Under the pieces are notes generated by a model that saw only the letters and a list, made by a program, of their open reading frames with translations, was not told the DNA's origin and did no database searches. Positions 1 through 64,000 of a stretch of DNA of 64,000 nucleotides are shown piece after piece. How positions within the stretch are numbered: the stretch's first letter is position 1; every line of letters starts with the position of its first letter. Source of the DNA: Flavobacterium panacagri (GTDB taxonomy: Bacteria > Bacteroidota > Bacteroidia > Flavobacteriales > Flavobacteriaceae); the NCBI RefSeq assembly GCF_030378165.1, contig NZ_CP119766.1:930001-994000 (forward strand), read 5' to 3'. A program made the position numbers and the translations under genes.

Positions 1-618
1 GATATTAAGAAAATGCGTACATTAAGTGATAAAATCATTTTATACGCTCCTTCTGTCGAAGATATTTATGAAGGAAATACTGTTTCTCAAACTTTTGATT
101 TCGACGGATTGGAAAATCAAATGGAAGGAAAATTCAGGCCAGGACATTTTAATGGCGTTGGAACAATTGTAAAAAGGCTTTTTGAGATTGTCACTCCGAC
201 CAATGCTTATTTTGGAGAAAAAGATTTTCAGCAGCTTCAAATTGTTAAAAAAATGGTCGAAAAAGCGGACTTACCTGTAAATGTTGTTGGCTGTCCTATT
301 TTCAGGGAAGAAAACCAGCTTGCAATGAGTTCGCGTAATGAACGCCTTTCTGCACAAGAACGAAAAGATGCCGCTATTATCTACAAAACTTTAACTGAGG
401 CTAAAGAGATTTTTAAGAATCATAGTCCACAGGAAACATTGGAATTTGTAGAAAATTCTTTCAAAGACAATAACGAATTCGAGCTTGAATATTTTGTTAT
501 TGCTGACGAATCAACACTTTTACCTATCGATCAGAAAGAGAATGACAAAAACTACCGTGCATTTATAGCAGTATTTGTTAATTCTATAAGACTGATAGAC
601 ACCATTTCATTAAATTAA
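1..618 (+). CDS. panC: Pantoate--beta-alanine ligase (3' part)
   Basis: This cytoplasmic enzyme joins pantoate and beta-alanine using ATP, the last step of pantothenate synthesis. The reading frame is already open at base 1, so the start lies upstream; about 205 residues are present, and the family is usually about 280. Visible hallmarks are the HFNGVGTIV segment, the YFGEKDFQQL segment and the MSSRNERLS motif, which corresponds to the ATP-binding KMSKS-like loop. The Met at base 13 is internal, not a start. panD follows 14 bases later on the same strand, so the two very likely share a transcript and PanD supplies the beta-alanine that PanC consumes. Confidence 0.95.
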   Translation, partial: DIKKMRTLSDKIILYAPSVEDIYEGNTVSQTFDFDGLENQMEGKFRPGHFNGVGTIVKRLFEIVTPTNAYFGEKDFQQLQIVKKMVEKADLPVNVVGCPIFREENQLAMSSRNERLSAQERKDAAIIYKTLTEAKEIFKNHSPQETLEFVENSFKDNNEFELEYFVIADESTLLPIDQKENDKNYRAFIAVFVNSIRLIDTISLN

Positions 619-632
619 TCTAACTTTGCAGC

Positions 633-983
633 ATGCAAATTCAAGTTATAAAATCAAAAATTCATCGCGTTAAAGTAACGGGTGCCGATTTAAATTATAT
701 TGGCAGCATTACTATTGATGAAACTTTACTAGAAGCTTCAAATATTATTGAAGGCGAAAAAGTATCTATTGTGAACATTAATAATGGCGAACGTTTTGAA
801 ACTTACGCTATTAAAGGTGAGAAAAACTCAGGCGAAATCACTTTGAATGGTCCAGCTGCAAGAAAGGTTCAGAAAGATGACATCATCATTATCATTTCTT
901 ACGCAACTTTGGATTTTGAAGAAGCGAAGACCTTCAAACCGTGGATTATTTTCCCTAACGAAAATGACAATTCGCTAACCTAA
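633..983 (+). CDS. panD: Aspartate 1-decarboxylase
   Basis: PanD decarboxylates L-aspartate to beta-alanine for pantothenate synthesis. The 116-residue length is normal for the proenzyme. The self-cleavage site is Gly24-Ser25 (context NYIGSITID); cleavage would create the pyruvoyl cofactor on Ser25. The NGPAARK segment typical of the family is also present. It lies just behind panC. A TAACTTTG sequence at 621-628 resembles a Bacteroidota -7 box, but it is so close to the start codon that it would give an almost leaderless message, so co-transcription with panC is the simpler reading. Confidence 0.95.
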   Translation: MQIQVIKSKIHRVKVTGADLNYIGSITIDETLLEASNIIEGEKVSIVNINNGERFETYAIKGEKNSGEITLNGPAARKVQKDDIIIIISYATLDFEEAKTFKPWIIFPNENDNSLT

Positions 984-1186
984 ACCAATTCTTTCTTTTT
1001 TAAGAATTTACTTTCTTTGTTCAAAGCTTTTTGTACAAAGAATTCCTCTTTTGTCTTAATCCAAAATGATTTTGACGCTAAAATACTGTGCTTCAATTTT
1101 TATCCCTTTTAACAAAGAAGCAAATAAAATAGTATATTGCTACACTATTTTCAATACATTTTTAATTTACTGAAATGCCACAAATC

Positions 1187-2341
1187 ATGAAAAAAGTTTA
1201 CCTACTAACACTTTTGATTTCATTCTCGTCGTTTGCCCAAAAAACGTTCGACAACATTAAATCAGAAAAACTGGGAGAAGAGCGTAGAATTACAATTGGA
1301 CTTCCGGCTTCTTATGAAGCAAACAAAGACAAAAAATATCCTGTTCTTTATTTATTGGATGGCGATTACTTATTTGATCCTTTTTCCGGAGCTGTAAGTT
1401 ATGGTTCGTATTGGGATGATATTCCGGAAATGATCATTATCGGAATTCACCAAAATAAAGATGGAGAACGTTTTGACGACACCACAATCGACCAAAACGA
1501 AGGGCTTCCTTTTGAAAAAGGTTCCAAGTTTTTCGAATTCGTCGGAGCAGAATTAGTGCCTTATATTGAAAAAAAATATCGTACCTCGCCTTTCAGACTT
1601 ATTGCAGGCCATGACATAACAGCAAGTTTTGCTAATTTTTATCTGTATAAAGAAATGCCACTCTTTAATGCATACATCTGCTTAAGTCCGGAACTTGCCC
1701 CAAAAATGGAAGTGCGTATTGCTGAAAAATTTGCTAAAATAAAAAAACCGATTTTCTACTATCTTTCTGCAGGCGAAGGTGACATTAAAAAGATAAAAGA
1801 ACCGATTGAAAAATTAAACAATAATATTAAAATCGCTAATAATCCGTTAGTGAATTATAAATACGATGTTTTTAAGGGTGCTACGCATTACACAGAAGTA
1901 TTACATTCTATCCCAAGTGCGTTGTACCAGATTTTTGAAGCATACCGACCTATAAATTCTGCCGAATACAACGACAAAATTGCGGTTCTTCAAGAAGGTT
2001 ATGCTGAATACTTAGAAAAAAAATATGCTGACATGTCTGAAGTTTTAGGAGTTCAGATTCCAGTTCGAATAAGCGATTTTAAAGTAGTAGAAAATCTTAT
2101 TTTAAAAAGAAACGCCTATAGCGAATTAGGAAAAATGGCCGAAATTGGAAATGTAAATTATCCAAAAGCCATGTTGGGAGAATATGAATTAGGATTAATG
2201 TATGAAAAACAAGGCGATCCGAAACATGCATCAAAAAAATACCAAAATGCTTCACAAATGGAGCCGATTGGCGATTTGAACAAAGACATGATGTATGAGA
2301 AGATTGACGAAATGAATACGCTTGCCAAAAAAAGTAAATAA
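1187..2341 (+). CDS. Secreted esterase-like alpha/beta hydrolase, altered nucleophile
   Basis: This is an exported protein of the putative esterase (esterase D / enterochelin-esterase-like) fold with a C-terminal helical, TPR-like segment. I chose the ATG at 1187 because it begins a clean signal peptide (MKKVYLLTLLISFSSFAQ); an in-frame ATG at 1175 adds four residues. The N-terminal YPVLYLLDGDYLF strand-loop is typical of the family. The nucleophile elbow, normally GHSxGG, reads AGHDITASF, so Ser is replaced by Asp. A possible catalytic His remains in GATHYTEV. The gene overlaps radA by one base (TAATG). Substrate is unknown and it may be a pseudoenzyme. Confidence 0.75.
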   Translation: MKKVYLLTLLISFSSFAQKTFDNIKSEKLGEERRITIGLPASYEANKDKKYPVLYLLDGDYLFDPFSGAVSYGSYWDDIPEMIIIGIHQNKDGERFDDTTIDQNEGLPFEKGSKFFEFVGAELVPYIEKKYRTSPFRLIAGHDITASFANFYLYKEMPLFNAYICLSPELAPKMEVRIAEKFAKIKKPIFYYLSAGEGDIKKIKEPIEKLNNNIKIANNPLVNYKYDVFKGATHYTEVLHSIPSALYQIFEAYRPINSAEYNDKIAVLQEGYAEYLEKKYADMSEVLGVQIPVRISDFKVVENLILKRNAYSELGKMAEIGNVNYPKAMLGEYELGLMYEKQGDPKHASKKYQNASQMEPIGDLNKDMMYEKIDEMNTLAKKSK

Positions 2342-3702
2342 TGTCAAAAGTTAAAACTTCCTTTTTTTGCCAAAATTGTGGCACTCAATACTCCAAATGG
2401 CAGGGACAGTGCAATGCATGCAAGGAATGGAATACAATTGCTGAAGAAATTATTCAGAAGCAGGAAAAAGTGGCTTGGAAAAGCGAACCCACTTCAACAA
2501 ACAAAGCGCCAAGGCCTTTAAAAATTGACGAAATTGATTCGGCTCAGGAAATTCGAATGGATACAACTGACGGCGAATTGAATCGTGTTTTAGGAGGCGG
2601 AATCGTTCCGGGATCTTTGACACTTTTAGGCGGAGAACCTGGAATTGGAAAAAGTACACTTTTACTTCAAATCTCATTAAAATTACCTTATAAAACTTTA
2701 TATGTTTCTGGAGAAGAAAGTCAGAAACAAATCAAAATGCGTGCGGAAAGAATAACGCCAAACAGCGACAACTGTTACATTCTAACCGAAACCAAAACAC
2801 AGAATATCTTCAAACAGATTGAAGCGATTCAGCCAGAAATCGTAATCATCGATTCGATCCAAACTTTACATACCGATTATATCGAATCGACCGCTGGAAG
2901 TATTTCTCAAATCAGAGAAACAACAGCCGAGTTAATAAAATTCGCTAAAGAAACTAACATTCCGGTTATTTTAATTGGACATATTACCAAAGACGGAAAC
3001 ATCGCCGGGCCAAAAATTCTAGAACATATGGTAGACACTGTTCTTCAGTTTGAAGGCGATCGGAACCATATTTATAGAATTTTACGTTCGTTGAAAAACC
3101 GTTTTGGTTCTACATCAGAACTTGGAATTTATGAAATGCTTGGAAGCGGTTTGCGTGAAGTAAGCAATCCGTCTGAAATATTGATTTCACACAAAGACGA
3201 AGAATTATCAGGAACAGCAATTGCTACAACTCTTGAAGGCATGCGTCCGTTGATGATCGAAATACAATCTTTGGTAAGCACAGCTGTCTACGGAACACCT
3301 CAACGAAGCACAACAGGTTACAACGCCAAAAGACTAAACATGATTTTGGCCGTTTTAGAAAAAAGAGCAGGATTCCGTTTAGGTGCAAAAGATGTTTTCC
3401 TGAATGTAACGGGAGGAATTTCTGTTGATGATCCTGCAATTGACTTAGCCGTTGTGGCCGCGATTTTATCATCAAATGAAGATATTCCGGTTGGTAAAGG
3501 TTTCTGTTTTGCAGGTGAAGTTGGTCTTTCTGGCGAAATTCGTCCAGTTAACCGAGTAGATCAGCGTATTCAGGAAGCCGAAAAATTAGGTTTTGATACT
3601 ATCTTTGTTTCCAAATACAATAAAATTGCTTTAAAAAATACAGGAATCAAAATCGAATTGGTCGCTAAAATTGAAGATGTTGCCAGCATTCTTTTTGGGT
3701 AA
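2341..3702 (+). CDS. radA: DNA repair protein RadA
   Basis: RadA is a RecA-like ATPase that drives branch migration during recombinational repair. All family parts are visible in 453 residues: a four-cysteine zinc finger (Cys10, 13, 24, 27), a Walker A motif GEPGIGKST at about 98-106, the RadA-specific KNRFG motif at about 252-256, and a Lon-protease-like C-terminal domain containing DVFLNVTGGISVDDPA. Length is normal. The start codon shares its first base with the stop of the upstream esterase-like gene, implying translational coupling. Confidence 0.96.
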   Translation: MSKVKTSFFCQNCGTQYSKWQGQCNACKEWNTIAEEIIQKQEKVAWKSEPTSTNKAPRPLKIDEIDSAQEIRMDTTDGELNRVLGGGIVPGSLTLLGGEPGIGKSTLLLQISLKLPYKTLYVSGEESQKQIKMRAERITPNSDNCYILTETKTQNIFKQIEAIQPEIVIIDSIQTLHTDYIESTAGSISQIRETTAELIKFAKETNIPVILIGHITKDGNIAGPKILEHMVDTVLQFEGDRNHIYRILRSLKNRFGSTSELGIYEMLGSGLREVSNPSEILISHKDEELSGTAIATTLEGMRPLMIEIQSLVSTAVYGTPQRSTTGYNAKRLNMILAVLEKRAGFRLGAKDVFLNVTGGISVDDPAIDLAVVAAILSSNEDIPVGKGFCFAGEVGLSGEIRPVNRVDQRIQEAEKLGFDTIFVSKYNKIALKNTGIKIELVAKIEDVASILFG

Positions 3703-3714
3703 TTTTTTTTGTTA

Positions 3715-3760
3715 GCCACGACCCGAGCGATAGCGAACGGGCGAAGCAATTCACGAATTA
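3715..3760. repeat. Short intergenic repeat fragment with hairpin
   Basis: The segment begins GCCACG and ends TTCACGAATTA, like the dispersed GCCACGA-type repeats elsewhere in the window. It contains a small GC-rich stem (CCCG...CGGG, 3722-3741) that stands out from the AT-rich surroundings. It lies between radA and the GT51 gene. Confidence 0.4.
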
Positions 3761-3854
3761 TATTTAAATCTTTATGGAAAAAAAATTTTTGAATTAGTGG
3801 CAGAAAAAAATATTTAACATCACAGACTGTTCTATTCTTTAAGAAATTAACTTT

Positions 3855-5819
3855 ATGAATTTTCCAAAACAAAAAATATACAAAGCACTAAAAATACTGG
3901 GAATAGTAATTCTTGTGCTTTGCATTGGGTTGTACTATTTCCGAAATTCTCTTCTAAAACAGGCAATTGCAAAAGTTACCCACAAAATGGCTGTGCAGTA
4001 CAACAGTAATTTTTCTGTAGAATCGGCTTCTTTTGATGGATTATCGACTATAAAATTGACCGATGTTGTTTTGGCTCCAATAAATGCTGATACACTGGTC
4101 AAAATCAAAAATGTAGAAACCAGCATTAGTTTAAGCAATTTATTAATTGGAGATGTTCAGGTTGGAACTTTAAAAGTGGATAATGGATATATTCAATTGG
4201 TAAAAAAAGGTAAAAAAAGAAATTTTGATGCTTTTCTAAAAAAAGACCAGGAAGAAACAGAATCGAACGAAAAACGAAAATATGCTTCTTTTGCTTACAG
4301 AATCATTTCAAAAGTTCTGAATTTGGTGCCAACCGATATGGATTTGAAAAACTTCAAATTCAAAATCGACGACAACGGAAAACAAACTACTGTTGATGTA
4401 AATAAATTGGTTTTAAGCGACAAACAACTGGAAACGAATCTTCATGTCCAGGCTAAAGATTTTGATCAGCGTTGGAACATTAAAGGATTTGCAGATCCAA
4501 GAAATAAAAAAGCCGATATTCGATTTTTCAATCTCGATACAGGAGCAATTCGTGTTCCGTATTTGGATCAGCGTTATAATCTAAAAGCAAGCTTCGATTC
4601 GATCCGCTTAAATGTTCAGAATATTGATAAAAGCGGCAGCGAACTTCATATTGACGGTTACACTTCTATTGCTAATCTTAAAATCAATCATCCAAAAATT
4701 GCGAGCAAAGATGTCGTAATTAAAAATGCTCGTTTTGATTACCGCTTTTTATTGGGGGACAGTTTTATTTCGATCGACAGCACTTCAACTATGCAGTTGA
4801 ATAAAATTAAAGTCCGTCCGTACATTTCTTACGATACCGAAAAAGATACAGTTTATACTTTAAAAGTCGACATTCCGAAAATGAAAGCGCAGGATTTTAT
4901 CGTTTCGCTTCCAGATGGTTTATTTACGCATTTTCAGGGCATGCAGGCGACTGGAAATTTCGATTATAAACTAGACTTCAAATTCAACAAAAACAAACCC
5001 AATACGCTTGTTTTTGACAGCAAGTTAAATAAAGAAGATTTACGAATTACCAAATATGGCGAAGCCGATTTAAATAAGCTAAATGGCGAATTTGTCTATC
5101 GTGCTATTATTCAAAATGTATTGCAAAGACCGGTTTTGGTTGGAAATGCAAATCCGAATTATACGCCTTTAGACCAGATTTCCCCTTATTTAAGAAAATC
5201 GGTATTAACGACTGAAGATCCATCTTTCTTCTCGCATCGCGGATTTATCAATGAAGCTTTCAAGCAATCTATTCTAAAAAACATCAGGACTAAGAAATTC
5301 TCTCGCGGTGCCAGTACCATCAGCATGCAGTTGATTAAAAATGTGTTTCTGACTAGAGAAAAAACGCTTTCGCGAAAGCTTGAAGAAATTCTTTTAGTTT
5401 ACATTTTAGAAAACAACCGAATTGTAAGCAAGGAAAGGATGCTAGAAGTGTATTTCAACATTATTGAATGGGGGCCAAATGTATACGGAATTGGCGAAGC
5501 AAGTCATTTCTATTTCCAAAAAAGTCCAGCGGATTTAAATATTGATGAATGTTTGTATTTGGCAATGATTATTCCGAAGCCAAGAAAATTCATGTATCAG
5601 TTTAATGATCAGGGAAATTTGAAAGATTATGCTTTAAAAAATCAAAAGTTCCTGAAAAACTTAATGTTCAGAAGAGGGCTTTTAGTTCCGGAAGATACAA
5701 CTGGAATATTACCGGTTTATATTTCAGGAAATGCGCGTTCTTTTATTAAAATCAAAGCTCCGGATTCCACTGCAGTCAAAAATGATTCTTTGGCTGTGGA
5801 TGATGAATTTGATTTGTAG
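3855..5819 (+). CDS. AsmA-like/GT51 peptidoglycan glycosyltransferase, no transpeptidase domain
   Basis: This is a membrane-anchored protein predicted to polymerise lipid II glycan strands. One N-terminal membrane segment (about 12-30) is followed by a long beta-rich AsmA-like region (to about 430) and then a GT51 domain. The GT51 motifs are clear: EDPSFFSHRG (catalytic Glu at about 454), GASTISMQL (about 485), RKLEE, and KERMLEVYFNIIEWG. There is no SxxK/SxN/KTG penicillin-binding transpeptidase domain, so it is a monofunctional transglycosylase with an unusual N-terminal extension. It reads alone after radA and is followed by repeats. Confidence 0.85.
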   Translation: MNFPKQKIYKALKILGIVILVLCIGLYYFRNSLLKQAIAKVTHKMAVQYNSNFSVESASFDGLSTIKLTDVVLAPINADTLVKIKNVETSISLSNLLIGDVQVGTLKVDNGYIQLVKKGKKRNFDAFLKKDQEETESNEKRKYASFAYRIISKVLNLVPTDMDLKNFKFKIDDNGKQTTVDVNKLVLSDKQLETNLHVQAKDFDQRWNIKGFADPRNKKADIRFFNLDTGAIRVPYLDQRYNLKASFDSIRLNVQNIDKSGSELHIDGYTSIANLKINHPKIASKDVVIKNARFDYRFLLGDSFISIDSTSTMQLNKIKVRPYISYDTEKDTVYTLKVDIPKMKAQDFIVSLPDGLFTHFQGMQATGNFDYKLDFKFNKNKPNTLVFDSKLNKEDLRITKYGEADLNKLNGEFVYRAIIQNVLQRPVLVGNANPNYTPLDQISPYLRKSVLTTEDPSFFSHRGFINEAFKQSILKNIRTKKFSRGASTISMQLIKNVFLTREKTLSRKLEEILLVYILENNRIVSKERMLEVYFNIIEWGPNVYGIGEASHFYFQKSPADLNIDECLYLAMIIPKPRKFMYQFNDQGNLKDYALKNQKFLKNLMFRRGLLVPEDTTGILPVYISGNARSFIKIKAPDSTAVKNDSLAVDDEFDL

Positions 5820-5823
5820 TTTT

Positions 5824-5850
5824 GCCGCGAAGGCGCTAAGACACTAAGTT
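5824..5850. repeat. GCCGCGAAGGC-type dispersed repeat fragment
   Basis: The sequence GCCGCGAAGGCGCTAAGAC and its tail directly after the GT51 stop belong to the same family as copies near 23364, 28976, 40737 and 42484 (GCCnCGAaGGC...CAAAG...). It is non-coding. Confidence 0.5.
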
Positions 5851-5857
5851 TTTTTCT

Positions 5858-6022
5858 CCTGCAAGGTTTTCAAAACCTTGTAGGCGTTATCCTTTTTACT
5901 TCTACATACTTATTACCTACGGCGCGAAGCTTTTTTCTCCTGCAAGGTTTCCAAAACCTTGTAGGTGTTATCCTTTTTACTTCTACATACTTATACCTAC
6001 AAGGTTTTGAAAACCTTGCAGG
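5858..6022. repeat. Tandemly duplicated palindromic repeat element
   Basis: Three palindromes lie here: 5858-5884, 5939-5965 (both CCTGCAAGG...CCTTGTAGG) and 5996-6022 (CCTACAAGG...CCTTGCAGG, opposite orientation). The 5850-5922 stretch is repeated at 5931-6000 with a period of 81 bases. In the first copy the right palindrome stops after CCTAC and is replaced by GGCGCGAAGC. The element lies between convergent genes. The same family recurs at 14599, 15393 and 45020. Confidence 0.8.
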
Positions 6023-6034
6023 AAAGGAAACGAA

Positions 6035-6784
6035 TTATTTAAAGTTCTTTAGGAATTCTTCTTTATAAGTTGGCGAAACTTCAATTTCAGCACCATCATT
6101 AAGCGTCACGATTCCACCTTTGTTATACGATTTCACGCAATTGATATTGATGATATGCGATTTATGAACCCGAATAAAAGGCAGAGGCAAAATCTCTGAA
6201 AAATGCTTCAGGAAACGGCAGACCATTTTTTTACTTCCGTTGTTGAGATGCAAATCGGTAAAATTTCCGTTACCACGAAGTCGTACTATTTCTTCCATTT
6301 TTACGACTTCAAAACCTTCAAGCGTTGGAAGAATCACTTGTTGTTTTTCTGGTTTTTGCTCGTGGAAATTCTCAACAATAATTTTATTTCTGTTGAAGAT
6401 TTCATGATTCATAATTTGATGCTGAACCTTATTTACCGCTACAATCAGCTCTTCAATACTAATTGGTTTTAAAAGATAATACGCGGCACTTTGATTCAAA
6501 GCTCGAAGCGAATATTCAGAAAATGCCGTGACAAATATGGTTTCAAAATGCAAGTCTTTGCAGGCTTCCAAAACATCAAAAGCATTTCCGAAAGGCATTT
6601 CGACATCCAGAAAAACCAATTGTGGGTTCAGTTCGTGAAGCAAAGGAACCGCTTCTTTGATATTCTGCGCTTCGCCAATAACCTCAACCTGCGGACAATA
6701 CTTACTCAAATAATTTTTGAGCACTTCTCGCGCAGCTAGTTCATCTTCTACAATTACACTTTTTATCTTTTGGAGCGTCATCAT
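6035..6784 (-). CDS. LytTR-family response regulator
   Basis: This is a cytoplasmic DNA-binding response regulator. The receiver domain (about 8-125) has the acidic pair Glu13/Asp14, the phosphoacceptor Asp60 in VFLDVEMP, and the conserved Lys in LLKPIS. The C-terminal LytTR domain (about 148-249) has the family pattern ending in RVHKSHIININCVKSY. Its ATG overlaps the stop of the histidine kinase gene by 4 bases (ATGA), so the pair is translationally coupled. Likely targets are the two plus-strand promoters 8657-8723 and 9720-9786, which carry tandem sites 21 bp apart, as LytTR proteins prefer. Confidence 0.93.
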   Translation of the reverse strand: MMTLQKIKSVIVEDELAAREVLKNYLSKYCPQVEVIGEAQNIKEAVPLLHELNPQLVFLDVEMPFGNAFDVLEACKDLHFETIFVTAFSEYSLRALNQSAAYYLLKPISIEELIVAVNKVQHQIMNHEIFNRNKIIVENFHEQKPEKQQVILPTLEGFEVVKMEEIVRLRGNGNFTDLHLNNGSKKMVCRFLKHFSEILPLPFIRVHKSHIININCVKSYNKGGIVTLNDGAEIEVSPTYKEEFLKNFK

Positions 6785-8601
6785 ATTTTGTCAATTAATG
6801 GAAAAACAATTTGAACTATTGTCCCAGATTCCAGTCCTTCTTTTTCTACAATTCTAAATGTAATTTCCTTTTTATACAATTCATTCAAAAGCGCAATTCG
6901 TTCTTTGGTATTGTTTAGACCTCTGGATTCGTATATTTTTTGGTTTTTTGTTTTGAGTTCACCGCTTTTGGTTAAACCAATTCCGTTGTCTTCAATGGTA
7001 ACGATGATTTTACCATTTTTATAATCAAATCGCAAAGACAAAAATCCTTTTTTATCCAAATAACGTAATCCGTGCCAGATGGCATTTTCAAGATGAGGCT
7101 GTAAAATCATATTCGGAACAAAAACCCTTTCCGGGTCCAGCGAATCATCAACCGTAATTTCAAAATCAAATTTATCTTCAAAACGGAGATGTTCTAAATC
7201 CAGATATTTCTTGAGCTGTTCTACTTCTTTATCCAGAGAAATAAAATCCTTATTGGAATTCTCCATCATATTCCGCATCAAATTCGAATAAGACGTCAAA
7301 TATTTATTAGCTTCCAATTCTTTGTTTTCCGAAATAAACTGATTGACGCTATTCAAACTATTAAAAATAAAATGCGGATTCATCTCACGACGCAATGACT
7401 GCAAAGCGATTTCTTTATTTTTAATTTTAATAGAATACAAAGCTTTTACAATAAACAAAAACAAAAGCAGTAACAACCCAACTGAACCAATCAGGAAATA
7501 ATTGAAGGTATTTTTCTTCGAAATCAGTTCGTCTTTCAGTGTTTTTTCTTTTTCCAACTGACGGATTTTTTCTTCTGTGATTTGGAAAGTCTTCGCATCA
7601 ATCAAAGTAGTATCAGAATGAATCAGTCTGTCGAAATTTTCAAAAAATTGTTCGTACAAAACCATACTTTCTTTATCCTGACCTTTGGTTTTGTAGTATT
7701 TAACCAAAGATGATAAACTCTTTTTGGCTTCCGCCGAATTTCCTTTTTGAAAAGACAAATCATACGCTTCTTTTAATGATGAAATCGCCTTCTCAGGTTC
7801 TTTCTTTTCAAAATAAAGGGATGAAAGCGATTGAAGCTGTTTTATTTCGGTTGTATAATCTTTATTTTTTCTGGCTTCTGCCAATATTTTTTCGCTTATC
7901 AGAAGCGCTTTATCAAACTGATTGTCTTCGGCATAAACTTTAGCAATTTCGTTTTTGATTTTTATAGCTTCTTCAGGTTTATTTTTGGTATAATCTAAGG
8001 CTTTGTTGTAACTCTCAATCGCTACTTTTTTATCATTTAACTGAAGTGAATTCTGCGCTTTCTGTACATAAGCTTCTTTAACTTCGCCTTTTTTGTTTTC
8101 CTTTTTCAGTAAATCAATATTCGAATCCACATAATCTGCCTGACTTGCCGGATCGGACTGATTTTTTAAACGGTTGGCATCATTTAAATTGATTTTTTCT
8201 TCAACTGCATCTTTTGTCAACGATCCCGCTTTTTCATAGTTTTTAATCGCCGAGCCAAAGTTTTTCTGATTTTCCTGTGCTTTAGCAAGACTTCTGGTAA
8301 CACGGGTTTTGTCTTCTGTCAGTTTTAATTTAGTATAACTGTTTAACGCTCTTTTATAGTATTCTTCTGCTTTGGCATTATCTCCTTTATTCAAAAATTC
8401 ATTAGCCAGTTTTTCGTAATTCTGAGCAATTTTCGATTCATCGTTATCATCAAGTGATTTGGATAATTCTTCTGCCGTTTTACTGATTTTGGTACTGCTT
8501 TTCTCCATTTTTTTGTCAGGAATAGCTTGTGCTGTCATTCGCTGTGGAACTAACAACACTAAAAAAAACAGACTAAAAACAATTAACACACTATGCTTCA
8601 C
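6781..8601 (-). CDS. LytS-type sensor histidine kinase with periplasmic TPR region
   Basis: This is the inner-membrane sensor partner of the adjacent LytTR regulator. Order: signal peptide (about 1-25, ending in TAQA); TPR-like helical repeats (about 50-330) that would face the periplasm; one membrane segment (about 368-392); a His_kinase domain with phosphoacceptor His410 in EMNPHFIFNSLN; and an HATPase domain with an N-box (HLENAIWHGL) and glycine box (IEDNGIGL). The signal it senses is unknown, but TPR repeats suggest a protein ligand. It is transcribed away from the SIMPL gene, leaving a 145-bp divergent intergenic region. Confidence 0.92.
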   Translation of the reverse strand: MKHSVLIVFSLFFLVLLVPQRMTAQAIPDKKMEKSSTKISKTAEELSKSLDDNDESKIAQNYEKLANEFLNKGDNAKAEEYYKRALNSYTKLKLTEDKTRVTRSLAKAQENQKNFGSAIKNYEKAGSLTKDAVEEKINLNDANRLKNQSDPASQADYVDSNIDLLKKENKKGEVKEAYVQKAQNSLQLNDKKVAIESYNKALDYTKNKPEEAIKIKNEIAKVYAEDNQFDKALLISEKILAEARKNKDYTTEIKQLQSLSSLYFEKKEPEKAISSLKEAYDLSFQKGNSAEAKKSLSSLVKYYKTKGQDKESMVLYEQFFENFDRLIHSDTTLIDAKTFQITEEKIRQLEKEKTLKDELISKKNTFNYFLIGSVGLLLLLFLFIVKALYSIKIKNKEIALQSLRREMNPHFIFNSLNSVNQFISENKELEANKYLTSYSNLMRNMMENSNKDFISLDKEVEQLKKYLDLEHLRFEDKFDFEITVDDSLDPERVFVPNMILQPHLENAIWHGLRYLDKKGFLSLRFDYKNGKIIVTIEDNGIGLTKSGELKTKNQKIYESRGLNNTKERIALLNELYKKEITFRIVEKEGLESGTIVQIVFPLIDKI

Positions 8602-8656
8602 AACAAATAATTTAGAAAATGTAAAGTAACCTAATTTCAGATTCCCATCCTATATC

Positions 8657-8723
8657 TTTCACCAAGTCAAACGGCCTGTTGACCCATTCTGCCAAAAATA
8701 CGTTTTTTCCTGCAATACATTTG
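8657..8723 (+). promoter_or_regulatory. Candidate LytTR operator plus promoter of the SIMPL gene
   Basis: Two direct repeats, TTTCACC at 8657-8663 and GTTGACC at 8678-8684, are 21 bp apart (two helical turns). A -7 box TACATTTG lies at 8716-8723, its first base 34 bp after the ACC of the second repeat. No good -33 TTG is visible, as expected of an activator-dependent promoter. The whole 67 bp aligns without gaps to 9720-9786, with 46 identical positions. Binding by the neighbouring regulator is inferred. Confidence 0.65.
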
Positions 8724-8746
8724 TTTCCGAATCAAAAATCAAAATC

Positions 8747-9709
8747 ATGAAAAAACTATTCTTATCTCTTTTTATCATTCTATTTTCTCAGTTTGTAGTT
8801 GCACAGGTTTCAGGAAATGTCAATTATCAAAATCATTATAATGACCAAAATAGCATTAACATCAATTTTCCTTCTAACGATGGTATTGTCGCAAGTGTAA
8901 AAGGACTTGCCAATGTTAAAGCAGATTCTTATACCGCTATTTTCAGCACCACTCAAACCGGCAAAACAACCAAAGAAGTCAACGAATTACTTGACCAGAG
9001 AATTACACAGGCGCTGAACGAAATCAAACTTAAAAAAGGCGTTGAAACTTTTGTCGATATGATTTCGTTTGTTCCGGTTTATGAATATGAAACTGAAAAA
9101 AAAGTATTCAGCCGAAAAACTTATAACGAAGTTCCGACTGGATTTGAATTGAAGAAAAACATCTACATTAAATTTTCGGATCCAAATCAGTTAAATGAAT
9201 TTATTTCCATTTTATCCAGTAATGAAATTTACGATTTGGTGCGCGTAGATTACTTTTCAAATGCTTTGGAAACCATCAAAAAAGAAATGATGGCCAAAGC
9301 CAGACTGCTGATTCAGGAAAAAATAAAAAACTATGAAATTCTTCTTGGCGAAACCTTTACAAACGCCGAAAAAAGAATTGCTGATGATTTCATTGTAAAC
9401 TTACCCGTAGAAATGTATCGATCTTATGAGGCATACAACAGCTCCTCTTTAAACTTAAAAAGGAATTCAAATATTAACCAAGCTACCAAATCGACTACAC
9501 TTTATTACCAGCCGGTTTTTGGTAAAGAGTTTGATTTTATCCTTAATCCTTCGGTTTTAGAACCTGTTATTCAGGTACAATATGAAGTAAAAATTGTTAT
9601 TAACAGAGAAAAGAAACAAAATGTAAAAGGAGACAAAGAGTTTATTCTGGTTACACCAAATGGCGATTTAAAAACTTTAAATATTAATATGACAAAACAA
9701 AACTATTAA
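8747..9709 (+). CDS. Periplasmic SIMPL-domain (DUF541-like) protein
   Basis: This is an exported protein with a signal peptide at residues 1-19 (MKKLFLSLFIILFSQFVVA). The body resembles SIMPL/DUF541 proteins: a strand ...VKGLANVKADSYTAIFS... followed by a helix with paired residues (TTKEVNELLDQRITQAL) and later KEMMAKARLLIQEK. SIMPL proteins are periplasmic or outer-membrane oligomers of mostly unknown role, often linked to stress. An unusual internal insert (about 225-255) is rich in Asn and Ser. It is the first gene behind the candidate LytTR operator, and a second copy of that operator follows its stop. Confidence 0.7.
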   Translation: MKKLFLSLFIILFSQFVVAQVSGNVNYQNHYNDQNSININFPSNDGIVASVKGLANVKADSYTAIFSTTQTGKTTKEVNELLDQRITQALNEIKLKKGVETFVDMISFVPVYEYETEKKVFSRKTYNEVPTGFELKKNIYIKFSDPNQLNEFISILSSNEIYDLVRVDYFSNALETIKKEMMAKARLLIQEKIKNYEILLGETFTNAEKRIADDFIVNLPVEMYRSYEAYNSSSLNLKRNSNINQATKSTTLYYQPVFGKEFDFILNPSVLEPVIQVQYEVKIVINREKKQNVKGDKEFILVTPNGDLKTLNINMTKQNY

Positions 9710-9719
9710 GCTGAGACCA

Positions 9720-9786
9720 TTTCACCAAGTCAAAAGCCCGTTTCACCCTTTGTCCGAAAAATAGGCCTTTTTTGTTTCTAAGTTTG
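9720..9786 (+). promoter_or_regulatory. Candidate LytTR operator plus promoter of the VWA gene
   Basis: Direct repeats TTTCACC at 9720-9726 and 9741-9747 are 21 bp apart. A -7 box TAAGTTTG lies at 9779-9786, again 34 bp beyond the second ACC. The first 15 bases are identical to 8657-8671. The arrangement, in a separate intergenic region, shows that the two promoters form a matched pair. Confidence 0.65.
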
Positions 9787-9816
9787 ATCTGTAATCATCA
9801 GTAAAAACTAAAAATC

Positions 9817-10977
9817 ATGAAATCAAATCTTTTTATTTCCGCACTATTTGCAATTGCATTTTCTATCACAAGCTGTCATTCTTCCAATGACAAACCAAAA
9901 CCGAAAACTGAAATCGAAAAACCGGCAACAGCTTCCAACACTAAAATACAAGTTGCCCTTTTGCTGGATACTTCGAGCAGTATGGACGGTTTAATCGATC
10001 AGGCAAAATCACGATTGTGGAATATTGTAAATACGCTGACCACTTTAAAATATGAAGGAAAAACACCTGATATCGAAATTGCTTTATATGAATATGGCAA
10101 TGATGGACTTTCTGCAAAATCAAACTTCATCAGACAAATAACACCGCTTTCAACCGATTTGGATTTAATTTCTGAAAAACTGTTTGCGCTTAGAACCAAC
10201 GGCGGAAGTGAATATTGCGGAGCCGTTATTCAGGATGCAACGAAAGATCTGAAATGGGCATCAGAAAACAGCAGTATGAAACTGATTTATATTGCAGGAA
10301 ACGAAGAATTCAATCAGGGAAAAATCAGTTACAAAGAAGCGATTAGCAATGCTTTAAAAAATGGTATTTATGTAAATACTATTTTCTGCGGTAATAAAAC
10401 CGAAGGCATCAACATTTTTTGGAAAGACGGCGCAGACCGCGGAAAAGGAAAATATTTCAATATTGATTCAGACAAAGCGGTAGAATATATCGCCACTCCG
10501 TATGATGATGAAATTGCCAAATGCGATGAAAAAATGAACAAAACCTACATCAATTACGGAGCAAAAGGAGCTGATAAAAAAATGAATCAGATAAAGCAGG
10601 ATCAAAACGCAAAAATGGTTTCAGCTTCAAATTATACAGACCGTGCCGTAAGTAAATCCAAAGCAGTTTATAAAAACGACAGCTGGGATTTGGTTGACAA
10701 AGTAAAAGACGATGCAGGAGCTATTTCTAAAATCAAAAAAGAAGAATTACCAACAGAATTGCAAAACAAATCGACTGCAGAATTGCAGAAAATAGTAACT
10801 GAAAAGACAAAAGAAAGAGAAACCATCCAGAAAGAAATCAGCGTTTTGGCCAAAAAACGTCAGGAATATATTGATACGGAATCTAAGAAAACCAAAAAGC
10901 AGGATGATTTAGGCAATACTATCAATTCATCTATAATAGCTTTTGCCAAAGTAAAAGGTTATACCGTTGAGAAATAA
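9817..10977 (+). CDS. VWA-domain lipoprotein
   Basis: This is a predicted lipoprotein with lipobox Cys20 (SITSC). A von Willebrand factor A domain follows, with the metal-ion-dependent adhesion motif DTSSSMDG beginning at Asp51. A Thr for metal binding may lie in the ALRTNGGSEYCG region (about 127-138). The C-terminal 70 residues (about 310-375) are charged and probably coiled coil. VWA domains usually mediate protein contact, so a scaffold or sensor role at the envelope is plausible but not shown. It has its own LytTR-like promoter and sits 8 bases before the L,D-transpeptidase gene, forming an operon. Confidence 0.85.
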   Translation: MKSNLFISALFAIAFSITSCHSSNDKPKPKTEIEKPATASNTKIQVALLLDTSSSMDGLIDQAKSRLWNIVNTLTTLKYEGKTPDIEIALYEYGNDGLSAKSNFIRQITPLSTDLDLISEKLFALRTNGGSEYCGAVIQDATKDLKWASENSSMKLIYIAGNEEFNQGKISYKEAISNALKNGIYVNTIFCGNKTEGINIFWKDGADRGKGKYFNIDSDKAVEYIATPYDDEIAKCDEKMNKTYINYGAKGADKKMNQIKQDQNAKMVSASNYTDRAVSKSKAVYKNDSWDLVDKVKDDAGAISKIKKEELPTELQNKSTAELQKIVTEKTKERETIQKEISVLAKKRQEYIDTESKKTKKQDDLGNTINSSIIAFAKVKGYTVEK

Positions 10978-10985
10978 ATTGGTGT

Positions 10986-11609
10986 ATGAAAAGCAACCTT
11001 TTCTTTTTCTTCTTGCTCTCGATTTTCTGCACCGCATTTGCCTGTAGAAATAAAGAAGAAAAACCAACAGTCAGTAAAAGTTCAAAACCGATTTATTCCT
11101 ACGAAGAGAAACTAAAAAATGAAGTCACTGAAATCAGGAGATTCTTGGGGAAATCTCCGAAATACAATTCAGATGTTGCTTTCTTTTTAGACATGAAGAT
11201 AGAATCCGGAAGAAATCGGTTTTTTGTTTATGATTTGAAACACAACAAATTACTAGATAAAGGTTTGGTTGGACATGGTTCTGGTTCCGAAACTGGCATT
11301 TATGGAGAATTGAAATTTAGCAATGTCAAAAATTCCAATTGCAGTTCGCTTGGCAAATACGCCATTGGTGGTTCCTATACAGGAAGATTTGGAAAAGCCT
11401 ATAAATTATACGGTTTAGATAAAAGCAACAGCAATGCCTTTGATCGAAATATAGTCCTACATAAATATGAAGATATTCCGTTTGAAGAACAGCGATATCC
11501 AATCTGCAATAGTTTAGGATGTCCTATGGTAAATGAAAAATTCTTCAATGTACTCGAAAAACAGATTGATAATTCTAAAAAGAAAATTATCTTGGTAATG
11601 TATTATTAA
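10986..11609 (+). CDS. L,D-transpeptidase-like lipoprotein (YkuD_2 type)
   Basis: This is a predicted murein L,D-transpeptidase-family enzyme anchored as a lipoprotein (Cys20 in TAFAC). The signature Cys lies in CNSLGCPMV, matching the S-x-G-C catalytic motif, with an upstream VGHGSGSETG segment and a His in VLHKYED. The 207-residue length suits the YkuD_2 (PF13645-type) group. Such enzymes make or edit 3-3 peptidoglycan cross-links or attach proteins to peptidoglycan; which applies here is unknown. It begins 8 bases after the VWA gene, so it should respond to the same promoter. Confidence 0.82.
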   Translation: MKSNLFFFFLLSIFCTAFACRNKEEKPTVSKSSKPIYSYEEKLKNEVTEIRRFLGKSPKYNSDVAFFLDMKIESGRNRFFVYDLKHNKLLDKGLVGHGSGSETGIYGELKFSNVKNSNCSSLGKYAIGGSYTGRFGKAYKLYGLDKSNSNAFDRNIVLHKYEDIPFEEQRYPICNSLGCPMVNEKFFNVLEKQIDNSKKKIILVMYY

Positions 11610-11672
11610 ATCAATATGATATTAAAATTTTTATATCATGAAAATTAACTTAATATTTAAAATTATAGCTAT

Positions 11673-13301
11673 ATGATTAAAAAATTAGTAACGATACTCC
11701 TACTTATGCTGTGTTCATGCGTATTTGCGCAAAAACCTGTTTTCACAACTGCAAAAGTAAAAGCAGCAACAGTGTACTTTAATGCAGCCGAAATATTAGA
11801 GACTGCAAATGTTGTTTTACCAATAGGAACCTCTGAAATAGTGATTAAAAATGTAGCCGTAAACTTAAATGAAAGTTCTATTCAAATTGGAGCACCTACA
11901 AATGTAACAGTACTTTCAGTACAGTTTACCAATAATTATATTTCAGAATATGAAACCGATTCACAATCACCATTACTAAAAAGAGTACGAGACAGTATTA
12001 CTTTAGTTCAAAAGGAAATTCAAAAAGTAAATAATGCTATTAATTCTGAAACAAAAACAATCCAGCTGTTAGATAAAAACCAGCAGATTTCCGGAGCTAA
12101 TTCTGGACTAAATGTGGCTGAGTTGATGAAAATGGTGGAATATTACAAGAACAAACAACTTGAAATTTCCAATAACATCAACAACCTTACAGAAAAAAAG
12201 CAAAAATTGGATCAGACACTCCAAAAATTAAACAACAAACTGGAAATAAATACCGACAAAGAAGAACAAACTTCGTCTGGAAAATTGATTGTTCAGGTAA
12301 TGAATAATCAGACAGGAAATGTTCCGTTAGAAATATCTTATTTGACTAATAATGCTTCCTGGTCACCTTTTTATGATTTGAGAGCCGAAAGTGTAAATGC
12401 ACCAATCAATATGATGTACAAAGCACAAGTCGTTCAAAATACAGGAATTGAATGGAAAAAAGTAAAACTTACTTTATCAAGCGGTTATCCTAATCAAAAT
12501 AATCAGGCTCCAATTTTAAGCTCATGGTTTTTGAGAAACAATGTTAATTATGGCTACAATCAAAGAGCTGTTATGAATCAACTGCAAAGTGTTGGGGCAA
12601 TGAAAGCTAAAAAGGAAAGCAGTGATCTTAATTATAGTGCAGAACCAATTATGGCAGAATCCACAATTTCTGATTACACAACAGTGGCAGAAAACCAGCT
12701 TAATATTTCTTTTGACATTGATATTCCGTATGATATTTTATCGAATGGAAAAATTCACAGTGTCTCTTTGAAGGAAATAAAACTCCCTGCTACGTACAAA
12801 TATTATGCTGTTCCAAAAGTAGAAAATGATGCTTTTTTACTGGCTGAAATTGCAGATTACAGTAAATACAATTTACTGCGTGGCGAAGCTAATATTATTT
12901 TTGAAGGCATGTATGTGGGTAAGACTTTTATTGAGCCAAACCAAACCAGCGATACTTTGAATCTAAGTATGGGGCGTGATAAAAAAGTATCTATTAAAAG
13001 AGAAAAAGTTGCCGATAAATCAGGAACTAAATTTTTATCTGCCAGAAAAGAACAAACGTTTACGTTTGACCTTACCGTAAGAAACAATAAAAAAGAAGCT
13101 GTTGAATTGATCTTGAAAGATCAATATCCATTGAGCACAAACAAGGAAATTGAGGTAGAACTTCTGCAAAGTGATGGTGCCAAAGTCAATTCAGAAACTG
13201 GAATCCTTACTTGGCAGTTACAGCTAAAACCAAATGAAACTAAAAAATTCAGAATTAGCTACAGAGTAAAATACCCGAAAGATCAGATTCTAAATTTATA
13301 A
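11673..13301 (+). CDS. MuiA-like envelope protein (DUF4139)
   Basis: This is an exported 542-residue protein resembling 'mucoidy inhibitor MuiA family' proteins. A signal peptide (about 1-19, ...VFAQ) is followed by an N-terminal DUF4140-like beta domain, a coiled coil (about 105-200, rich in Q, K, N) and a DUF4139 domain recognisable by ASWSPFYDLRAE and GIEWKKVKLTLSSG, ending in a beta-rich tail. Molecular function is unknown in the family. It lies 63 bases after the L,D-transpeptidase gene; that gap contains an AT-rich inverted repeat (ATGATAT...ATATCAT, about 11617-11640). A strong terminator follows. Confidence 0.8.
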   Translation: MIKKLVTILLLMLCSCVFAQKPVFTTAKVKAATVYFNAAEILETANVVLPIGTSEIVIKNVAVNLNESSIQIGAPTNVTVLSVQFTNNYISEYETDSQSPLLKRVRDSITLVQKEIQKVNNAINSETKTIQLLDKNQQISGANSGLNVAELMKMVEYYKNKQLEISNNINNLTEKKQKLDQTLQKLNNKLEINTDKEEQTSSGKLIVQVMNNQTGNVPLEISYLTNNASWSPFYDLRAESVNAPINMMYKAQVVQNTGIEWKKVKLTLSSGYPNQNNQAPILSSWFLRNNVNYGYNQRAVMNQLQSVGAMKAKKESSDLNYSAEPIMAESTISDYTTVAENQLNISFDIDIPYDILSNGKIHSVSLKEIKLPATYKYYAVPKVENDAFLLAEIADYSKYNLLRGEANIIFEGMYVGKTFIEPNQTSDTLNLSMGRDKKVSIKREKVADKSGTKFLSARKEQTFTFDLTVRNNKKEAVELILKDQYPLSTNKEIEVELLQSDGAKVNSETGILTWQLQLKPNETKKFRISYRVKYPKDQILNL

Positions 13302-13314
13302 AGCCTTTCAAAAT

Positions 13315-13350
13315 AAAAATCCCGATAATCAAGATTATCGGGATTTTTAT
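13315..13350. terminator. Rho-independent terminator after the MuiA-like gene
   Basis: A perfect 16-bp stem AAAAATCCCGATAATC / GATTATCGGGATTTTT has a 2-base spacer and a T tract. It closes the SIMPL-VWA-Ldt-MuiA cluster and is symmetrical enough to act on both strands. Confidence 0.9.
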
Positions 13351-13358
13351 TTAATTGG

Positions 13359-13390
13359 AAACCTAACAGGTTTTAAAACCTGTTAGGTTT
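13359..13390. repeat. Perfect 32-bp palindrome
   Basis: The sequence AAACCTAACAGG...CCTGTTAGGTTT is a complete palindrome centred at 13374/13375. It resembles, but is not the same as, the CCTGCAAGG...CCTTGTAGG palindromes. It lies at the convergent junction of the MuiA-like and aldo/keto reductase genes. Confidence 0.8.
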
Positions 13391-13405
13391 GTCTTTACTT
13401 CTAAA

Positions 13406-14443
13406 TTAAGGAGCAGGATCAGGAATAATTGCCTGAACAGCATCAATTTCTGCTAAAATTTGTTTCGAAAGCACCACATCAATTGTATCAATGTTTTCTT
13501 TTAATTGTTCCAAAGTGGTTGCTCCAATAATGGCACTTGTCAAAAATGGCTGTTGCAATACAAATCCCATTGCTAATTCGGTTAACGTTAACCCGTGTTT
13601 TTTAGCGATTTCCTGATATAATTTTGTCGCTTGTGTACATTGATCGCTATTGTAACGTTTGTATTGCGGAAAAAGATTAATTCTTGCTTTTGGATGAGCT
13701 TCTCCTGTAAGGAATTTTCCAGTCAAAACTCCAAAGGCCAAAGGCGAATATCCTAACAAACCAACATTTTCATATTTCGAAACCTCGGCAGAATTTACTT
13801 CAAACAAACGATTCAATAGAGAATACGGATTTTGAACGGTTTTGATTCTTGGTAAATTGTTGTATTTGCTTTCTTCCAAAAGACGCATCATTCCCCATGA
13901 GTTTTCATTTGAAACTCCAATGTGTTTTATTTTACCTTCTTTGATTAATACGTCAAAAGTTTCAAGGATTGCTCTGAAATTATCTTCCCAAACATCATCA
14001 TGTCCGTGAAAAGCACGTTGTCCGAAATTATTGGTTTTTCTTTCCGGCCAATGCATTTGATACAAATCGATATAATCGGTCTGAAGCCTTTTTAAACTTT
14101 GCTCAACAGCAAATTTGATACTTGTTGGAGAAAAATCCAATTTCTCACGCATATAACCAAAACTCGGATTGGGTCCGGCAATTTTAGAAGCCAAAATTAC
14201 TTTATCGCGATTTCCTGATTTCTTAAACCAAGTCCCAATAATTTTTTCCGTACTTCCATAAGTTGCTTCACTTGCCGGAACTGAATACATTTCGGCTGTA
14301 TCAAAGAAATTAACTCCTCTTTCTAAAGCGTAATCCATTTGCGCGTGTCCTTCGGCTTCTGTATTTTGTTGACCAAATGTCATGGTTCCAAGGCATATTT
14401 TACTAACTTTTATATCGGTGTTGGGTAATGTAGTGTATTTCAT
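13406..14443 (-). CDS. Aldo/keto reductase, Tas-like
   Basis: This is a cytoplasmic NADPH-dependent oxidoreductase of the aldo/keto reductase superfamily. The N-terminus ISKICLGTMTFGQQNTEAEGHAQMDYALERGVNFFDTAEMY contains the catalytic Asp and Tyr (DTAEMY), Lys lies in ILASKIAG and His in LYQMHWPE. The 345-residue length and the PERKTNNFGQ loop match the E. coli Tas-type branch. Substrate cannot be read from the sequence. A CAAATGTA at 14526-14533, a minus-strand TACATTTG, may be its promoter. Confidence 0.9.
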   Translation of the reverse strand: MKYTTLPNTDIKVSKICLGTMTFGQQNTEAEGHAQMDYALERGVNFFDTAEMYSVPASEATYGSTEKIIGTWFKKSGNRDKVILASKIAGPNPSFGYMREKLDFSPTSIKFAVEQSLKRLQTDYIDLYQMHWPERKTNNFGQRAFHGHDDVWEDNFRAILETFDVLIKEGKIKHIGVSNENSWGMMRLLEESKYNNLPRIKTVQNPYSLLNRLFEVNSAEVSKYENVGLLGYSPLAFGVLTGKFLTGEAHPKARINLFPQYKRYNSDQCTQATKLYQEIAKKHGLTLTELAMGFVLQQPFLTSAIIGATTLEQLKENIDTIDVVLSKQILAEIDAVQAIIPDPAP

Positions 14444-14451
14444 TTTTTTTT

Positions 14452-14487
14452 AAGATGCTGAGTTGCTAAGATTCTAAGGTTCTAAGT
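14452..14487. repeat. AAGATGCTAAG-type dispersed repeat
   Basis: The stretch AAGATGCTGAGTTGCTAAG plus ATTCTAAGGTTCTAAG matches the family also seen inverted at 14722-14760 and direct at 29479-29516. It is non-coding and lies directly upstream of the aldo/keto reductase. Confidence 0.6.
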
Positions 14488-14598
14488 TTCCCTCACTTTG
14501 TTTTTAATTTTTAATTGAAGAAGCACAAATGTACGAATGGATTTTTCAAATCTGAATTTGAAAAAGGTTAAAAAAAGTACAAGATTTTTTCGATCTCT

Positions 14599-14680
14599 CC
14601 TGCAAGGTTTCCAAAACCTTGTAGGTGTTTCTTTTATTGCAAACGAACATATACCTACAAGGTTTTGGAAACCTTGCAGG
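14599..14680. repeat. Paired-palindrome repeat element (BIME-like)
   Basis: Left palindrome 14599-14625 (CCTGCAAGG...CCTTGTAGG) and right palindrome 14654-14680 (CCTACAAGG...CCTTGCAGG) are joined by a linker ending in GCAAACGAACATATA. The same element and linker recur at 15393-15473. Short open frames across this region are repeat artefacts. Confidence 0.85.
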
Positions 14681-14685
14681 AAAGC

Positions 14686-14722
14686 AAAAAGGGTCCAAAG
14701 TAAAACTTTGAGCCCTTTTTTA
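14686..14722. terminator. Terminator-like hairpin next to the repeat
   Basis: AAAAAGGGTCCAAAG pairs with CTTTGAGCCCTTTTTT (one mismatch, one G-T wobble). It follows the palindromic element directly, as a related hairpin does at 15480-15511. It lies beyond the 3' end of the toxin remnant on the minus strand. Confidence 0.7.
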
Positions 14723-14760
14723 AATCTTAGCATCTTAGTATCTCAGAACCTTAGCAACTT
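14722..14760. repeat. AAGATGCTAAG-type dispersed repeat, inverted copy
   Basis: The sequence CTTAGCATCTTAGTATCTCA and following bases is the reverse complement of the 29479-29516 copy. It ends 3 bases before the stop of the toxin remnant. Confidence 0.6.
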
Positions 14761-14763
14761 AAT

Positions 14764-15056
14764 CTATTTCAAACTTTTTAACGGATTTTGATATGCATTA
14801 AAAATTCTAACCACAAAAATCGAATCCTCTTTAATCTGATACAAAACTTTATATTTTCGAATTACAATTCTACGACAATCCATTCTATAATCATCAATTT
14901 GAAATTGCTCAGGAAAAGTAATTTTATCAGTAGAATGGTATAATTCTTCTCTAATTTTTAAAGCAGTTTCTTTAGAATAACTTTCTTCAAATACAAGTAA
15001 ATATCTTTTAAATCCAGTTTGGCACTTTCACTCCAAAAAACTTCTAATTTACTCAT
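14764..15056 (-). pseudogene. ParE/RelE-type toxin, frameshifted
   Basis: No intact frame exists, but reading across one lost base gives a 97-residue RelE/ParE-like toxin. The first frame begins MSKLEVFWSESAKLDLKDIY and soon hits a stop. The next frame continues FEESYSKETALKIREELYH and ends in RKYKVLYQIKEDSIFVVRIF plus NAYQNPLKSLK, a classic ParE tail. The break is at about 14988-14994, where TATTTG probably replaces TATTTTG; the 293-base length is one short of a whole number of codons. The start overlaps the antitoxin stop by 8 bases. It could be a real decay product or a one-base assembly error. Confidence 0.8.
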
Positions 15057-15300
15057 TATCCCAATCTTCCATTTCTTTCAACAAATCATCTTTTGAAATT
15101 ATTCGATTGTATTTAATATCATCTAAACCTTCTTCAATTTTATTATGATATTCTGACAATGCTAATGGATTTCCTTTAGCATCATAAGAAACCACTTCAT
15201 TCAAATAGTTATCAAAAACCGAAGAAACAATTCTCAAAACTCTTTCATCTGCTAATTCCAATTGATTCTTTATCTTTTCTTTTAATTCCGGAAGTCCCAT
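15049..15300 (-). CDS. Type II antitoxin of the ParE-like pair
   Basis: This is an intact 83-residue acidic protein immediately upstream of, and overlapping, the frameshifted toxin gene. The size, position and acidic C-terminus (LKEMEDWDNE) fit a Bacteroidota addiction-module antitoxin. The helical N-terminus (MGLPELKEKIKNQLELADER) probably dimerises or binds DNA, and the C-terminal part would wrap the toxin. With the toxin broken, it may now be an orphan antitoxin. It has its own promoter at 15320-15353. Confidence 0.75.
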   Translation of the reverse strand: MGLPELKEKIKNQLELADERVLRIVSSVFDNYLNEVVSYDAKGNPLALSEYHNKIEEGLDDIKYNRIISKDDLLKEMEDWDNE

Positions 15301-15319
15301 AGCTTAATCTTTTGAAATC

Positions 15320-15353
15320 CAAAGTTACGAAAATAATAAAACTGAAATTCCAA
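15320..15353 (-). promoter_or_regulatory. Promoter of the frameshifted TA locus
   Basis: Read on the minus strand: TTG (15351-15353), a 23-base spacer, then TAACTTTG (15320-15327), fitting the Bacteroidota TTG/TAnnTTTG pattern. It lies 20 bases upstream of the antitoxin ATG. Confidence 0.55.
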
Positions 15354-15392
15354 TTTAAAGAATCCTAATACAAAAACTAAAGTTTCAGTTCT

Positions 15393-15473
15393 CCTACAAG
15401 GTTTTGGAAACCTTGTAGATGTTTCTTTATTACAAACGAACTTATACCTACAAGGTTTTGGAAACCTTGCAGG
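15393..15473. repeat. Paired-palindrome repeat element (BIME-like), second copy at the TA locus
   Basis: Left palindrome 15393-15419 (CCTACAAGG...CCTTGTAGA) and right palindrome 15447-15473 (CCTACAAGG...CCTTGCAGG) share the linker seen in the 14599 copy (ACAAACGAACTTATA). The two copies bracket the TA locus in the same orientation. Confidence 0.85.
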
Positions 15474-15479
15474 AAAACA

Positions 15480-15511
15480 AAAGGCTCAAAAGTAAAAACC
15501 TTTGAGCCTTT
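15480..15511. terminator. Terminator after the OmpA-family gene
   Basis: The stem AAAGGCTCAAA / TTTGAGCCTTT has a 10-base loop. It lies 22 bases beyond the stop of the minus-strand OmpA gene and is related in sequence to the hairpin at 14686-14722. Confidence 0.8.
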
Positions 15512-15532
15512 GTAACTGTGTCCCTTTTAACC

Positions 15533-16477
15533 TTAATTAATACTATTAAGCATCTCCGCAATCTCATCCAATCTTGGAGTTAAGATAATTTCGATTCTAC
15601 GGTTTTTAGCTTTTCCTTCTGGAGTAGCGTTGCTTGCTAAAGGAGAAAACTCGCTTCTTCCCGCGGCAGTTAATTTTTGTTTGTTGATTTTTGGGTTTTC
15701 GCTCAAAATCGCAACGATTGCAGTTGCTCTTTTTGTAGATAAATCCCAGTTGTTTGCAATTGGTCCAGAACCAGCATACGGATCATCATCTGTATGTCCT
15801 TCAATAAGAACCGAAAGATCCGGATTGTCTCCTAAAACTTTTCCAAGTTCTACAACAGCTCTTTTACCTTCTGTTCCAACAGCCCAGCTTCCTGAGTTGA
15901 AAAGTAATTTGTTTTCCATAGAAACATATACTTTTCCGTTTTTATGCTCAACTGTTAAACCTTTGCCTTCAAAACCAGTTAATGCTTTAGATAAAGTTTC
16001 TTTTAACTTACGCATTGCTTCTTCTTTAGCCGCAATCATATCTTCCAATTCTTTCAAACGGTTTGCTGTTTTATCTAAACGAGCTTGTTCGTCTGCAAGA
16101 GCTTTACCTTTTGCTTCTAACTGCGCTAGCAATTCACGGTTTTTAGCCATGTTTTTCTCCAGAGCATCGTTGCTGTTTTTCTCTAAAGCATTATATGAAT
16201 CCTGCAGCACTTTAAATTTCTTTTGTTCTGCAGCTAAATCGGCTTTTTGTTTTGCCAAATCATCTTTTGTGCTCGCCAAATCTTTAGTCAATTTATCGCG
16301 ATCCAATTCTAATTGATTTTTCGCTTTCTTCAGATTATCATTTTCATCCGTAATAGAACGGTTTTCTTTCTTTAAATCTGAATATTTTGTTTCTAAATCA
16401 TTATAAATTTTCTTAGAAACACAAGACGTTGCGGACATAGCTAATACTAATAATCCGATGGAGGCTTTTTTAATCAT
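15533..16477 (-). CDS. OmpA-family lipoprotein
   Basis: This is an outer-membrane-anchored, peptidoglycan-binding lipoprotein. The lipobox ends at Cys19 (SATSC). A long coiled coil rich in K, E, D and Q (about 25-170) is followed by a C-terminal OmpA domain with the peptidoglycan-binding pattern LIEGHTDDDPY...NWDLSTKRA...GRSEFSPL...NRRIEIIL. It would tether the outer membrane to the cell wall at a distance set by the coiled coil. It is transcribed alone. Confidence 0.9.
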   Translation of the reverse strand: MIKKASIGLLVLAMSATSCVSKKIYNDLETKYSDLKKENRSITDENDNLKKAKNQLELDRDKLTKDLASTKDDLAKQKADLAAEQKKFKVLQDSYNALEKNSNDALEKNMAKNRELLAQLEAKGKALADEQARLDKTANRLKELEDMIAAKEEAMRKLKETLSKALTGFEGKGLTVEHKNGKVYVSMENKLLFNSGSWAVGTEGKRAVVELGKVLGDNPDLSVLIEGHTDDDPYAGSGPIANNWDLSTKRATAIVAILSENPKINKQKLTAAGRSEFSPLASNATPEGKAKNRRIEIILTPRLDEIAEMLNSIN

Positions 16478-16609
16478 CTTTCTTTAATTGGTTTTTATTC
16501 TGGGGCGTTTAATACTTTTTCAATGACAATATCAAAATTCAATCACAATGTTTAAACTCTAATATCAATTTTAAAACTTAAATTCTTTCAGCAAGAACAA
16601 TACCAAACT

Positions 16610-17371
16610 TTAATCAATTTCGACTAAAACCGGACAATGATCTGAATGCATAGCGTCTGGTAGTATAACAGCTCTTTTTAAACGGTTTTCTAACGCATTG
16701 CTTACCAAATTATAATCGATACGCCATCCTTTATTGTTTCCTCTTGCTCCTGCACGGTAACTCCACCAAGAATAATTGTGTGGTTCTTTATTGAAATGAC
16801 GGAAACTATCAATAAAACCAGATTTCATAAAAGCATCTAACCAAGCACGTTCTGCAGGTAGAAATCCAGAAACTGTCTTATTACGAACTGGATCATGAAT
16901 ATCAATTGCTTCGTGACAGATATTATAATCACCGCAGATAATCAAATTTGGAATCGTCAATTTCAATTCATTAACATACGTTTGAAAATCATCCATAAAC
17001 ATAAATTTATGATCTAATCTTTCAATGTTTGTTCCCGATGGTAAATACAAACTCATTACCGAAACATCATCAAAATCGGCACGAAGATTTCGACCTTCAA
17101 AATCCATATGATGAATTCCTGTTCCGTAAACAATGTTATTCGGTTTTGTTTTAGACAAAATTGCTACGCCACTGTATCCTTTTTTAGTTGCAGGATAGTA
17201 ATATTGGAAAGGATAACCTGCTGCTGTGATATCGTCAACTGGAATCTGATCCTGTGTTGCCTTTATTTCCTGAAGGCAGATTACATCAGGACTTGCTTGT
17301 TGCAGCCACTCGATAAAACCTTTGTTTATCGCGGCACGAATTCCGTTTACGTTATAAGAAATAATTTTCAT
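16610..17371 (-). CDS. xth: Exodeoxyribonuclease III
   Basis: This is an AP endonuclease / 3'-5' exonuclease of base-excision repair. I set the start at the Met of MKIISYNVNGIRAA (17371), giving 253 residues as is usual; an upstream in-frame ATG at 17413 adds 14 residues not typical of the family. Catalytic motifs are visible: LQEIK (Glu), GDYNICH (Asp and Asn), and the C-terminal SDHCPVLVEID (Asp-His). A minus-strand -7 box TACATTTG (17392-17399) lies just upstream of this start and inside the longer frame, which supports the shorter choice. Confidence 0.95.
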   Translation of the reverse strand: MKIISYNVNGIRAAINKGFIEWLQQASPDVICLQEIKATQDQIPVDDITAAGYPFQYYYPATKKGYSGVAILSKTKPNNIVYGTGIHHMDFEGRNLRADFDDVSVMSLYLPSGTNIERLDHKFMFMDDFQTYVNELKLTIPNLIICGDYNICHEAIDIHDPVRNKTVSGFLPAERAWLDAFMKSGFIDSFRHFNKEPHNYSWWSYRAGARGNNKGWRIDYNLVSNALENRLKRAVILPDAMHSDHCPVLVEID

Positions 17372-17451
17372 CAGTGATTTTTTTAGGATTTCAAATGTAA
17401 TAAAAAAGTGCAAAGTTTATCTTGGAAACAATGAAAAGTAGAGTTTTTTGT

Positions 17452-17459
17452 TATCTTTG
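17452..17459 (+). promoter_or_regulatory. -7 box (TATCTTTG) upstream of olsF
   Basis: TATCTTTG fits TAnnTTTG and lies 30 bases before the olsF ATG. No well-spaced -33 TTG is obvious. Confidence 0.5.
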
Positions 17460-17489
17460 TTCGCTGTTCTAATAAATTAAAAGTACTAC

Positions 17490-19292
17490 ATGGGTTTAGT
17501 TACCGCGAAAGAAGTTGCAAAGGCAATAAATGTTGAAAAGTACGGAGTTCTCGGTACATTTTCTGGCTGGATTCTTATGAAGGTTCTTAAGATCTCTACC
17601 CTTAATAAAATTTACGACCATAATAAACACCTTGAGGATGTTGCGTTTTTGAACGGAATTTTGGATGAGATGGAAATCAAATTTGAAATCCCGGAAGAAG
17701 ACTTAAAACGTCTGCCGAAAGATGGTGCTTATATCACTATTTCTAATCATCCGCTTGGAGGAATTGATGGAATTTTATTGTTGAAATTAATGCTTGAAAG
17801 AGAGCCAAATTTCAAAATCATTGCAAACTTCTTATTGCACAGAATTGTTCCAATGAAAAAATACATTATGCCCGTTAATCCTTTTGAAAACCATAAGGAT
17901 GCAAAATCGAGCGTAATTGGAATTAAAGAAACGTTACGTCATTTAAGTGATGGTAAACCACTTGGAATTTTCCCTGCTGGAGAAGTTTCAACTTATAAAG
18001 ATGGAAAATTAGTTGTTGACAAACCTTGGGAAGAAGGCGCAATAAAACTGATTAGAAAAGCAAAAGTTCCGGTTGTACCCATTTATTTTCATGCTAAAAA
18101 CAGTAAATTATTCTACTGGCTTTCTAAAATTGATGACACTTTAAGAACTGCAAAATTGCCTTCTGAATTGTTAACGCAGAAAGACCGTGTGATTAAAGTT
18201 CGTATCGGAAAACCGATTTCGGTAAGCGAACAAAACGAAATCGAATCTTTTGAGGAATATTCAGAATTCTTAAGAAAGAAAACCTATATGCTGGCTAATC
18301 CGTTTGAGAAAGACACCAAACTAATTGATACAGCAAGCCTTAAAATACCAAAAGCACCTAAAAAAATTGTAACTGCTGCCAGTGAATCAAAATTGATTGA
18401 TGAAGTTCAGGCTTTAAGAAATAGTGATTCTAGATTTTTACAAAGTAAAAATTACGAAGTTTTCTTTGCAAGCGCAAAAGAAATCCCGAACATTATTCAT
18501 GAAATTGGCCGTCTTCGCGAAATCACTTTCCGTGAAGTTGGCGAAGGAACAAACGAATCGATTGACTTAGACGAATACGATCAATATTATCACCATATGT
18601 TTTTATGGGATGATGAAACCAAAAAAATCGCCGGAGCTTACCGAATGGGATTAGGTTCTGAGATTTATCCGAAATACGGAATTGAAGGTTTCTACCTAAC
18701 AGATCTTTTTAGATTTGAACCAGAACTTCACGATATGATGCACAAATCGATTGAAATGGGTCGTGCTTTTATTGTGAAAGAATACCAGCAAAAACCAATG
18801 CCTTTGTTTTTATTATGGAAAGGTATTATTCATACGACTTTACGTCATCCTGAACACAAATATTTAGTTGGAGGTGTAAGTATCAGTAATCAATTCTCCG
18901 ATTTCTCTAAATCGCTTATGATTGAGTTTATGAAATCAAACTATTACGATCCGTATATTGCGCAATACATTCATCCGAAGAAAGCCTATAAAGTTAAACT
19001 GAAAGATGCTGACAAAGACTTCATTTTCGACGAAGCTGAATCTGACTTGAATAAATTCGATAAAATTATTGACGAATTAGAACCAGGAAACTTACGTCTG
19101 CCTGTTTTAATTAAGAAATACATCAAACAAAATGCACGTGTAGTTGCCTTTAACGTTGACCCTTTATTCAATAACGCTATAGATGGTTTAATGTATATCA
19201 GGATTGCAGATATTCCGGAAAGCACTATGAAACCTGTTATTGAAGAATTTCAGATTGAATTGGAAAAGAAATTATCCGAGAAAGAAGATTAA
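17490..19292 (+). CDS. olsF: Bifunctional acyltransferase, ornithine-lipid synthase type
   Basis: The protein fuses an N-terminal lysophospholipid-acyltransferase-like domain (OlsA-like) to a C-terminal GNAT-type N-acyltransferase domain (OlsB-like), the layout of OlsF, which makes ornithine lipids from ornithine and acyl-ACP. The N-terminal domain has ISNHPLGGIDG with His87 and Asp93 (H-x5-D rather than H-x4-D) and FPAGEVSTY (about 160-168). The GNAT half (about 305-500) contains EIGRLREITFREVGEG and YRMGLGSEIYP. The 600-residue length fits. Ornithine lipids are phosphorus-free outer-membrane lipids common in this group. Assignment rests on architecture alone. Confidence 0.75.
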   Translation: MGLVTAKEVAKAINVEKYGVLGTFSGWILMKVLKISTLNKIYDHNKHLEDVAFLNGILDEMEIKFEIPEEDLKRLPKDGAYITISNHPLGGIDGILLLKLMLEREPNFKIIANFLLHRIVPMKKYIMPVNPFENHKDAKSSVIGIKETLRHLSDGKPLGIFPAGEVSTYKDGKLVVDKPWEEGAIKLIRKAKVPVVPIYFHAKNSKLFYWLSKIDDTLRTAKLPSELLTQKDRVIKVRIGKPISVSEQNEIESFEEYSEFLRKKTYMLANPFEKDTKLIDTASLKIPKAPKKIVTAASESKLIDEVQALRNSDSRFLQSKNYEVFFASAKEIPNIIHEIGRLREITFREVGEGTNESIDLDEYDQYYHHMFLWDDETKKIAGAYRMGLGSEIYPKYGIEGFYLTDLFRFEPELHDMMHKSIEMGRAFIVKEYQQKPMPLFLLWKGIIHTTLRHPEHKYLVGGVSISNQFSDFSKSLMIEFMKSNYYDPYIAQYIHPKKAYKVKLKDADKDFIFDEAESDLNKFDKIIDELEPGNLRLPVLIKKYIKQNARVVAFNVDPLFNNAIDGLMYIRIADIPESTMKPVIEEFQIELEKKLSEKED

Positions 19293-19310
19293 AAACAATC
19301 TATCATAAAA

Positions 19311-19350
19311 AGAAAACTCATAAATTTAAGTTTATGAGTTTTCTTTTTTT
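19311..19350. terminator. Bidirectional terminator between olsF and the SUFU-like gene
   Basis: The stem AGAAAACTCATAAA / TTTATGAGTTTTCT has a 6-base loop and is followed by a T run. It lies between convergent genes. Confidence 0.9.
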
Positions 19351-19361
19351 ACACACTATTC

Positions 19362-20459
19362 TTAAACAACTTCTTGTCGTTCAAAACTAAATATTTCTTC
19401 ACCAATTGTATCTAGTTTATCCAGTATAACTTTCGAACCAGATTCTTTCATTACTGCCCATTCTCTATCTGAAACAGGTACAACCCATAAAAAATTTGTC
19501 TGTGAATCTCCAAAAGCTGGGACATTCATTTGAGGCAGAAGTTTTAATTTATTAGTTAGTACTGCATACTTAAATTTTTCACTAACAATGGTTTGAAATT
19601 CTACTGTATGGCCTTCCCCCACAAAAGTGACATAATCCCAAGGTATTGCTGTAATGCCACTTATGAGACTTGCCACATTGTTTACTTCATCATTTGTCAA
19701 TCCTAATCTCAAAATAATTCCGAGCTCAATTCTATTTACTTTGCTAGGATCTTCATAGTACATTTCGATTTTGGGCTGTGGCCTTAATGATACTGCTACT
19801 GTTGCAAAAACAATCTTTTCTTCGCCTTCGTACACATAAAGACCTTTTGGAGGCCATTCTGAATTATCAATTGCATAATACTTTTCACTTTCGCCAAATA
19901 TATCTTCATAATAATTTAAAATTTTCGGCTGTAAGGACTGAAAAGGATTTTCGTCTCTATCCCATTCTTTAATAAAAGAGACAGCATTATTTACCCTTTT
20001 TCTCATTTCATTATCTTCAGATAGTTCCCAAGCAAAATTACCCTGGCCAGTACAGTCTCGAGCATATCCTAAGAATCCTTCATCTCCTCCCCAGCTCGGT
20101 ATTATGCATAAAATTTCTCCGTTCTCTAACAAGGCAGCACCATCTCCTTCTTCCAGCCAGACAATTTCTAAGTTCTTTTCACTAAGACTTTCTTGACCTT
20201 CAGGAAATTTGCAAAACTCTTTAGTTAGCATTGGAGGCACTCCTTTTTCCATCAATTTTACTTCTATTTCTTCTGGTGCCTTACTTAAATTTCTAATCCA
20301 ACAGCTTTTTACACCAAAGTCGTCATTATCGCCAAACAAATAAAAATAGGCTGTTCTATTATCTTGTTCTACAATTGCAGTGATTGGACAATTCGGGCTT
20401 CTTAATTCAAGAAGAACTTTGGGTTTTTCAATCTTATTACTTCTGCTAAATAATCCCAT
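19362..20459 (-). CDS. SUFU-domain-like protein
   Basis: This is a soluble 365-residue protein without a signal peptide. The C-terminal half (about 185-350) resembles bacterial suppressor-of-fused (SUFU) domains: GLYVYEGEEKIVFATVAVSLRPQP, IELGIILR, ITAIPWDYVTFVGEGHTV, FLWVVPVSDREWAVMKESG. Bacterial SUFU proteins are often immunity proteins of polymorphic toxin systems, but no toxin gene is next to it here, so the role is open. The N-terminal half is not recognised. Downstream minus-strand neighbours are small membrane proteins. Confidence 0.6.
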   Translation of the reverse strand: MGLFSRSNKIEKPKVLLELRSPNCPITAIVEQDNRTAYFYLFGDNDDFGVKSCWIRNLSKAPEEIEVKLMEKGVPPMLTKEFCKFPEGQESLSEKNLEIVWLEEGDGAALLENGEILCIIPSWGGDEGFLGYARDCTGQGNFAWELSEDNEMRKRVNNAVSFIKEWDRDENPFQSLQPKILNYYEDIFGESEKYYAIDNSEWPPKGLYVYEGEEKIVFATVAVSLRPQPKIEMYYEDPSKVNRIELGIILRLGLTNDEVNNVASLISGITAIPWDYVTFVGEGHTVEFQTIVSEKFKYAVLTNKLKLLPQMNVPAFGDSQTNFLWVVPVSDREWAVMKESGSKVILDKLDTIGEEIFSFERQEVV

Positions 20460-20579
20460 ATTTCTTTACTATTTTTTTTTCAGATTAAAATTCATAATGA
20501 AGTAACGACTTTTATTTAAAAAACACTATTCTAAAACAAAATTTCTTTATCTCTAAACGTCATGATTACTGTAAACCAA

Positions 20580-20609
20580 AAATCCCATACGTCGTAACAT
20601 ATGGGATTT
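20580..20609 (-). terminator. Terminator after the DUF805 gene
   Basis: The stem AATCCCATA / TATGGGATT has a 10-base loop and a T run when read on the minus strand, 26 bases beyond the DUF805 stop. Confidence 0.8.
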
Positions 20610-20634
20610 CTATATCAACACTTTTCATTTAAAA

Positions 20635-21006
20635 CTAGTTAAGATCTTTTCCAATCTCCTTTAGGTCTTCGAGTTGGCTTTTAGGATTTGCACCATATTT
20701 ATTTGCCCCTTTTTCCCCTTCCATAGCGGCCAAATATATATCATACAATGGAATGAGAATAAACCAGCCGCTTTTACCAACATCATGCATTCTTCGAACT
20801 CCAACTGCAATAGAAGGAATTAAAACTGCCAAAGTAAATAGGTTGGCAAGCATTGCAAGACTAGACGAAATTATGCCAAGTACTACACTCAGAACCACAC
20901 TAATTATAACATTCACTAGAACAACTGTCCAAAATTCCTTTCTTCTTGCTCTGCCTTTAAAATTTGCATAGTTCTCAAAAACTACTTTTTTATAAATTTC
21001 TAACAT
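20635..21006 (-). CDS. DUF805 membrane protein
   Basis: This is a small inner-membrane protein (123 residues). It starts with the typical FENYANFKGRARRKEFW motif, has hydrophobic segments at about 28-50 and 53-72, and then VGVRRMHDVGKSGWFILIPLYDI, the DUF805 signature. Function is unknown. It lies in a run of small minus-strand membrane proteins (DUF805, TM2, RDD), each with its own terminator or spacing. Confidence 0.9.
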   Translation of the reverse strand: MLEIYKKVVFENYANFKGRARRKEFWTVVLVNVIISVVLSVVLGIISSSLAMLANLFTLAVLIPSIAVGVRRMHDVGKSGWFILIPLYDIYLAAMEGEKGANKYGANPKSQLEDLKEIGKDLN

Positions 21007-21154
21007 AATAAATCTTTATAAATTACCCTACTCTTAAGGATTTTCAGTTACTCCATTACTTTATTTATGAAGCGTAAGATTAATCACTATACAAATCATT
21101 AACAGGAACTAAAAGTTATTGTTATATCAGATGAAGACATTTTTGAGCATAAAA

Positions 21155-21180
21155 AAACCCATTCACTACTGAATGGGTTT
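21155..21180. terminator. Terminator after the TM2 gene
   Basis: The stem AAACCCATTC / GAATGGGTTT has a short loop and flanking A/T runs, 22 bases beyond the TM2 gene stop on the minus strand. Confidence 0.85.
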
Positions 21181-21201
21181 AAATATGATCGTTTATTGAA
21201 A

Positions 21202-21474
21202 TTAAAACCAGCCTTTATAACCTTTTTGATAGGTTTGATAAAACTCATCATCACTTTTGGTCAAATAAATAATACCTTCTATAATTCCAATTACACCGCC
21301 AATTCCTAACATAAGGGCTAGAAGAATCTGAATTATACCTTCTTTTGTGTAACCTAGGTAAAATTTATGAATTCCTAAATATCCTACAAGTATCGCTAGA
21401 ATTCCAGCTACTATTTTTTTATTCTCTTGCTGATAACGCGGATTATTCCAGTCTTCTCGTTTTGTATTTTCCAT
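21202..21474 (-). CDS. TM2-domain protein
   Basis: This 90-residue protein has two membrane helices around the TM2 signature: KKIVAGILAILVGYLGIHKFYLGYTKEGIIQILLALMLGIGGVIGIIEGIIYL. The charged N-terminus (MENTKREDWNNPRYQQ) is likely cytoplasmic. Function is unknown across the family. Confidence 0.92.
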   Translation of the reverse strand: MENTKREDWNNPRYQQENKKIVAGILAILVGYLGIHKFYLGYTKEGIIQILLALMLGIGGVIGIIEGIIYLTKSDDEFYQTYQKGYKGWF

Positions 21475-21554
21475 TTTTATTCTCTTTTATAGTTAATAAT
21501 ATAGTTTTACAAATAGTCAGCCTTAAGTCAAATCCGCTTCCTGCGAATAACTTA

Positions 21555-22202
21555 TTATTTATCTACTACCATAGTTTGGGCAGCCAAATCATGAAGTGCT
21601 CTTTTATCTTGATTCAATAATGAAGCTAAATAGATAAACGGGAAGAAAACACATAATCCTTTGATAAGATTTCTTAAGATTGTATAGAAAGGCAGTACAC
21701 TTTTTCCTTCGTTATAATCAACTGTTTTAATTGAAAGCGCTAATTTGCCTACAGAAGAACCTTTCAGTAAAAAATCGCAAAGCATGAAATAAGCAAAACC
21801 TATTAACGGAATAAACCCTAAACCTGATTGTATGTAATAAATCAGAATAAAATTAAGTGCATACAAAAGCGCTAAATCGATAACAAAAGCACCAATTCTT
21901 TTTCCAAAATCACAAGGCACAAGGCCAATTGTACTATTTTCTTCTTGTGAAGTATTCCCTAATCTATTTCTTGTGTCGTATTCGTGTGAAGAAAGAACAG
22001 ATCCTGGAACATAAGTACTATTACAGAAAAAACAGTTTAATTCATCTCCCAATTCTTTAATTTTAAGCAATGGAATAAAGAAAATATGAAAATACAGCTG
22101 ATAGTTTTTTAATTGATAGCTTTCTTGTCTTCTGCAATTTGGACAGTCAAATTTTCCAGATTTAATTGTGCTTTGAACTGTTTTTCTTCCGTAAATAATC
22201 AT
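21555..22202 (-). CDS. Zinc-ribbon plus RDD-domain membrane protein
   Basis: The N-terminal part has two Cys pairs forming a zinc ribbon (FDCPNCRRQ and LNCFFCNSTY) around an interfacial stretch YFHIFFIPLLKI. The C-terminal part (about 95-210) is an RDD domain with three hydrophobic segments and the pattern KRIGAFVIDLALLY...GKLALSIKTVD...RALHDLAAQTMVV. RDD proteins are membrane proteins of poorly known role, some tied to ion transport. 215 residues; no partner gene is evident. Confidence 0.85.
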   Translation of the reverse strand: MIIYGRKTVQSTIKSGKFDCPNCRRQESYQLKNYQLYFHIFFIPLLKIKELGDELNCFFCNSTYVPGSVLSSHEYDTRNRLGNTSQEENSTIGLVPCDFGKRIGAFVIDLALLYALNFILIYYIQSGLGFIPLIGFAYFMLCDFLLKGSSVGKLALSIKTVDYNEGKSVLPFYTILRNLIKGLCVFFPFIYLASLLNQDKRALHDLAAQTMVVDK

Positions 22203-22362
22203 AGGATTTTTAAATTTATAAGTTAAGTTTTTTGTTTTTGGGAAATTTCAACACAAACATTCTAAATGTTTTGTTAAAAAACTGGAACAATATTATTAAA
22301 AATTAACATACAAAACTAATTCGCTTTCAAAATTCAAAAGAAAAGAAATCCGAGCTAAGTTG

Positions 22363-23313
22363 TTAGCGTACATTATAAACCGCTTTAATCTTATCCACAA
22401 TTACTTGCGCCAAGCGTTCATGGCTTTCAAAAGTCCATCCGGCAATATGTGGTGTTAACAAAACATTTTTTGCTTCTAAAAGATATTGAAAAGCTTCTGG
22501 CGTATTTTTATCACTAAAAAGCGTTTCAAACGAAAGCTTCTCGTACTCCAAAACATCAAGTCCAGCTCCTAAAACTTTTTTTGATTTCATCGCTTCAACC
22601 AAATCAGCCGTAACGATGTTTTTACCGCGAGAAGTGTTTATAATCCAAAATGGCTTTTTAAACGCATTTATAAAGTCTGCATTGACCATTTTATCTGTTT
22701 CTGGTGTCCAAGGAAGATGAAGACTTAAAACATCTGTTTTTTCCTGTAATTCTGCCAGCGAAACTTGTTTAGCATTTTCGTCTCCTACATTATCCAAAAT
22801 ATCACAACAAAGCACTTCTGTATCAAAACCTCTTAGTTTTTTAGCAAATGCTTTTCCCATATTTCCATAACCGATAATTCCGACTGTTTTAAGATCCAGT
22901 TCGTGACCTCGGTTGCTCTCTCGATTCCATTGCCCCGATTTTACTTCGGCGTCGGCCTGATTCAGATTATTGAATAAGGATAAAATCATTCCCAACGAAT
23001 GTTCTGCAACAGCATTTCGGTTTCCTTCTGGCGCGGCAATCAAATGAATTCCTTTTTCAGCAGCATAGTCACAATCAATACTTTCCAAACCAGCTCCTAC
23101 TCTAGCTATAAACTGCAGGTTTGTTCCACAGTCTAAAAAAGTTTTATCAATCTTGAATCGACTGCGGATTACGATTCCGTTATAGTCTTGTATTTTTGCT
23201 TCTATCTCTTCTTTTGAAGATTTAAAATCGGCGTGATTTTCGAAACCTGCTTCTTCTAATTGATTCCATAGAACTGGATTATTGCTGTCGATATGAAGAA
23301 TTTTTATGCTCAT
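22363..23313 (-). CDS. D-2-hydroxyacid dehydrogenase (SerA-like)
   Basis: This is a cytoplasmic NAD-dependent D-2-hydroxyacid dehydrogenase, possibly a 3-phosphoglycerate dehydrogenase. I chose the Met at 23313 (MSIKILHIDSN), giving 316 residues; the longer frame to 23370 runs over a minus-strand -7 box (TATTTTTG, 23335-23342). The Rossmann motif VGIIGYGNMGKAFAKKL, catalytic Arg in NTSRGKNIV, Glu in LDVLEYEK and His in LTPHIAGWT are present. There is no C-terminal ACT domain. The exact substrate cannot be fixed. Confidence 0.88.
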   Translation of the reverse strand: MSIKILHIDSNNPVLWNQLEEAGFENHADFKSSKEEIEAKIQDYNGIVIRSRFKIDKTFLDCGTNLQFIARVGAGLESIDCDYAAEKGIHLIAAPEGNRNAVAEHSLGMILSLFNNLNQADAEVKSGQWNRESNRGHELDLKTVGIIGYGNMGKAFAKKLRGFDTEVLCCDILDNVGDENAKQVSLAELQEKTDVLSLHLPWTPETDKMVNADFINAFKKPFWIINTSRGKNIVTADLVEAMKSKKVLGAGLDVLEYEKLSFETLFSDKNTPEAFQYLLEAKNVLLTPHIAGWTFESHERLAQVIVDKIKAVYNVR

Positions 23314-23363
23314 TTTTATTGAATTTAATAACAACAAAAATACGGTTAATTTAATCTCATGAA

Positions 23364-23445
23364 GTCGCAAAGTCGCAAAGTTTTTTAATATATACTTTAA
23401 AAATTCATCAACAAAACAGAGCTCGCATCTTAGCGCCTTTGCGAC
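23364..23445. repeat. GCAAAG-type dispersed repeat with inverted arms
   Basis: The left arm GTCGCAAAGTCGCAAAG and right arm CTTAGCGCCTTTGCGAC are inverted around an AT-rich core. It is the same family as copies at 28976, 40737 and 42484, and lies between divergent genes. Confidence 0.65.
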
Positions 23446-23474
23446 AAATCCTTTTTATTGCGCATATTTTTTTC

Positions 23475-23482
23475 TAACTTTG
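23475..23482 (+). promoter_or_regulatory. -7 box (TAACTTTG) upstream of nhaA
   Basis: TAACTTTG matches TAnnTTTG and lies 52 bases before the nhaA ATG. A TTG at 23458-23460 is somewhat close for a -33 element (14-base spacer). Confidence 0.5.
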
Positions 23483-23534
23483 AAAGTATTCGGATTAATA
23501 AAATCCTTTCTCTAAATCTTCAGAATCCTTTCAG

Positions 23535-24698
23535 ATGAAATTAACCAAAACCTTTAAAGCTTTTTTTGAAAACGAAAAATCAGGAGGAATCATCTTGCTC
23601 TTTGTCACGATTTTATCTCTTTATTTAGCCAATTCCTCTTTTCAAGTTCCATATGTCGCTTTTTGGGAAAAAGAAATTTCAGGACATTCCATAACAGAAT
23701 GGATAAACGATGGCTTAATGACCATTTTCTTTTTATTGATTGGTTTAGAATTGGAACGCGAAATTTATCACGGAGAATTGTCTAATTTTAAAAATGCCTC
23801 TTTGCCAATAGTAGCTGCTTTTGGCGGTATGATTGTTCCCGCGGCAATATTTCTAGTTTTAAACTACGGAACAACTACTCAAAATGGTGCAGGAATTCCA
23901 ATGGCTACAGATATTGCCTTTGCAATTGGAATTTTATCGCTTCTTGGGAATAAAGTTCCTGCTTCATTAAAAGTATTTTTAACAGCTTTGGCAGTTATTG
24001 ATGATTTAGGTGCTATCATTGTCATCGCCGTTTTTTACAGTACATCCATTTCTTTTTTAAATCTCGGAATTGCACTTGCGATCTGGATTATTCTATTTGT
24101 TTTAAACCGAATGAAAATTCATAATTTGATTCCGTATTTAATTGGCGGAATTATCATGTGGTATTTTATGCTTAATTCTGGCGTTCATGCTACGATAACT
24201 GGAGTAATTTTAGCCTTTGTTATTCCGTTTGGCGATGGTGGGGAAAAAACATCTTCGTATAAACTGCAGCATTTTTTACATCAGCCCGTAGCCTTTTTTA
24301 TCCTGCCCCTTTTTGCAGTTGCCAATACAGCTTTAATCATAACCGAAAACTGGCACGAAGGATTAAACCACTCCAATTCATACGGAATTATTCTAGGGCT
24401 TGTTGTGGGTAAACCGCTTGGGATTTTATTATTTTCTTCTGTTGGTGTTACATCAGGTTTATGTTTACTGCCAAAAAATTTAAAATGGGCACACATTTTA
24501 GGCGCAGGAATGCTTGGTGGAATTGGTTTTACAATGTCGATCTTTATAACTGTTTTAGCCTTTAAAAATCCTGAGATAATTATTTTTTCTAAAATAGCTA
24601 TTCTGATTGCGTCGTTCTTAGCTGGACTTTTGGGATTTGTTTATCTAAAATACATTTTAAGTAAAACCCCATCCATTCAATCTAGTGATTATGAATAA
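23535..24698 (+). CDS. nhaA: Na+/H+ antiporter NhaA
   Basis: This is an inner-membrane sodium/proton exchanger for pH and sodium homeostasis. The 387 residues hold many membrane helices. The paired aspartates of the ion site are seen in LTALAVIDDLGAIIVIAV (about 145-162), and the MATDIAFAIGIL segment carries the other conserved Asp. The C-terminal GGIGFTMSIFI segment is typical. The following lipoprotein gene overlaps its end by 8 bases. Confidence 0.95.
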   Translation: MKLTKTFKAFFENEKSGGIILLFVTILSLYLANSSFQVPYVAFWEKEISGHSITEWINDGLMTIFFLLIGLELEREIYHGELSNFKNASLPIVAAFGGMIVPAAIFLVLNYGTTTQNGAGIPMATDIAFAIGILSLLGNKVPASLKVFLTALAVIDDLGAIIVIAVFYSTSISFLNLGIALAIWIILFVLNRMKIHNLIPYLIGGIIMWYFMLNSGVHATITGVILAFVIPFGDGGEKTSSYKLQHFLHQPVAFFILPLFAVANTALIITENWHEGLNHSNSYGIILGLVVGKPLGILLFSSVGVTSGLCLLPKNLKWAHILGAGMLGGIGFTMSIFITVLAFKNPEIIIFSKIAILIASFLAGLLGFVYLKYILSKTPSIQSSDYE

Positions 24699-25206
24699 AA
24701 TTCGATTTTCTGCATTGCTTTCTTTTTATTTCTTTCTAATTTCCTGCAATCAAAAAGCAGAGAAAATTTATTCGAACGAAACCCCAAAAGAAACTATTAT
24801 CTCTTCAGAATTACCTGCCCAAGATGAAGTTGAAGGAACCTACAAAGCACATGGCTGTGATATGTCGATAATTATTTCAAAAATCAAAACTGAGTATCAC
24901 TATATTTTAAAAACAAGCATAAGAACTTTAAAAGGTAAAGCAACTTACACAAAAAGCAGTTCCGGAGAGCAATATCTTGTACTGGAAGGAATTCAATGGG
25001 ATGAATATGAAGGCGATATCAGCAATGAAGAAGAAAATGACTCTATCCCTCGAAAAGAATTAGAAATTCCAGTTGGCATTGATGCTCTATATGTAAAAGA
25101 TACTTTGACAATCCAGAATTATGGAAATGCAATGAATTCTTATACCAAGATTTCGGAATGTGGGTTGAAGTATATTCAGTTAATTAAAAAAGGAAAATCC
25201 AATTGA
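24691..25206 (+). CDS. Small hypothetical lipoprotein
   Basis: A 171-residue lipoprotein is predicted: signal sequence with lipobox Cys19 (FFLISC). The ATG at 24691 is preferred to the GTG at 24685. It overlaps the nhaA stop by 8 bases, so it is coupled to the antiporter. The mature part is acidic and mixed beta, with two further cysteines (HGCDM and ISECGL). I do not recognise the family. Confidence 0.75.
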   Translation: MNKIRFSALLSFYFFLISCNQKAEKIYSNETPKETIISSELPAQDEVEGTYKAHGCDMSIIISKIKTEYHYILKTSIRTLKGKATYTKSSSGEQYLVLEGIQWDEYEGDISNEEENDSIPRKELEIPVGIDALYVKDTLTIQNYGNAMNSYTKISECGLKYIQLIKKGKSN

Positions 25207-25285
25207 AAAATTCCAAATTCTAACAAAGTACTTCACGGAATTTCTGTTGTAATGATCAGTTTCTCATCATTACAGCACAAACATA

Positions 25286-25585
25286 TTATCTTGTCGGATA
25301 TTTCTCAGGATTCTGTGAGGTATGAAAAACAGCATTCAAAAACACTGTTTTGGATGACTCATCAACAATGAAAAATGCAACGTAAGGAAACTTCTTAAAT
25401 GATAAGTAACGATAATTGTTATCGTGTAATTGATAAAAAGGATTTATCTGCAAGGCCTTATAAACCTTTTTATAATCATTCAAAAAATCTAACGCTACCT
25501 TTTTACTAGCTCTTAGAATATAATACTCAACTGCTTCCTCAATATTTTTTAATGCAATTGGAGAAACAATAATCTTATAGTTCAT
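25286..25585 (-). CDS. ParE/RelE-type toxin
   Basis: This is an intact 99-residue toxin-like protein of the RelE/ParE superfamily: IIVSPIALKNIEEAVEYY at the N-terminus, then FLNDYKKVYKALQINPF, and the beta strands RYLSFKKFPYVAFFIVDE and VFLNAVFHTSQNP. ParE proteins poison gyrase and RelE proteins cleave mRNA; the ending resembles ParE more. The gene overlaps the antitoxin gene by 11 bases. Confidence 0.85.
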   Translation of the reverse strand: MNYKIIVSPIALKNIEEAVEYYILRASKKVALDFLNDYKKVYKALQINPFYQLHDNNYRYLSFKKFPYVAFFIVDESSKTVFLNAVFHTSQNPEKYPTR

Positions 25586-25802
25586 ATTTCTTCTTTAAGT
25601 CAGCATAAACTGATTCAGCATCTGTGTAAAGACTTTTATCTGAGTTTAGTTGGCTATTTAAAATTTCCTGTTGTTCATCAGATAGCTCATAAGGCTTTAC
25701 ATTTGCTATCTCATACTTGATCTTTAGCGATTTCATAAAAGCTTTTACGGCTTCTATTTGAGAAGCATCTTCTGTATATGCTGTGATATTAATTGCTTGC
25801 AT
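25575..25802 (-). CDS. Antitoxin of the ParE/RelE-type pair
   Basis: This 75-residue protein is encoded directly upstream of and overlapping the toxin gene. It begins MQAINITAYTEDASQIEAVKAF and ends ESVYADLKKKYEL, a Bacteroidota antitoxin pattern (short beta-helix N-terminus, toxin-wrapping C-terminus). A minus-strand TAACTTTG (25829-25836) is its likely -7 box. It probably represses the operon, as type II antitoxins do. Confidence 0.8.
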   Translation of the reverse strand: MQAINITAYTEDASQIEAVKAFMKSLKIKYEIANVKPYELSDEQQEILNSQLNSDKSLYTDAESVYADLKKKYEL

Positions 25803-25828
25803 GATATTAATTTACTAAAGTTGATAAA

Positions 25829-25836
25829 CAAAGTTA
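25829..25836 (-). promoter_or_regulatory. -7 box of the intact TA operon
   Basis: On the minus strand the sequence is TAACTTTG, 26 bases before the antitoxin start. No well-spaced -33 is seen. Confidence 0.45.
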
Positions 25837-25954
25837 AGACAAAAGCCTGATTTTCATGTTAATTTTTTAACAAACAAAATTCTAAACAAAAAATCCCAAG
25901 CTCCAGTTTTAAAATTGGAATTTGGAATTTAAAATATTGGAATTTCTTTAAAAT

Positions 25955-26731
25955 CTAACCTTTAATTTGCTTCAAAGAAGTTTTGATTCCTTTAATTAAA
26001 GATGAACTAAAACCATTGTGTTCCATTTCATTTAAACCCACAATTGTACAGCCTTGTGGCGTTGTTACACGGTCGATTAATTGTTCTGGATGCACTCGTT
26101 CTTCCAAAAGCATTTTAGCCGCTCCTTTTACCGTTTGAGCTGCTATTGCTAAAGCAGTGTTAGAATCGAAACCAATTTCGATTCCTGCCTGCATAGACGC
26201 ACGAATGTAACGTAAAGCATACGCCGTTCCGCACGCACCTAAAACTGTAGCGGCATCCATTAATTTTTCGTCGATTACAGGAGCTGTTCCCAAATCCTGA
26301 AACAAGTCAACAATTGGCGCTGCGTTTTCTTTGTATTTTTCCGGGAAAGAAATACAAGTTGCTGATTCTCCAAACTGTGCCGCGATATTAGGCATAATAC
26401 GCACAACTGGATATTCAAAATTTGTTTTCGTCTGAAGCATCTCCAAAGACAAGCCGCTTACTGCCGAAGCAATGGTTTTGTTTTGGATAACAGGCAGAAT
26501 TTCAGCTAAAACAATATCAACCTGATACGGTTTTATTGTTAAAATTACTACGTCGGCTTCTTGAATATTATGTTTGTTATCGTTAGACACAGTGATTCCA
26601 TATTCAGTTAAATACTGAATACTTGCTGTATTTCTTCTGGTAACAGTGACTTGATTGTTTTTCGAAAATTTAGCGATTCCCAAGGCAATAGAAACCCCAA
26701 GGTTTCCTCCTCCAATAATGTGTACTTTCAT
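25955..26731 (-). CDS. proC: Pyrroline-5-carboxylate reductase
   Basis: This is the cytoplasmic NAD(P)H-dependent last step of proline synthesis. The N-terminal Rossmann motif is VHIIGGGNLGVSIALGI, followed by VILTIKPYQVDIVL and VVRIMPNIAAQFGESATCIS. The C-terminal dimerisation region shows ACGTAYALRYIRASMQAG and TTPQGCTIVGLNEMEHNG (a variant of TSPGGTTI). 258 residues is slightly short but within range. Confidence 0.93.
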   Translation of the reverse strand: MKVHIIGGGNLGVSIALGIAKFSKNNQVTVTRRNTASIQYLTEYGITVSNDNKHNIQEADVVILTIKPYQVDIVLAEILPVIQNKTIASAVSGLSLEMLQTKTNFEYPVVRIMPNIAAQFGESATCISFPEKYKENAAPIVDLFQDLGTAPVIDEKLMDAATVLGACGTAYALRYIRASMQAGIEIGFDSNTALAIAAQTVKGAAKMLLEERVHPEQLIDRVTTPQGCTIVGLNEMEHNGFSSSLIKGIKTSLKQIKG

Positions 26732-26842
26732 TCTTCTTGGTTTGAATTTATGATGACTGATTAACAGTATATTTTCCGCCTGTAAATTACGCAGATTTTA
26801 CAGATTTTAAATCACTGCATGCTGCTAATTTGTGGCAAAAAT

Positions 26843-28192
26843 CTAAAATCCAAGAATAAGATTTGCAACTCCAAAATAGAGCATAATTCCAAATACGTCG
26901 TTGGTTGTGGTAATAAATGGCCCTGTCGCAATTGCGGGATCAATTTTGTTTTTATTCAAGAAAAGGGGAACCAAAGTTCCTAAAGTAGCTGCAAACAGAA
27001 TTACAACTATCATCGAAATTGAAATCGCAAATCCAACCAAATATTGTTGGTACATGATAGAATGATACCCCAATAAAAGCAATGAAATGATACTTCCCGA
27101 AATCATCGAAACCGTAATTTCTTTAGTAAAATAAGCTCGGCTGAATTCTTTCAAAGTTCCGTTGGCCAAACCTTGCACCACGATCGCCGATGCCTGAACT
27201 CCAATATTTCCTGCTGTTGCAGAAAGTAATGGTACAAAAATGATTAAAGTAGAATATTTTTGGAATGTACTTTCGTTTCCTTTTAAAACAAAAGAAGCTA
27301 CAATTTCAATTACCATTCCAATCAAAAGCCAAGGCAGACGTGCTTTGGTTAACTCATAAACGCTGTCATTAGATTCAACGTCTTGTGTAATACCCGCAGC
27401 TAATTGGTAATCTTTATCCGCTTCTTCCTTGATTACGTCTACGATATCGTCAATGGTAATTCTTCCTACCAATCGGCCCAATTCGTCGACAACTGGAATT
27501 GCCTCTAAATCGTATTTCTGCATGATACGAGCAACTTCGACATCTTCTGTATCAACATTTACAAAATTTAATTTTCGGATATACACTTCCCCAATCTGAG
27601 TTTTGGTCGAAGAAGTCAGTAAATCTTTAAGAGAAAGCCTTCCTTTTAATCGGTTTTCATCATCCACTACATAAATAGAATGAACTCTTGAAACATTTTC
27701 TGCCTGAATTCTCATTTCTTTAACGCAGGTCAAAACGTTCCAGTTTTCATTCACTTTTACAAGCTCTTTACCCATCAAACCACCAGCCGTATTTTCGTCG
27801 TAACGCAAAAGATCAACGATGTCTTTGGCGTGTTCAACATCCAATATTTCTGAGATTACTTCCGCTTTTATTTCCTGCGAAAGTTCTGCGATAATATCGG
27901 CAGCATCATTCGTTTCAAGCTCATCAAGCTCTTCCGCGATTTCTTTTGGCGAAAGTCGGCTTAAGATATTCTCACGAAGATCTTCTTCTAATTCCAGAAG
28001 AATTTCGGCTGTTTTATCACTATCTAAAACCTTAAAGATATAGGTTGCCTCGTCGAAATCTAATTCGTCTAAAATTTCGGCAATATCGGCATGGTGCAGA
28101 TCATTAAGTAAAACTTCTAATTCATTGTCGTTTTTCTTATTGATCAGCTCCTCTAACTGGTGTATAAATTCTTTACTAACTTTGAACTCCAT
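26843..28192 (-). CDS. mgtE: Magnesium transporter MgtE
   Basis: This is an inner-membrane magnesium channel. The order is an N-terminal acidic MgtE_N superhelical domain (about 1-125), paired CBS domains (about 135-250) that sense cytosolic magnesium, a connecting helix, and five membrane helices (about 280-449) with the pore-lining [21 protein letters not shown]. The gene start overlaps the end of rsmA by 17 bases, an arrangement that suggests coupling. Confidence 0.95.
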
Positions 28193-28961
28193 CGGTTTCT
28201 ATTTTTAGAGTTAGTTCAATAAACTCATCGACACTTAACTGCTCTGGACGTTTATCAAAGATAGTGTCTTCTCGCAATTTGTCTGATAAATTTAATGTTT
28301 TCAAACTGTTACGTAATGTTTTTCGTCTCTGCTGAAATGCTGTTTTTACAACTGTAAAAAACAACCTTTCGCTGCAAGGAAGACTGTAATCTTCCTTTCG
28401 GGTCATTCTCATCACACCCGATTTCACCTTGGGCGGAGGAATAAAAACGTTTTCATCAACCGTAAACAGATACTCTGTAGTATAGAAAGCCTGGGCTAAA
28501 ACGGATAGTATTCCGTAGGTTTTCGAGCCTTTCTTTTCGCAGATGCGCTCGGCTACTTCTTTCTGGAACATTCCTGAAAATTCTGGAATCTGGTGTTTTA
28601 GATCTAATGTCCTAAAAACAATCTGAGAAGAAATATTGTACGGAAAGTTTCCAATTATGGCAAACTGCTTGTCCTGATAAACTTCATTTATATTATACTT
28701 CAGGAAATCCTGAGAAATAATTTTGTCTTTTAATTTTGGATAATGCGCATCCAAATACGCTACCGATTCGGTATCGATCTCAATAACGTGAGTAGTAATT
28801 GGCTTTTCAAGTAAATATTTAGTAAGCACACCCATTCCTGGCCCTATTTCCAGAACCTCTTCATATCCTTTAAGACTCAAAGTATCTGCAATAGCTTTTG
28901 CTACACTCTCGTCTTTAAGGAAGTGCTGTCCTAAATGTTTTTTTGCTTTTACTTTTTCCAT
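28176..28961 (-). CDS. rsmA: 16S rRNA dimethyladenosine transferase
   Basis: RsmA (KsgA) dimethylates two adjacent adenosines near the 3' end of 16S rRNA during small-subunit maturation. The motifs are [12 protein letters not shown], the SAM-binding [10 protein letters not shown], and the catalytic NFPYNIS. The 261-residue length is normal. It is first in an rsmA-mgtE unit. A minus-strand -7-like TACTTTTG (28988-28995) lies within the upstream repeat. Confidence 0.95.
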
Positions 28962-28975
28962 TTCATTTCTTGTTT

Positions 28976-29119
28976 GCCACGAGGGCGCAAAAGTATTCTT
29001 TTTGCATTAAAGACTCAAAGCTTATTGGATTTATTTTGCGGCTAAGACTCGAAGACACAAAGTTTTATTTTTTGTTTTTTTTTGCCACGAAGGCACAAAG
29101 ACACCAAGTTTTATTCTTC
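28976..29119. repeat. GCCACGA-type dispersed repeats, clustered
   Basis: Several related fragments lie here: GCCACGAGGGCGCAAAAG, GCGGCTAAGACTCGAAGACA, and GCCACGAAGGCACAAAGACA followed by CCAAG. They fill the gap between rsmA and the DUF4286 gene. Confidence 0.6.
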
Positions 29120-29160
29120 AAAGCTGAATACTTATTCCTGAACACTGAACACTTTATCAT

Positions 29161-29472
29161 CTAGTGCTCTGAAATAACTTCTAATTCTGTTCTGAAAGAA
29201 AGCATTTTATCAGCAAATAAACCTAAAGCTTCTCTGTGAAATTCCGGTTCGTCTTCGATATAAAACTTATCCAGCGTTTCTTTACTGTCTGTCACATACT
29301 GAGTCGAATAGGTAATGCCGCCCATTTCTTCTTCAACCAAAACTTTTACTATTCTCGCCGAAGAGAATTTATTAGTAGCCAGAATTTCTGGTATGTGTTT
29401 TTCCTGCATCCATTTTAACCATTGGTCGTGAACGCTTTCATGTATATTGGTGGTAACGTTGTAAATGATCAT
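29161..29472 (-). CDS. DUF4286 family protein
   Basis: This small cytoplasmic protein (103 residues) has an antiparallel ferredoxin-like pattern: MIIYNVTTNIHESVHDQWLKWM, IPEILATNKFSSARIVKVL, YSTQYVTDSKETLDKF. It matches DUF4286, whose function is unknown. It lies between the TPR protein and rsmA on the same strand. Confidence 0.85.
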   Translation of the reverse strand: MIIYNVTTNIHESVHDQWLKWMQEKHIPEILATNKFSSARIVKVLVEEEMGGITYSTQYVTDSKETLDKFYIEDEPEFHREALGLFADKMLSFRTELEVISEH

Positions 29473-29478
29473 TTTTTC

Positions 29479-29516
29479 TAAGGTTCTGAGATTCTGAGAT
29501 ACTAAGATGCTAAGTT
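29479..29516. repeat. AAGATGCTAAG-type dispersed repeat
   Basis: The sequence CTAAGGTTCTGAGATTCTGA followed by GATACTAAGATGCTAAG is in the same family as 14452-14487 and (inverted) 14722-14760. Confidence 0.6.
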
Positions 29517-29596
29517 TTTCTGCTGGCTCTTAAATTTCTCCACAAATCATCATATTATTAATTCTTTTTATGAGTTTGGAATTTGAATATTGGAAT

Positions 29597-31378
29597 TTAT
29601 AAATTCTTATCCCCTCTTAACTCTCGGTATTTTTTTCTGGCATCGACAAAGTAAATACTGTCTTGATGATTAAAAATTACCTTTTCATATAAAGACTTTG
29701 CCTTTTCGGTGTCTTTTAGTTCGTCGTTGTAAATTTCTGCTGAGAAAAATAAGGCCTCGTCAACATAAATTCCGTCACTATGATTGTCAATAATCTGTTG
29801 ATATTGGCTTAAAGCCGAAGCAAAATCTTTCTGGTTTTCGTATATTTTTCCTAAACGAAGTAACGTTACCGCTTCTATTTCCTGACCTTTAAAGTTTTTT
29901 AGAATATTTTGAAACTGTGCGATTGCTTCTGGTTTTTTATTCTGATAAATTAAAAAATCGCCTTTTGCAAATTGTTTCAAAGCAACCTGAGTTGAATCTG
30001 CTGCGGTATTGTCATTAATCAGTAAAAAATATTCTAACGCGTCATTGGCAATTAACTGCGTATTGGCTGCTTTTAATTCTTTAAACTGCTTATTCGCCCA
30101 TTCAAAATCACCTTTATAATAACTTGTTTTTGCTGCTTTCAAACTGGCTTCGTGTGCCATTACGTCATTCTTTAAATCCAACTGAATCTGCGAATAATAA
30201 ATAAGCGCCTGATTGTACTTTTCTTCCAAAAGCAGAATATCGGCCAGCTCCATTTTAGCATCGGCTTTTTGATATTCGTTTAAATTCAATTCTAAAGCTT
30301 TTTTGATAACCAACTTTCCTTCTTCTGTTTTTTTCAAATTAAAAGCCAGAAAATGCGCCTGAATGATTTGCAAAGATAAGGTAAAAGGATTGATTTCGTA
30401 AGTTGCCAGCAATTGCTGTAATTCCTGATTGATGGCCGGATAATCTTTTTCTTGTGCGTTATCAATCTTTATCTGCATTAAATACGCATTAGACTGAATC
30501 AACAGATTTAAATCTTTGGTATTTTGAAGAATGAAATTTAAGATTTCAACAGCAGTTTCATCATCATCTTCATTCATCGCAAACTGACTCAAATTGACGA
30601 TGCTCATCAAAGATTCCGGTTCACGTTTGTAAATGGCTTTTTCCTGAATAAATGCTTTCCCGAATTCTTTTTGCTGTACATAAAACCAGCTTAAATAGTG
30701 ATTCCAGAAAACGTCCTGATCTTTTTGGGTTCTAAGAATTAATGCTTTTCGCATGGCATCTTTAAAAGCCGTATTATCCGTTTCTCCATTCATAAATCGG
30801 GACAACTGCGTCTGAATCAAACTGGTGTTCTGCGGATTTGCGAAAGATTCTGTCAATAACAAATCGATCATCAAATCGGTTTTACCCAACTGACCGTATA
30901 ACATTCCGATCTGGAAATTGAAATTGAAATTCGGCTGTACCTGCATTGCCGTTTGATACGATTTTAAAGCATATTCCAACAATACTTTTTTCTCAAATGA
31001 ACTTGCAATTCCATAAACATCATTTGGACTTGTTTTTATCTTTTCAATTGCCTGTTCGTAGAAATTTTTAGCTTTCGAATCGTTCTTTTGCAATTGAAAA
31101 TTGTATCCTAACTCCACCAAAAAAACACCTTGTTTGTAACGATTGTAACGATCCTGAATTGCTTTTTCGGCATTAGCAAACTGTTGTAACTGCTGATAAC
31201 AATCAACAGTGCGCAAAAAATACTGTGTATTGGAAGGCGCACCTTTTAAAAGCTCTTCGTAGCTGATTTTTGCTTTATCAAAATCACCTTTGTCGTAGTA
31301 ATACTGCGCTAGCTGCTCGTTTTGTCCAAAGGCAAAACCAGAACATAATAAGACGATACAAATCAATATGTTTTTCAT
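29597..31378 (-). CDS. Exported tetratricopeptide-repeat protein
   Basis: This is a 593-residue all-helical protein with a signal peptide (1-18, ...FAFG) and TPR-like repeats through most of its length, for example QLAQYYYDKGDFDKAKISYEELL at the N-terminus and VTLLRLGKIYENQKDFASAL and YEKVIFNHQDSIYFVDARKK at the C-terminus. It would be a periplasmic protein-interaction scaffold. No enzymatic domain is seen. Neighbours are lgt (lipoprotein maturation) and DUF4286. Confidence 0.85.
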   Translation of the reverse strand: MKNILICIVLLCSGFAFGQNEQLAQYYYDKGDFDKAKISYEELLKGAPSNTQYFLRTVDCYQQLQQFANAEKAIQDRYNRYKQGVFLVELGYNFQLQKNDSKAKNFYEQAIEKIKTSPNDVYGIASSFEKKVLLEYALKSYQTAMQVQPNFNFNFQIGMLYGQLGKTDLMIDLLLTESFANPQNTSLIQTQLSRFMNGETDNTAFKDAMRKALILRTQKDQDVFWNHYLSWFYVQQKEFGKAFIQEKAIYKREPESLMSIVNLSQFAMNEDDDETAVEILNFILQNTKDLNLLIQSNAYLMQIKIDNAQEKDYPAINQELQQLLATYEINPFTLSLQIIQAHFLAFNLKKTEEGKLVIKKALELNLNEYQKADAKMELADILLLEEKYNQALIYYSQIQLDLKNDVMAHEASLKAAKTSYYKGDFEWANKQFKELKAANTQLIANDALEYFLLINDNTAADSTQVALKQFAKGDFLIYQNKKPEAIAQFQNILKNFKGQEIEAVTLLRLGKIYENQKDFASALSQYQQIIDNHSDGIYVDEALFFSAEIYNDELKDTEKAKSLYEKVIFNHQDSIYFVDARKKYRELRGDKNL

Positions 31379-31390
31379 ACTGCTTTTTTT

Positions 31391-31500
31391 TTAGTTTTCA
31401 GTCGCGGTTTTTAGTTTTCAGTCTTGCAAACTGTAAACGGAGACTGTAAACTGTGACTTTTTTCTCAGTTACTGCAAACTGTCACTGCCAACTGGGACTT
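31391..31500. repeat. TTTTCAGTC/GACTGTAAACTG repeat overlapping the lgt 3' end
   Basis: Iterated TTAGTTTTCAGTC and ACTGTAAACTG units run into the last codons of lgt (stop at 31469). A related block lies at 32312-32395, just upstream of lgt, so the gene is bracketed by this repeat. Confidence 0.65.
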
Positions 31501-32311
31501 TTTTACTTTTCCAAATAATCAATACCAAACCAAGTAATACAAACGGAATACTTAAAATCTGTCCCATATTAATCAGCATATTATTTTCAAAGGCTTCCTG
31601 ATTTTCTTTGAAAAACTCAATTATAAATCGGGCTGAGAATAATAAAGTTAAGAAAGTTCCAAAGATTAATCCCTGTGCATTTTTAATTTTCTCCGATTTA
31701 TACATATAAAACAAGATTCCGAAAATTAACACATAAGCAAAAGCTTCATACAATTGCGTTGGATGTCTCGGGATTAAATCGTCTCTTTCAAAAACAACTC
31801 CCCAGTTTCCATTAGTTGGTTTTCCATAGATTTCAGAATTCATAAAATTTCCCAATCTGATAAAGGCTCCTGTTACGGGAACTGCAACCGCCATTTTATC
31901 TAAAAGCCCCAAGAATTGTACCTTGTATCTACGACAATATAAAATCATTGCTGTAATTACACCAATCGAGCCTCCATGACTTGCTAATCCCTGATAACCT
32001 ACAAACTGATAAACTCCTTTTATTTTCTGAATAGGTAAAAGGATTTCTAAAGGATGTTTGAAGAAATATTCTGGTTCATAAAATAGACAATGTCCAAGTC
32101 TGGCACCCAAAACGGTTCCGACAATTACATAAATCAATAAAGTATCCAGATTGTCCAGAGAAAGGTTCTCTTTTTTGTAAATATTTCTAACAATATAAAA
32201 GCCCAGAAGAAGTCCACAGGCAAAAAGAGCTCCATAATATTTTAAAGGAAAACTATCTGTGATCCAAAAAATAACGGGATCGACGTTCCAGTTTAATATT
32301 CCGTTTTTCAT
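31469..32311 (-). CDS. lgt: Prolipoprotein diacylglyceryl transferase
   Basis: This is the inner-membrane enzyme that transfers diacylglycerol to the lipobox Cys, the first step of lipoprotein maturation. It is a multi-helix protein of 280 residues with the HGGSIGVITA motif and the signature IRLGNFMNSEIYG. The many lipoproteins in this window depend on it. Its last residues (PVGSDSLQ) are encoded by a dispersed repeat (see 31391-31500), so the C-terminal tail probably varies between strains. Confidence 0.95.
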   Translation of the reverse strand: MKNGILNWNVDPVIFWITDSFPLKYYGALFACGLLLGFYIVRNIYKKENLSLDNLDTLLIYVIVGTVLGARLGHCLFYEPEYFFKHPLEILLPIQKIKGVYQFVGYQGLASHGGSIGVITAMILYCRRYKVQFLGLLDKMAVAVPVTGAFIRLGNFMNSEIYGKPTNGNWGVVFERDDLIPRHPTQLYEAFAYVLIFGILFYMYKSEKIKNAQGLIFGTFLTLLFSARFIIEFFKENQEAFENNMLINMGQILSIPFVLLGLVLIIWKSKKVPVGSDSLQ

Positions 32312-32395
32312 TAGTCGCAGTTTTTAGTTTTCAGTCACAGTTTTCAGTCACAGCCTACAGCTGAAACTGTAAACTGTAACTGAGACTGTAAACTA
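32312..32395. repeat. TTTTCAGTC/GACTGTAAACTG repeat between serS and lgt
   Basis: The units TTTTCAGTCACAG and CTGTAAACTGTAACTGAGAC are iterated and partly inverted. They fill the whole serS-lgt gap. Confidence 0.65.
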
Positions 32396-32397
32396 AA

Positions 32398-33669
32398 TTA
32401 ATTTATAATATCAAATCCACAGTAAGGACGTAAAACTTCAGGGATTACGATTCCTTCCGGAGTTTGGTAATTTTCTATAATTCCAGCCAAAACTCTAGGA
32501 AGTGCCAATGAACTTCCGTTAAGTGTATGAGCCAATTGGTTTTTTCCGTCTTTGTCTTTGAAACGTAATTTCAAGCGGTTTGCCTGGAAAGTTTCAAAGT
32601 TAGAAACAGAACTGATTTCTAACCAACGGTCTTGTGCTGTAGAAAACACTTCAAAATCATAAGTCAAAGCAGATGTGAATCCCATATCTCCTCCACAAAG
32701 GCGTAAAACTCTGTATGGTAATTTTAGTTCTTTTAAAATCTCTTTTACATGTTCTACCATTCCGTCTAGCGCTGCATAAGAATTATCAGGATGCTCCACA
32801 CGAACAATTTCTACTTTATCGAATTGGTGTAAACGGTTTAATCCTCGAACGTGTGCTCCATATGAACCTGCTTCACGACGGAAACATGGTGTATACGCTG
32901 TATGTAAAACAGGAAGATCACTTTCGTTTAAGATTACATCGCGAAATAAATTGGTTACCGGAACCTCAGCCGTTGGAATCAAATATAAATCATCAATTGT
33001 AGAATGATACATCTGTCCTTCTTTGTCTGGCAATTGTCCAGTTCCAAAACCAGAAGCTTCGTTTACCAAATGCGGTACCTGAACTTCGTTATATCCTGCA
33101 GCTGTATTTTTGTCTAAGAAATAGTTGATTAAAGCACGTTGAAGCTTTGCTCCTTTTCCTTTGTAAACAGGAAAACCAGCTCCGGTGATTTTTACACCCA
33201 ATTCAAAATCGATAATATCATATTTCTTTACCAATTCCCAGTGAGGTTGTGCGCCTTCGTGTAAAACCGGAATATCTCCTTCCTGAAAAACATTCAAATT
33301 ATCGTCCGGAGTTTTTCCTTCAGGAACAATATCTGCCGGAAGGTTTGGCAAAGTGTATAATTTATTGGTTAACTCAACAGCCAAAGCTTCTGCTTTTTCG
33401 CTTAGTTCTTTACTTTTTTCTTTTAGTGAAACTGTTTTCTCTTTTAAGATTGCTGCTTTAGCTTTCTCTCCGGCTTTCATCAATTCACCAATATCTTTGG
33501 ACAATTTATTAGATTCTGATAAAGTATTGTCTAATTCCACTTGAGCAGCACGACGATTTTCGTCTAATTGAACCACTTCTTCCACAACGCTTTTAGCATC
33601 GATATTTCGTTTTGCTAAAGCTTTGATTACTTTCTCTTGATTTTCTCTAATAAATGCAATTTGTAACAT
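32398..33669 (-). CDS. serS: Seryl-tRNA synthetase
   Basis: This is a class II aminoacyl-tRNA synthetase that charges tRNA-Ser. The N-terminal long coiled-coil arm (about 25-110) binds the tRNA. Motif 2 is FRREAGSYGAHVRGLNRLHQF and motif 3 is NGSSLALPRVLAGIIENYQ. The 423-residue length is normal. A minus-strand -7 box TAAATTTG (33709-33716) lies 40 bases upstream. Confidence 0.97.
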   Translation of the reverse strand: MLQIAFIRENQEKVIKALAKRNIDAKSVVEEVVQLDENRRAAQVELDNTLSESNKLSKDIGELMKAGEKAKAAILKEKTVSLKEKSKELSEKAEALAVELTNKLYTLPNLPADIVPEGKTPDDNLNVFQEGDIPVLHEGAQPHWELVKKYDIIDFELGVKITGAGFPVYKGKGAKLQRALINYFLDKNTAAGYNEVQVPHLVNEASGFGTGQLPDKEGQMYHSTIDDLYLIPTAEVPVTNLFRDVILNESDLPVLHTAYTPCFRREAGSYGAHVRGLNRLHQFDKVEIVRVEHPDNSYAALDGMVEHVKEILKELKLPYRVLRLCGGDMGFTSALTYDFEVFSTAQDRWLEISSVSNFETFQANRLKLRFKDKDGKNQLAHTLNGSSLALPRVLAGIIENYQTPEGIVIPEVLRPYCGFDIIN

Positions 33670-33708
33670 AGCTTGATTTTTATACTATTGTATTTTTTAT
33701 AACGGAAG

Positions 33709-33716
33709 CAAATTTA
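33709..33716 (-). promoter_or_regulatory. -7 box of serS
   Basis: It reads TAAATTTG on the minus strand. A TTG at 33733-33735 (16-base spacer) could be the -33 element. Confidence 0.5.
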
Positions 33717-33780
33717 AGGAAATGTTTGTTAACAATAGGTCAAAGTTTTATAGTAAAACCGAAATCTCTTATAAACAGCA

Positions 33781-33803
33781 AAAGCACTCTAAAAGTGCTC
33801 TTG
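33781..33803 (-). terminator. Weak terminator-like hairpin
   Basis: AGCACT / AGTGCT with a 5-base loop follows the lipoprotein gene stop on the minus strand and is trailed by a short T run. Confidence 0.45.
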
Positions 33804-33827
33804 ATGTTATTTCGAAATTCATGTTTT

Positions 33828-34748
33828 TTACTCTAAAAAACGATGCCTGTCATCTCTATTAAAAGCGTATTCTTTGCCGTTAAACATTAATTTCTCGGAT
33901 TCTTTTTTGATTTTTAAGTCGCTCTTTTCTTCCATTTCATTTTCTAAACTGTCCTCAACAGCTTCTTCATAAGAAAAGTTTTTGGTTACAATCAAATCAT
34001 AAAAGCCATTTGTTTTATGATCTCCAAAACTCATTCCTGTTTCTAAGGTTTCGATTTGGTAAGTTCCGCTTCCATTCGAATCTCCGTTAGTAAGACGGAT
34101 GGGATATTCATAAAGCACTTTTTTAATTTCATTGTTTGCAAGCGTGAGCAATGTAAATTTTCGCTCCGAATATAAAACAATTCTACTGCTCGCACTAGCT
34201 TCTGTATAAAAACCAATCGCAGGTGTATTCTCATTCAAATAGACTAAATCCTTTAAAATATGTGATTTCGAAAATCGAATTGCTTCGTTGTGATAATATC
34301 CGAGATTATCATCAAACTCTTCAGCAATTATATCTCCGCTTTCTCGATTGACAAATAAATATTTTCTCTGAAAGTAATTGCCTAGATTTTCGTAGCCATC
34401 CGCTTTGGAAATCTTTTTATTGTGCTCAATAATAGTCAGGACAAAAAAAGCCGTTTTATCGTCGTAGTTGATTGAGCTTGTCTCATCCATTTTAATGTTT
34501 GAGTATTTGATATTCAGATTTGATGCGATTTTAGAAAGCAAAGGCAGATTCAACTCTTCTGAATCTTTAATGTCATCCAGATTTTTAAAAACGAGTTTTT
34601 TAAGCTCCTTATTATTAAAATCAGCGTCTGTTTCTGTCAGCGAAAGCAGTTCTTGATTCTGAATCCCTGCTTGGTTTATCGTTTTTTCACTCTTTCCGCA
34701 AGCGAATAAAAGCATCAAAACTCCACTGTAGAGTATAGTTTTTCTCAT
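33828..34748 (-). CDS. Hypothetical lipoprotein
   Basis: This 306-residue predicted lipoprotein is of unknown function. The start at 34748 (MRKTILYSGVLMLLFACGK, lipobox Cys17) is chosen because a minus-strand TATATTTG at 34785-34792 fits a -7 box just upstream. The longer frame to 34874 would place 42 unlikely residues before the signal sequence. The mature protein is rich in charged residues and beta strands (KYLFVNRESGDIIAEEF, ERKFTLLTLANNEIKKVLY). No family recognised. Confidence 0.7.
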   Translation of the reverse strand: MRKTILYSGVLMLLFACGKSEKTINQAGIQNQELLSLTETDADFNNKELKKLVFKNLDDIKDSEELNLPLLSKIASNLNIKYSNIKMDETSSINYDDKTAFFVLTIIEHNKKISKADGYENLGNYFQRKYLFVNRESGDIIAEEFDDNLGYYHNEAIRFSKSHILKDLVYLNENTPAIGFYTEASASSRIVLYSERKFTLLTLANNEIKKVLYEYPIRLTNGDSNGSGTYQIETLETGMSFGDHKTNGFYDLIVTKNFSYEEAVEDSLENEMEEKSDLKIKKESEKLMFNGKEYAFNRDDRHRFLE

Positions 34749-34784
34749 AGGCATCAATTTGTTAGTAGATTTATTTGGGCTTTT

Positions 34785-34792
34785 CAAATATA
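34785..34792 (-). promoter_or_regulatory. -7 box of the hypothetical lipoprotein gene
   Basis: TATATTTG on the minus strand lies 36 bases before the chosen ATG and supports that start. Confidence 0.5.
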
Positions 34793-34894
34793 TAATTTTC
34801 TTACAAACACAACTAAAAAAATTACAAGAACTAAACAACTGAAAAAACATTTTGAAAATTTTCATCAAAACCAATCTTAGTAAAATAATTCTGA

Positions 34895-34902
34895 TATATT
34901 TG
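34895..34902 (+). promoter_or_regulatory. -7 box (TATATTTG) of the small lipoprotein gene
   Basis: TATATTTG lies 30 bases upstream of the ATG at 34933. No clear -33 TTG is visible. Confidence 0.5.
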
Positions 34903-34932
34903 TTTTAACATTAATTTATAAAGTGAAAGCCT

Positions 34933-35415
34933 ATGAAAAAAATTACTTTACTGCTAATACTGTTTGTTTGTACTATACTAACAAGCTGTAATCAGCGCAC
35001 TACAAAAAGCTACAACGATACAATTGTTGATGCTCACACCAAACTTTTTCAAGCAAATGACGAATTCTTGAAAGGAAGTTTGAACTACATTGGAAAACCT
35101 GAATCTAAAAAAGATCTTCTAAAGTTAATTGCGACAACCAAAAATAAATTGGTTGAAGCTAAAAAACCTGTTGAGCTTTTGGAGCCGCTTAATAGAGATC
35201 ATGGGTTAAGAAAAACAATGCTGGACATGCTGGACAGCAGTATAACCTCTATGGATGGTTTTGAAATAAACATAGATCTTTTGACAGCAAAAGATAATGA
35301 AGAAAAAGCCGCCATTATGATGCAGGGTGCTTTTTCTGAAATACTAGAACTTGATGGTTTAATTAAAGAACTTCAAGTTCAATACGCTCACGAAAACAAT
35401 GCTCAATTAAGATAA
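34933..35415 (+). CDS. Small hypothetical lipoprotein
   Basis: This 160-residue lipoprotein has a signal sequence ending at Cys19 (TILTSC). The mature part is almost entirely helical (VDAHTKLFQANDEFL, LKLIATTKNKLVEAKKPVELL, MLDMLDSSITSMDGFEINIDLL) and looks like a four-helix bundle. Function unknown. It is transcribed alone, divergent from the previous lipoprotein gene. Confidence 0.75.
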   Translation: MKKITLLLILFVCTILTSCNQRTTKSYNDTIVDAHTKLFQANDEFLKGSLNYIGKPESKKDLLKLIATTKNKLVEAKKPVELLEPLNRDHGLRKTMLDMLDSSITSMDGFEINIDLLTAKDNEEKAAIMMQGAFSEILELDGLIKELQVQYAHENNAQLR

Positions 35416-35435
35416 TAGCTGAGATTTTTGGGCAT

Positions 35436-35975
35436 TTAATCTCTTTTGATTTCATGCCCAATAAACTCTTCAAGAGTTTTAAACATTTCATCTACTGAAA
35501 GTACTTCTGTGTCTGGATGCGATTTTAAGAACGCAGCGTTCAATTCTACTATATTTTCATCCAATTCAAAATAAGCATTATTATTTAAAAGATCTCGAAG
35601 CGGATTCGGGGTTTCAAACTTCGCCTGCAGAAATTTCCCTAATTTAATATTGCTTTGTAAACGTAGTTTTCGGCTTTGCTCTTTAAATAATTCCAAATGT
35701 TTTTCGGCACCAATTAAAGCTAAACCTTCTTCAATTAATTCGTTTAATTCTTTATTCCAGCCAGAATCATGAACGAATTTCGAAAAATTTCCTTCTGTAT
35801 ATTTTGAAGCATAAAAATCTAAATAGTAACTCATCAAAGCGTCTTCGTGAATCAAATCGTCGTCTATTTTTTCTTCACGCATTAAATTGATTACTGAAAT
35901 ATTTGAATTCACAACGTCTTGAGGATTTTCACTGTTTGACGCCGTTTCTGAAATAATAATTTTACCGAATTCCAT
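35436..35975 (-). CDS. DMP19-like protein
   Basis: This soluble 179-residue protein has a central segment (MSYYLDFYASKYTEGNFSKFVHDSGWN followed by LALIGAEKHLELF) resembling DMP19-family proteins, small acidic proteins implicated in DNA mimicry in one characterised case. That role is not implied here. Acidic residues are abundant. It is a single gene, convergent with the lipoprotein gene. Confidence 0.55.
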   Translation of the reverse strand: MEFGKIIISETASNSENPQDVVNSNISVINLMREEKIDDDLIHEDALMSYYLDFYASKYTEGNFSKFVHDSGWNKELNELIEEGLALIGAEKHLELFKEQSRKLRLQSNIKLGKFLQAKFETPNPLRDLLNNNAYFELDENIVELNAAFLKSHPDTEVLSVDEMFKTLEEFIGHEIKRD

Positions 35976-36153
35976 TTTGAGATTATTTTAAAAGATTGCT
36001 TTTGCAAAGTTGAGGGAAATTTTTTTTACATTATAATTATTGACTCGTTTGTTAATAATTCATACCTGATTATTGCCTTTGACAGAGGATGAAAAATACT
36101 ATATTCGCAGACTAATTGTCTAAGAACACGAAAAATCTTTACTATTCTAAATT

Positions 36154-36564
36154 ATGTTTTATCTAATTTTAAAATTAATTGGCTTTCAATTACTGTTTTA
36201 TGTTTTATCAGTATTAATGCTTATCGCTTTGGCATTTATATTCAAAAAACATATAAATATTAGCACTAAAAAAGACATGATAATCTTATATGCTTTTTCA
36301 ATTTTAGGATTTATATTGTGGTTTTTTTATTCGTTACTTGCTGCAGATATAGTTAGCGAATTTATAACCAAAAATCCAAAAGTAAATCCGAAACTAACAA
36401 TTCTAATAGGAGTGTTTTTTGTAGTTCCGATAATTTCTTTTTTTGGAAAAGATAAAGGGAATGAAAAATCTAAAAGAGACCTTGTTATATCTTGTTCAAT
36501 AATAGCCGTTACCTATTTTCTATATTTTTTTAATTTCTTTTACCTCCAAATTTTTCTAGCCTAA
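36154..36564 (+). CDS. Hypothetical membrane protein
   Basis: This 136-residue protein has four hydrophobic segments (about 5-27, 42-62, 80-98, 111-132) separated by short Lys-rich loops. I recognise no family. Its stop codon overlaps, on the opposite strand, the stop of the patatin gene by 4 bases. Confidence 0.65.
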   Translation: MFYLILKLIGFQLLFYVLSVLMLIALAFIFKKHINISTKKDMIILYAFSILGFILWFFYSLLAADIVSEFITKNPKVNPKLTILIGVFFVVPIISFFGKDKGNEKSKRDLVISCSIIAVTYFLYFFNFFYLQIFLA

Positions 36565-38129
36565 AACCCTTTATTCTCCACCAACAGCCCTTTCAATTCA
36601 TCAGCCTTTACATAAGCAGCAAAACGCCCAGAAAGTAAAAGCATTTCCTTTTCTTCAGGTGTTATTTTGAGTTTGGTTTCTACATGCGATGCATATTCGT
36701 ACAGCATTAAAAGTTCACTGGCGCCAAAATCTTTAAACTTTTCTTTGTCTAAACTGGAAAGTATCACTTCGCTATTTTTGTCTTTTTTAAAACTATCAGA
36801 ACCAAATTTTGAAATCAATTGAGCTTTAAAATCGTCATGCAGTTTCAGCCAGCTTGCTGCTTCGTCATCACTGTTTTTTAGTTCCGTAATCAAAGCTTCG
36901 TATTTTTCATCTTTTTTCAATTTAGACAAATGATTGCGTAAAGTAGTAAAACCAATTACTTGATAATTGGAAGTCGGGATTTTATAACGTTCTAAAACCG
37001 TTTCGACATCTCTTTCAAAAGTCATATACCGAGTTTGAACCGTATATAAAGATGCCGTTTCTAACAAAGAAAGCAATCTGATCTTACCATCATTTATATA
37101 AGGTGACTTTTTTCCCTGCCCTAAACAATCAATAAAAAGCGCTTTTTTGTTTTTGTCTTTTACTCTATTATCATTATGAAGTAATTCTACTAAAGTTTCA
37201 TATCCCATATTGTCTGATGCTCCGCCATCAATCACACATAAAATTTTATCCTGGTTTTTGATTCCGAATTTAGTTTTGGGCAGAACGCCAGGAAAAGCAG
37301 AACTTGCCGTAATAGCATAAGTAAGCGGAAAATCATAACCATTATTAATCTGATTTCCGTCAAGCGGAAGTGACGCTTTATTGGGAGCCAAAGACGAATT
37401 AATCTTTAAGGCACGAATAATATGAGGCATAAATGGAAAACGTTCACCATTGTTATAAGCGGTTCCATTAGCAACCATTATAGGCAATTGCGGATTGAGT
37501 TTACTATCTTTCGGAATAAAAAAATCGGACAACTGCATCTGTGTTTGAAACTTATTTTGATTGTCTGGATTCGAGCTGTCATACTGCAAAACTTCCAGAT
37601 CCAATCGCTGTGCCATTGACACTTTTTCTCCTTTTTCGTTTCGGCTATTATTAAGAAGGGAAAAAAGTGTAGCCGATTTGTTTACATCCGATTTGAAGGC
37701 ATCTGCTTTAGAAAAGTAAAACTCATTAAAAGTACAATTATCATATTGTAATTTGTTTTTCAGGATCGTCAGATAATATCCTGCTGAATAACAGCCTCCA
37801 GAAACAGTCGAAAAATAATCGATTTCATTTAAAAAATTACGGTTCGCATTCTCTTCCTGAATATCTTCCAATCCTAAAAGCACGCCCAAACTAAAAAACT
37901 GTGCCCTAGATCCCCCACCAGAAATACCAATTCCTAATGCAATATTTGGATTTTGCAATCGTACATCACGATCCTGAACCGATTTGTATTCGTTTAAACT
38001 CACCGTAGGAATTGAGTTGTAATTAATTTCCGAAAAGAGGTTTATTTTGTTTTGAGCGATTCCTTCATTTGACAAAACAATAAAAATGAATACAATACAA
38101 AGTCTTTTAAATACCATAAACCAAAACAT
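36561..38129 (-). CDS. Exported patatin/cPLA2-like phospholipase
   Basis: This is a secreted or periplasmic lipid hydrolase with a signal peptide ending ...EGIAQ; an internal ATG at 38117 is an equally good start. The oxyanion glycine loop is GIGISGGGSRAQFF. The nucleophile elbow reads FSTVSGGCYSAGY, closer to the cPLA2 form (SGG) than to patatin GTSAG. The dyad Asp lies in CVIDGGASDNMGYE. The long C-terminal region (about 350-522) is helical. The 522-residue length is larger than a minimal patatin. Confidence 0.8.
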   Translation of the reverse strand: MFWFMVFKRLCIVFIFIVLSNEGIAQNKINLFSEINYNSIPTVSLNEYKSVQDRDVRLQNPNIALGIGISGGGSRAQFFSLGVLLGLEDIQEENANRNFLNEIDYFSTVSGGCYSAGYYLTILKNKLQYDNCTFNEFYFSKADAFKSDVNKSATLFSLLNNSRNEKGEKVSMAQRLDLEVLQYDSSNPDNQNKFQTQMQLSDFFIPKDSKLNPQLPIMVANGTAYNNGERFPFMPHIIRALKINSSLAPNKASLPLDGNQINNGYDFPLTYAITASSAFPGVLPKTKFGIKNQDKILCVIDGGASDNMGYETLVELLHNDNRVKDKNKKALFIDCLGQGKKSPYINDGKIRLLSLLETASLYTVQTRYMTFERDVETVLERYKIPTSNYQVIGFTTLRNHLSKLKKDEKYEALITELKNSDDEAASWLKLHDDFKAQLISKFGSDSFKKDKNSEVILSSLDKEKFKDFGASELLMLYEYASHVETKLKITPEEKEMLLLSGRFAAYVKADELKGLLVENKGF

Positions 38130-38285
38130 TATTAAAGTCCATAAAATTAACTGAATTAATTCAATAAGAGTTAATTAAGATCCTATTTTTAAAATTCAAT
38201 AATGTTAATTTCAGCTTAATCAAATAAATTAAAAATTATAATAAAGAAGCCATCTATTGATTCTTTAATACTAAAATAACAATTC

Positions 38286-38314
38286 TTGCAAAACGGAAAA
38301 TAATAATATATTTG
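38286..38314 (+). promoter_or_regulatory. Consensus Bacteroidota promoter
   Basis: TTG (38286-38288), an 18-base spacer, then TATATTTG (38307-38314). This is the best-formed primary promoter in the window. It drives the membrane protein gene at 38373. Confidence 0.7.
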
Positions 38315-38372
38315 CGCTTCATGTAATTTTTAACTCACAAAACCCATTAATTAACTTTTAACAACCACCCCA

Positions 38373-39098
38373 ATGAATCGCATCGTTATTCTTATTAAAC
38401 TTGCTGTAGCAATTTTTCCGTTTTACTTACTTCATTATTTATTGTATAGTACATTTAATCAAATTCCATATTTTGTAAGTGTACCTATAAACATAATTTT
38501 AATAGCTGGTGCGCTGTATTATGTTTACTCGGCCAGAAAACAATTTGTTATTGATAACGAAGATGAAGAAGGAATGCCTGTTCATCTAGAAAAATCAAGT
38601 TATTTTTTCATACCGCTGGCCGCTATGATTGCATTATTTCTTGTATCGTCTAGTTTTAGAACTTCACTTTATATTGACAATGGAAGATCTGTTCCAGTAG
38701 AAGTAAAAATAGCTTCAGAAGCAACACAAACTGTTGCTCCAAACAGCTTTATTTTAGTCGATGTTCCGATTGGCAAGAACGAAATAAGCATCAATGGAAC
38801 GAAGAAAAACATAAACATACAAGGCAAAGGACGATGGGTTTACAATGTAGATAATTTGAATTCCTATATTGAAGGAACAGTAAACTACGCCAATCCAGAA
38901 TTGAGCAATGCAAATGATACTATCTCCACAAAACTTCATGTAGATAAGATTATCCATAAAGAATTTTTCAAACTAGAATCAGATTTTATTTTTGAAGCCC
39001 CAGAATCGATAACTATAAAAAAAGACGCTGGAATAGACAAAGTGCATACACAAACTGTTTTATACAGATTGCCAAAAGCATTATCAGATATAAAATAA
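38373..39098 (+). CDS. Hypothetical membrane protein with external beta domain
   Basis: This 241-residue protein has three hydrophobic segments (about 4-26, 32-50, 71-90) followed by about 145 residues of beta-rich soluble domain (LYIDNGRSVPVEVKIA, NEISINGTKKNINIQG). No family recognised. A perfect palindromic terminator follows the stop. Confidence 0.65.
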   Translation: MNRIVILIKLAVAIFPFYLLHYLLYSTFNQIPYFVSVPINIILIAGALYYVYSARKQFVIDNEDEEGMPVHLEKSSYFFIPLAAMIALFLVSSSFRTSLYIDNGRSVPVEVKIASEATQTVAPNSFILVDVPIGKNEISINGTKKNINIQGKGRWVYNVDNLNSYIEGTVNYANPELSNANDTISTKLHVDKIIHKEFFKLESDFIFEAPESITIKKDAGIDKVHTQTVLYRLPKALSDIK

Positions 39099-39105
39099 AT
39101 TACAA

Positions 39106-39135
39106 AAAAGGCTGTATCCTAGGATACAGCCTTTT
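39106..39135. terminator. Bidirectional terminator (30-bp perfect palindrome)
   Basis: The sequence AAAAGGCTGTATCCT is followed immediately by its reverse complement, with T runs on both sides. It separates convergent genes. Confidence 0.92.
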
Positions 39136-39138
39136 ACT

Positions 39139-40278
39139 TTATTTTTTAATCTCCTGTGGAAGTGTCTTTTTCTGTTCTTTCTGCTCTGGCGGAATTCGTT
39201 TTTTCAAAAACAAAATCTGTCCTAAATGACTCGATTGATGTTCCATGACATGAAACCAGCAATATTGGTTGGTCATGTCATATTTTAATTGGACTTGCGC
39301 AAACCAGGCATCATCTCTTTTCTTTAATTCTTCGATAGTTTTGGCTCTTACTTGATTATAAATATCAAGATAATATTGAATATTATGGCCTTTAAATTCG
39401 TCTCTTCCACCTTGATCCAAATTCAATGCATTGTTCCAAATCTTCTTTTCTTCTTCATTAAAATCCCTGTTTTCAAAAGTAAAAACTTGATAGTATTTTT
39501 CGGCTGCAGCCAAATGCATGACCAAAGCCCCAATTCGGTTGGCTTCTTCATCATGAAGATAATCGATTTCATACTGACTCATGTTTTTAACGGTTCTTTC
39601 TACACGAGATTTCAAATCTTCCAGCATCGAGATCATATCGGCAATTTTTGGTGAAGCGCCTTCAACATTTCCAATTTTTGCTTCTGGCCTTGGCTTAATT
39701 CCGCTTCCTTCTAGTAATAAACTGCTTTTTCCATCAACAACCGATTTATCAGAAGAAACTTTATATTCTTTTACTTTAACTATAGCATCTTTAGAGGTGC
39801 CAAAATTCCATTTTGGTATGTCTCCATTTTTTACGGGAGTTTCAAAACTTGCATTTAAAACAGTAAAAGGTTCAAAACCACCCTTATCATTTTCTATCAA
39901 TACTTCAAATTTATCAAAATAGAATTTCCCGTTATTAACGCATAAACCTCCAAAACTTAATGATTTGGTGTTTGCATCAATAGTTCCTTCAACTGTATAA
40001 GAGTTCCATTCTTTAGACTTTACAGGTCTATCCTGCATATTATCAAAAAAGCCTTCTTCATCGTTTTTCGTATCAACTCTAGCCCATACTCCAGCCCAAG
40101 ATGTTGGTTCTGTGGTTTCGGCTTTAACCGAAGCTATTACTTTAAACTTTTTCTTGACTTTGGTTTGGATATCAATGGTTTGATTGAAAGAAGTCCAATC
40201 GCTGGAAATTACTTTTTGTGTTTGAGCATAACTTATACTGAAAAACAAAAACAACAGTGGTATTATCAGTTTTTTCAT
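39139..40278 (-). CDS. Exported DinB-like protein
   Basis: This 379-residue protein has a signal peptide (...SISYAQT), a beta-rich N-terminal domain (about 25-165: SWAGVWARVDTKNDEEGFFDNM, SLSFGGLCVNNGKFYFDKFEV, resembling a carbohydrate-binding fold), and a C-terminal DinB four-helix bundle (about 210-365). Likely metal ligands are the His in LVMHLAAAEKYY and the pair in WFHVMEHQSSHLGQI. DinB-fold enzymes are usually cytoplasmic thiol-dependent transferases, so export is unusual. Confidence 0.75.
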   Translation of the reverse strand: MKKLIIPLLFLFFSISYAQTQKVISSDWTSFNQTIDIQTKVKKKFKVIASVKAETTEPTSWAGVWARVDTKNDEEGFFDNMQDRPVKSKEWNSYTVEGTIDANTKSLSFGGLCVNNGKFYFDKFEVLIENDKGGFEPFTVLNASFETPVKNGDIPKWNFGTSKDAIVKVKEYKVSSDKSVVDGKSSLLLEGSGIKPRPEAKIGNVEGASPKIADMISMLEDLKSRVERTVKNMSQYEIDYLHDEEANRIGALVMHLAAAEKYYQVFTFENRDFNEEEKKIWNNALNLDQGGRDEFKGHNIQYYLDIYNQVRAKTIEELKKRDDAWFAQVQLKYDMTNQYCWFHVMEHQSSHLGQILFLKKRIPPEQKEQKKTLPQEIKK

Positions 40279-40414
40279 TTTTTGGAAAATTTAAAAGTTG
40301 TGTAAATGTAATTATTGTTTTCTAAGTAATAACTTACTTTTTAATAAAAATTGCCACAAAAAAACTGCACCTTTATCAGATGCAGTCTATTTTAAACTCC
40401 ATTATTTCAGAATC

Positions 40415-40642
40415 TTAGTTCGTTTTCATCGGCGGAAGATCAAACGCCACAGAATCGTGTTCGAAGTTGTTTCTGTGTCCTCCATCGCAGAATGGTTTGT
40501 TAGCAGATAATCCGCAACGGCACAGTCCAAGTGCAGATCTTCCTTGTAAACCGTAAAGTACTCCTTCTGGATCCATGATTTCAAAATCGCCTTCGATTTT
40601 AATAGATCCATTTTTATTGATGATTAATTTAGTCTTGCTCAT
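40415..40642 (-). CDS. CDGSH-type iron-sulfur protein
   Basis: This 75-residue protein has a single CDGSH domain: CRCGLSANKPFCDGGH supplies three Cys and one His to a 2Fe-2S cluster, as in mitoNEET. The position normally Ser/Ala/Thr in CDG(S)H is Gly here. Upstream is LINKNGSIKIEGDFEIMDPEG. The likely role is redox or iron-sulfur cluster sensing in the cytoplasm. It is a single gene. Confidence 0.9.
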   Translation of the reverse strand: MSKTKLIINKNGSIKIEGDFEIMDPEGVLYGLQGRSALGLCRCGLSANKPFCDGGHRNNFEHDSVAFDLPPMKTN

Positions 40643-40736
40643 AAATTTTGTTTTTTCGGGTGCAAAGATTGCGAAATATATCGTTATTTAAGAGCAGTGA
40701 ACGTAGTTTAAACTGGTTCTATTTTATGTTGGATTT

Positions 40737-40817
40737 GCCGTGAAGGCTCGAAGGCACAAAGTTTATTGATTTTTAAAATTCAAATGAAAAAACTTTGTGT
40801 TTTAGCGCCTTTGTGGC
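40737..40817. repeat. GCCGTGAAGGC-type repeat with inverted arms
   Basis: The left arm GCCGTGAAGGCTCGAAGGCA, then CAAAG, pairs loosely with the right arm CTTTGTGTTTTAGCGCC, then TTTGTGGC. It is the same family as 23364-23445 and 28976-29119. Confidence 0.65.
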
Positions 40818-40828
40818 AGACAAAAAAA

Positions 40829-42328
40829 CTACAGCGCCTTGTAAACAAAATTTCTAAACTTTACACTTCCCTTTCCAATAGAGCAAAGACCAATTCTTAG
40901 TCCAAGAAAACCGCTCAAAACATTATGATTGTATCCCGAAACTTCTACAGAATTTTCTATTTTTTTCCAGTCTTTTCCATCAATACTGTAAAACATATCG
41001 ACCGTGTTTTTGATGTTTTTTAAACGAAGAAAAACTTTTCGGTTATGTGTATTTTTCTCTGTTGGAAACTGCCATCCTCTCAAATTTGCCAAGATATTAT
41101 TCTGATCGGCTAATATTCCCGAGTAATATCTATTATCGTAAAAAAGCGTTAATCCACCTGTAGCGTTGCCTTCGATTTCCATTTCAACTTCGGCGATATA
41201 AGAATGTCCGCCCGGAACAATTACAAGTGGTGCACTATTTCCAACACCATCTCCTTTTCCTTCAATAGTCAAAGTATTATTGGCAACTTTAAATCTAGAA
41301 TTTTCAACTCCACCATAAAACTTCCATTGCGGTTTCAAAACTGAACCTTCAAAATTATCACTTAATGAAAATTCAGGAAGTGTCTTCCCTTGTGGTTTTT
41401 CAATCGGTTTATCTGTCTGAGTGTTATCAGAAATTTTATACCAACCGTCTTTTGTCCATTCCACAGGTTGTAGCAAAGTCTGACGACCCAAGTTGTAATA
41501 ATCTTTTTCGTAACCATGAAAAATCATCCACCATTTTCCGTTTGCATCTTCAAAAATAGTACTGTGCCCTTTTGACCACCAGGTTTCAGAACTATTATTG
41601 GTTCGCAAAACAGGATTAAAAGGCGAATTTTCCCAAGGTCCAAGTGGCGATTTTGATCTTGCAGAAATGACCATATGACTTGTAGCTGGGCCAGCAGTTC
41701 CGCCTTCGGCAACAGTTAAATAATAATATTCACCTCTTTTAAAGAGTTTTGGTCCTTCCATACAGAAACATTCAATACTCCATTCGCGCGGAATTTTCCA
41801 GCCGTCATAAACATGTTTCAATTCACTTGTTACCGAAAGTCCGTCTTTGGATAACGCTACATAACCGCCGTTACTGAAATACAAAAATCGGTTCCCTTTC
41901 TCATCTGCAATATGTCCGGGATCGATATTACCGATTTTCAAATCTATTGGCTCGCTCCAAGGGCCGTTAATAGAATCGGCTGTAACTACAAAATTGGTAT
42001 TATTGGCAGGAAAATAGATGTAATATTTATTGTTGTACCTAATTAAATCGGGCGCCCAAACAGCTCCAACATATTTTTGAAGCGCATTGGTAATGGGTTC
42101 CCAATTCATTAAATCGGTAGAATGCCAGATTAAAAGTCCAGGATAATAATCGAAAGAAGAATGTACAACATAATAATCTTTTCCGTCTCTTAATAAACTC
42201 GGATCGGGATAATCTCCAGCAAAAATTGGGTTGGAAAATTGTCCTTGCTTTAAACTCTTTTCTGATTGTGATTGAGAGTAACCACAATACACAAACAATA
42301 TTGAAATGATTAGATATATTTTATTCAT
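40829..42328 (-). CDS. Exported GH43 glycoside hydrolase
   Basis: This is a secreted family-43 glycosidase acting on arabinan or xylan-type side chains; the exact bond is not predictable. A signal peptide (1-18) is followed by a five-bladed beta-propeller with the catalytic base Asp42 in GDYPDPSLL, the pKa-modulating Asp in WAPDLIRYN and the general acid Glu in CMEGPKLFKRG. The C-terminal domain (about 320-499) is a concanavalin-like module (FEGSVLKPQWKFYGG...LGLRIGLCSIGKGSVKFRNF). It is a lone gene, not in a visible polysaccharide-utilisation locus (no SusC/SusD nearby). A TATATTTG -7 box lies at 42345-42352 (minus). Confidence 0.9.
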   Translation of the reverse strand: MNKIYLIISILFVYCGYSQSQSEKSLKQGQFSNPIFAGDYPDPSLLRDGKDYYVVHSSFDYYPGLLIWHSTDLMNWEPITNALQKYVGAVWAPDLIRYNNKYYIYFPANNTNFVVTADSINGPWSEPIDLKIGNIDPGHIADEKGNRFLYFSNGGYVALSKDGLSVTSELKHVYDGWKIPREWSIECFCMEGPKLFKRGEYYYLTVAEGGTAGPATSHMVISARSKSPLGPWENSPFNPVLRTNNSSETWWSKGHSTIFEDANGKWWMIFHGYEKDYYNLGRQTLLQPVEWTKDGWYKISDNTQTDKPIEKPQGKTLPEFSLSDNFEGSVLKPQWKFYGGVENSRFKVANNTLTIEGKGDGVGNSAPLVIVPGGHSYIAEVEMEIEGNATGGLTLFYDNRYYSGILADQNNILANLRGWQFPTEKNTHNRKVFLRLKNIKNTVDMFYSIDGKDWKKIENSVEVSGYNHNVLSGFLGLRIGLCSIGKGSVKFRNFVYKAL

Positions 42329-42344
42329 GTTTTGATATTTTTTT

Positions 42345-42352
42345 CAAATATA
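42345..42352 (-). promoter_or_regulatory. -7 box of the GH43 gene
   Basis: It reads TATATTTG on the minus strand, 16 bases upstream of the start codon. Confidence 0.5.
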
Positions 42353-42793
42353 GTCAAAAAGACCATAAGTTATAATTTAGCTACAGATTATAAGGATTAG
42401 AAAGATTCTTTTTTAATATTTTGTCAGACTGAGCGAAGTCGAAGTCATTCTAAAGTGATTTATTTATTGGAGTGAAATAATCTCGCAAAGACGCGGAGTC
42501 GCAAAGTTTTTTTGAATTAAGCCACAGATTAAAGGATTAAAAAGGTTTTAAACATCAATTGCCTCCAGCTTTAGCTGGAGGTTGCATAAAATGTAGTTTA
42601 GAGGCTTTAGCCAAATGTGCTTTTTGGCTAAAGCCAATATTTAATAATCATCATTATCACATCCAGCTAAAGCTGGACGCAATTCATAAAAACTTTGCGC
42701 CTTTGCAAGATTTAAAAAATAAAAATCCTTGCGAATCTCTACGCTTTTTCTCTGCGAATCTTTCCGCAACATTAAAATCTCAAATCTATTGCT
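42353..42793. repeat. Composite intergenic repeat region
   Basis: This gene-free stretch is largely repeat-derived from about 42480. GCAAAG-type arms at 42484-42510 (GCAAAGACGCGGAGTCGCAAAG) and 42689-42709 (CTTTGCGCCTTTGC) face each other. Inside are three hairpins sharing the core AGCTTTAGC/GCTAAAGCT: 42562-42581 (CCTCCAGCTTTAGCTGGAGG), 42603-42635 (GGCTTTAGCCAAA / TTTGGCTAAAGCC) and 42662-42677 (TCCAGCTAAAGCTGGA). A GCCACAGATTAAAGGATTAA unit lies at about 42519. Open frames through it are not convincing. Confidence 0.75.
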
Positions 42794-42801
42794 TATTTTT
42801 G
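42794..42801 (+). promoter_or_regulatory. -7 box (TATTTTTG) of metG
   Basis: TATTTTTG fits TAnnTTTG and lies 19 bases before the metG ATG. No SAM-type riboswitch is visible in the short leader. Confidence 0.5.
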
Positions 42802-42820
42802 CACTCAATAAAATTGAATT

Positions 42821-44956
42821 ATGATACAAGATCCAAAGAGATATACGATCACGGCGGCATTACCTTACACCAACGGGCCTATTCATATTGGGCATTTGGC
42901 TGGGGTTTATGTACCTGCAGATATATATTCTAGATATTTAAGATTGCAAGGGAAAGATGTTGCATTTATTTGCGGAAGTGATGAACACGGTGTTGCAATT
43001 TCGATGAAAGCCAAAAAAGAAGGAATCACACCGCAGGAAGTTATTGATAAATATGATGGAATCATCCGTAAATCGTTTGCTGATTTCGGAATTTCATTTA
43101 ACAATTATTCTAGAACTTCGGCGAAAATTCATCATGATACGGCATCTGAATTCTTTAGGACTTTGTATGATAAAGGCGATTTTATTGAAGAAGTTACAGA
43201 ACAATTGTACGATGCAAAAGCCAATCAGTTTTTAGCAGACCGTTTTGTGGTTGGAACTTGCCCAAAATGCGGTAATGACGGCGCTTACGGCGACCAATGC
43301 GAAAATTGTGGCTCTACTTTGAACGCAACTGATTTGATCAATCCGAAATCGACAATTACAGGCGAAACTCCGGTTTTAAAATCAACGAAACACTGGTTTT
43401 TACCTTTGGATCGTTACGATGCTTTTTTACGTGAATGGATTTTAGAAGGTCATAAAAACGACTGGAAAACCAACGTTTACGGACAAGTAAAATCTTGGAT
43501 TGACGCAGGATTAGAACCTCGTGCGGTAACACGTGACTTGGATTGGGGCATTGATGTTCCGGTTGAAGGTGCCGAAGGCAAAAAATTGTACGTTTGGTTT
43601 GATGCACCAATTGGATATATTTCTTCTACAAAAGAATGGGCCGCACGCGAAGGAAAAGACTGGGAACCGTATTGGAAAGATCAAGATACTAAATTGGTTC
43701 ACTTTATTGGAAAAGACAATATTGTTTTCCACTGTATTATTTTCCCGGCAATGCTAAAAGCAGAAGGAAGCTATATTTTACCAGACAACGTTCCAGCAAA
43801 TGAGTTTTTGAATTTGGAAGGAAACAAACTTTCGACTTCTAAAAACTGGGCGGTTTGGTTGCACGAATATTTAGAAGAGTTTCCAGATAAACAGGATGTT
43901 TTGCGTTATGCATTGACATCAAACGCTCCTGAAACAAAAGATAACGATTTTACGTGGAAAGATTTCCAAGCTAGAAATAACAACGAATTGGTTGCCGTTT
44001 TTGGAAACTTCATCAATCGTGTGGTGGTTTTAACCAACAAATATTACGATGGAATTATTCCAGCGCCAAACGAATTTACAGAAGTTGACGAACAAACTTT
44101 AGCAGAATTAAAAGCGTATCCAGCTGTAATTTCAAGTTCAGTGGAGCGTTACAGATTCCGTGAAGCTTTGGGGGAATTAATGAATGTGGCTCGTTTAGGA
44201 AATAAATACCTTGCAGACGAAGAGCCTTGGAAAGTAATGAAAGACAATCCGGAGCGTGTAAAAACTCAAATGTATGTGGCATTGCAAATTGCTGCTGCGT
44301 TGAGCGTTTTGGCTGAACCGTTTTTACCTTTCACTGCTGCGAAACTTTCTAAAATATTGAATTTAGCTGATCTTAAAGAACATTTTGCAGGTTTCAGTAA
44401 ATTCCTAAAAGAGAAAGATCGTGATGCAAAGGATATTTTTATTGATAAAACATTAGGTTGGAATGATATTTCTGAAAACTCAGATTTACTTCCTGCTGGA
44501 CATAAAATTGGCGAAGCAGAATTACTTTTCGCTAAAATAGAAGACGAAGAAATACAAAAACAAATAGATAAATTGGAAGCAACAAAAACAGCTAATCTTG
44601 CCGAAAACAAACAAGCAGAACCTCAGAAAGATTTAATTCAGTTTGAAGATTTTGCGAAAATGGATATCCGTATCGGAACTATTTTGGAAGCTGAAAAAAT
44701 GCCAAAAGCAAATAAACTTTTAGTACTTAAAGTAGATACCGGAATCGATGTTCGTACGATTGTTTCGGGAATTGCTGAAAGTTTTTCGCCAGAAGAAATT
44801 ATAGGAAAACGTGTTTCTGTATTAGCAAATCTTGCTCCAAGAGCTTTACGTGGTGTTGAAAGTCAGGGAATGATTTTGATGACAACAAATGCTGAAGGAA
44901 AACTGGTTTTTGTAAATCCAGATGCTGATGCGCCTAATGGAGCTACGGTAAACTAA
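42821..44956 (+). CDS. metG: Methionyl-tRNA synthetase with C-terminal tRNA-binding domain
   Basis: This is a class I aminoacyl-tRNA synthetase charging tRNA-Met for initiation and elongation. The HIGH motif is HIGHLAG (from about residue 22). The zinc knuckle is formed by [17 protein letters not shown]. The KMSKS-equivalent loop is KLSTSKN. The C-terminal about 110 residues (from [21 protein letters not shown]) form an EMAP/Trbp111-like tRNA-binding domain that also drives dimerisation. The 711-residue length matches the long bacterial form. Confidence 0.97.
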
Positions 44957-44963
44957 AAAATTT

Positions 44964-44993
44964 AAAAGATGTGTAATAACACATCTTTTTTTT
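44964..44993 (+). terminator. Terminator of metG
   Basis: The stem AAAAGATGTGT / ACACATCTTTT has a 4-base loop and an extended T run, just after the metG stop. Confidence 0.9.
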
Positions 44994-45019
44994 ATCTCTT
45001 TTAAGTTTATTTGGGCTGT

Positions 45020-45091
45020 CCTGCAAGGTTTTCAAAACCTTGTAGGTTTGAATAAATTGCCATACCTACAAGGTTTTGAAAACCTTGCAGG
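45020..45091. repeat. Paired-palindrome repeat element (BIME-like)
   Basis: Left palindrome 45020-45046 (CCTGCAAGG...CCTTGTAGG) and right palindrome 45065-45091 (CCTACAAGG...CCTTGCAGG) have a shorter linker than the other copies. It lies just after the metG terminator. Confidence 0.85.
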
Positions 45092-45150
45092 AATAAAAAA
45101 ACAAAAATAAAATTCTTACATTTTATCATTTCTTTTCAAAATCCTTTTTG

Positions 45151-45158
45151 TAAGTTTG
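45151..45158 (+). promoter_or_regulatory. -7 box (TAAGTTTG) of a long-leader transcript
   Basis: TAAGTTTG fits TAnnTTTG. A transcript from here would have a leader of roughly 150 bases before the ATG at 45314 and would include the long-range stem at 45211-45294. No strong -33 TTG is visible. Confidence 0.5.
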
Positions 45159-45210
45159 TTCTGCAAAAATACCAGAAGTAATTCTGAAACTTTATTTAAA
45201 GTTAACATAA

Positions 45211-45294
45211 GCGAACCCTCGCCATGATGGCCCTATGGAAACTCGGGAAATCTATCCTTCTGGGTATTTTTGCACATCTAAAGCGAGGGTTTCG
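45211..45294 (+). ncRNA. Candidate structured leader RNA (cis-regulatory)
   Basis: GCGAACCCTCGC at 45211-45222 pairs with GCGAGGGTTTCG at 45283-45294: 11 base pairs with one bulged T, unusually GC-rich for this genome. The 60-base interior is also structured or conserved-looking, with GCCATGATGGC (45221-45231, an alternative hairpin using the inner end of the closing stem), CCC at 45231-45233 able to pair with GGG at 45245 or 45262, and GGGAAATCTATCC. The element ends 19 bases before the ATG of the next gene. I cannot assign it to a known riboswitch class; Flavo-1 is one Bacteroidota motif to compare. Confidence 0.5.
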
Positions 45295-45313
45295 TGCGTT
45301 TAATATTTTCGAT

Positions 45314-45589
45314 ATGCAAAGAGAAAATCAAAAACCTACACACCACGATGTAATGCCATCGATGGCAAAATTCCTATCAGATCTTTGGTTTGAAGGAGAT
45401 TTTAGAGAACAGCCTAATTATCTCTCTGAAATTTTCAAGCGAATTCTTGAAACAGAATTAGGAGATGATAAAGATCTAAGATCAAAAATGATGGAATGCA
45501 TCAAAACCAGTGAAATGCTTGCCGAAACACTCGAACCGTTTTCGGATAAACAAATTCAGAAGGCCTGCAATAAGATCATAATGACTTAA
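45314..45589 (+). CDS. Small hypothetical protein behind a structured leader
   Basis: This 91-residue soluble helical protein starts MQRENQKPTHHDVMPSMAKF and ends EPFSDKQIQKACNKIIMT. The frame stays open back to an ATG at 45224, but those extra 30 codons would be read through the predicted RNA stem and look like non-coding translation, so I prefer the ATG at 45314. There are no membrane segments and no recognised family. The long leader suggests post-transcriptional control. Confidence 0.6.
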   Translation: MQRENQKPTHHDVMPSMAKFLSDLWFEGDFREQPNYLSEIFKRILETELGDDKDLRSKMMECIKTSEMLAETLEPFSDKQIQKACNKIIMT

Positions 45590-45592
45590 GAT

Positions 45593-45636
45593 AAAAGCGT
45601 AAATCGATTAACTTTTTTAATTGATTTGCGCTTTTT
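45593..45636 (+). terminator. Terminator of the small hypothetical gene
   Basis: AAAGCGTAAATCGATTAA pairs with TTAATTGATTTGCGCTTT (one mismatch, one G-T pair), followed by T residues. It resembles the terminator at 47201-47240. Confidence 0.85.
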
Positions 45637-45720
45637 GTTAAAAAGACAAAGCAAGAATTATCGTATGTAAAAAATTAAGATATTAGCTGAAATTTATCTA
45701 ACCCAAAACCAATTAGTTGT

Positions 45721-47175
45721 ATGAAGAAGAAAATATTCAGCGTCTATTTACTATTATGTACTTTGACCACATTTTCACAAGAAATTGTAAGCTCTACGCC
45801 AGTTGAATTAAAAAAGAATCGAGGCATTTTTCAGGTTGTAAACAATGAAAAAAAAGATGTTACTTTATTGATTAGTGATAAAATAAAGGTAAAAGCAATT
45901 CATTTAAATGAGAACATGAAAATTGTCGATAGTATTTCTGCCGCAAGACCAGATACTAAAACTTACGACATGATGATTGGTTACAATATCAGCAATAGCA
46001 ACCCACGTTTATTTTGGTCATCTAACGATTCCGAAAATGTTATTGCTCAGTTATATGATATTACCAATAAAAAAGTTACAACGCAGGAATATACTCTTGC
46101 TCTAAAAGATGAAAAAATTCTGCAGAAATTTAGTGACAGCGACAAATTCTATATTTTAAGCGTAATCAAAAAAAGTAATTCCTTAAAACTACACGTTTTT
46201 GACCAAAACGGGAATTACACTTCAAAAGTTATCAATCTGGAAGGGTTTCATTTCTTTAAATCAGATTACACGAAATCAGATTTATATGGAATATTGGGAG
46301 AAAACCTTCTTCCTTTTGAAGCTCCTTTTTCATTAAAAAACATCAACACAGACAATCCAACTTCATTAACAGATGCTGCGAGAAAAAGAAAATGCTACTT
46401 CAACAGTAAAACACTTATTTTAACTATAGACACCAATCCAGATTACACTCAGACAATGGTAATTGATTTGGAAAAATTTTCAGCAGTAGAAAAAATAATT
46501 CGATCTGCTGATATTTCAAAAGTAAGTTCTTCAGGATATAGGGTTGCAATAACTTCAAATTCATTTTACTTTGATAATAAACTCTATATGCTAAAATCTT
46601 CTTCGGATCAATTTTTCTTTACTATAAAAGATTTAGAAGACAATACATTAAAAGAATATACGGCAACATCTGAAGCGCCTATTGATTTTAAAAATTCGGA
46701 TATTTATCAGGAAGGCGGAGACTTTGGAGGAGGGAAAAGAATTTTAGATAATAGTTCCCAATTTTTAAGAAAGATAGTCAATTTAAATGCTGGACTTTCA
46801 TGTTATACTATCGGCAAGAATACCCTTATTACTTTTGGCGGTATTTCAGAATTGGGACAATCTGCCGGACAAGCAACTGCTAATCAATTTGGACTTATAG
46901 GCGCTCTCGTTGGAACAGCTTTCTTTAGCCCTACAATGGACAATTTCAATTCTTATGCTAACAGAAAAGTAGTTAAAATAGAAGGTCTTTTTGACAATAA
47001 CGACAATCACTTAAAAGGCGATTTACAGCCTTTAGCTTTTGATAAAATCCGTACTTTTTTTGATAATTACAAGGATGTGTCTTCTCAAACATTATTCAAA
47101 ATGAATTCAGCTTATTACTTAGGTTATTACGATAATAAGTCCAAAGAATATACGATCAGAAAGTTTATCGATTAA
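45721..47175 (+). CDS. Secreted paralogue A (uncharacterised, 484 aa)
   Basis: This is an exported protein with a signal peptide (1-19, ...TTFSQ) and a long beta-rich body. It is the first of three related proteins in this window, with 52021 and 54846. Shared blocks include IGYNISNSNPRLFWSS near the N-terminal third, NSFYFDNKLYMLKSSSDQFFFTIKDLEDNTL in the middle, and the C-terminal YYLGYYDNKSKEYTIRKFID. It has a unique Gly-rich hydrophobic insert (LGQSAGQATANQFGLIGALVGTAFF). No known domain is recognised; the repeated strands suggest a propeller-like fold. Confidence 0.7.
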   Translation: MKKKIFSVYLLLCTLTTFSQEIVSSTPVELKKNRGIFQVVNNEKKDVTLLISDKIKVKAIHLNENMKIVDSISAARPDTKTYDMMIGYNISNSNPRLFWSSNDSENVIAQLYDITNKKVTTQEYTLALKDEKILQKFSDSDKFYILSVIKKSNSLKLHVFDQNGNYTSKVINLEGFHFFKSDYTKSDLYGILGENLLPFEAPFSLKNINTDNPTSLTDAARKRKCYFNSKTLILTIDTNPDYTQTMVIDLEKFSAVEKIIRSADISKVSSSGYRVAITSNSFYFDNKLYMLKSSSDQFFFTIKDLEDNTLKEYTATSEAPIDFKNSDIYQEGGDFGGGKRILDNSSQFLRKIVNLNAGLSCYTIGKNTLITFGGISELGQSAGQATANQFGLIGALVGTAFFSPTMDNFNSYANRKVVKIEGLFDNNDNHLKGDLQPLAFDKIRTFFDNYKDVSSQTLFKMNSAYYLGYYDNKSKEYTIRKFID

Positions 47176-47200
47176 ATCTTAATTTTCTGAAAAACTTTTT

Positions 47201-47240
47201 AAGCGCAAATCAATTATTTGTTAATTGATTTGCGCTTTTT
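47201..47240 (+). terminator. Terminator of paralogue A
   Basis: AAGCGCAAATCAATTA pairs with TTAATTGATTTGCGCTT across a short loop (TTTG region), followed by a T tract. Confidence 0.9.
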
Positions 47241-47341
47241 CATTCTGTACAACATCAAATCATTGATTTTTCTTTAAAATTAGTTTTCTTACAAAAAAAA
47301 TGAGATATTAGCGCCAAAAGTTATTCGAAAAACTGAAAATT

Positions 47342-47908
47342 ATGGAGCTATTAGACAGTTTACCTACGTTGCTTAAATCTTTTTGGTACATCGCGATTCC
47401 AACAAGTTTAATTTTTCTTATTCAAACCGTTATTACCTTTTCGGGTCTTGATGTCGCAGACGGATTTGATACCGATTTTGATGCTCACTTACATGATGGC
47501 GGTGATTTTCAGCTTTTTTCTTTAAGAAACTTAATCAACTTTTTGTTAGGTTTTAGCTGGACTGGAATTTCTTTTTATTCGACTCTTGGCGAAAAGCCGG
47601 TTTTTCTTATTGTTACTTCCTTTGTTGTTGGGGTTTTATTCGTGCTCTTGTTTTTCTTCGTGATCAAACAAGTACAAAAACTAGCCGAAGACAATTCTTT
47701 TAAAATAACCAATACGCTAAATAAAACTGCCGAAGTTTATCTGACCATTCCCGAAAAGAAAAGCGGAAAAGGCAAAATCATGATCAGCGTAAACGGTGCA
47801 TTTCATGAACTGGAAGCCATGACAGAAAATGACAGAATTCCGTCGGGAAGTTCCGTAAAAGTTGTTAAAATAGAAAACAACAATCTCTTAATCGTAGAAA
47901 CCATATAA
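47342..47908 (+). CDS. NfeD-like membrane protein
   Basis: This 188-residue inner-membrane protein has segments at about 15-33, 62-80 and 87-110 and a C-terminal OB-fold-like domain (about 125-188: LNKTAEVYLTIPEKKSGKGKIMISVNGAFHELEAM). This is the short NfeD/YuaF form that partners flotillins. It is 11 bases upstream of the flotillin gene, so the two form an operon. Together they would organise membrane microdomains or fluidity. Confidence 0.8.
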   Translation: MELLDSLPTLLKSFWYIAIPTSLIFLIQTVITFSGLDVADGFDTDFDAHLHDGGDFQLFSLRNLINFLLGFSWTGISFYSTLGEKPVFLIVTSFVVGVLFVLLFFFVIKQVQKLAEDNSFKITNTLNKTAEVYLTIPEKKSGKGKIMISVNGAFHELEAMTENDRIPSGSSVKVVKIENNNLLIVETI

Positions 47909-47919
47909 CATAAATTATA

Positions 47920-49440
47920 ATGATCAACCCAATTATTTTGATTGCAGTTGCGGCAATCGTTCTATTCGTAACCATTTCAGCTTTAATCTCGAGGTACAAG
48001 CGCTGTCCTTCAGATAAAATTTTAGTAATCTACGGACGTACCGGAGGAACCTCAGCACGCTGTGTGCACGGTGGAGGTGCTTTTATCTGGCCGGTAATTC
48101 AGGATTATTCTTTTCTGGATTTAAAACCGCTTTCTATCGAAGCCAATCTGACCAATGCATTAAGCCGTCAGAACATTAGAGTCGATGTTCCTTGTCGATT
48201 TACCATTGCCATTTCTACAGAATCTGACAGCATGAATACGGCTGCGGAAAGATTATTGGGTTTATCATCAGAACAAGTTCAAGAGCTTGCAAAAGATATT
48301 TTGTTTGGTCAATTGCGTTTGGTTATTGCAACTATGACTATTGAAGAAATTAACTCTGACCGTGATAAATTCTTGGACAACATTTCTAAAAACGTGGACA
48401 GCGAATTGAAGAAAATCGGTTTAAAATTAATCAATGTAAACGTTACGGATATTCGTGACGAATCTGGTTATATCGAAGCTTTAGGAAAAGAAGCTGCTGC
48501 AAAAGCAATCAACGAAGCTAAAATTAGCGTTGCAGAACAAGAAAAAATCGGGGAAACTGGTAAAGCTCTTGCCGACAGAGAAAAAGATACTCAAATTGCA
48601 GAAACTCACAGAGATCGTGACGTAAAAATTGCGATTACTCAAAAAGACCGTGAAATTAGTATTGCAACAGCTGCTAAAGACGAAACTATTGGTAAAGCTG
48701 AAGCAGAAAGAGATACAAGGGTAAAAACTTCCGAGGCTAACGCGATTGCGATTCAGGGAGAGAACGAAGCAAAAATTGCCATTGCGAATTCTGAAGCGAT
48801 TCGTAGAGAAAAAGAAGCAGAATCTTTGCGTATCGCAATTGCTGCCGAAAAAGTACAACAGGCAAAAGCATTGGAAGAATCTTACCTTGCAGAGCAAAAA
48901 GCCGAGTTGGCTCGTTCTGAAAGAGAGCGTTCTACTCAAATTGCGAACATTGTAGTTCCTGCCGAAATTGCTAAACAAAGAGCCATTATCGAAGCACAAG
49001 CAGCTGCTGAAACTATCAGAGAAAATGCAAAAGGAGAAGCTGATGCAATTTTCGCTAAAATGGAAGCAGAAGCAAAAGGTCTATTTGAAATCTTAACGAA
49101 ACAAGCAGAAGGTTATAAAGATGTTGTGGCTGCAGCAGGCGGAGATCCAAGCAAAGCATTCCAACTTTTATTATTAGAGAAACTTCCTGAATTGGTTAAA
49201 ACTCAAGTTGAAGCTGTTAAAAATATCAAGATTGACAAAATCACGGTTTGGGATTCTGGAAATGGTCAGGGCGAAAATGGTTCAACTGCCAATTTTGTCT
49301 CTGGAATGATGAAAACAGTGCCACCATTAAATGATTTATTCAATATGGCCGGATTAAATTTACCAAGTTATTTAAAAGGTGAAGACGTGGCTTCGCCAGA
49401 AGCTCCCCCAACCCTTGAAGTTGAAGAGACAAAAGAATAA
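47920..49440 (+). CDS. Flotillin-family protein (FloT/YqiK-like)
   Basis: This membrane scaffold protein has a short N-terminal hydrophobic hairpin (about 1-22), then an SPFH/band-7 domain (about 30-190: KILVIYGRTGGTSARCVHGGGAFIWPVIQDYSFLDLKPLS). A long Ala/Glu/Lys coiled coil (about 195-395) contains near-repeats such as EKDTQIAETHRDRDVKIAITQKDREISIATA. The C-terminal tail is the oligomerisation region. 506 residues. Pairing with an NfeD-like gene is the usual arrangement. Confidence 0.92.
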   Translation: MINPIILIAVAAIVLFVTISALISRYKRCPSDKILVIYGRTGGTSARCVHGGGAFIWPVIQDYSFLDLKPLSIEANLTNALSRQNIRVDVPCRFTIAISTESDSMNTAAERLLGLSSEQVQELAKDILFGQLRLVIATMTIEEINSDRDKFLDNISKNVDSELKKIGLKLINVNVTDIRDESGYIEALGKEAAAKAINEAKISVAEQEKIGETGKALADREKDTQIAETHRDRDVKIAITQKDREISIATAAKDETIGKAEAERDTRVKTSEANAIAIQGENEAKIAIANSEAIRREKEAESLRIAIAAEKVQQAKALEESYLAEQKAELARSERERSTQIANIVVPAEIAKQRAIIEAQAAAETIRENAKGEADAIFAKMEAEAKGLFEILTKQAEGYKDVVAAAGGDPSKAFQLLLLEKLPELVKTQVEAVKNIKIDKITVWDSGNGQGENGSTANFVSGMMKTVPPLNDLFNMAGLNLPSYLKGEDVASPEAPPTLEVEETKE

Positions 49441-49460
49441 AAATTCTTCTTTTTAAAAAT

Positions 49461-49506
49461 AAAAAAGCACGAACCGATTATAATTTTTAATCGATTCGTG
49501 CTTTTT
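49461..49506. terminator. Terminator of the flotillin operon
   Basis: AAAAAGCACGAA...CGATTA pairs with TAATCGATTCGTGCTTTTT, giving a long stem with a T tract. Confidence 0.9.
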
Positions 49507-49532
49507 GCTTTCAAAATACTCACTTTCTAAAC

Positions 49533-49540
49533 TATCTTTG
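49533..49540 (+). promoter_or_regulatory. -7 box (TATCTTTG) of the DMT transporter gene
   Basis: TATCTTTG fits TAnnTTTG, 31 bases before the ATG at 49572. Confidence 0.5.
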
Positions 49541-49571
49541 AAGAAAAAATATCTAAGAATAAATACATCTA

Positions 49572-50456
49572 ATGAAACTCACTAAACCAAGATTAGCCCT
49601 AATCTGCGGTATCCTTTGCATTTCGATTTTCCCAATATTGGTCAAATTACGTTTAACACCAGGATTGATTTCGGCATTTTACCGAATGTTTTTTGCTGTT
49701 TTACTTTTACTGCCTTATGTCATTTTTAGCGGAAACTTTAAACTTCCTAGTCTGAAATTTACACTTTTGGCAATGCTTTGCGGTGTTTTATTTTCCTCAG
49801 ATGTTGCGGTTTGGAATATTGCTATTCAGGAATCAAGTGCGACTCAGGCTTCTTTGTTAACTAATTTATCTCCTGTTTGGGTTGGAGTTGGTTCTTTCCT
49901 TTTTCTGAAATCAAAACCTGCAGCAAATTTCTGGATTGGAACTGTAGTTTCTCTTTTCGGAATGGTAACTTTAGTGGGGTTCGAGTTTTTCATTGATTTG
50001 AATTTTGATCAGGCATTTTTGTTTGCTGTTTTATCTGGAATTCTATATTCGATTTATCTTTTGGTCAGCAAAAATGTGCTTTCAGGAGTTGATGTGCTTT
50101 CGTTTATGACGATTAGTTTAACCGCTTCCAGCATTTATTTGGGAATTTTATGTTATTCGCTGGACGAATCTTTTACTGGATTTTCAAATGCCGGCTGGTT
50201 TGTATTGGTTTTACAAGCAGTAATTTGTCAATTGTGTGCTTGGCTTTCGATTAGTTATGCCACACAGCACATGCGTGCAACCAGAGTTTCGTTGAGTTTG
50301 TTAAGTCAGGCGGTAATTACTTCTATTTTGGCTTGGTTGTTTTTGGAAGAAAAAATAACTTTACAGATGGTTTTCGGCGGCATCGTTTTGCTTTTCGGAA
50401 TCCGAATCACTTTTTACGATAAAACTATTTCTTTGAAAAAGCTGTTTACAAAGTAA
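49572..50456 (+). CDS. EamA-family (DMT superfamily) permease
   Basis: This 294-residue protein has ten hydrophobic helices in two EamA repeats. Typical features are the early RMFFAVLLLLPY segment and repeat 1 ending SLLTNLSPVWVGVGSFLFLKSKP, mirrored by SLLSQAVITSILAWLFLEEKI in repeat 2. It would export or import a small metabolite; substrate unknown. Single gene. Confidence 0.88.
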   Translation: MKLTKPRLALICGILCISIFPILVKLRLTPGLISAFYRMFFAVLLLLPYVIFSGNFKLPSLKFTLLAMLCGVLFSSDVAVWNIAIQESSATQASLLTNLSPVWVGVGSFLFLKSKPAANFWIGTVVSLFGMVTLVGFEFFIDLNFDQAFLFAVLSGILYSIYLLVSKNVLSGVDVLSFMTISLTASSIYLGILCYSLDESFTGFSNAGWFVLVLQAVICQLCAWLSISYATQHMRATRVSLSLLSQAVITSILAWLFLEEKITLQMVFGGIVLLFGIRITFYDKTISLKKLFTK

Positions 50457-50460
50457 AATT

Positions 50461-50620
50461 AGCCCACAGATTTACACTGCTGATTTGTGAAATTAGTGAC
50501 GAAAAAGTTTCACGCAGATTCTGCTGATTTTAGCAGATTTATTTAAAAAAATCTTTTTAAGCCTAATAATCTGTAGCAAAAAAATCAGTGCAATTCGTGG
50601 CGAAAAAAACTTGAAACCTG
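50461..50620. repeat. CACAGATTT/CGCAGATT dispersed repeat block
   Basis: Iterated units include CCACAGATTTACACTGCTGA, CACGCAGATTCTGCTGATTT, AATCTGTAGC and CAATTCGTGGCG. Related fragments occur at about 26783 (ACGCAGATTTTACAGATTTT) and 42519. No gene. Confidence 0.55.
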
Positions 50621-50650
50621 AAACAAGCAAACATTTGAAACAAAAAATCT

Positions 50651-51358
50651 ATGTTACATAAAACTAAAATACCAAACTTAAAAGTAATCGCATTTGATGC
50701 CGATGATACTTTATTTGTAAACGAACCCTATTTTCAGGAAACCGAACATAAATTTTGTGCTTTGATGGAAGATTATCTTTCCCATCAAGGTATTTCGCAG
50801 GAATTATTTAAAATCGAAATTGCCAATCTTCCTTTGTACGGTTACGGAATTAAAGGTTATATTCTTTCAATGATCGAAGCGGCGATGAATATTTCGAATA
50901 ATACGATTCCTGTTGAAGTCATTGAAAAAATCATTCAATACGGAAAAGAATTGCTTGAAAAACCAATCGAATTACTAGACGGAATCGAAGAAACATTACA
51001 AGCGCTTCACGGAAAGTACAAATTGGTCGTAGCAACAAAAGGCGATTTAAAAGATCAGCACAGTAAACTGCACCGTTCTGGTTTAGGACATTATTTTCAT
51101 CATATTGAAGTCATGTCAGACAAACAAGAAATCGATTATCAAAAACTATTAGGACGTTTAGACATTCAGGCGCATGAATTTTTGATGATTGGAAATTCAT
51201 TAAAATCAGATGTATTGCCTGTTTTAGGAATTGGCGGCTATGCCGTTCATATTCCGTTTCACACCACTTGGGAACACGAAAAAATTAATCATACCATAGA
51301 ACACGAGCATTTTAGTTCATTTGAAACTATTGCAGAAGTGGTTCCGAATTTATTATAA
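50651..51358 (+). CDS. HAD-family hydrolase
   Basis: This cytoplasmic phosphatase-like enzyme (235 residues) shows HAD motif I FDADDTL with both Asp, motif II VVATKGD, motif III Lys in LKDQHSKL, and motif IV IGNSLKSDVLPVLG. A helical cap between motifs I and II (about 20-110) places it with phosphoglycolate-phosphatase-like members. Substrate unknown. Its stop (TAATG) shares one base with the next start, so the pair is coupled. Confidence 0.88.
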   Translation: MLHKTKIPNLKVIAFDADDTLFVNEPYFQETEHKFCALMEDYLSHQGISQELFKIEIANLPLYGYGIKGYILSMIEAAMNISNNTIPVEVIEKIIQYGKELLEKPIELLDGIEETLQALHGKYKLVVATKGDLKDQHSKLHRSGLGHYFHHIEVMSDKQEIDYQKLLGRLDIQAHEFLMIGNSLKSDVLPVLGIGGYAVHIPFHTTWEHEKINHTIEHEHFSSFETIAEVVPNLL

Positions 51359-51987
51359 TGAAAACACTTTTAGACTTAGAAAACTGGAATAGAAAAGAGC
51401 ATTTTGCTCATTTTAAACAAATGGAAGAGCCTTTCTTTGGCGCAACGGTAGAAATCGATTGTACCAAAGCGTATCAAACTGCCAAAAGTTTAAATGCTTC
51501 TTTTTTCATTTTCTATCTGCATAAAACTTTAGTTGCTGTAAATACAATTGAGAATTTTAAATACCGAATTTCCGAAAACAAGATTTACATTAACGATCGT
51601 ATTGATGCTTCGGCAACAATTGGACGAGAAGATGGTACTTTCGGATTTTCATTAATTGAATATAATTCAGATTTTGACATCTTCAAACAAAATGCTTTAA
51701 TCGAAATTGAACGTATTCAAAATACAACAGGACTTTTTACAAGAGAATTTAATGATGATAATTTGATTCATTTTTCAGCAATTCCGTGGTTGAACTTTAC
51801 ATCGCTTACACATGCGCGAAGTTTTACTTATCCAGACAGCTGTCCAAAAGTCTCTTTTGGAAAAATGATGGTTTCAGAAACAGGAAAAAGAACCATTTCA
51901 ATGGCGGTGTATGTACATCACGGTTTGATAGACGGAATGCATCTTGGACAATTTGTAGATCTTTTTCAAGAGCTTATGAATCAATAA
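51358..51987 (+). CDS. CAT-type (chloramphenicol acetyltransferase family) acyltransferase
   Basis: This 209-residue trimer-forming acetyl-CoA-dependent acyltransferase belongs to the type A CAT family. The catalytic His lies in YVHHGLIDGMHLGQF, matching HHxxxDGxH. SFFIFYLHKTLVAVNTIENFKYRI and ASATIGREDGTFGF fit the family N-terminus. Many chromosomal members are not drug-resistance enzymes, and nothing here (no mobile element, coupling to a HAD gene) argues for resistance. Length is typical. Confidence 0.85.
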   Translation: MKTLLDLENWNRKEHFAHFKQMEEPFFGATVEIDCTKAYQTAKSLNASFFIFYLHKTLVAVNTIENFKYRISENKIYINDRIDASATIGREDGTFGFSLIEYNSDFDIFKQNALIEIERIQNTTGLFTREFNDDNLIHFSAIPWLNFTSLTHARSFTYPDSCPKVSFGKMMVSETGKRTISMAVYVHHGLIDGMHLGQFVDLFQELMNQ

Positions 51988-52020
51988 ATTAAATGGAATA
52001 ATTTTTGTTCGCAGAAACTT

Positions 52021-53418
52021 ATGAAACAAATCTTCCTTTTTCTGGTATTTATATACAGTACTGTTTCGCTGAGTCAGACAGTATTAACTTCTTATCCTAT
52101 AGATTTAAAAATACAGAAAGAGGAATGCCAGACTTTAAATGCAGAAAATGTCATTACACACGATGTTTTTGCTTTTATTGCCTCTCGTGACAGTTTGACG
52201 ATTCTTAAGTACAACAGCGCTTTATTCTTAAACGATAAATTTACCACTAACCGACAATATGTAGAAAACAGATCTTTGATGGGCTATAGTTTTAGCGAAG
52301 ACGGCAATCCAACTTTATATTGGTTTTCACCGCAAGAAAGCAGCATTATCGTGATCAAATATTATTTTGAAACTAAAACTACGAAAGCTTTAAAATTTAC
52401 ATTACCATTTGAGGAACAATCAGTCATTACTCATTATCAAAAAGACAATAATTTTTACCTTTTTCTAAAATACAAAACAAAACAAGCCTTAACTGTTTAT
52501 ATTTTTAAAAATGGTTTAGCCGATGAAAAGCTTCTTGATTTCTCCTCTTTTATTTTTCGAGATCGCAAAACACAGCAGAAAACATTCAATCAGATTTTAA
52601 ATGAAAATCCGATAGAAAAAATGGATTCTGGAGAATATAATCCGCTTTATAAAGTAGTAGCCAAAAGCAAACTTTATACGCTCCCAAATCGTTTGATCCT
52701 GACTTTAGACCAAAGTCCAAGAAAAACACAACTTTTTGATATTAATCTGGAGAACTCTGAAATAAAAGAAAAAACCTTTTTACAACCTTTGGGAGAGAAA
52801 AATCCAAAAACATCCAACTCCTTTTATCATGAGAACAAACTTTATCAGTTCAATGTGAACTCCAACGAACTTTTATTTGACATTAAAGATTATAATTCCG
52901 GAGAATCTTTAAAATCATTTACTGTCTTAAAAAATGATACTATCCGATTTAATAATTCACCTCTTTTAACGCAAATTGAAAACCGCAGACCAAAAGAGAT
53001 AAAAAATACAGGAAGGTTCTTGAAAGAACTGGCCGCTACAGATGCTGGCATTTCTGTTTTTAAAAACAAAAAGAATCTTTTTATCACATTGGGCGGAACT
53101 GGCAGCAGTACTAAAACTGTATCCATGAATGGTTTTAATATGTTTGATGATTACTTTGGGGATTTTCCATCTAATAATTATTACAATATTGACAGCAATT
53201 ATTCTGTTTTTTTCGAAAGTGTATGGACTAAAAAATTAGAGCTGACAACTGAAGCACATGAACCGCTTGCTTCAGACAAGATTTTTTATTTTATAGATAC
53301 TCACAAAGAGATTTTTATTCCAAATATTTTAAAGTTAAACAATTATTCTATTTTAGGATATTACGACATCACTGCTAAACAGTATGTTCTGCGTAAGTTT
53401 ACCGATGGCTTTGAATAA
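52021..53418 (+). CDS. Secreted paralogue B (uncharacterised, 465 aa)
   Basis: This is the second member of the three-protein family (with 45721 and 54846). A signal peptide (about 1-20, ...STVSLSQ) precedes beta-rich blocks MGYSFSEDGNPTLYWFSPQES, NSFYHENKLYQFNVNSNELLFDIKDYNSG and ATDAGISVFKNKKNLFITLGG, and the C-terminal YSILGYYDITAKQYVLRKFTDG. It is closer to member C than to A. It follows the CAT gene by 33 bases, so it may share that transcript. Function unknown. Confidence 0.7.
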   Translation: MKQIFLFLVFIYSTVSLSQTVLTSYPIDLKIQKEECQTLNAENVITHDVFAFIASRDSLTILKYNSALFLNDKFTTNRQYVENRSLMGYSFSEDGNPTLYWFSPQESSIIVIKYYFETKTTKALKFTLPFEEQSVITHYQKDNNFYLFLKYKTKQALTVYIFKNGLADEKLLDFSSFIFRDRKTQQKTFNQILNENPIEKMDSGEYNPLYKVVAKSKLYTLPNRLILTLDQSPRKTQLFDINLENSEIKEKTFLQPLGEKNPKTSNSFYHENKLYQFNVNSNELLFDIKDYNSGESLKSFTVLKNDTIRFNNSPLLTQIENRRPKEIKNTGRFLKELAATDAGISVFKNKKNLFITLGGTGSSTKTVSMNGFNMFDDYFGDFPSNNYYNIDSNYSVFFESVWTKKLELTTEAHEPLASDKIFYFIDTHKEIFIPNILKLNNYSILGYYDITAKQYVLRKFTDGFE

Positions 53419-53593
53419 ACCACTTATTATCAATAAATTAAAACCGATTCTTTTTTCCTATTACTTTCGAATCTCATTTTAGGACACTAGAGAGTCTATA
53501 ATTACCTTATTCTAATATCTTTCTGACTTTTAGAGGATTTTTCTTCTTACATTTTATTGTTGCTTTGATTCAAATTTAAAATATCAAACTACA

Positions 53594-54724
53594 ATGAAAA
53601 AAGTTGTAATGACTCTTGCATTTGCTCTAGCCTTAACAGGGTTACGTGCACAAACAGAAACGAACAGTGGTTTTAATAAATGGTCTATCGAATTTGGAGG
53701 AGGGATTAACAAACCACAACGACCATTCTCTCCAGGTTATGCAACAAGTACTCCAAACCTTTGGGTTGGAGATTTAGGGGTACGTTACATGCTTAATAAT
53801 AAGTTTGGTTTAAAAGCCGACTTTGGTTATAACAGCTTTACAAACCAAAAAAACTCTAAAGATTTTGATTCAAAATACTATAGAGTAGATTTACAAGCTG
53901 TTTCCAACTTAGGGCGTATTATGAATTTTGAAACTTGGACCAATACTTTAGGATTATTAGGCCACGCAGGTTTTGGTTTAGCCCAGCTAGAAAGTAATCG
54001 TTCTAATGAAAAAGACCTAATTGGAAATTTTATTGTTGGTGTTACAGGACAAATAAGATTATCTAACAGAGTTGCCTTAACGGGAGACTTCTCTACAATT
54101 TTAAATGCATCACAAAACCACACTTTTGATGGCGCTTACATCGGTACAGGAAAAGGCTTTTCAGGAATACTTTTTAATGGTACTGTAGGACTAAATGTTT
54201 ATTTAGGCAAAAATGCTAAACATGCCGACTGGACTGTAATTGCAAATGATAATGCTAACGTTGAAGCTTTAGAAAGCAAAATAGCAGATCTGGAATCTCA
54301 GATCAAAAAAATACCTGCGCAAAAAGAAATTGTGAGAGAAAAACAAGTTAGTGCACCGCAGCCTACTGACAATGAATTGATCAAAAGAATGATCAACGAT
54401 AAGTATTACAGTGTTTATTTTGACTTTAACAAAACAACTCCAATAGAAAACTCAACTGCAGCGATCGATGTGGTTTTAACTTATTTAAGAAAAAACCCAT
54501 CTGCATCACTTGATTTAATTGGATATGCTGACCAAGTTGGAAAAGCAGATTACAATGAAAAACTATCAAACGCAAGAGCCAATAATGTAAAAACTATTTT
54601 AGAGAAAGCTGGAATTGCTTCATCTCGTTTAAACGTTGTTGCTAATGGCGCTGATACGTCTATCCAAAAAGATTCTGAAGAAGCTAGAAGATTAGCCAGA
54701 AGAGTCACTTTTATTGTGAAATAA
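53594..54724 (+). CDS. OmpA-family outer-membrane protein
   Basis: This 376-residue protein has a signal peptide (1-19, ...TGLRAQ), an N-terminal eight-strand-type beta barrel (about 25-215: KWSIEFGGGINKPQRPF, FGLKADFGYNSFTNQ, ...GTVGLNVYLGKNAK), a short linker (about 225-265) and a C-terminal OmpA peptidoglycan-binding domain (about 270-376: YYSVYFDFNKTTPIE, LDLIGYADQVGKADYNEKLSNARANNV, RLARRVTFIVK). It would link the outer membrane to peptidoglycan. It lies between paralogues B and C and ends at a clear terminator. Confidence 0.92.
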   Translation: MKKVVMTLAFALALTGLRAQTETNSGFNKWSIEFGGGINKPQRPFSPGYATSTPNLWVGDLGVRYMLNNKFGLKADFGYNSFTNQKNSKDFDSKYYRVDLQAVSNLGRIMNFETWTNTLGLLGHAGFGLAQLESNRSNEKDLIGNFIVGVTGQIRLSNRVALTGDFSTILNASQNHTFDGAYIGTGKGFSGILFNGTVGLNVYLGKNAKHADWTVIANDNANVEALESKIADLESQIKKIPAQKEIVREKQVSAPQPTDNELIKRMINDKYYSVYFDFNKTTPIENSTAAIDVVLTYLRKNPSASLDLIGYADQVGKADYNEKLSNARANNVKTILEKAGIASSRLNVVANGADTSIQKDSEEARRLARRVTFIVK

Positions 54725-54747
54725 TTTTCTTTTTTAAATGGTGAATT

Positions 54748-54783
54748 AAAGTCCTTAAGATGTTATCTTAAGGACTTTTTTAT
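54748..54783. terminator. Terminator of the OmpA-family gene
   Basis: The stem AAAGTCCTTAAGAT / ATCTTAAGGACTTT has a very small loop and a T run. Confidence 0.92.
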
Positions 54784-54787
54784 TGCT

Positions 54788-54795
54788 TAAATTTG
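54788..54795 (+). promoter_or_regulatory. -7 box (TAAATTTG) of paralogue C
   Basis: TAAATTTG lies directly behind the terminator and 50 bases before the ATG at 54846. Confidence 0.45.
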
Positions 54796-54845
54796 ATACA
54801 TGCAATAACATAAAAATTGGAATAAATTTTGATGAATTTTCCGTT

Positions 54846-56291
54846 ATGAAAAAACTGCTTCTACTTTTCGTTTTATTTTCTAAAACAGTATTGTTTAGTC
54901 AAACTGTTTTAAATTCTTTGCCACTAAATCTGAACTTTCTAGGAAAAACTCAGATTTTAAATGCACAAGATGAAAAAACCAAGGATATTTACGCTTTTAC
55001 CTGGGACAATAAAAATGTAAATATTTTAAAATACAATCCATCTTTGTTTCTTGCTAGCCAATTTAGCGATTCTATAAAACATGAAACAAGTCGGGATTTA
55101 GTTGGTTACAGTATAAGTGAGGACAAAAAACCATCGTTATACTGGAGTTCCCGTGATTATAAGAACATTTTAATTACCACTTATAATCTGGATAACAAAA
55201 CCTCAGAATCCTTAAAATTTGATTTTCCAAAAAACCAAGATTATATTATTAGTTCTTTCCAGCAGAACAATACTTTCTACATTCTGGCAAAAGAAAAAGA
55301 TTTTGAACATCTGCTTCTTTACAAATTTGAAGATGGAAAATGTGAAATTAAAATGTTTGATTTTTCTTCATTTATTTTTAAAAATGAAAGGAATGTTCAA
55401 ATTTCTTTCAACGCACTTATCAAATATTTCCCAATAAACAAAGTAGACCCAAATATTTATGCTCCAATAGAATTGGCTTCAAGTAGCAGCAAAATGTATG
55501 TAATTCAGGATCATATTATTTTGACATTTGATAATACTCTTATCAAAACACAAGTCTTCGATCTTAGTATTAAAACCGGTGATATAAAAGAAAAAACTTT
55601 TGATTTCCCAGCTTCGGAAACTCCAACCCGAACAACAAATTCATTTTATAGTGATAATAAATTATTTCAGGTAAAGGCTAATAAAGAATTCCTTCTATTT
55701 GAAATCAAAGATTTTGAATCTGGAAAGGGCATTAAGAATTATTCATTTTCAAAAAATGATACAATTCCCTTTATGAACTCCCCTTTTGTTATGCAAATTG
55801 ACAACAACGAACCTCGTCAATTAAAAACCACTGAAAAATTCCTAAAAAATATAAACGGACTTCCTGCCGGTATTTCAGTTTTTAAAAACCATAAAAACAG
55901 TTTCATCACTTTTAGCGGTTTTGGAGAATATAGAGACTTTTATTTTTCTTTCAATTCTATGGATGATTTTGGAGAGCGTATCCCTTATTCGTTAAGTAAA
56001 GCAGTCTATTTTGACGCTATGTTAAATGAGAATTGGAATTTTACAAAAGATTTTCAAGCAAGACCTTTGGCGGTCGATAATCTGTTTTACTTTTTAAATA
56101 ACAATAAAAACATAAGATTGTACGATACACTAAGATTAAAAGATTTTTATATTTTAAGTTATTACGACATTGCTTCTAAGCAATTTATCATGCGAAAATT
56201 TACGGATGGCCCGATGATGGAAGACAATGGAAATCCGATTATGAATAAGTCTCAATTCTCAAAACCATTCTCTTTTGGTGATATAAAATAG
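54846..56291 (+). CDS. Secreted paralogue C (uncharacterised, 481 aa)
   Basis: This is the third member of the family. I set the start at 54846 (MKKLLLLFVLFSKTVLFSQ), the first residue of a clean signal peptide; an upstream frame to 54783 runs into the terminator. Shared blocks are VGYSISEDKKPSLYWSSRD, NSFYSDNKLFQVKANKEFLLFEIKDFESG, PAGISVFKNHKNSFITFSG and YILSYYDIASKQFIMRKFTDG. Unlike A and B it has a 23-residue tail after the FTDG block. No function known. Confidence 0.7.
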   Translation: MKKLLLLFVLFSKTVLFSQTVLNSLPLNLNFLGKTQILNAQDEKTKDIYAFTWDNKNVNILKYNPSLFLASQFSDSIKHETSRDLVGYSISEDKKPSLYWSSRDYKNILITTYNLDNKTSESLKFDFPKNQDYIISSFQQNNTFYILAKEKDFEHLLLYKFEDGKCEIKMFDFSSFIFKNERNVQISFNALIKYFPINKVDPNIYAPIELASSSSKMYVIQDHIILTFDNTLIKTQVFDLSIKTGDIKEKTFDFPASETPTRTTNSFYSDNKLFQVKANKEFLLFEIKDFESGKGIKNYSFSKNDTIPFMNSPFVMQIDNNEPRQLKTTEKFLKNINGLPAGISVFKNHKNSFITFSGFGEYRDFYFSFNSMDDFGERIPYSLSKAVYFDAMLNENWNFTKDFQARPLAVDNLFYFLNNNKNIRLYDTLRLKDFYILSYYDIASKQFIMRKFTDGPMMEDNGNPIMNKSQFSKPFSFGDIK

Positions 56292-56392
56292 CATTAAATT
56301 TATTGGAAGTGAATTGAAATACGTATTGTTTTCAGGGTTTTGAAAAAATGGTTTGGATTATTTTTTCTAATTTTACAAAAAAGACACATATT

Positions 56393-56911
56393 ATGCTATC
56401 AAAAAATATTGAATTGGCTTTAAACAAGCAAATCCGCATAGAAGCAGAATCTTCGCAAACGTATCTTTCTATGGCTTGTTGGGCAGAAGTACAAGGATTA
56501 GAGGGAATTGCTCAATTTATGTACACACAGTCAGATGAAGAGCGTGCTCACATGCTTAAATTGGTTAAGTATGTAAACGAACGCGGAGGTCACGCTCAGG
56601 TAACAGACCTTAAAGCACCAAAAACGACTTACACTACTTTCAAAGAAATGTTTGAGGAGCTTTACAATCACGAACTTTTTGTATCGAAATCGATCAACGA
56701 ATTAGTGCATATTACTTTTGAAGAAAAAGATTATGCTACACATAATTTCTTACAATGGTATGTTTCTGAACAAATCGAAGAAGAAGCAACTGCTAAATCT
56801 ATTCTGGATAAAATCAACTTAATTGGAGACGATAAAGGCGGACTTTACCTGTTCGACCGTGATATTCAGCAATTAACAGTTACCAGTTCGATTGCTATCA
56901 ATCCAAAATAA
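56393..56911 (+). CDS. Ferritin
   Basis: This is a cytoplasmic 24-mer iron-storage protein (172 residues). The start at 56393 (MLSKNIELALNKQ) matches bacterial FtnA; the frame to 56348 adds 15 non-conserved residues. Ferroxidase-centre residues are visible in RIEAESSQTYLSM, DEERAHMLKL (Glu, His) and WYVSEQIEEEATAK (Gln, Glu). It oxidises Fe(II) and stores it as mineral, protecting against iron-driven oxidation. Single gene. Confidence 0.95.
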   Translation: MLSKNIELALNKQIRIEAESSQTYLSMACWAEVQGLEGIAQFMYTQSDEERAHMLKLVKYVNERGGHAQVTDLKAPKTTYTTFKEMFEELYNHELFVSKSINELVHITFEEKDYATHNFLQWYVSEQIEEEATAKSILDKINLIGDDKGGLYLFDRDIQQLTVTSSIAINPK

Positions 56912-56958
56912 AAAAAGTTAAAGTTTATTTAGAATATTTAAAAATTACTTTTTTGGTT

Positions 56959-56966
56959 TATATTTG
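56959..56966 (+). promoter_or_regulatory. -7 box (TATATTTG) of the small Lys/Cys-rich gene
   Basis: TATATTTG would start transcription about 20 bases before the TTG start codon at 56994. Confidence 0.5.
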
Positions 56967-56993
56967 TCTCTGTTTTTATAATACAGAGGAAAA

Positions 56994-57179
56994 TTGGGCA
57001 AGAAAGAAAAAGACAAGGAGAAGAAAAAGGATAAAAAGAAAAAGAAAAATTCTGAAATCCTTGATAAGATTAAGAAGATTGAAAACTGTAAATCTTCTTG
57101 CTGTGAGAAATATAAAAAGAGCGAAAAAAAGCGCTGTTCTCGCTGTCCTATGTTTGATTTATTCAAAAAAACGGCTTAA
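56994..57179 (+). CDS. Small Lys/Cys-rich protein with TTG start
   Basis: This 61-residue protein has a very basic N-terminal half (GKKEKDKEKKKDKKKKKN) and a cysteine-rich end with Cys in NCKSSCCEKYKK and RCSRCPMFDLF, probably a metal site. The start is TTG: an in-frame stop lies 15 bases upstream and no ATG or GTG intervenes. AGAGGA at 56985-56990 is a plausible ribosome site. A -7 box and a strong terminator bracket it, so it looks like a complete tiny gene. The basic tail could bind nucleic acid or ribosomes; function unknown. Confidence 0.65.
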   Translation: MGKKEKDKEKKKDKKKKKNSEILDKIKKIENCKSSCCEKYKKSEKKRCSRCPMFDLFKKTA

Positions 57180-57189
57180 CAAAATATAC

Positions 57190-57223
57190 AAAAACCCATT
57201 GGATTTCTCTAATGGGTTTTTTA
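57190..57223 (+). terminator. Terminator of the small Lys/Cys-rich gene
   Basis: The stem AAAACCCATT / AATGGGTTTT has a 10-base loop and a T run. Confidence 0.88.
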
Positions 57224-57265
57224 GTTTTAAATTGCAGCCAATCTTTCTGATTTTTAAATTCAATT

Positions 57266-57958
57266 ATGGAAAACAACGTTACTATACCGAAATCGAGTCT
57301 CGATTTTCTGGTTCAGCTTAAAGAAAACAATAACAAACCCTGGTTTGACGATCATAAATCTGAATATTTAATCGAATTAGAACATATTCAAAACTTTGCA
57401 GATGCTTTGCTAAAAGAACTTTCTAAAACCGATGTTTTAGAAAATGCTTCAGGAAAAAAAAGCGTTTACCGAATCTATCGTGATATTCGTTTTTCGAAAG
57501 ACAAAACTCCTTTTAAACATTATTGGGGAGGAAGTTACACACGAGCAACAGCAGCGAGACGTGGTGGTTATTATTTTCATTTGGAAAAGGGAAACAGTTT
57601 TTTCGCCGGCGGATTTTGGGGACCAAATGCATCCGATTTAAAACGAATCAGAACTGAATTTGGATTTAATTCTGAAGCTTTTAGAGAAATCCTAAATTCC
57701 AAATCTTTTAAAGACACTTTTGGAACTTTGCAGGGCGAGCAACTTAAAACAGCTCCAAAAGGTTTTGATGCCGATCATGAAGCCATTGATTTACTACGTT
57801 ACAAACAATTTTTAATCATCAAACGTTTTACAGATGAGGAAGTACTAAGTTCAATGTTTTTAGAACAAGCCTTGGACACTTTCAAAAAAATGAGACCTTT
57901 CTTTGATTATATGAGCGAAGTATTGACAACGGATAGCAATGGCGTTTCAATTTTATAA
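57266..57958 (+). CDS. DUF2461 family protein
   Basis: This cytoplasmic 230-residue protein has the DUF2461 (TIGR02453-type) pattern: SLDFLVQLKENNNKPWFDDHKSEY, VYRIYRDIRFSKDKTPFKHYWGGSY, GYYFHLEKGNSFFAGGFWGP. The function is unknown in the family, which is widespread in Bacteroidota. Single gene with its own terminator. Confidence 0.88.
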   Translation: MENNVTIPKSSLDFLVQLKENNNKPWFDDHKSEYLIELEHIQNFADALLKELSKTDVLENASGKKSVYRIYRDIRFSKDKTPFKHYWGGSYTRATAARRGGYYFHLEKGNSFFAGGFWGPNASDLKRIRTEFGFNSEAFREILNSKSFKDTFGTLQGEQLKTAPKGFDADHEAIDLLRYKQFLIIKRFTDEEVLSSMFLEQALDTFKKMRPFFDYMSEVLTTDSNGVSIL

Positions 57959-57980
57959 TTATACTTCGTTATAAAAAATT

Positions 57981-58024
57981 AAACCCGACAGTCCCGAAGC
58001 CTCGGGATTAAACCTGTCGGGTTT
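57981..58024. terminator. Bidirectional terminator between DUF2461 and ssb
   Basis: The outer stem AAACCCGACAG / CTGTCGGGTTT encloses an inner hairpin TCCCGA/TCGGGA (Y-shaped). Confidence 0.85.
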
Positions 58025-58058
58025 GTTTTCCTTTTCGTGGCGTATAATCAAAAGTTAT

Positions 58059-58385
58059 TTATAGCAATAAAATCTCGTTTACAACAACTTCGGTGATGTA
58101 TCTTTTCTCTCCGTTTTTGTCATCGTAACTTCTGTGAGTTAGTTTACCTTCAACTGCGACTTCTTTTCCTTTTACAACAAACTTTTCGATAATTTCGGCT
58201 ACTTTTCCCCAGGCAGTTACACGATGCCATTCGGTTTGTTCTACCTTATCTCCTTTTTCGTTTCTGTAAACATCGTTGGTTGCGATTGTTAAATGCACTA
58301 GCTTTTTACCGCTTTCTAATGTTTTAACTTCTGGATCATTCCCTACATTCCCAATTAACTGTACTCTGTTTTTCATTGCATTCAT
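58059..58385 (-). CDS. ssb: Single-stranded DNA-binding protein
   Basis: This short SSB (108 residues) consists of one OB fold: RVQLIGNVGNDPEVKTLESGKKLVHLTIATND, TEWHRVTAWGKVAEIIEKFVVKG, VEGKLTHRSYDD. It lacks the usual Gly/Pro-rich linker and acidic DDDIPF tip that recruits replication partners, so it is a truncated-type SSB and probably not the only SSB in the genome. An internal Met (58376) is an alternative start. Divergent from the nitrilase fusion gene. Confidence 0.92.
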   Translation of the reverse strand: MNAMKNRVQLIGNVGNDPEVKTLESGKKLVHLTIATNDVYRNEKGDKVEQTEWHRVTAWGKVAEIIEKFVVKGKEVAVEGKLTHRSYDDKNGEKRYITEVVVNEILLL

Positions 58386-58471
58386 GGCGTATATTATTTA
58401 AATGTTAGTATAACTTGAAATTGTTCGTCAACTTCAACGATGCAAAGATGATACAGCCCAGCAATAACAGT

Positions 58472-58546
58472 CGGTTATTAACTATTTACTATCGACTGTA
58501 ACTATTTGTAACCGTTTGTAATTGGAATTCTTTTTTTGTATATTTG
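58472..58546 (+). promoter_or_regulatory. Promoter with operator-like repeats
   Basis: TTG (58516-58518), a 20-base spacer, then TATATTTG (58539-58546), fits the consensus. Immediately upstream, CGGTTA (58472-58477) and TAACCG (58509-58514) form an inverted pair enclosing two direct TAACTATTT units (58479 and 58499) 20 bp apart. The position suggests a regulator site for the GNAT-nitrilase gene. Confidence 0.55.
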
Positions 58547-58562
58547 AGATAAACCTTACTAT

Positions 58563-60092
58563 ATGCAGGCAAAAATCAAAAAAGTCGAGTTACGAAATTT
58601 AGAAATTGAAGACTATAAACAATTAAAAAAATCAATGATCGAATCGTATCCTGAAATGGCCGATTCGTATTGGGGATCTGAAGATATAGAAAGATTACTT
58701 TCTATTTTTCCAGAAGGACAATTGGTAATTTTGGTTGATGGAAAAGTCGTTGGTTCTGCATTATCTCTAATTGTTGATGAAAAATTAGTAGAAAAAAGAC
58801 ATAATTACCAACAAATTAGTGGCGATTACAAATTCTCTACCCATAATCCAAATGCTGAAATTTTATACGGAATAGATGTTTTTATTCACCCAAATTATAG
58901 AGGTTTACGTCTAGGTCGTCGATTATACGATGCCAGAAAGGAACTTTGCGAACAGCTGAACTTAAAAGCAATTGTTTTTGCAGGCAGAATTCCGAGTTAC
59001 AGGGAACATGCTAAAAAGATGTCTCCAAAAACCTATATCGAAAAAGTACGAACCAAAGAGTTGTATGATCCTGTTCTTTCTTTTCAGTTAAGCAATGATT
59101 TTCATGTTTTGAGAGTCATCAAAAATTATTTGGAAGGCGATGAAGAATCGAAAGAGTTTGCGGTTTTACTGGAATGGAATAATATTTATTATGATGACAG
59201 TCCGAAACTAATTAATCTAAAGAAAAACATCATTCGTTTGGGATTAATTCAATGGCAGATGCGCCCATTAAACAACGTTGAAGCATTATTTGAACAAGCT
59301 GAATTCTTTATCGATGCTGTTTCTGGATATGGCTCTGATTTTGCTCTTTTTCCCGAATTATTCATTGCACCTTTAATGGCCGATTACAATCATTTATCTG
59401 AAGCAGAAGCAATTCGGGAATTGGCACGCCATTCTGACCCAATCAGAAAGCGATTTCAGGAATTTGCGATTTCATACAACATCAATATCATTACCGGAAG
59501 TATGCCTTATTTGGAAGGTGGAAATCTTTACAATGTCGGTTTCTTGTGCAAAAGAGATGGAACTTCAGAAATGTATACCAAAATTCATATTACCCCAAAC
59601 GAAGTGATTCATTGGGGAATGAAAGGTGGCTCTGAGTTTAAAACCTTTGATACCGATTGTGGGAAAATTGGAATTTTAATTTGTTATGATGTCGAATTCC
59701 CAGAACTTCCAAGACTTTTAGCTGATGAAGGAATGGATATTTTATTCGTGCCTTTTTTAACAGACACACAAAATGGATATACTCGTGTAAAACATTGTTC
59801 ACAAGCACGTGCAATCGAAAATGAATGTTATGTAGCCATAGCAGGTTGTGTTGGAAATCTTCCGAAAGTAAACAATATGGACATTCAATATGCACAGTCT
59901 TCTGTATTTACACCTTCTGATTTTGCTTTTCCAAGCAACGGAATTAAAGCTGAAGCCACTCCAAACACCGAAATGACTTTAATTGTAGATGTTGATCTGA
60001 ATTTATTAAAAGAACTTCATGAACATGGAAGTGTCAAAACATTAAAAGACAGAAGAAAAGATCTTTATGAACTTAAAAAGCTAAATTCATAA
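58563..60092 (+). CDS. GNAT acetyltransferase fused to carbon-nitrogen hydrolase
   Basis: This is a two-domain cytoplasmic enzyme. The N-terminal GNAT domain (about 8-200) contains the acetyl-CoA loop region HPNYRGLRLGRRLYDARKEL. The C-terminal nitrilase/omega-amidase-type domain (about 222-505) has the Glu-Lys-Cys triad: Glu in ALFPELFIAP, Lys in MYTKIHITP and Cys in GILICYDVEFPEL. The combined substrate is unknown; the fusion suggests linked acylation and amide hydrolysis of an amine compound. 509 residues. Confidence 0.88.
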   Translation: MQAKIKKVELRNLEIEDYKQLKKSMIESYPEMADSYWGSEDIERLLSIFPEGQLVILVDGKVVGSALSLIVDEKLVEKRHNYQQISGDYKFSTHNPNAEILYGIDVFIHPNYRGLRLGRRLYDARKELCEQLNLKAIVFAGRIPSYREHAKKMSPKTYIEKVRTKELYDPVLSFQLSNDFHVLRVIKNYLEGDEESKEFAVLLEWNNIYYDDSPKLINLKKNIIRLGLIQWQMRPLNNVEALFEQAEFFIDAVSGYGSDFALFPELFIAPLMADYNHLSEAEAIRELARHSDPIRKRFQEFAISYNINIITGSMPYLEGGNLYNVGFLCKRDGTSEMYTKIHITPNEVIHWGMKGGSEFKTFDTDCGKIGILICYDVEFPELPRLLADEGMDILFVPFLTDTQNGYTRVKHCSQARAIENECYVAIAGCVGNLPKVNNMDIQYAQSSVFTPSDFAFPSNGIKAEATPNTEMTLIVDVDLNLLKELHEHGSVKTLKDRRKDLYELKKLNS

Positions 60093-60116
60093 AGAGCTCA
60101 TTAAATAAAAGAACCA

Positions 60117-60461
60117 ATGACTGTCATTAGAAGAAATCCGTTATTTGAAATCTATATTGAAAATGATCATTTGGTAGTTAATAATACTGATTTCAGGAGG
60201 GATAACGGCATATTTGAAATTGACAGTATTACAAGTGTAGAACTGATAAGAAATTTATCTTTTATTAATAAAATAATAGAAACAACATTTGGACTAAATG
60301 TCCCCGCAAAATCAAGCGAACTTAGAATTAATTTGGAAAATGGTTTTAAGGATATTGTTCTAACCCATTGTGACCTTAAAAAAGTGGAACTTTTAATCTA
60401 CAAAATCAATCAAGCAATTATTAAAAGAGAAAACGAAAAACCTAGTTTATCAACGAAATAA
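60117..60461 (+). CDS. Small hypothetical protein
   Basis: This soluble 114-residue protein has alternating beta strands and a terminal helix (LFEIYIENDHLVVNNTDFRR, GIFEIDSITSVELIRN, KSSELRINLENGFKDIVLTH, KKVELLIYKINQAIIKRE), compatible with a PH-like fold. No family recognised. It lies 24 bases after the nitrilase fusion gene and 10 bases before the zinc-ribbon gene, so it is probably in one operon. Confidence 0.65.
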   Translation: MTVIRRNPLFEIYIENDHLVVNNTDFRRDNGIFEIDSITSVELIRNLSFINKIIETTFGLNVPAKSSELRINLENGFKDIVLTHCDLKKVELLIYKINQAIIKRENEKPSLSTK

Positions 60462-60471
60462 AAATTGTTAA

Positions 60472-60819
60472 ATGAAGACATGCCTCGAATGTTCCGTTAA
60501 GATTGTTGGCCGAGAAGACAAGAAATTTTGCTCTGATAGCTGCCGAAATGCGTACAATAACAAAATAAATAAAGATAGTACAAATTTCATGCGAAATATA
60601 AACAACAAGTTACGCAAAAATTACCGTATTTTGGCAGAGTTAAATGTAGATGGAAAATCAAAGGCATCGCGTGACAAATTATTAAACAAAGGCTTTGATT
60701 TTGAGTTTTTTACAAACATTTTACAGACAAAGACAGGAAATACATATTATTTCTTGTATGACCAAGGCTATCGTTCCTTGGACAATGATTATTTTATGCT
60801 TGTTAAAAAAGAAATATAG
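60472..60819 (+). CDS. Zinc-ribbon hypothetical protein
   Basis: This 115-residue protein starts with a four-Cys zinc ribbon (MKTCLECSVKIVG...KKFCSDSCRNAYNNK), a pattern like DUF2116 proteins. The remainder is a helix plus a short beta tail (FFTNILQTKTGNTYYFLYDQGYRSL). Function unknown, possibly nucleic-acid or protein binding. It sits between the small gene at 60117 and the M28 peptidase, 16 bases before the latter. Confidence 0.75.
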   Translation: MKTCLECSVKIVGREDKKFCSDSCRNAYNNKINKDSTNFMRNINNKLRKNYRILAELNVDGKSKASRDKLLNKGFDFEFFTNILQTKTGNTYYFLYDQGYRSLDNDYFMLVKKEI

Positions 60820-60835
60820 TTAGCGTTTATTAACC

Positions 60836-63226
60836 ATGAGAAAAAACCAAACCTCAATTCTAGCCATTGTCTGTGTCTTAGCTCTGCTGGGCATTATATG
60901 CGCCACCATGATGCCGCAAGGAATCAATAAAGATGATGAAGCACTCGCGGAATTCTCAACCGAAAGAGCTTTAAACCAAGTCGAAATTATTGCGCAAAAG
61001 CCCCATTATGTCGGATCGACAAATCATGAACTAGTTGCCAATTATTTAAAACTCGAATTAAACAGAATTGGTTTAGAAACTAGTGTTCAGGAAGGTTATA
61101 CTTTAAACGACAGAGGCCTTTTAGTAAAATCTAAAAATATTTTAGCAAGAATAAAAGGAACTAACAATACCAAAGCACTTTTACTTCTTTCTCATTACGA
61201 TAGTGCTCCACATTCTTTCTCAAAAGGAGCAAGCGACGACGCTTCGGGTGTCGCAACAATTTTAGAAGGTGTTCGTGCCTTTTTATATTCTAAACATCCT
61301 CAGAAAAATGACATCATCATTTTATTTTCAGATGCCGAAGAATTAGGTCTAAATGGAGCTGCTCTTTTTGTGAATCAGCATCCGTGGGCAAAAGATGTTG
61401 GTGTGGTTTTAAACTTTGAAGCCCGCGGAAGTTCTGGACCAAGCTATATGCTAATGGAAACCACAAAAGGAAATGAAGCCATGGTAAAAGCATTTTCTGA
61501 TGCCAAAACTTCTTATCCAGTTTCCAATTCATTGATGTACAGTATTTACAAAATGCTTCCAAACGATACTGATTTAACTGTTTTTAGAGAACAAGGAAAT
61601 ATTCAGGGTTACAACTTTGCATTTATAGATGGACATTTTAACTATCATACACAGCAAGACGATGTTCAGCATTTGAGCAAAACTACTTTAGCACATCAGG
61701 GCACTTACATCATGCCTTTGATCAAATATTTGAGCAACATTGATTTAACTAAAACAGAATCTACTGAAGATAATGTATATTTCAGTGCTCCGTTTTCATT
61801 CATAAGTTATCCTTTTTCCTGGGTAATGCCAATGACATTAATTGCTTTTGGATTATTGGCTTTATTTATTTTCATCGGAAAGGTAAAAAGAATCATCACT
61901 TTCAGAGAAATATTCAGAGGATTTGTACCTCTTTTGGGATCTATAATCATTGCTGGTTTAGTTACCTTTTTAGGATGGAAACTGATTTTGGAAATCTATC
62001 CGCAATATTCTGATCTTTTAAACGGATTTACCTATAACGGACACGCTTATATTGGCGCTTTTGTCACTTTAAGTATTGCAATTTGTTTTGCTTTCTACCA
62101 TCATTTTTCTGAAGCTAAAATTACCATGAATCATTTCGTGGCTCCTCTTTTACTTTGGATTATCATTAATGGATTTTTAGCAAACAGCTTAACAGGCGCA
62201 GGATTTTTAATCATTCCTGTTTATTTTGGAATTCTATTGTTCGGAATATTTATTTTCACACAGCATTATAGTTTGGGAGTCAATTTAATTTTCAGTATTC
62301 CAGCTTTGGCGATCATTGCACCGTTTATTGTAATGTTTCCAGTTGGCCTAGGACTTAAAATTCTATTCGGAAGTGCTATTTTAACCGTTTTGTTATTTGG
62401 ATTATTATTGCCAATATTTGGAGATTTTGCCCGAAAAGGAATTTGGACTGTGGTTTTCTTCCTTGCTTCTATCTCTTTTTTCATCTATGCAGGATATCAT
62501 TCTGATTATGAACCAGGCAAAGCCAAATCAAACAGTTTATTATATGTTTATAATGCTGACAACAATTCTGCCGTATGGACAACTTATGACAAAAACCTTG
62601 ATGACTGGACAAAATCTTATGTAGGCGAAAAGAATCAAAAAGCAGTGGGTTTAAATTCACTTCCATTGGCAAGTAAATACAATTCAACATTTACTTATAG
62701 CGCTATCGCACCAGTTGTTGATGTTCCTAAACCAACAATTCAGTTTTTAAGAGACAGCGTAATTGGAAATAACCGATATCTGAAAATCAGAATCACACCA
62801 AACAGAAAAGTAAACCGTTACGATATCTACGCCAATCCAAAAATGACGTTTTATAACTTTAAAGCAAATGGTGTAGCCACTTCCGGAGAAAAAGGAAATC
62901 GTTTACAACGCGAAGACAGCAAAATTCTTTGTTACTATGTTGTAGGCAATGAACCTTTGGAAATGGAATTCTACATCAACAAATCGTCTATTTTTGATAT
63001 GGATTTAATTGAAAGTTCATTTGATTTAATGTCAAATCCACTTCTAAATGTTAAACCAAGAGAAAACTGGATGATGCCGACTCCTTTTGTTTTAAATGAC
63101 GCTATTCTAATTCAGCAGAAAATAAAAAGATATGTTGCTCCAGTAAAACCAATCGAAACGGCTCCTGTTGTAGACAGTTCAGCGGTTTCAAAAGACAGTA
63201 TAAAACCAGTTGCATTACCAGAATAA
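60836..63226 (+). CDS. Membrane-bound M28-family zinc peptidase
   Basis: This 796-residue protein has an N-terminal anchor (about 7-27), then a periplasmic M28 aminopeptidase domain (about 40-310) with zinc ligands and catalytic residues in LSHYDSAPHS (His), KGASDDASGVA (Asp) and FSDAEELGLNGA (Glu-Glu). About eight membrane helices follow (about 325-560), then a beta-rich soluble C-terminal domain. It resembles Fxna/M28-type membrane peptidases of Bacteroidota. It would release N-terminal residues from peptides at the envelope. Confidence 0.9.
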   Translation: MRKNQTSILAIVCVLALLGIICATMMPQGINKDDEALAEFSTERALNQVEIIAQKPHYVGSTNHELVANYLKLELNRIGLETSVQEGYTLNDRGLLVKSKNILARIKGTNNTKALLLLSHYDSAPHSFSKGASDDASGVATILEGVRAFLYSKHPQKNDIIILFSDAEELGLNGAALFVNQHPWAKDVGVVLNFEARGSSGPSYMLMETTKGNEAMVKAFSDAKTSYPVSNSLMYSIYKMLPNDTDLTVFREQGNIQGYNFAFIDGHFNYHTQQDDVQHLSKTTLAHQGTYIMPLIKYLSNIDLTKTESTEDNVYFSAPFSFISYPFSWVMPMTLIAFGLLALFIFIGKVKRIITFREIFRGFVPLLGSIIIAGLVTFLGWKLILEIYPQYSDLLNGFTYNGHAYIGAFVTLSIAICFAFYHHFSEAKITMNHFVAPLLLWIIINGFLANSLTGAGFLIIPVYFGILLFGIFIFTQHYSLGVNLIFSIPALAIIAPFIVMFPVGLGLKILFGSAILTVLLFGLLLPIFGDFARKGIWTVVFFLASISFFIYAGYHSDYEPGKAKSNSLLYVYNADNNSAVWTTYDKNLDDWTKSYVGEKNQKAVGLNSLPLASKYNSTFTYSAIAPVVDVPKPTIQFLRDSVIGNNRYLKIRITPNRKVNRYDIYANPKMTFYNFKANGVATSGEKGNRLQREDSKILCYYVVGNEPLEMEFYINKSSIFDMDLIESSFDLMSNPLLNVKPRENWMMPTPFVLNDAILIQQKIKRYVAPVKPIETAPVVDSSAVSKDSIKPVALPE

Positions 63227-63244
63227 AGCAAATTAAGAAATAAT

Positions 63245-63287
63245 AAAAAGGCAGACTTTATAATTTTTAAAGTCTGCCTTTTTTTAT
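63245..63287. terminator. Bidirectional terminator between the peptidase and rhodanese genes
   Basis: AAAAAGGCAGACTTTA pairs with TAAAGTCTGCCTTTTT, followed by a long T run. Confidence 0.92.
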
Positions 63288-63289
63288 TT

Positions 63290-63685
63290 TCAGCAAGCGC
63301 ATTCCACTTTTAATCCTTCTTTTACACCTTTTGTGCCTTCTGTTGAAAAACCGTCAATTTTCCACCATTCCAGTCCTCCAATTAGTTCCTTAACCTTGAA
63401 TCCTAATTTGGTCATGTTCAAAGATCCTTTTGTCGAAGCATTACAGCCAATTCCGGTACAGTACACTACATACAGAATCTCTTTGTCCAAATGTTGTGTC
63501 GTTTCCAGATTCATTTCGCGGTGCGGCATATTAATAGCATTTGGGATATGCTCTTCATCATAACCAAAAGCTCTTCGGGCATCGATTACTACTATTTTTT
63601 CGCCATCGTTTAAAGCGTCAAATAAGTCTGAAGGATCCATTTCAAAAGCTAACTTATTCTCGTAATGTTTAATTTGTGTTTCCAT
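63290..63685 (-). CDS. Rhodanese-like domain protein
   Basis: This single-domain sulfurtransferase-like protein has 131 residues. IVVIDARRAFGYDEEHIPNAINMPHREMN is the rhodanese N-terminal signature, and the active-site loop is VYCTGIGCNAS, where the first Cys is the likely sulfur carrier. The C-terminus ends with two more Cys (VECAC). It may act in sulfur relay; no partner is nearby. A minus-strand TACTTTTG (63715-63722) fits a -7 box. Divergent from the LysR gene. Confidence 0.88.
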   Translation of the reverse strand: METQIKHYENKLAFEMDPSDLFDALNDGEKIVVIDARRAFGYDEEHIPNAINMPHREMNLETTQHLDKEILYVVYCTGIGCNASTKGSLNMTKLGFKVKELIGGLEWWKIDGFSTEGTKGVKEGLKVECAC

Positions 63686-63832
63686 TGTACTTATGTTTTA
63701 ATGATTTTATTTTCCAAAAGTAAAAGTTCAATACACACCAGAAAAACGAAAAGAATTCATGGATCGCATTAGTTTTTTTCATGCAAAAGCCAATCTAAAT
63801 TTTTGTTACTTTGTTGTGTAAACATCTGGAAA

Positions 63833-64000
63833 ATGGAAATTCGACATTTAAAACTGATAAAAGCAATTGTGGAAGAAGGCAGTATAACCAAAGCCATCGA
63901 CAAACTTCATTTGACACAATCAGCTTTAAGCCATCAGCTCAAAGAAGCCGAATATCAATTGGGTACTGCCATTTTTTTAAGAACCAATAAAAAACTGGTT
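63833..64000 (+). CDS. LysR-family transcriptional regulator (5' part)
   Basis: The first 56 codons are present and the frame is open to the window edge. The protein starts MEIRHLKLIKAIVEEGSITK and continues AIDKLHLTQSALSHQLKEAE and YQLGTAIFLRTNKKL, the standard LysR winged helix-turn-helix. It is divergent from the rhodanese gene, a typical LysR arrangement, so it may control that gene; no effector can be inferred. Confidence 0.9.
   Translation, partial: MEIRHLKLIKAIVEEGSITKAIDKLHLTQSALSHQLKEAEYQLGTAIFLRTNKKLV

Follow-up and report, generated by a model that had tools for sequence, protein, structure and literature searches.

A kinase-regulator pair and two similar intergenic blocks

The window, by which we mean the whole 64,000-bp stretch of Flavobacterium panacagri DNA that was analysed (positions 930001-994000 of a genome consisting of a single contig of 5.98 Mb), carries on its reverse strand the gene for a LytTR response regulator of 249 aa (6035..6784), which we propose as the protein binding both operators described below. 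The regulator combines a receiver domain (Response_reg, PF00072, 6.6e-16) with a C-terminal LytTR domain (PF04397, 1e-12), both above cut-off, and is thus a LytTR response regulator by domain content. Its FhRhHRS-type motif reads FIRVHKS at residues 203-209, with F, R, H and S shared by all of 9 sequences and K rather than R at the sixth position (N in AgrA); among the solved-structure matches listed, all 56 fall on the receiver part. The regulator gene overlaps by 4 bp with that of a sensor kinase with TPR repeats and a His_kinase domain (6781..8601, reverse strand; PF06580, 1.7e-20), an adjoining partner of the LytS/His_kinase type that is transcribed divergently from the first operator. On the forward strand there follow a SIMPL (DUF541) protein, predicted to be the first regulated unit (8747..9709; PF04402, 2.6e-9), a VWA-type lipoprotein, predicted to open the second (9817..10977), an L,D-transpeptidase lipoprotein 8 bp after the VWA gene (10986..11609; PF13645, 9.4e-36) and, 63 bp after the transpeptidase, a MuiA-family protein (11673..13301; TIGR02231, 1.3e-81). 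Both lipoboxes were recognised by eye. The gene calls of the preliminary description, which had been made from the letters alone, were upheld by domain matches for regulator, kinase, SIMPL protein, L,D-transpeptidase and MuiA family, whilst the VWA call is weak: the window protein matches VWA_2 at E = 0.0045, below cut-off, and has no match at E ≤ 1 among solved structures; its orthologue from Dysgonomonas (L221) exceeds the PF00092 cut-off. The description of the regulator as the only LytTR gene holds for the window, but in the genome it is one of 21.

A 67-bp block recurs without gaps upstream of the SIMPL gene (8657-8723) and of the VWA gene (9720-9786), just as had been reported, with 46 of 67 positions identical and with block starts that precede the start codons by 90 bp and 97 bp, respectively. 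Aligning the two blocks on the ACC repeat places the distal half-site of operator 1, TTTCACCAAGTCAAA, at 8657..8671 and its proximal half-site, GTTGACCCATTCT, 21 bp further on at 8678..8690, all on the forward strand; in operator 2, also on the forward strand, the distal half-site is TTTCACCAAGTCAAA at 9720..9734 and the proximal one TTTCACCCTTTGT at 9741..9753. In both blocks the second ACC lies exactly 21 bp after the first, as claimed previously, but the hexamer containing it had been given as TTKACC and is in fact TTSACC (TTGACC and TTCACC). The claim that a TAnnTTTG box follows the second ACC, 34 bp from its A to the first base of the box, proved correct for both blocks: these candidate -7 promoter boxes are TACATTTG for the SIMPL gene (8716..8723, forward strand, +59 from the operator start) and TAAGTTTG for the VWA lipoprotein unit (9779..9786, forward strand, located with the pattern that includes the -7 box). 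The half-site consensus is TTTCACCAAGTCA, with the second copy more degenerate, and the period of 21 bp corresponds to 12 bp between 9-mers in the two blocks. Sites of LytTR regulators are described in passages of PMC11347149 as direct repeats of about 9 bp that stand 10-13 bp apart, a geometry to which the spacing of the blocks conforms, as the preliminary description had proposed.

The operator pattern within the genome

A search of the 5,976,098-bp genome with the 28-bp core of the operator at up to 3 mismatches returned exactly two places, against none for the reversed control; the pattern extended by the -7 box gave the same result at this threshold, with exactly two sites, each at 0 mismatches, and none in the control. 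The possibility raised beforehand that such blocks occur at random across the genome is therefore not borne out. The half-site pair alone is less selective: at up to 3 mismatches it occurs in 37 places versus 22 for reversed-pattern controls, comprising the two blocks at 0 mismatches, four places at 2 and the remainder at 3. Whether any of these other places marks an additional regulon member was considered, and the idea was rejected, as none was left once the -7 box was demanded (≤3 mismatches). A candidate third copy at 15026 of the window was likewise discarded: second only to block 2 in its similarity to block 1 (39 of 67 identities), it is apparently a chance match of AT-rich sequence. 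Upstream of the MuiA-like gene, a search of the window with the pattern including the -7 box gives no separate operator.

Co-occurrence of operator and regulator

Among 199 genomes of the genus, 41 carry an orthologue of the regulator, with a clean identity gap from 80% down to 41%. The closest relatives of the regulator are found in Flavobacterium, those of F. quisquiliarum and F. phragmitis being 100% identical in the best tblastn segment. The 28-bp core (≤3 mismatches) occurs at 42 places in 32 of the 199 genomes, compared with 9 matches for the reversed control, and 41 of the 42 places fall within the regulator locus. It is present in 31 of the 41 genomes with the regulator and in 1 of the 158 without it (Fisher 1.8e-26), the single exception (G144) being a match with 3 mismatches. 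In the genus loci (40 fetched from other genomes, plus the window) 49 operators were counted at up to 5 mismatches, which left out two genomes whose sites have 6 mismatches (G078 and G149); the refined pattern, written after these two sites were known, takes them in and yields 51 operators in 41 of 41 loci, every one with its -7 box at +59. The first ten positions of the operator are close to invariant in the 49 operators: eight show a single base throughout, and the remaining two are C in 44 and G in 47.

We then turned to named GTDB genomes, using the best 80 of 269 relatives of the regulator. With the refined pattern an operator is found in 80 of 80 of these loci, all with a regulator of at least 80% identity, so that the expectation that the pattern lies upstream wherever the system has been kept held up; this set consists of closely related species, many of them common to the genus set, and the counts are hence not independent. 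The 109 operators of the named loci all contain TTnAC at +22, which is part of the refined criterion, and all lie just upstream of the putative target promoter, as LytTR operators do, the -7 box being at +59 in 106 of them and at +60 in 3 (Bacteroides sp. 519, Prevotella sp. 10(H) and Dysgonomonas UBA7710, whose regulators are 80-82% identical to that of the window). Operators were sought with this pattern only 1.5-4.5 kb from the regulator end, matches at other positions serving as background count: without the -7 box, the half-site pair gives 4 further matches in 1.07 Mb of flanking sequence, plus 1 on the reverse strand. On the kinase side, 79 of the 80 named loci have a short element, GTAAA[GA], at -36 or -37 relative to the operator; in the window the corresponding element is TTACTTTAC (8621..8629, reverse strand).

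Orthologues of the VWA gene are present in 39 of the 199 genus genomes, two of which (G090 and G166) lack the regulator orthologue. Neither has an operator, the best nearby core match showing 8 mismatches; both loci are without a kinase match, and the neighbourhood of the VWA gene is a similar one, with MuiA-type and aldo-keto reductase genes following it. This control is small (n = 2), yet it indicates that the site accompanies the regulator and not the target gene. The operator adjoins the regulator gene, however, and linkage alone could explain their joint inheritance.

Downstream genes vary around a constant operator

The operator persists although the genes downstream of it differ among species. 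Two operators are present in all 27 named loci that encode an orthologue of the window SIMPL protein (>60% identity), whereas among those without it 51 have one and 2 have two; in one of the latter type of arrangement (L219), two tandem small-lipoprotein genes have one operator each. In other loci the first gene encodes a cyclase-like toroid, another SIMPL protein or a rhodanese. The recurrent core is the kinase-regulator pair with the operator, usually accompanied by the VWA gene, with SIMPL as an optional unit that brings its own copy of the operator. For the window, the SIMPL and VWA genes plausibly belong to the predicted regulon, together with the L,D-transpeptidase gene, which probably shares an operon with the VWA gene; membership of the MuiA-like gene is unproven. 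Elsewhere, an operator-like site with 4 mismatches precedes a second MuiA-like gene (L216), and a site with the 21-bp period precedes a MuiA-like gene in L333.

As a separate observation, the operator stands in five Flavobacterium loci (L206, L209, L212, L217 and L219) before Thr/Glu-rich lipoproteins of 64-69 residues, not SIMPL or VWA, and these small proteins are duplicated in four of the five.

Distant relatives and the half-site of each regulator clade

Relatives of the regulator were sought in 395 genomes of the phylum, 395 of the class and 299 of the family; from the overlapping lists, 11 of 11, 32 of 37 (one locus per genome) and 36 of 140 loci were read, in total 71 outside the genus. 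Beyond the kinase, 55 of these have a divergent gene of the VWA, SIMPL, rhodanese or MuiA type, 9 a divergent gene without such a label and 7 a gene that is not divergent. In the 71 regions between kinase and next gene, the mean best match between two ten-base segments was 8.34/10 at a lag of 21 and 6.3-7.0 at all other lags from 12 to 42. At lag 21, 28 regions reach 9/10 as against 1.5 expected in shuffles, the next best lags giving 6, and 43 stay under 9/10. With a loose half-site expression, 36 of the 71 regions show a pair at lag 21 and 35 do not, whereas lags 17-20 and 22-25 give pairs in 0-1 regions; the expression was written after the sites were known, the control being its use at other lags. 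For one locus (L293) the lag analysis used the wrong kinase-to-gene region, and its site was found separately. In a sibling family of the order (f2), the half-sites are near-perfect TTCACCAAGT repeats, in which the direct repeat is easier to recognise than in the window blocks. Three distant loci (L303, L325 and L327) appear by eye to have three half-sites in 21-bp steps and not two.

A midpoint-rooted tree of 82 regulators, from which L343 was excluded as too short, separates a clade containing the window regulator from 35 rows of other Flavobacteriaceae genera with support 100/100, and the window clade spans several families and orders. Half-sites differ accordingly between the clades, with ACCAA in the window clade and ACTCA in the other. 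All 14 window-clade loci outside the genus have ACC in at least one half-site, three of these sites being weak and relocated. In the other clade a lag-21 pair is present in 29 of 36 loci (loose pattern, with C, T or G as third base of ACC), its half-site cores being CTCA, CGCA, CTAA or CGAA, plus CCAA in one half of L347. Two genera of Flavobacteriaceae, the host family of the second clade, carry a window-clade regulator (L295 and L296), and their sites are of the ACC type: within one host family, site type thus appears to follow the regulator clade. Part of this match is accounted for by inheritance as a cassette, site and regulator being linked. Residues that might determine specificity were also considered (columns differing between the clades, e.g. 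173, 175, 189-191 and 210), but these are confounded with phylogeny and we make no claim for them.

The three loci of one family (f87: L291, L292 and L294; regulators 65-70% identical) have no adjacent VWA gene. Their best operator matches, with 5-6 mismatches each and the best within ~11 kb on both strands, lie 89, 90 and 90 bp before a gene for an exported-looking protein of 556-571 aa, which is on the other strand beside the kinase and has no match to the query set. The suggestion that the operator has been relocated in this family is suggestive only.

The regulators of four distant loci (L218, L220, L221 and L280, from records titled Bacteroides, Prevotella or Dysgonomonas and from genome G538) are 80-82% identical to that of the window, compared with 42-50% for matches in other genera of its own family, except two at 73-74%; this suggests horizontal transfer of the cassette. 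Tentatively, and with somewhat more doubt than confidence, we consider that kinase, regulator and operator could together form a transferable sensing cartridge that moves across orders of Bacteroidota and into which envelope genes are plugged by operator copying. The payloads would be SIMPL, VWA, MuiA-like and rhodanese proteins, the cyclase-like toroid, the L,D-transpeptidase and the tiny Thr-rich lipoproteins, with an unrelated exported protein also plugged in within one family; the Flavobacterium regulator would be of a foreign type, grouping with regulators of other orders, other genera of the family would carry the second clade in its place, and each type would have its own half-site. Were this reading true, the payload would amount to a previously unrecognised module of envelope maintenance.

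Comparison with known LytTR systems

In E. coli BtsR (YehT) and YpdB, the copies of the repeat start 21 bp apart, as counted in the oligonucleotides given in PMC4847170, which is the same period as in the window, and the BtsR site likewise has ACC in both repeats. The window system differs from both in its half-site (TTTCACCAAGTCA), its Bacteroidota -7 promoter and its TPR kinase, and also in its targets, which are pyruvate-linked transporter genes for BtsR/YpdB and predicted envelope proteins here. AgrA of Staphylococcus shares with it the FhRhHRS-type LytTR motif and two direct repeats upstream of the promoter, according to portions of PMC4227749, but recognises another sequence, and its promoter-proximal repeats are centred near -60, whereas we estimate the proximal ACC of the window near -45. 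Repeats at about two helical turns are found for RcoM and CoxC too, there in threes as in some of the distant loci noted above by eye; these are one-component sensors, and CoxC represses (sections of PMC11347149), in contrast to the two-component system of the window. In the LytTR regulatory systems HdrRM and BrsRM, repeats mostly 12 bp apart stand just upstream of the promoter and the regulator feeds back on its own operon (parts of PMC6193735); there, the regulator is paired with an inhibitory membrane protein, whereas its partner in the window is a histidine kinase, which places the window system outside this class. The best NCBIfam match of the window regulator is BtsR, at 97.5 bits against an equivalog cut-off of 246, and it is hence not a BtsR orthologue by this measure.

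In genome G136, which we take to be F. johnsoniae UW101, the only regulator match at E ≤ 1e-40 is just ~36-37% identical, so that this strain appears to be without the window system. We therefore rejected the idea that the window pair is the one in which mutations were reported in an evolution experiment with F. johnsoniae UW101 (FJOH_RS09515, LytTR, and FJOH_RS09520, kinase; PMC10197871). The FJOH LytTR gene was not found in 100 kb of G136 around a position estimated from locus tags. Table 2 of that paper has one or other of these neighbouring tags mutated in five of five co-evolved lines, and the authors appear to discuss the LytTR gene only.

Among the matches listed in a literature search covering titles and the beginnings of abstracts, with few subscription papers, we found no operator or regulon of a LytTR regulator from Bacteroidota, and the regulon predicted here is apparently undescribed.

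Proposed mechanism and alternative explanations

With the anatomy, exclusivity and invariance of the blocks, their co-occurrence with the regulator and the half-site differences between regulator clades established, we consider it very likely that the blocks are promoters that each carry a tandem operator of the neighbouring LytTR regulator, which would bind there and probably activate; the initial interpretation as tandem LytTR operators next to a LytTR system gains support from the spacing, the exclusivity and the 80 of 80 loci. TAnnTTTG is the sigma-A -7 consensus of flavobacteria, located at -12 to -5 (from passages of PMC9723704). Transcription would on this basis start near +71 of the block, with the ACC triplets near -45 (proximal) and -66 (distal). 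The -33 zone is without TTG in 46 of 49 operators; a TTG is expected at this position, and its absence fits an activator-dependent promoter. According to a passage of PMC11347149, LytTR regulators are mostly activators that bind upstream of -35, and the position of the repeat, the missing TTG and this usual mode of action together favour activation by a regulator dimer over repression, a preference that derives from position only. The two half-sites would lie on one helix face, 21 bp apart, and end immediately before the stretch occupied by RNA polymerase. In response to a signal, perhaps from the envelope, the TPR-containing kinase would phosphorylate the regulator, which would then bind the repeat as a dimer and recruit polymerase, so that the two promoters would drive the SIMPL gene on the one hand and the VWA lipoprotein and L,D-transpeptidase genes on the other. 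In the window the GTAAA[GA] element, TTACTTTAC when read on the strand of the kinase gene, could plausibly serve as the -7 region of a divergent kinase promoter; autoregulation is thus possible, and the kinase-side operator may feed back on transcription of the kinase-regulator pair.

The most serious alternative, which we nevertheless judge unlikely, is that the regulator represses, or mainly controls its own kinase-regulator operon, with the SIMPL and VWA genes transcribed from a constitutive promoter. In its favour, every one of the 80 named loci has an operator upstream of the kinase, 79 of them together with the kinase-side element, and a LytTR repressor is known in CoxC (PMC11347149, in part); the CoxC site described there, however, overlaps -35, whilst the window repeat is further upstream, and the lack of TTG in the -33 region of 46 of 49 operators speaks against a promoter that fires unaided. 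In addition, the added SIMPL unit comes with a second operator in 27 of 27 loci, from which it follows that the site serves the downstream genes. Much less probable is that the block belongs to another regulator encoded elsewhere, either one of the other LytTR proteins or an unrelated factor, with the adjacent regulator a mere neighbour. The genome does offer 20 further LytTR genes for this role, but the site is missing in both genomes in which the VWA gene is present without the regulator, it is absent from 157 of the 158 genus genomes lacking the regulator even though 31 of these 158 carry a paralogous match at E ≤ 1e-40, and the half-site varies with the clade of the neighbouring regulator.

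Two further explanations strike us as hardly credible. The 46 of 67 identities and the pair of blocks in SIMPL loci might be the trace of a recent, functionless duplication of an intergenic segment, yet both copies are retained in 27 of 27 SIMPL loci, half-sites and -7 spacing stay constant while the DNA between varies, and single-copy loci retain the same site. The blocks are conserved intergenic sequence upstream of genes, as a structured RNA leader or riboswitch would be; the conserved pattern, however, is a direct repeat, and since all of it precedes the -7 box by a fixed distance, it would be outside the transcript from that promoter. If the blocks are operators of the adjacent regulator, as we favour, a precise operator with natural variants is available for one of the 21 LytTR genes of this genome, and little-known genes (SIMPL, the VWA lipoprotein and perhaps the MuiA family) are tied to one sensor, which makes both gene function and LytTR site choice directly testable. 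The two regulator clades, which differ in their half-sites but share the 21-bp spacing, constitute a natural specificity experiment.

Repeats elsewhere in the window

A 78-nt segment is repeated in tandem (5836-6030, 91% identical) and contains a 27-nt near-palindrome, CCTGCAAGGTTTTCAAAACCTTGTAGG, of which a third copy lies at 5996-6022, next to the end of the regulator gene. Similar palindromic stretches, judged by eye, may underlie the overlapping frames at 14482-14791.
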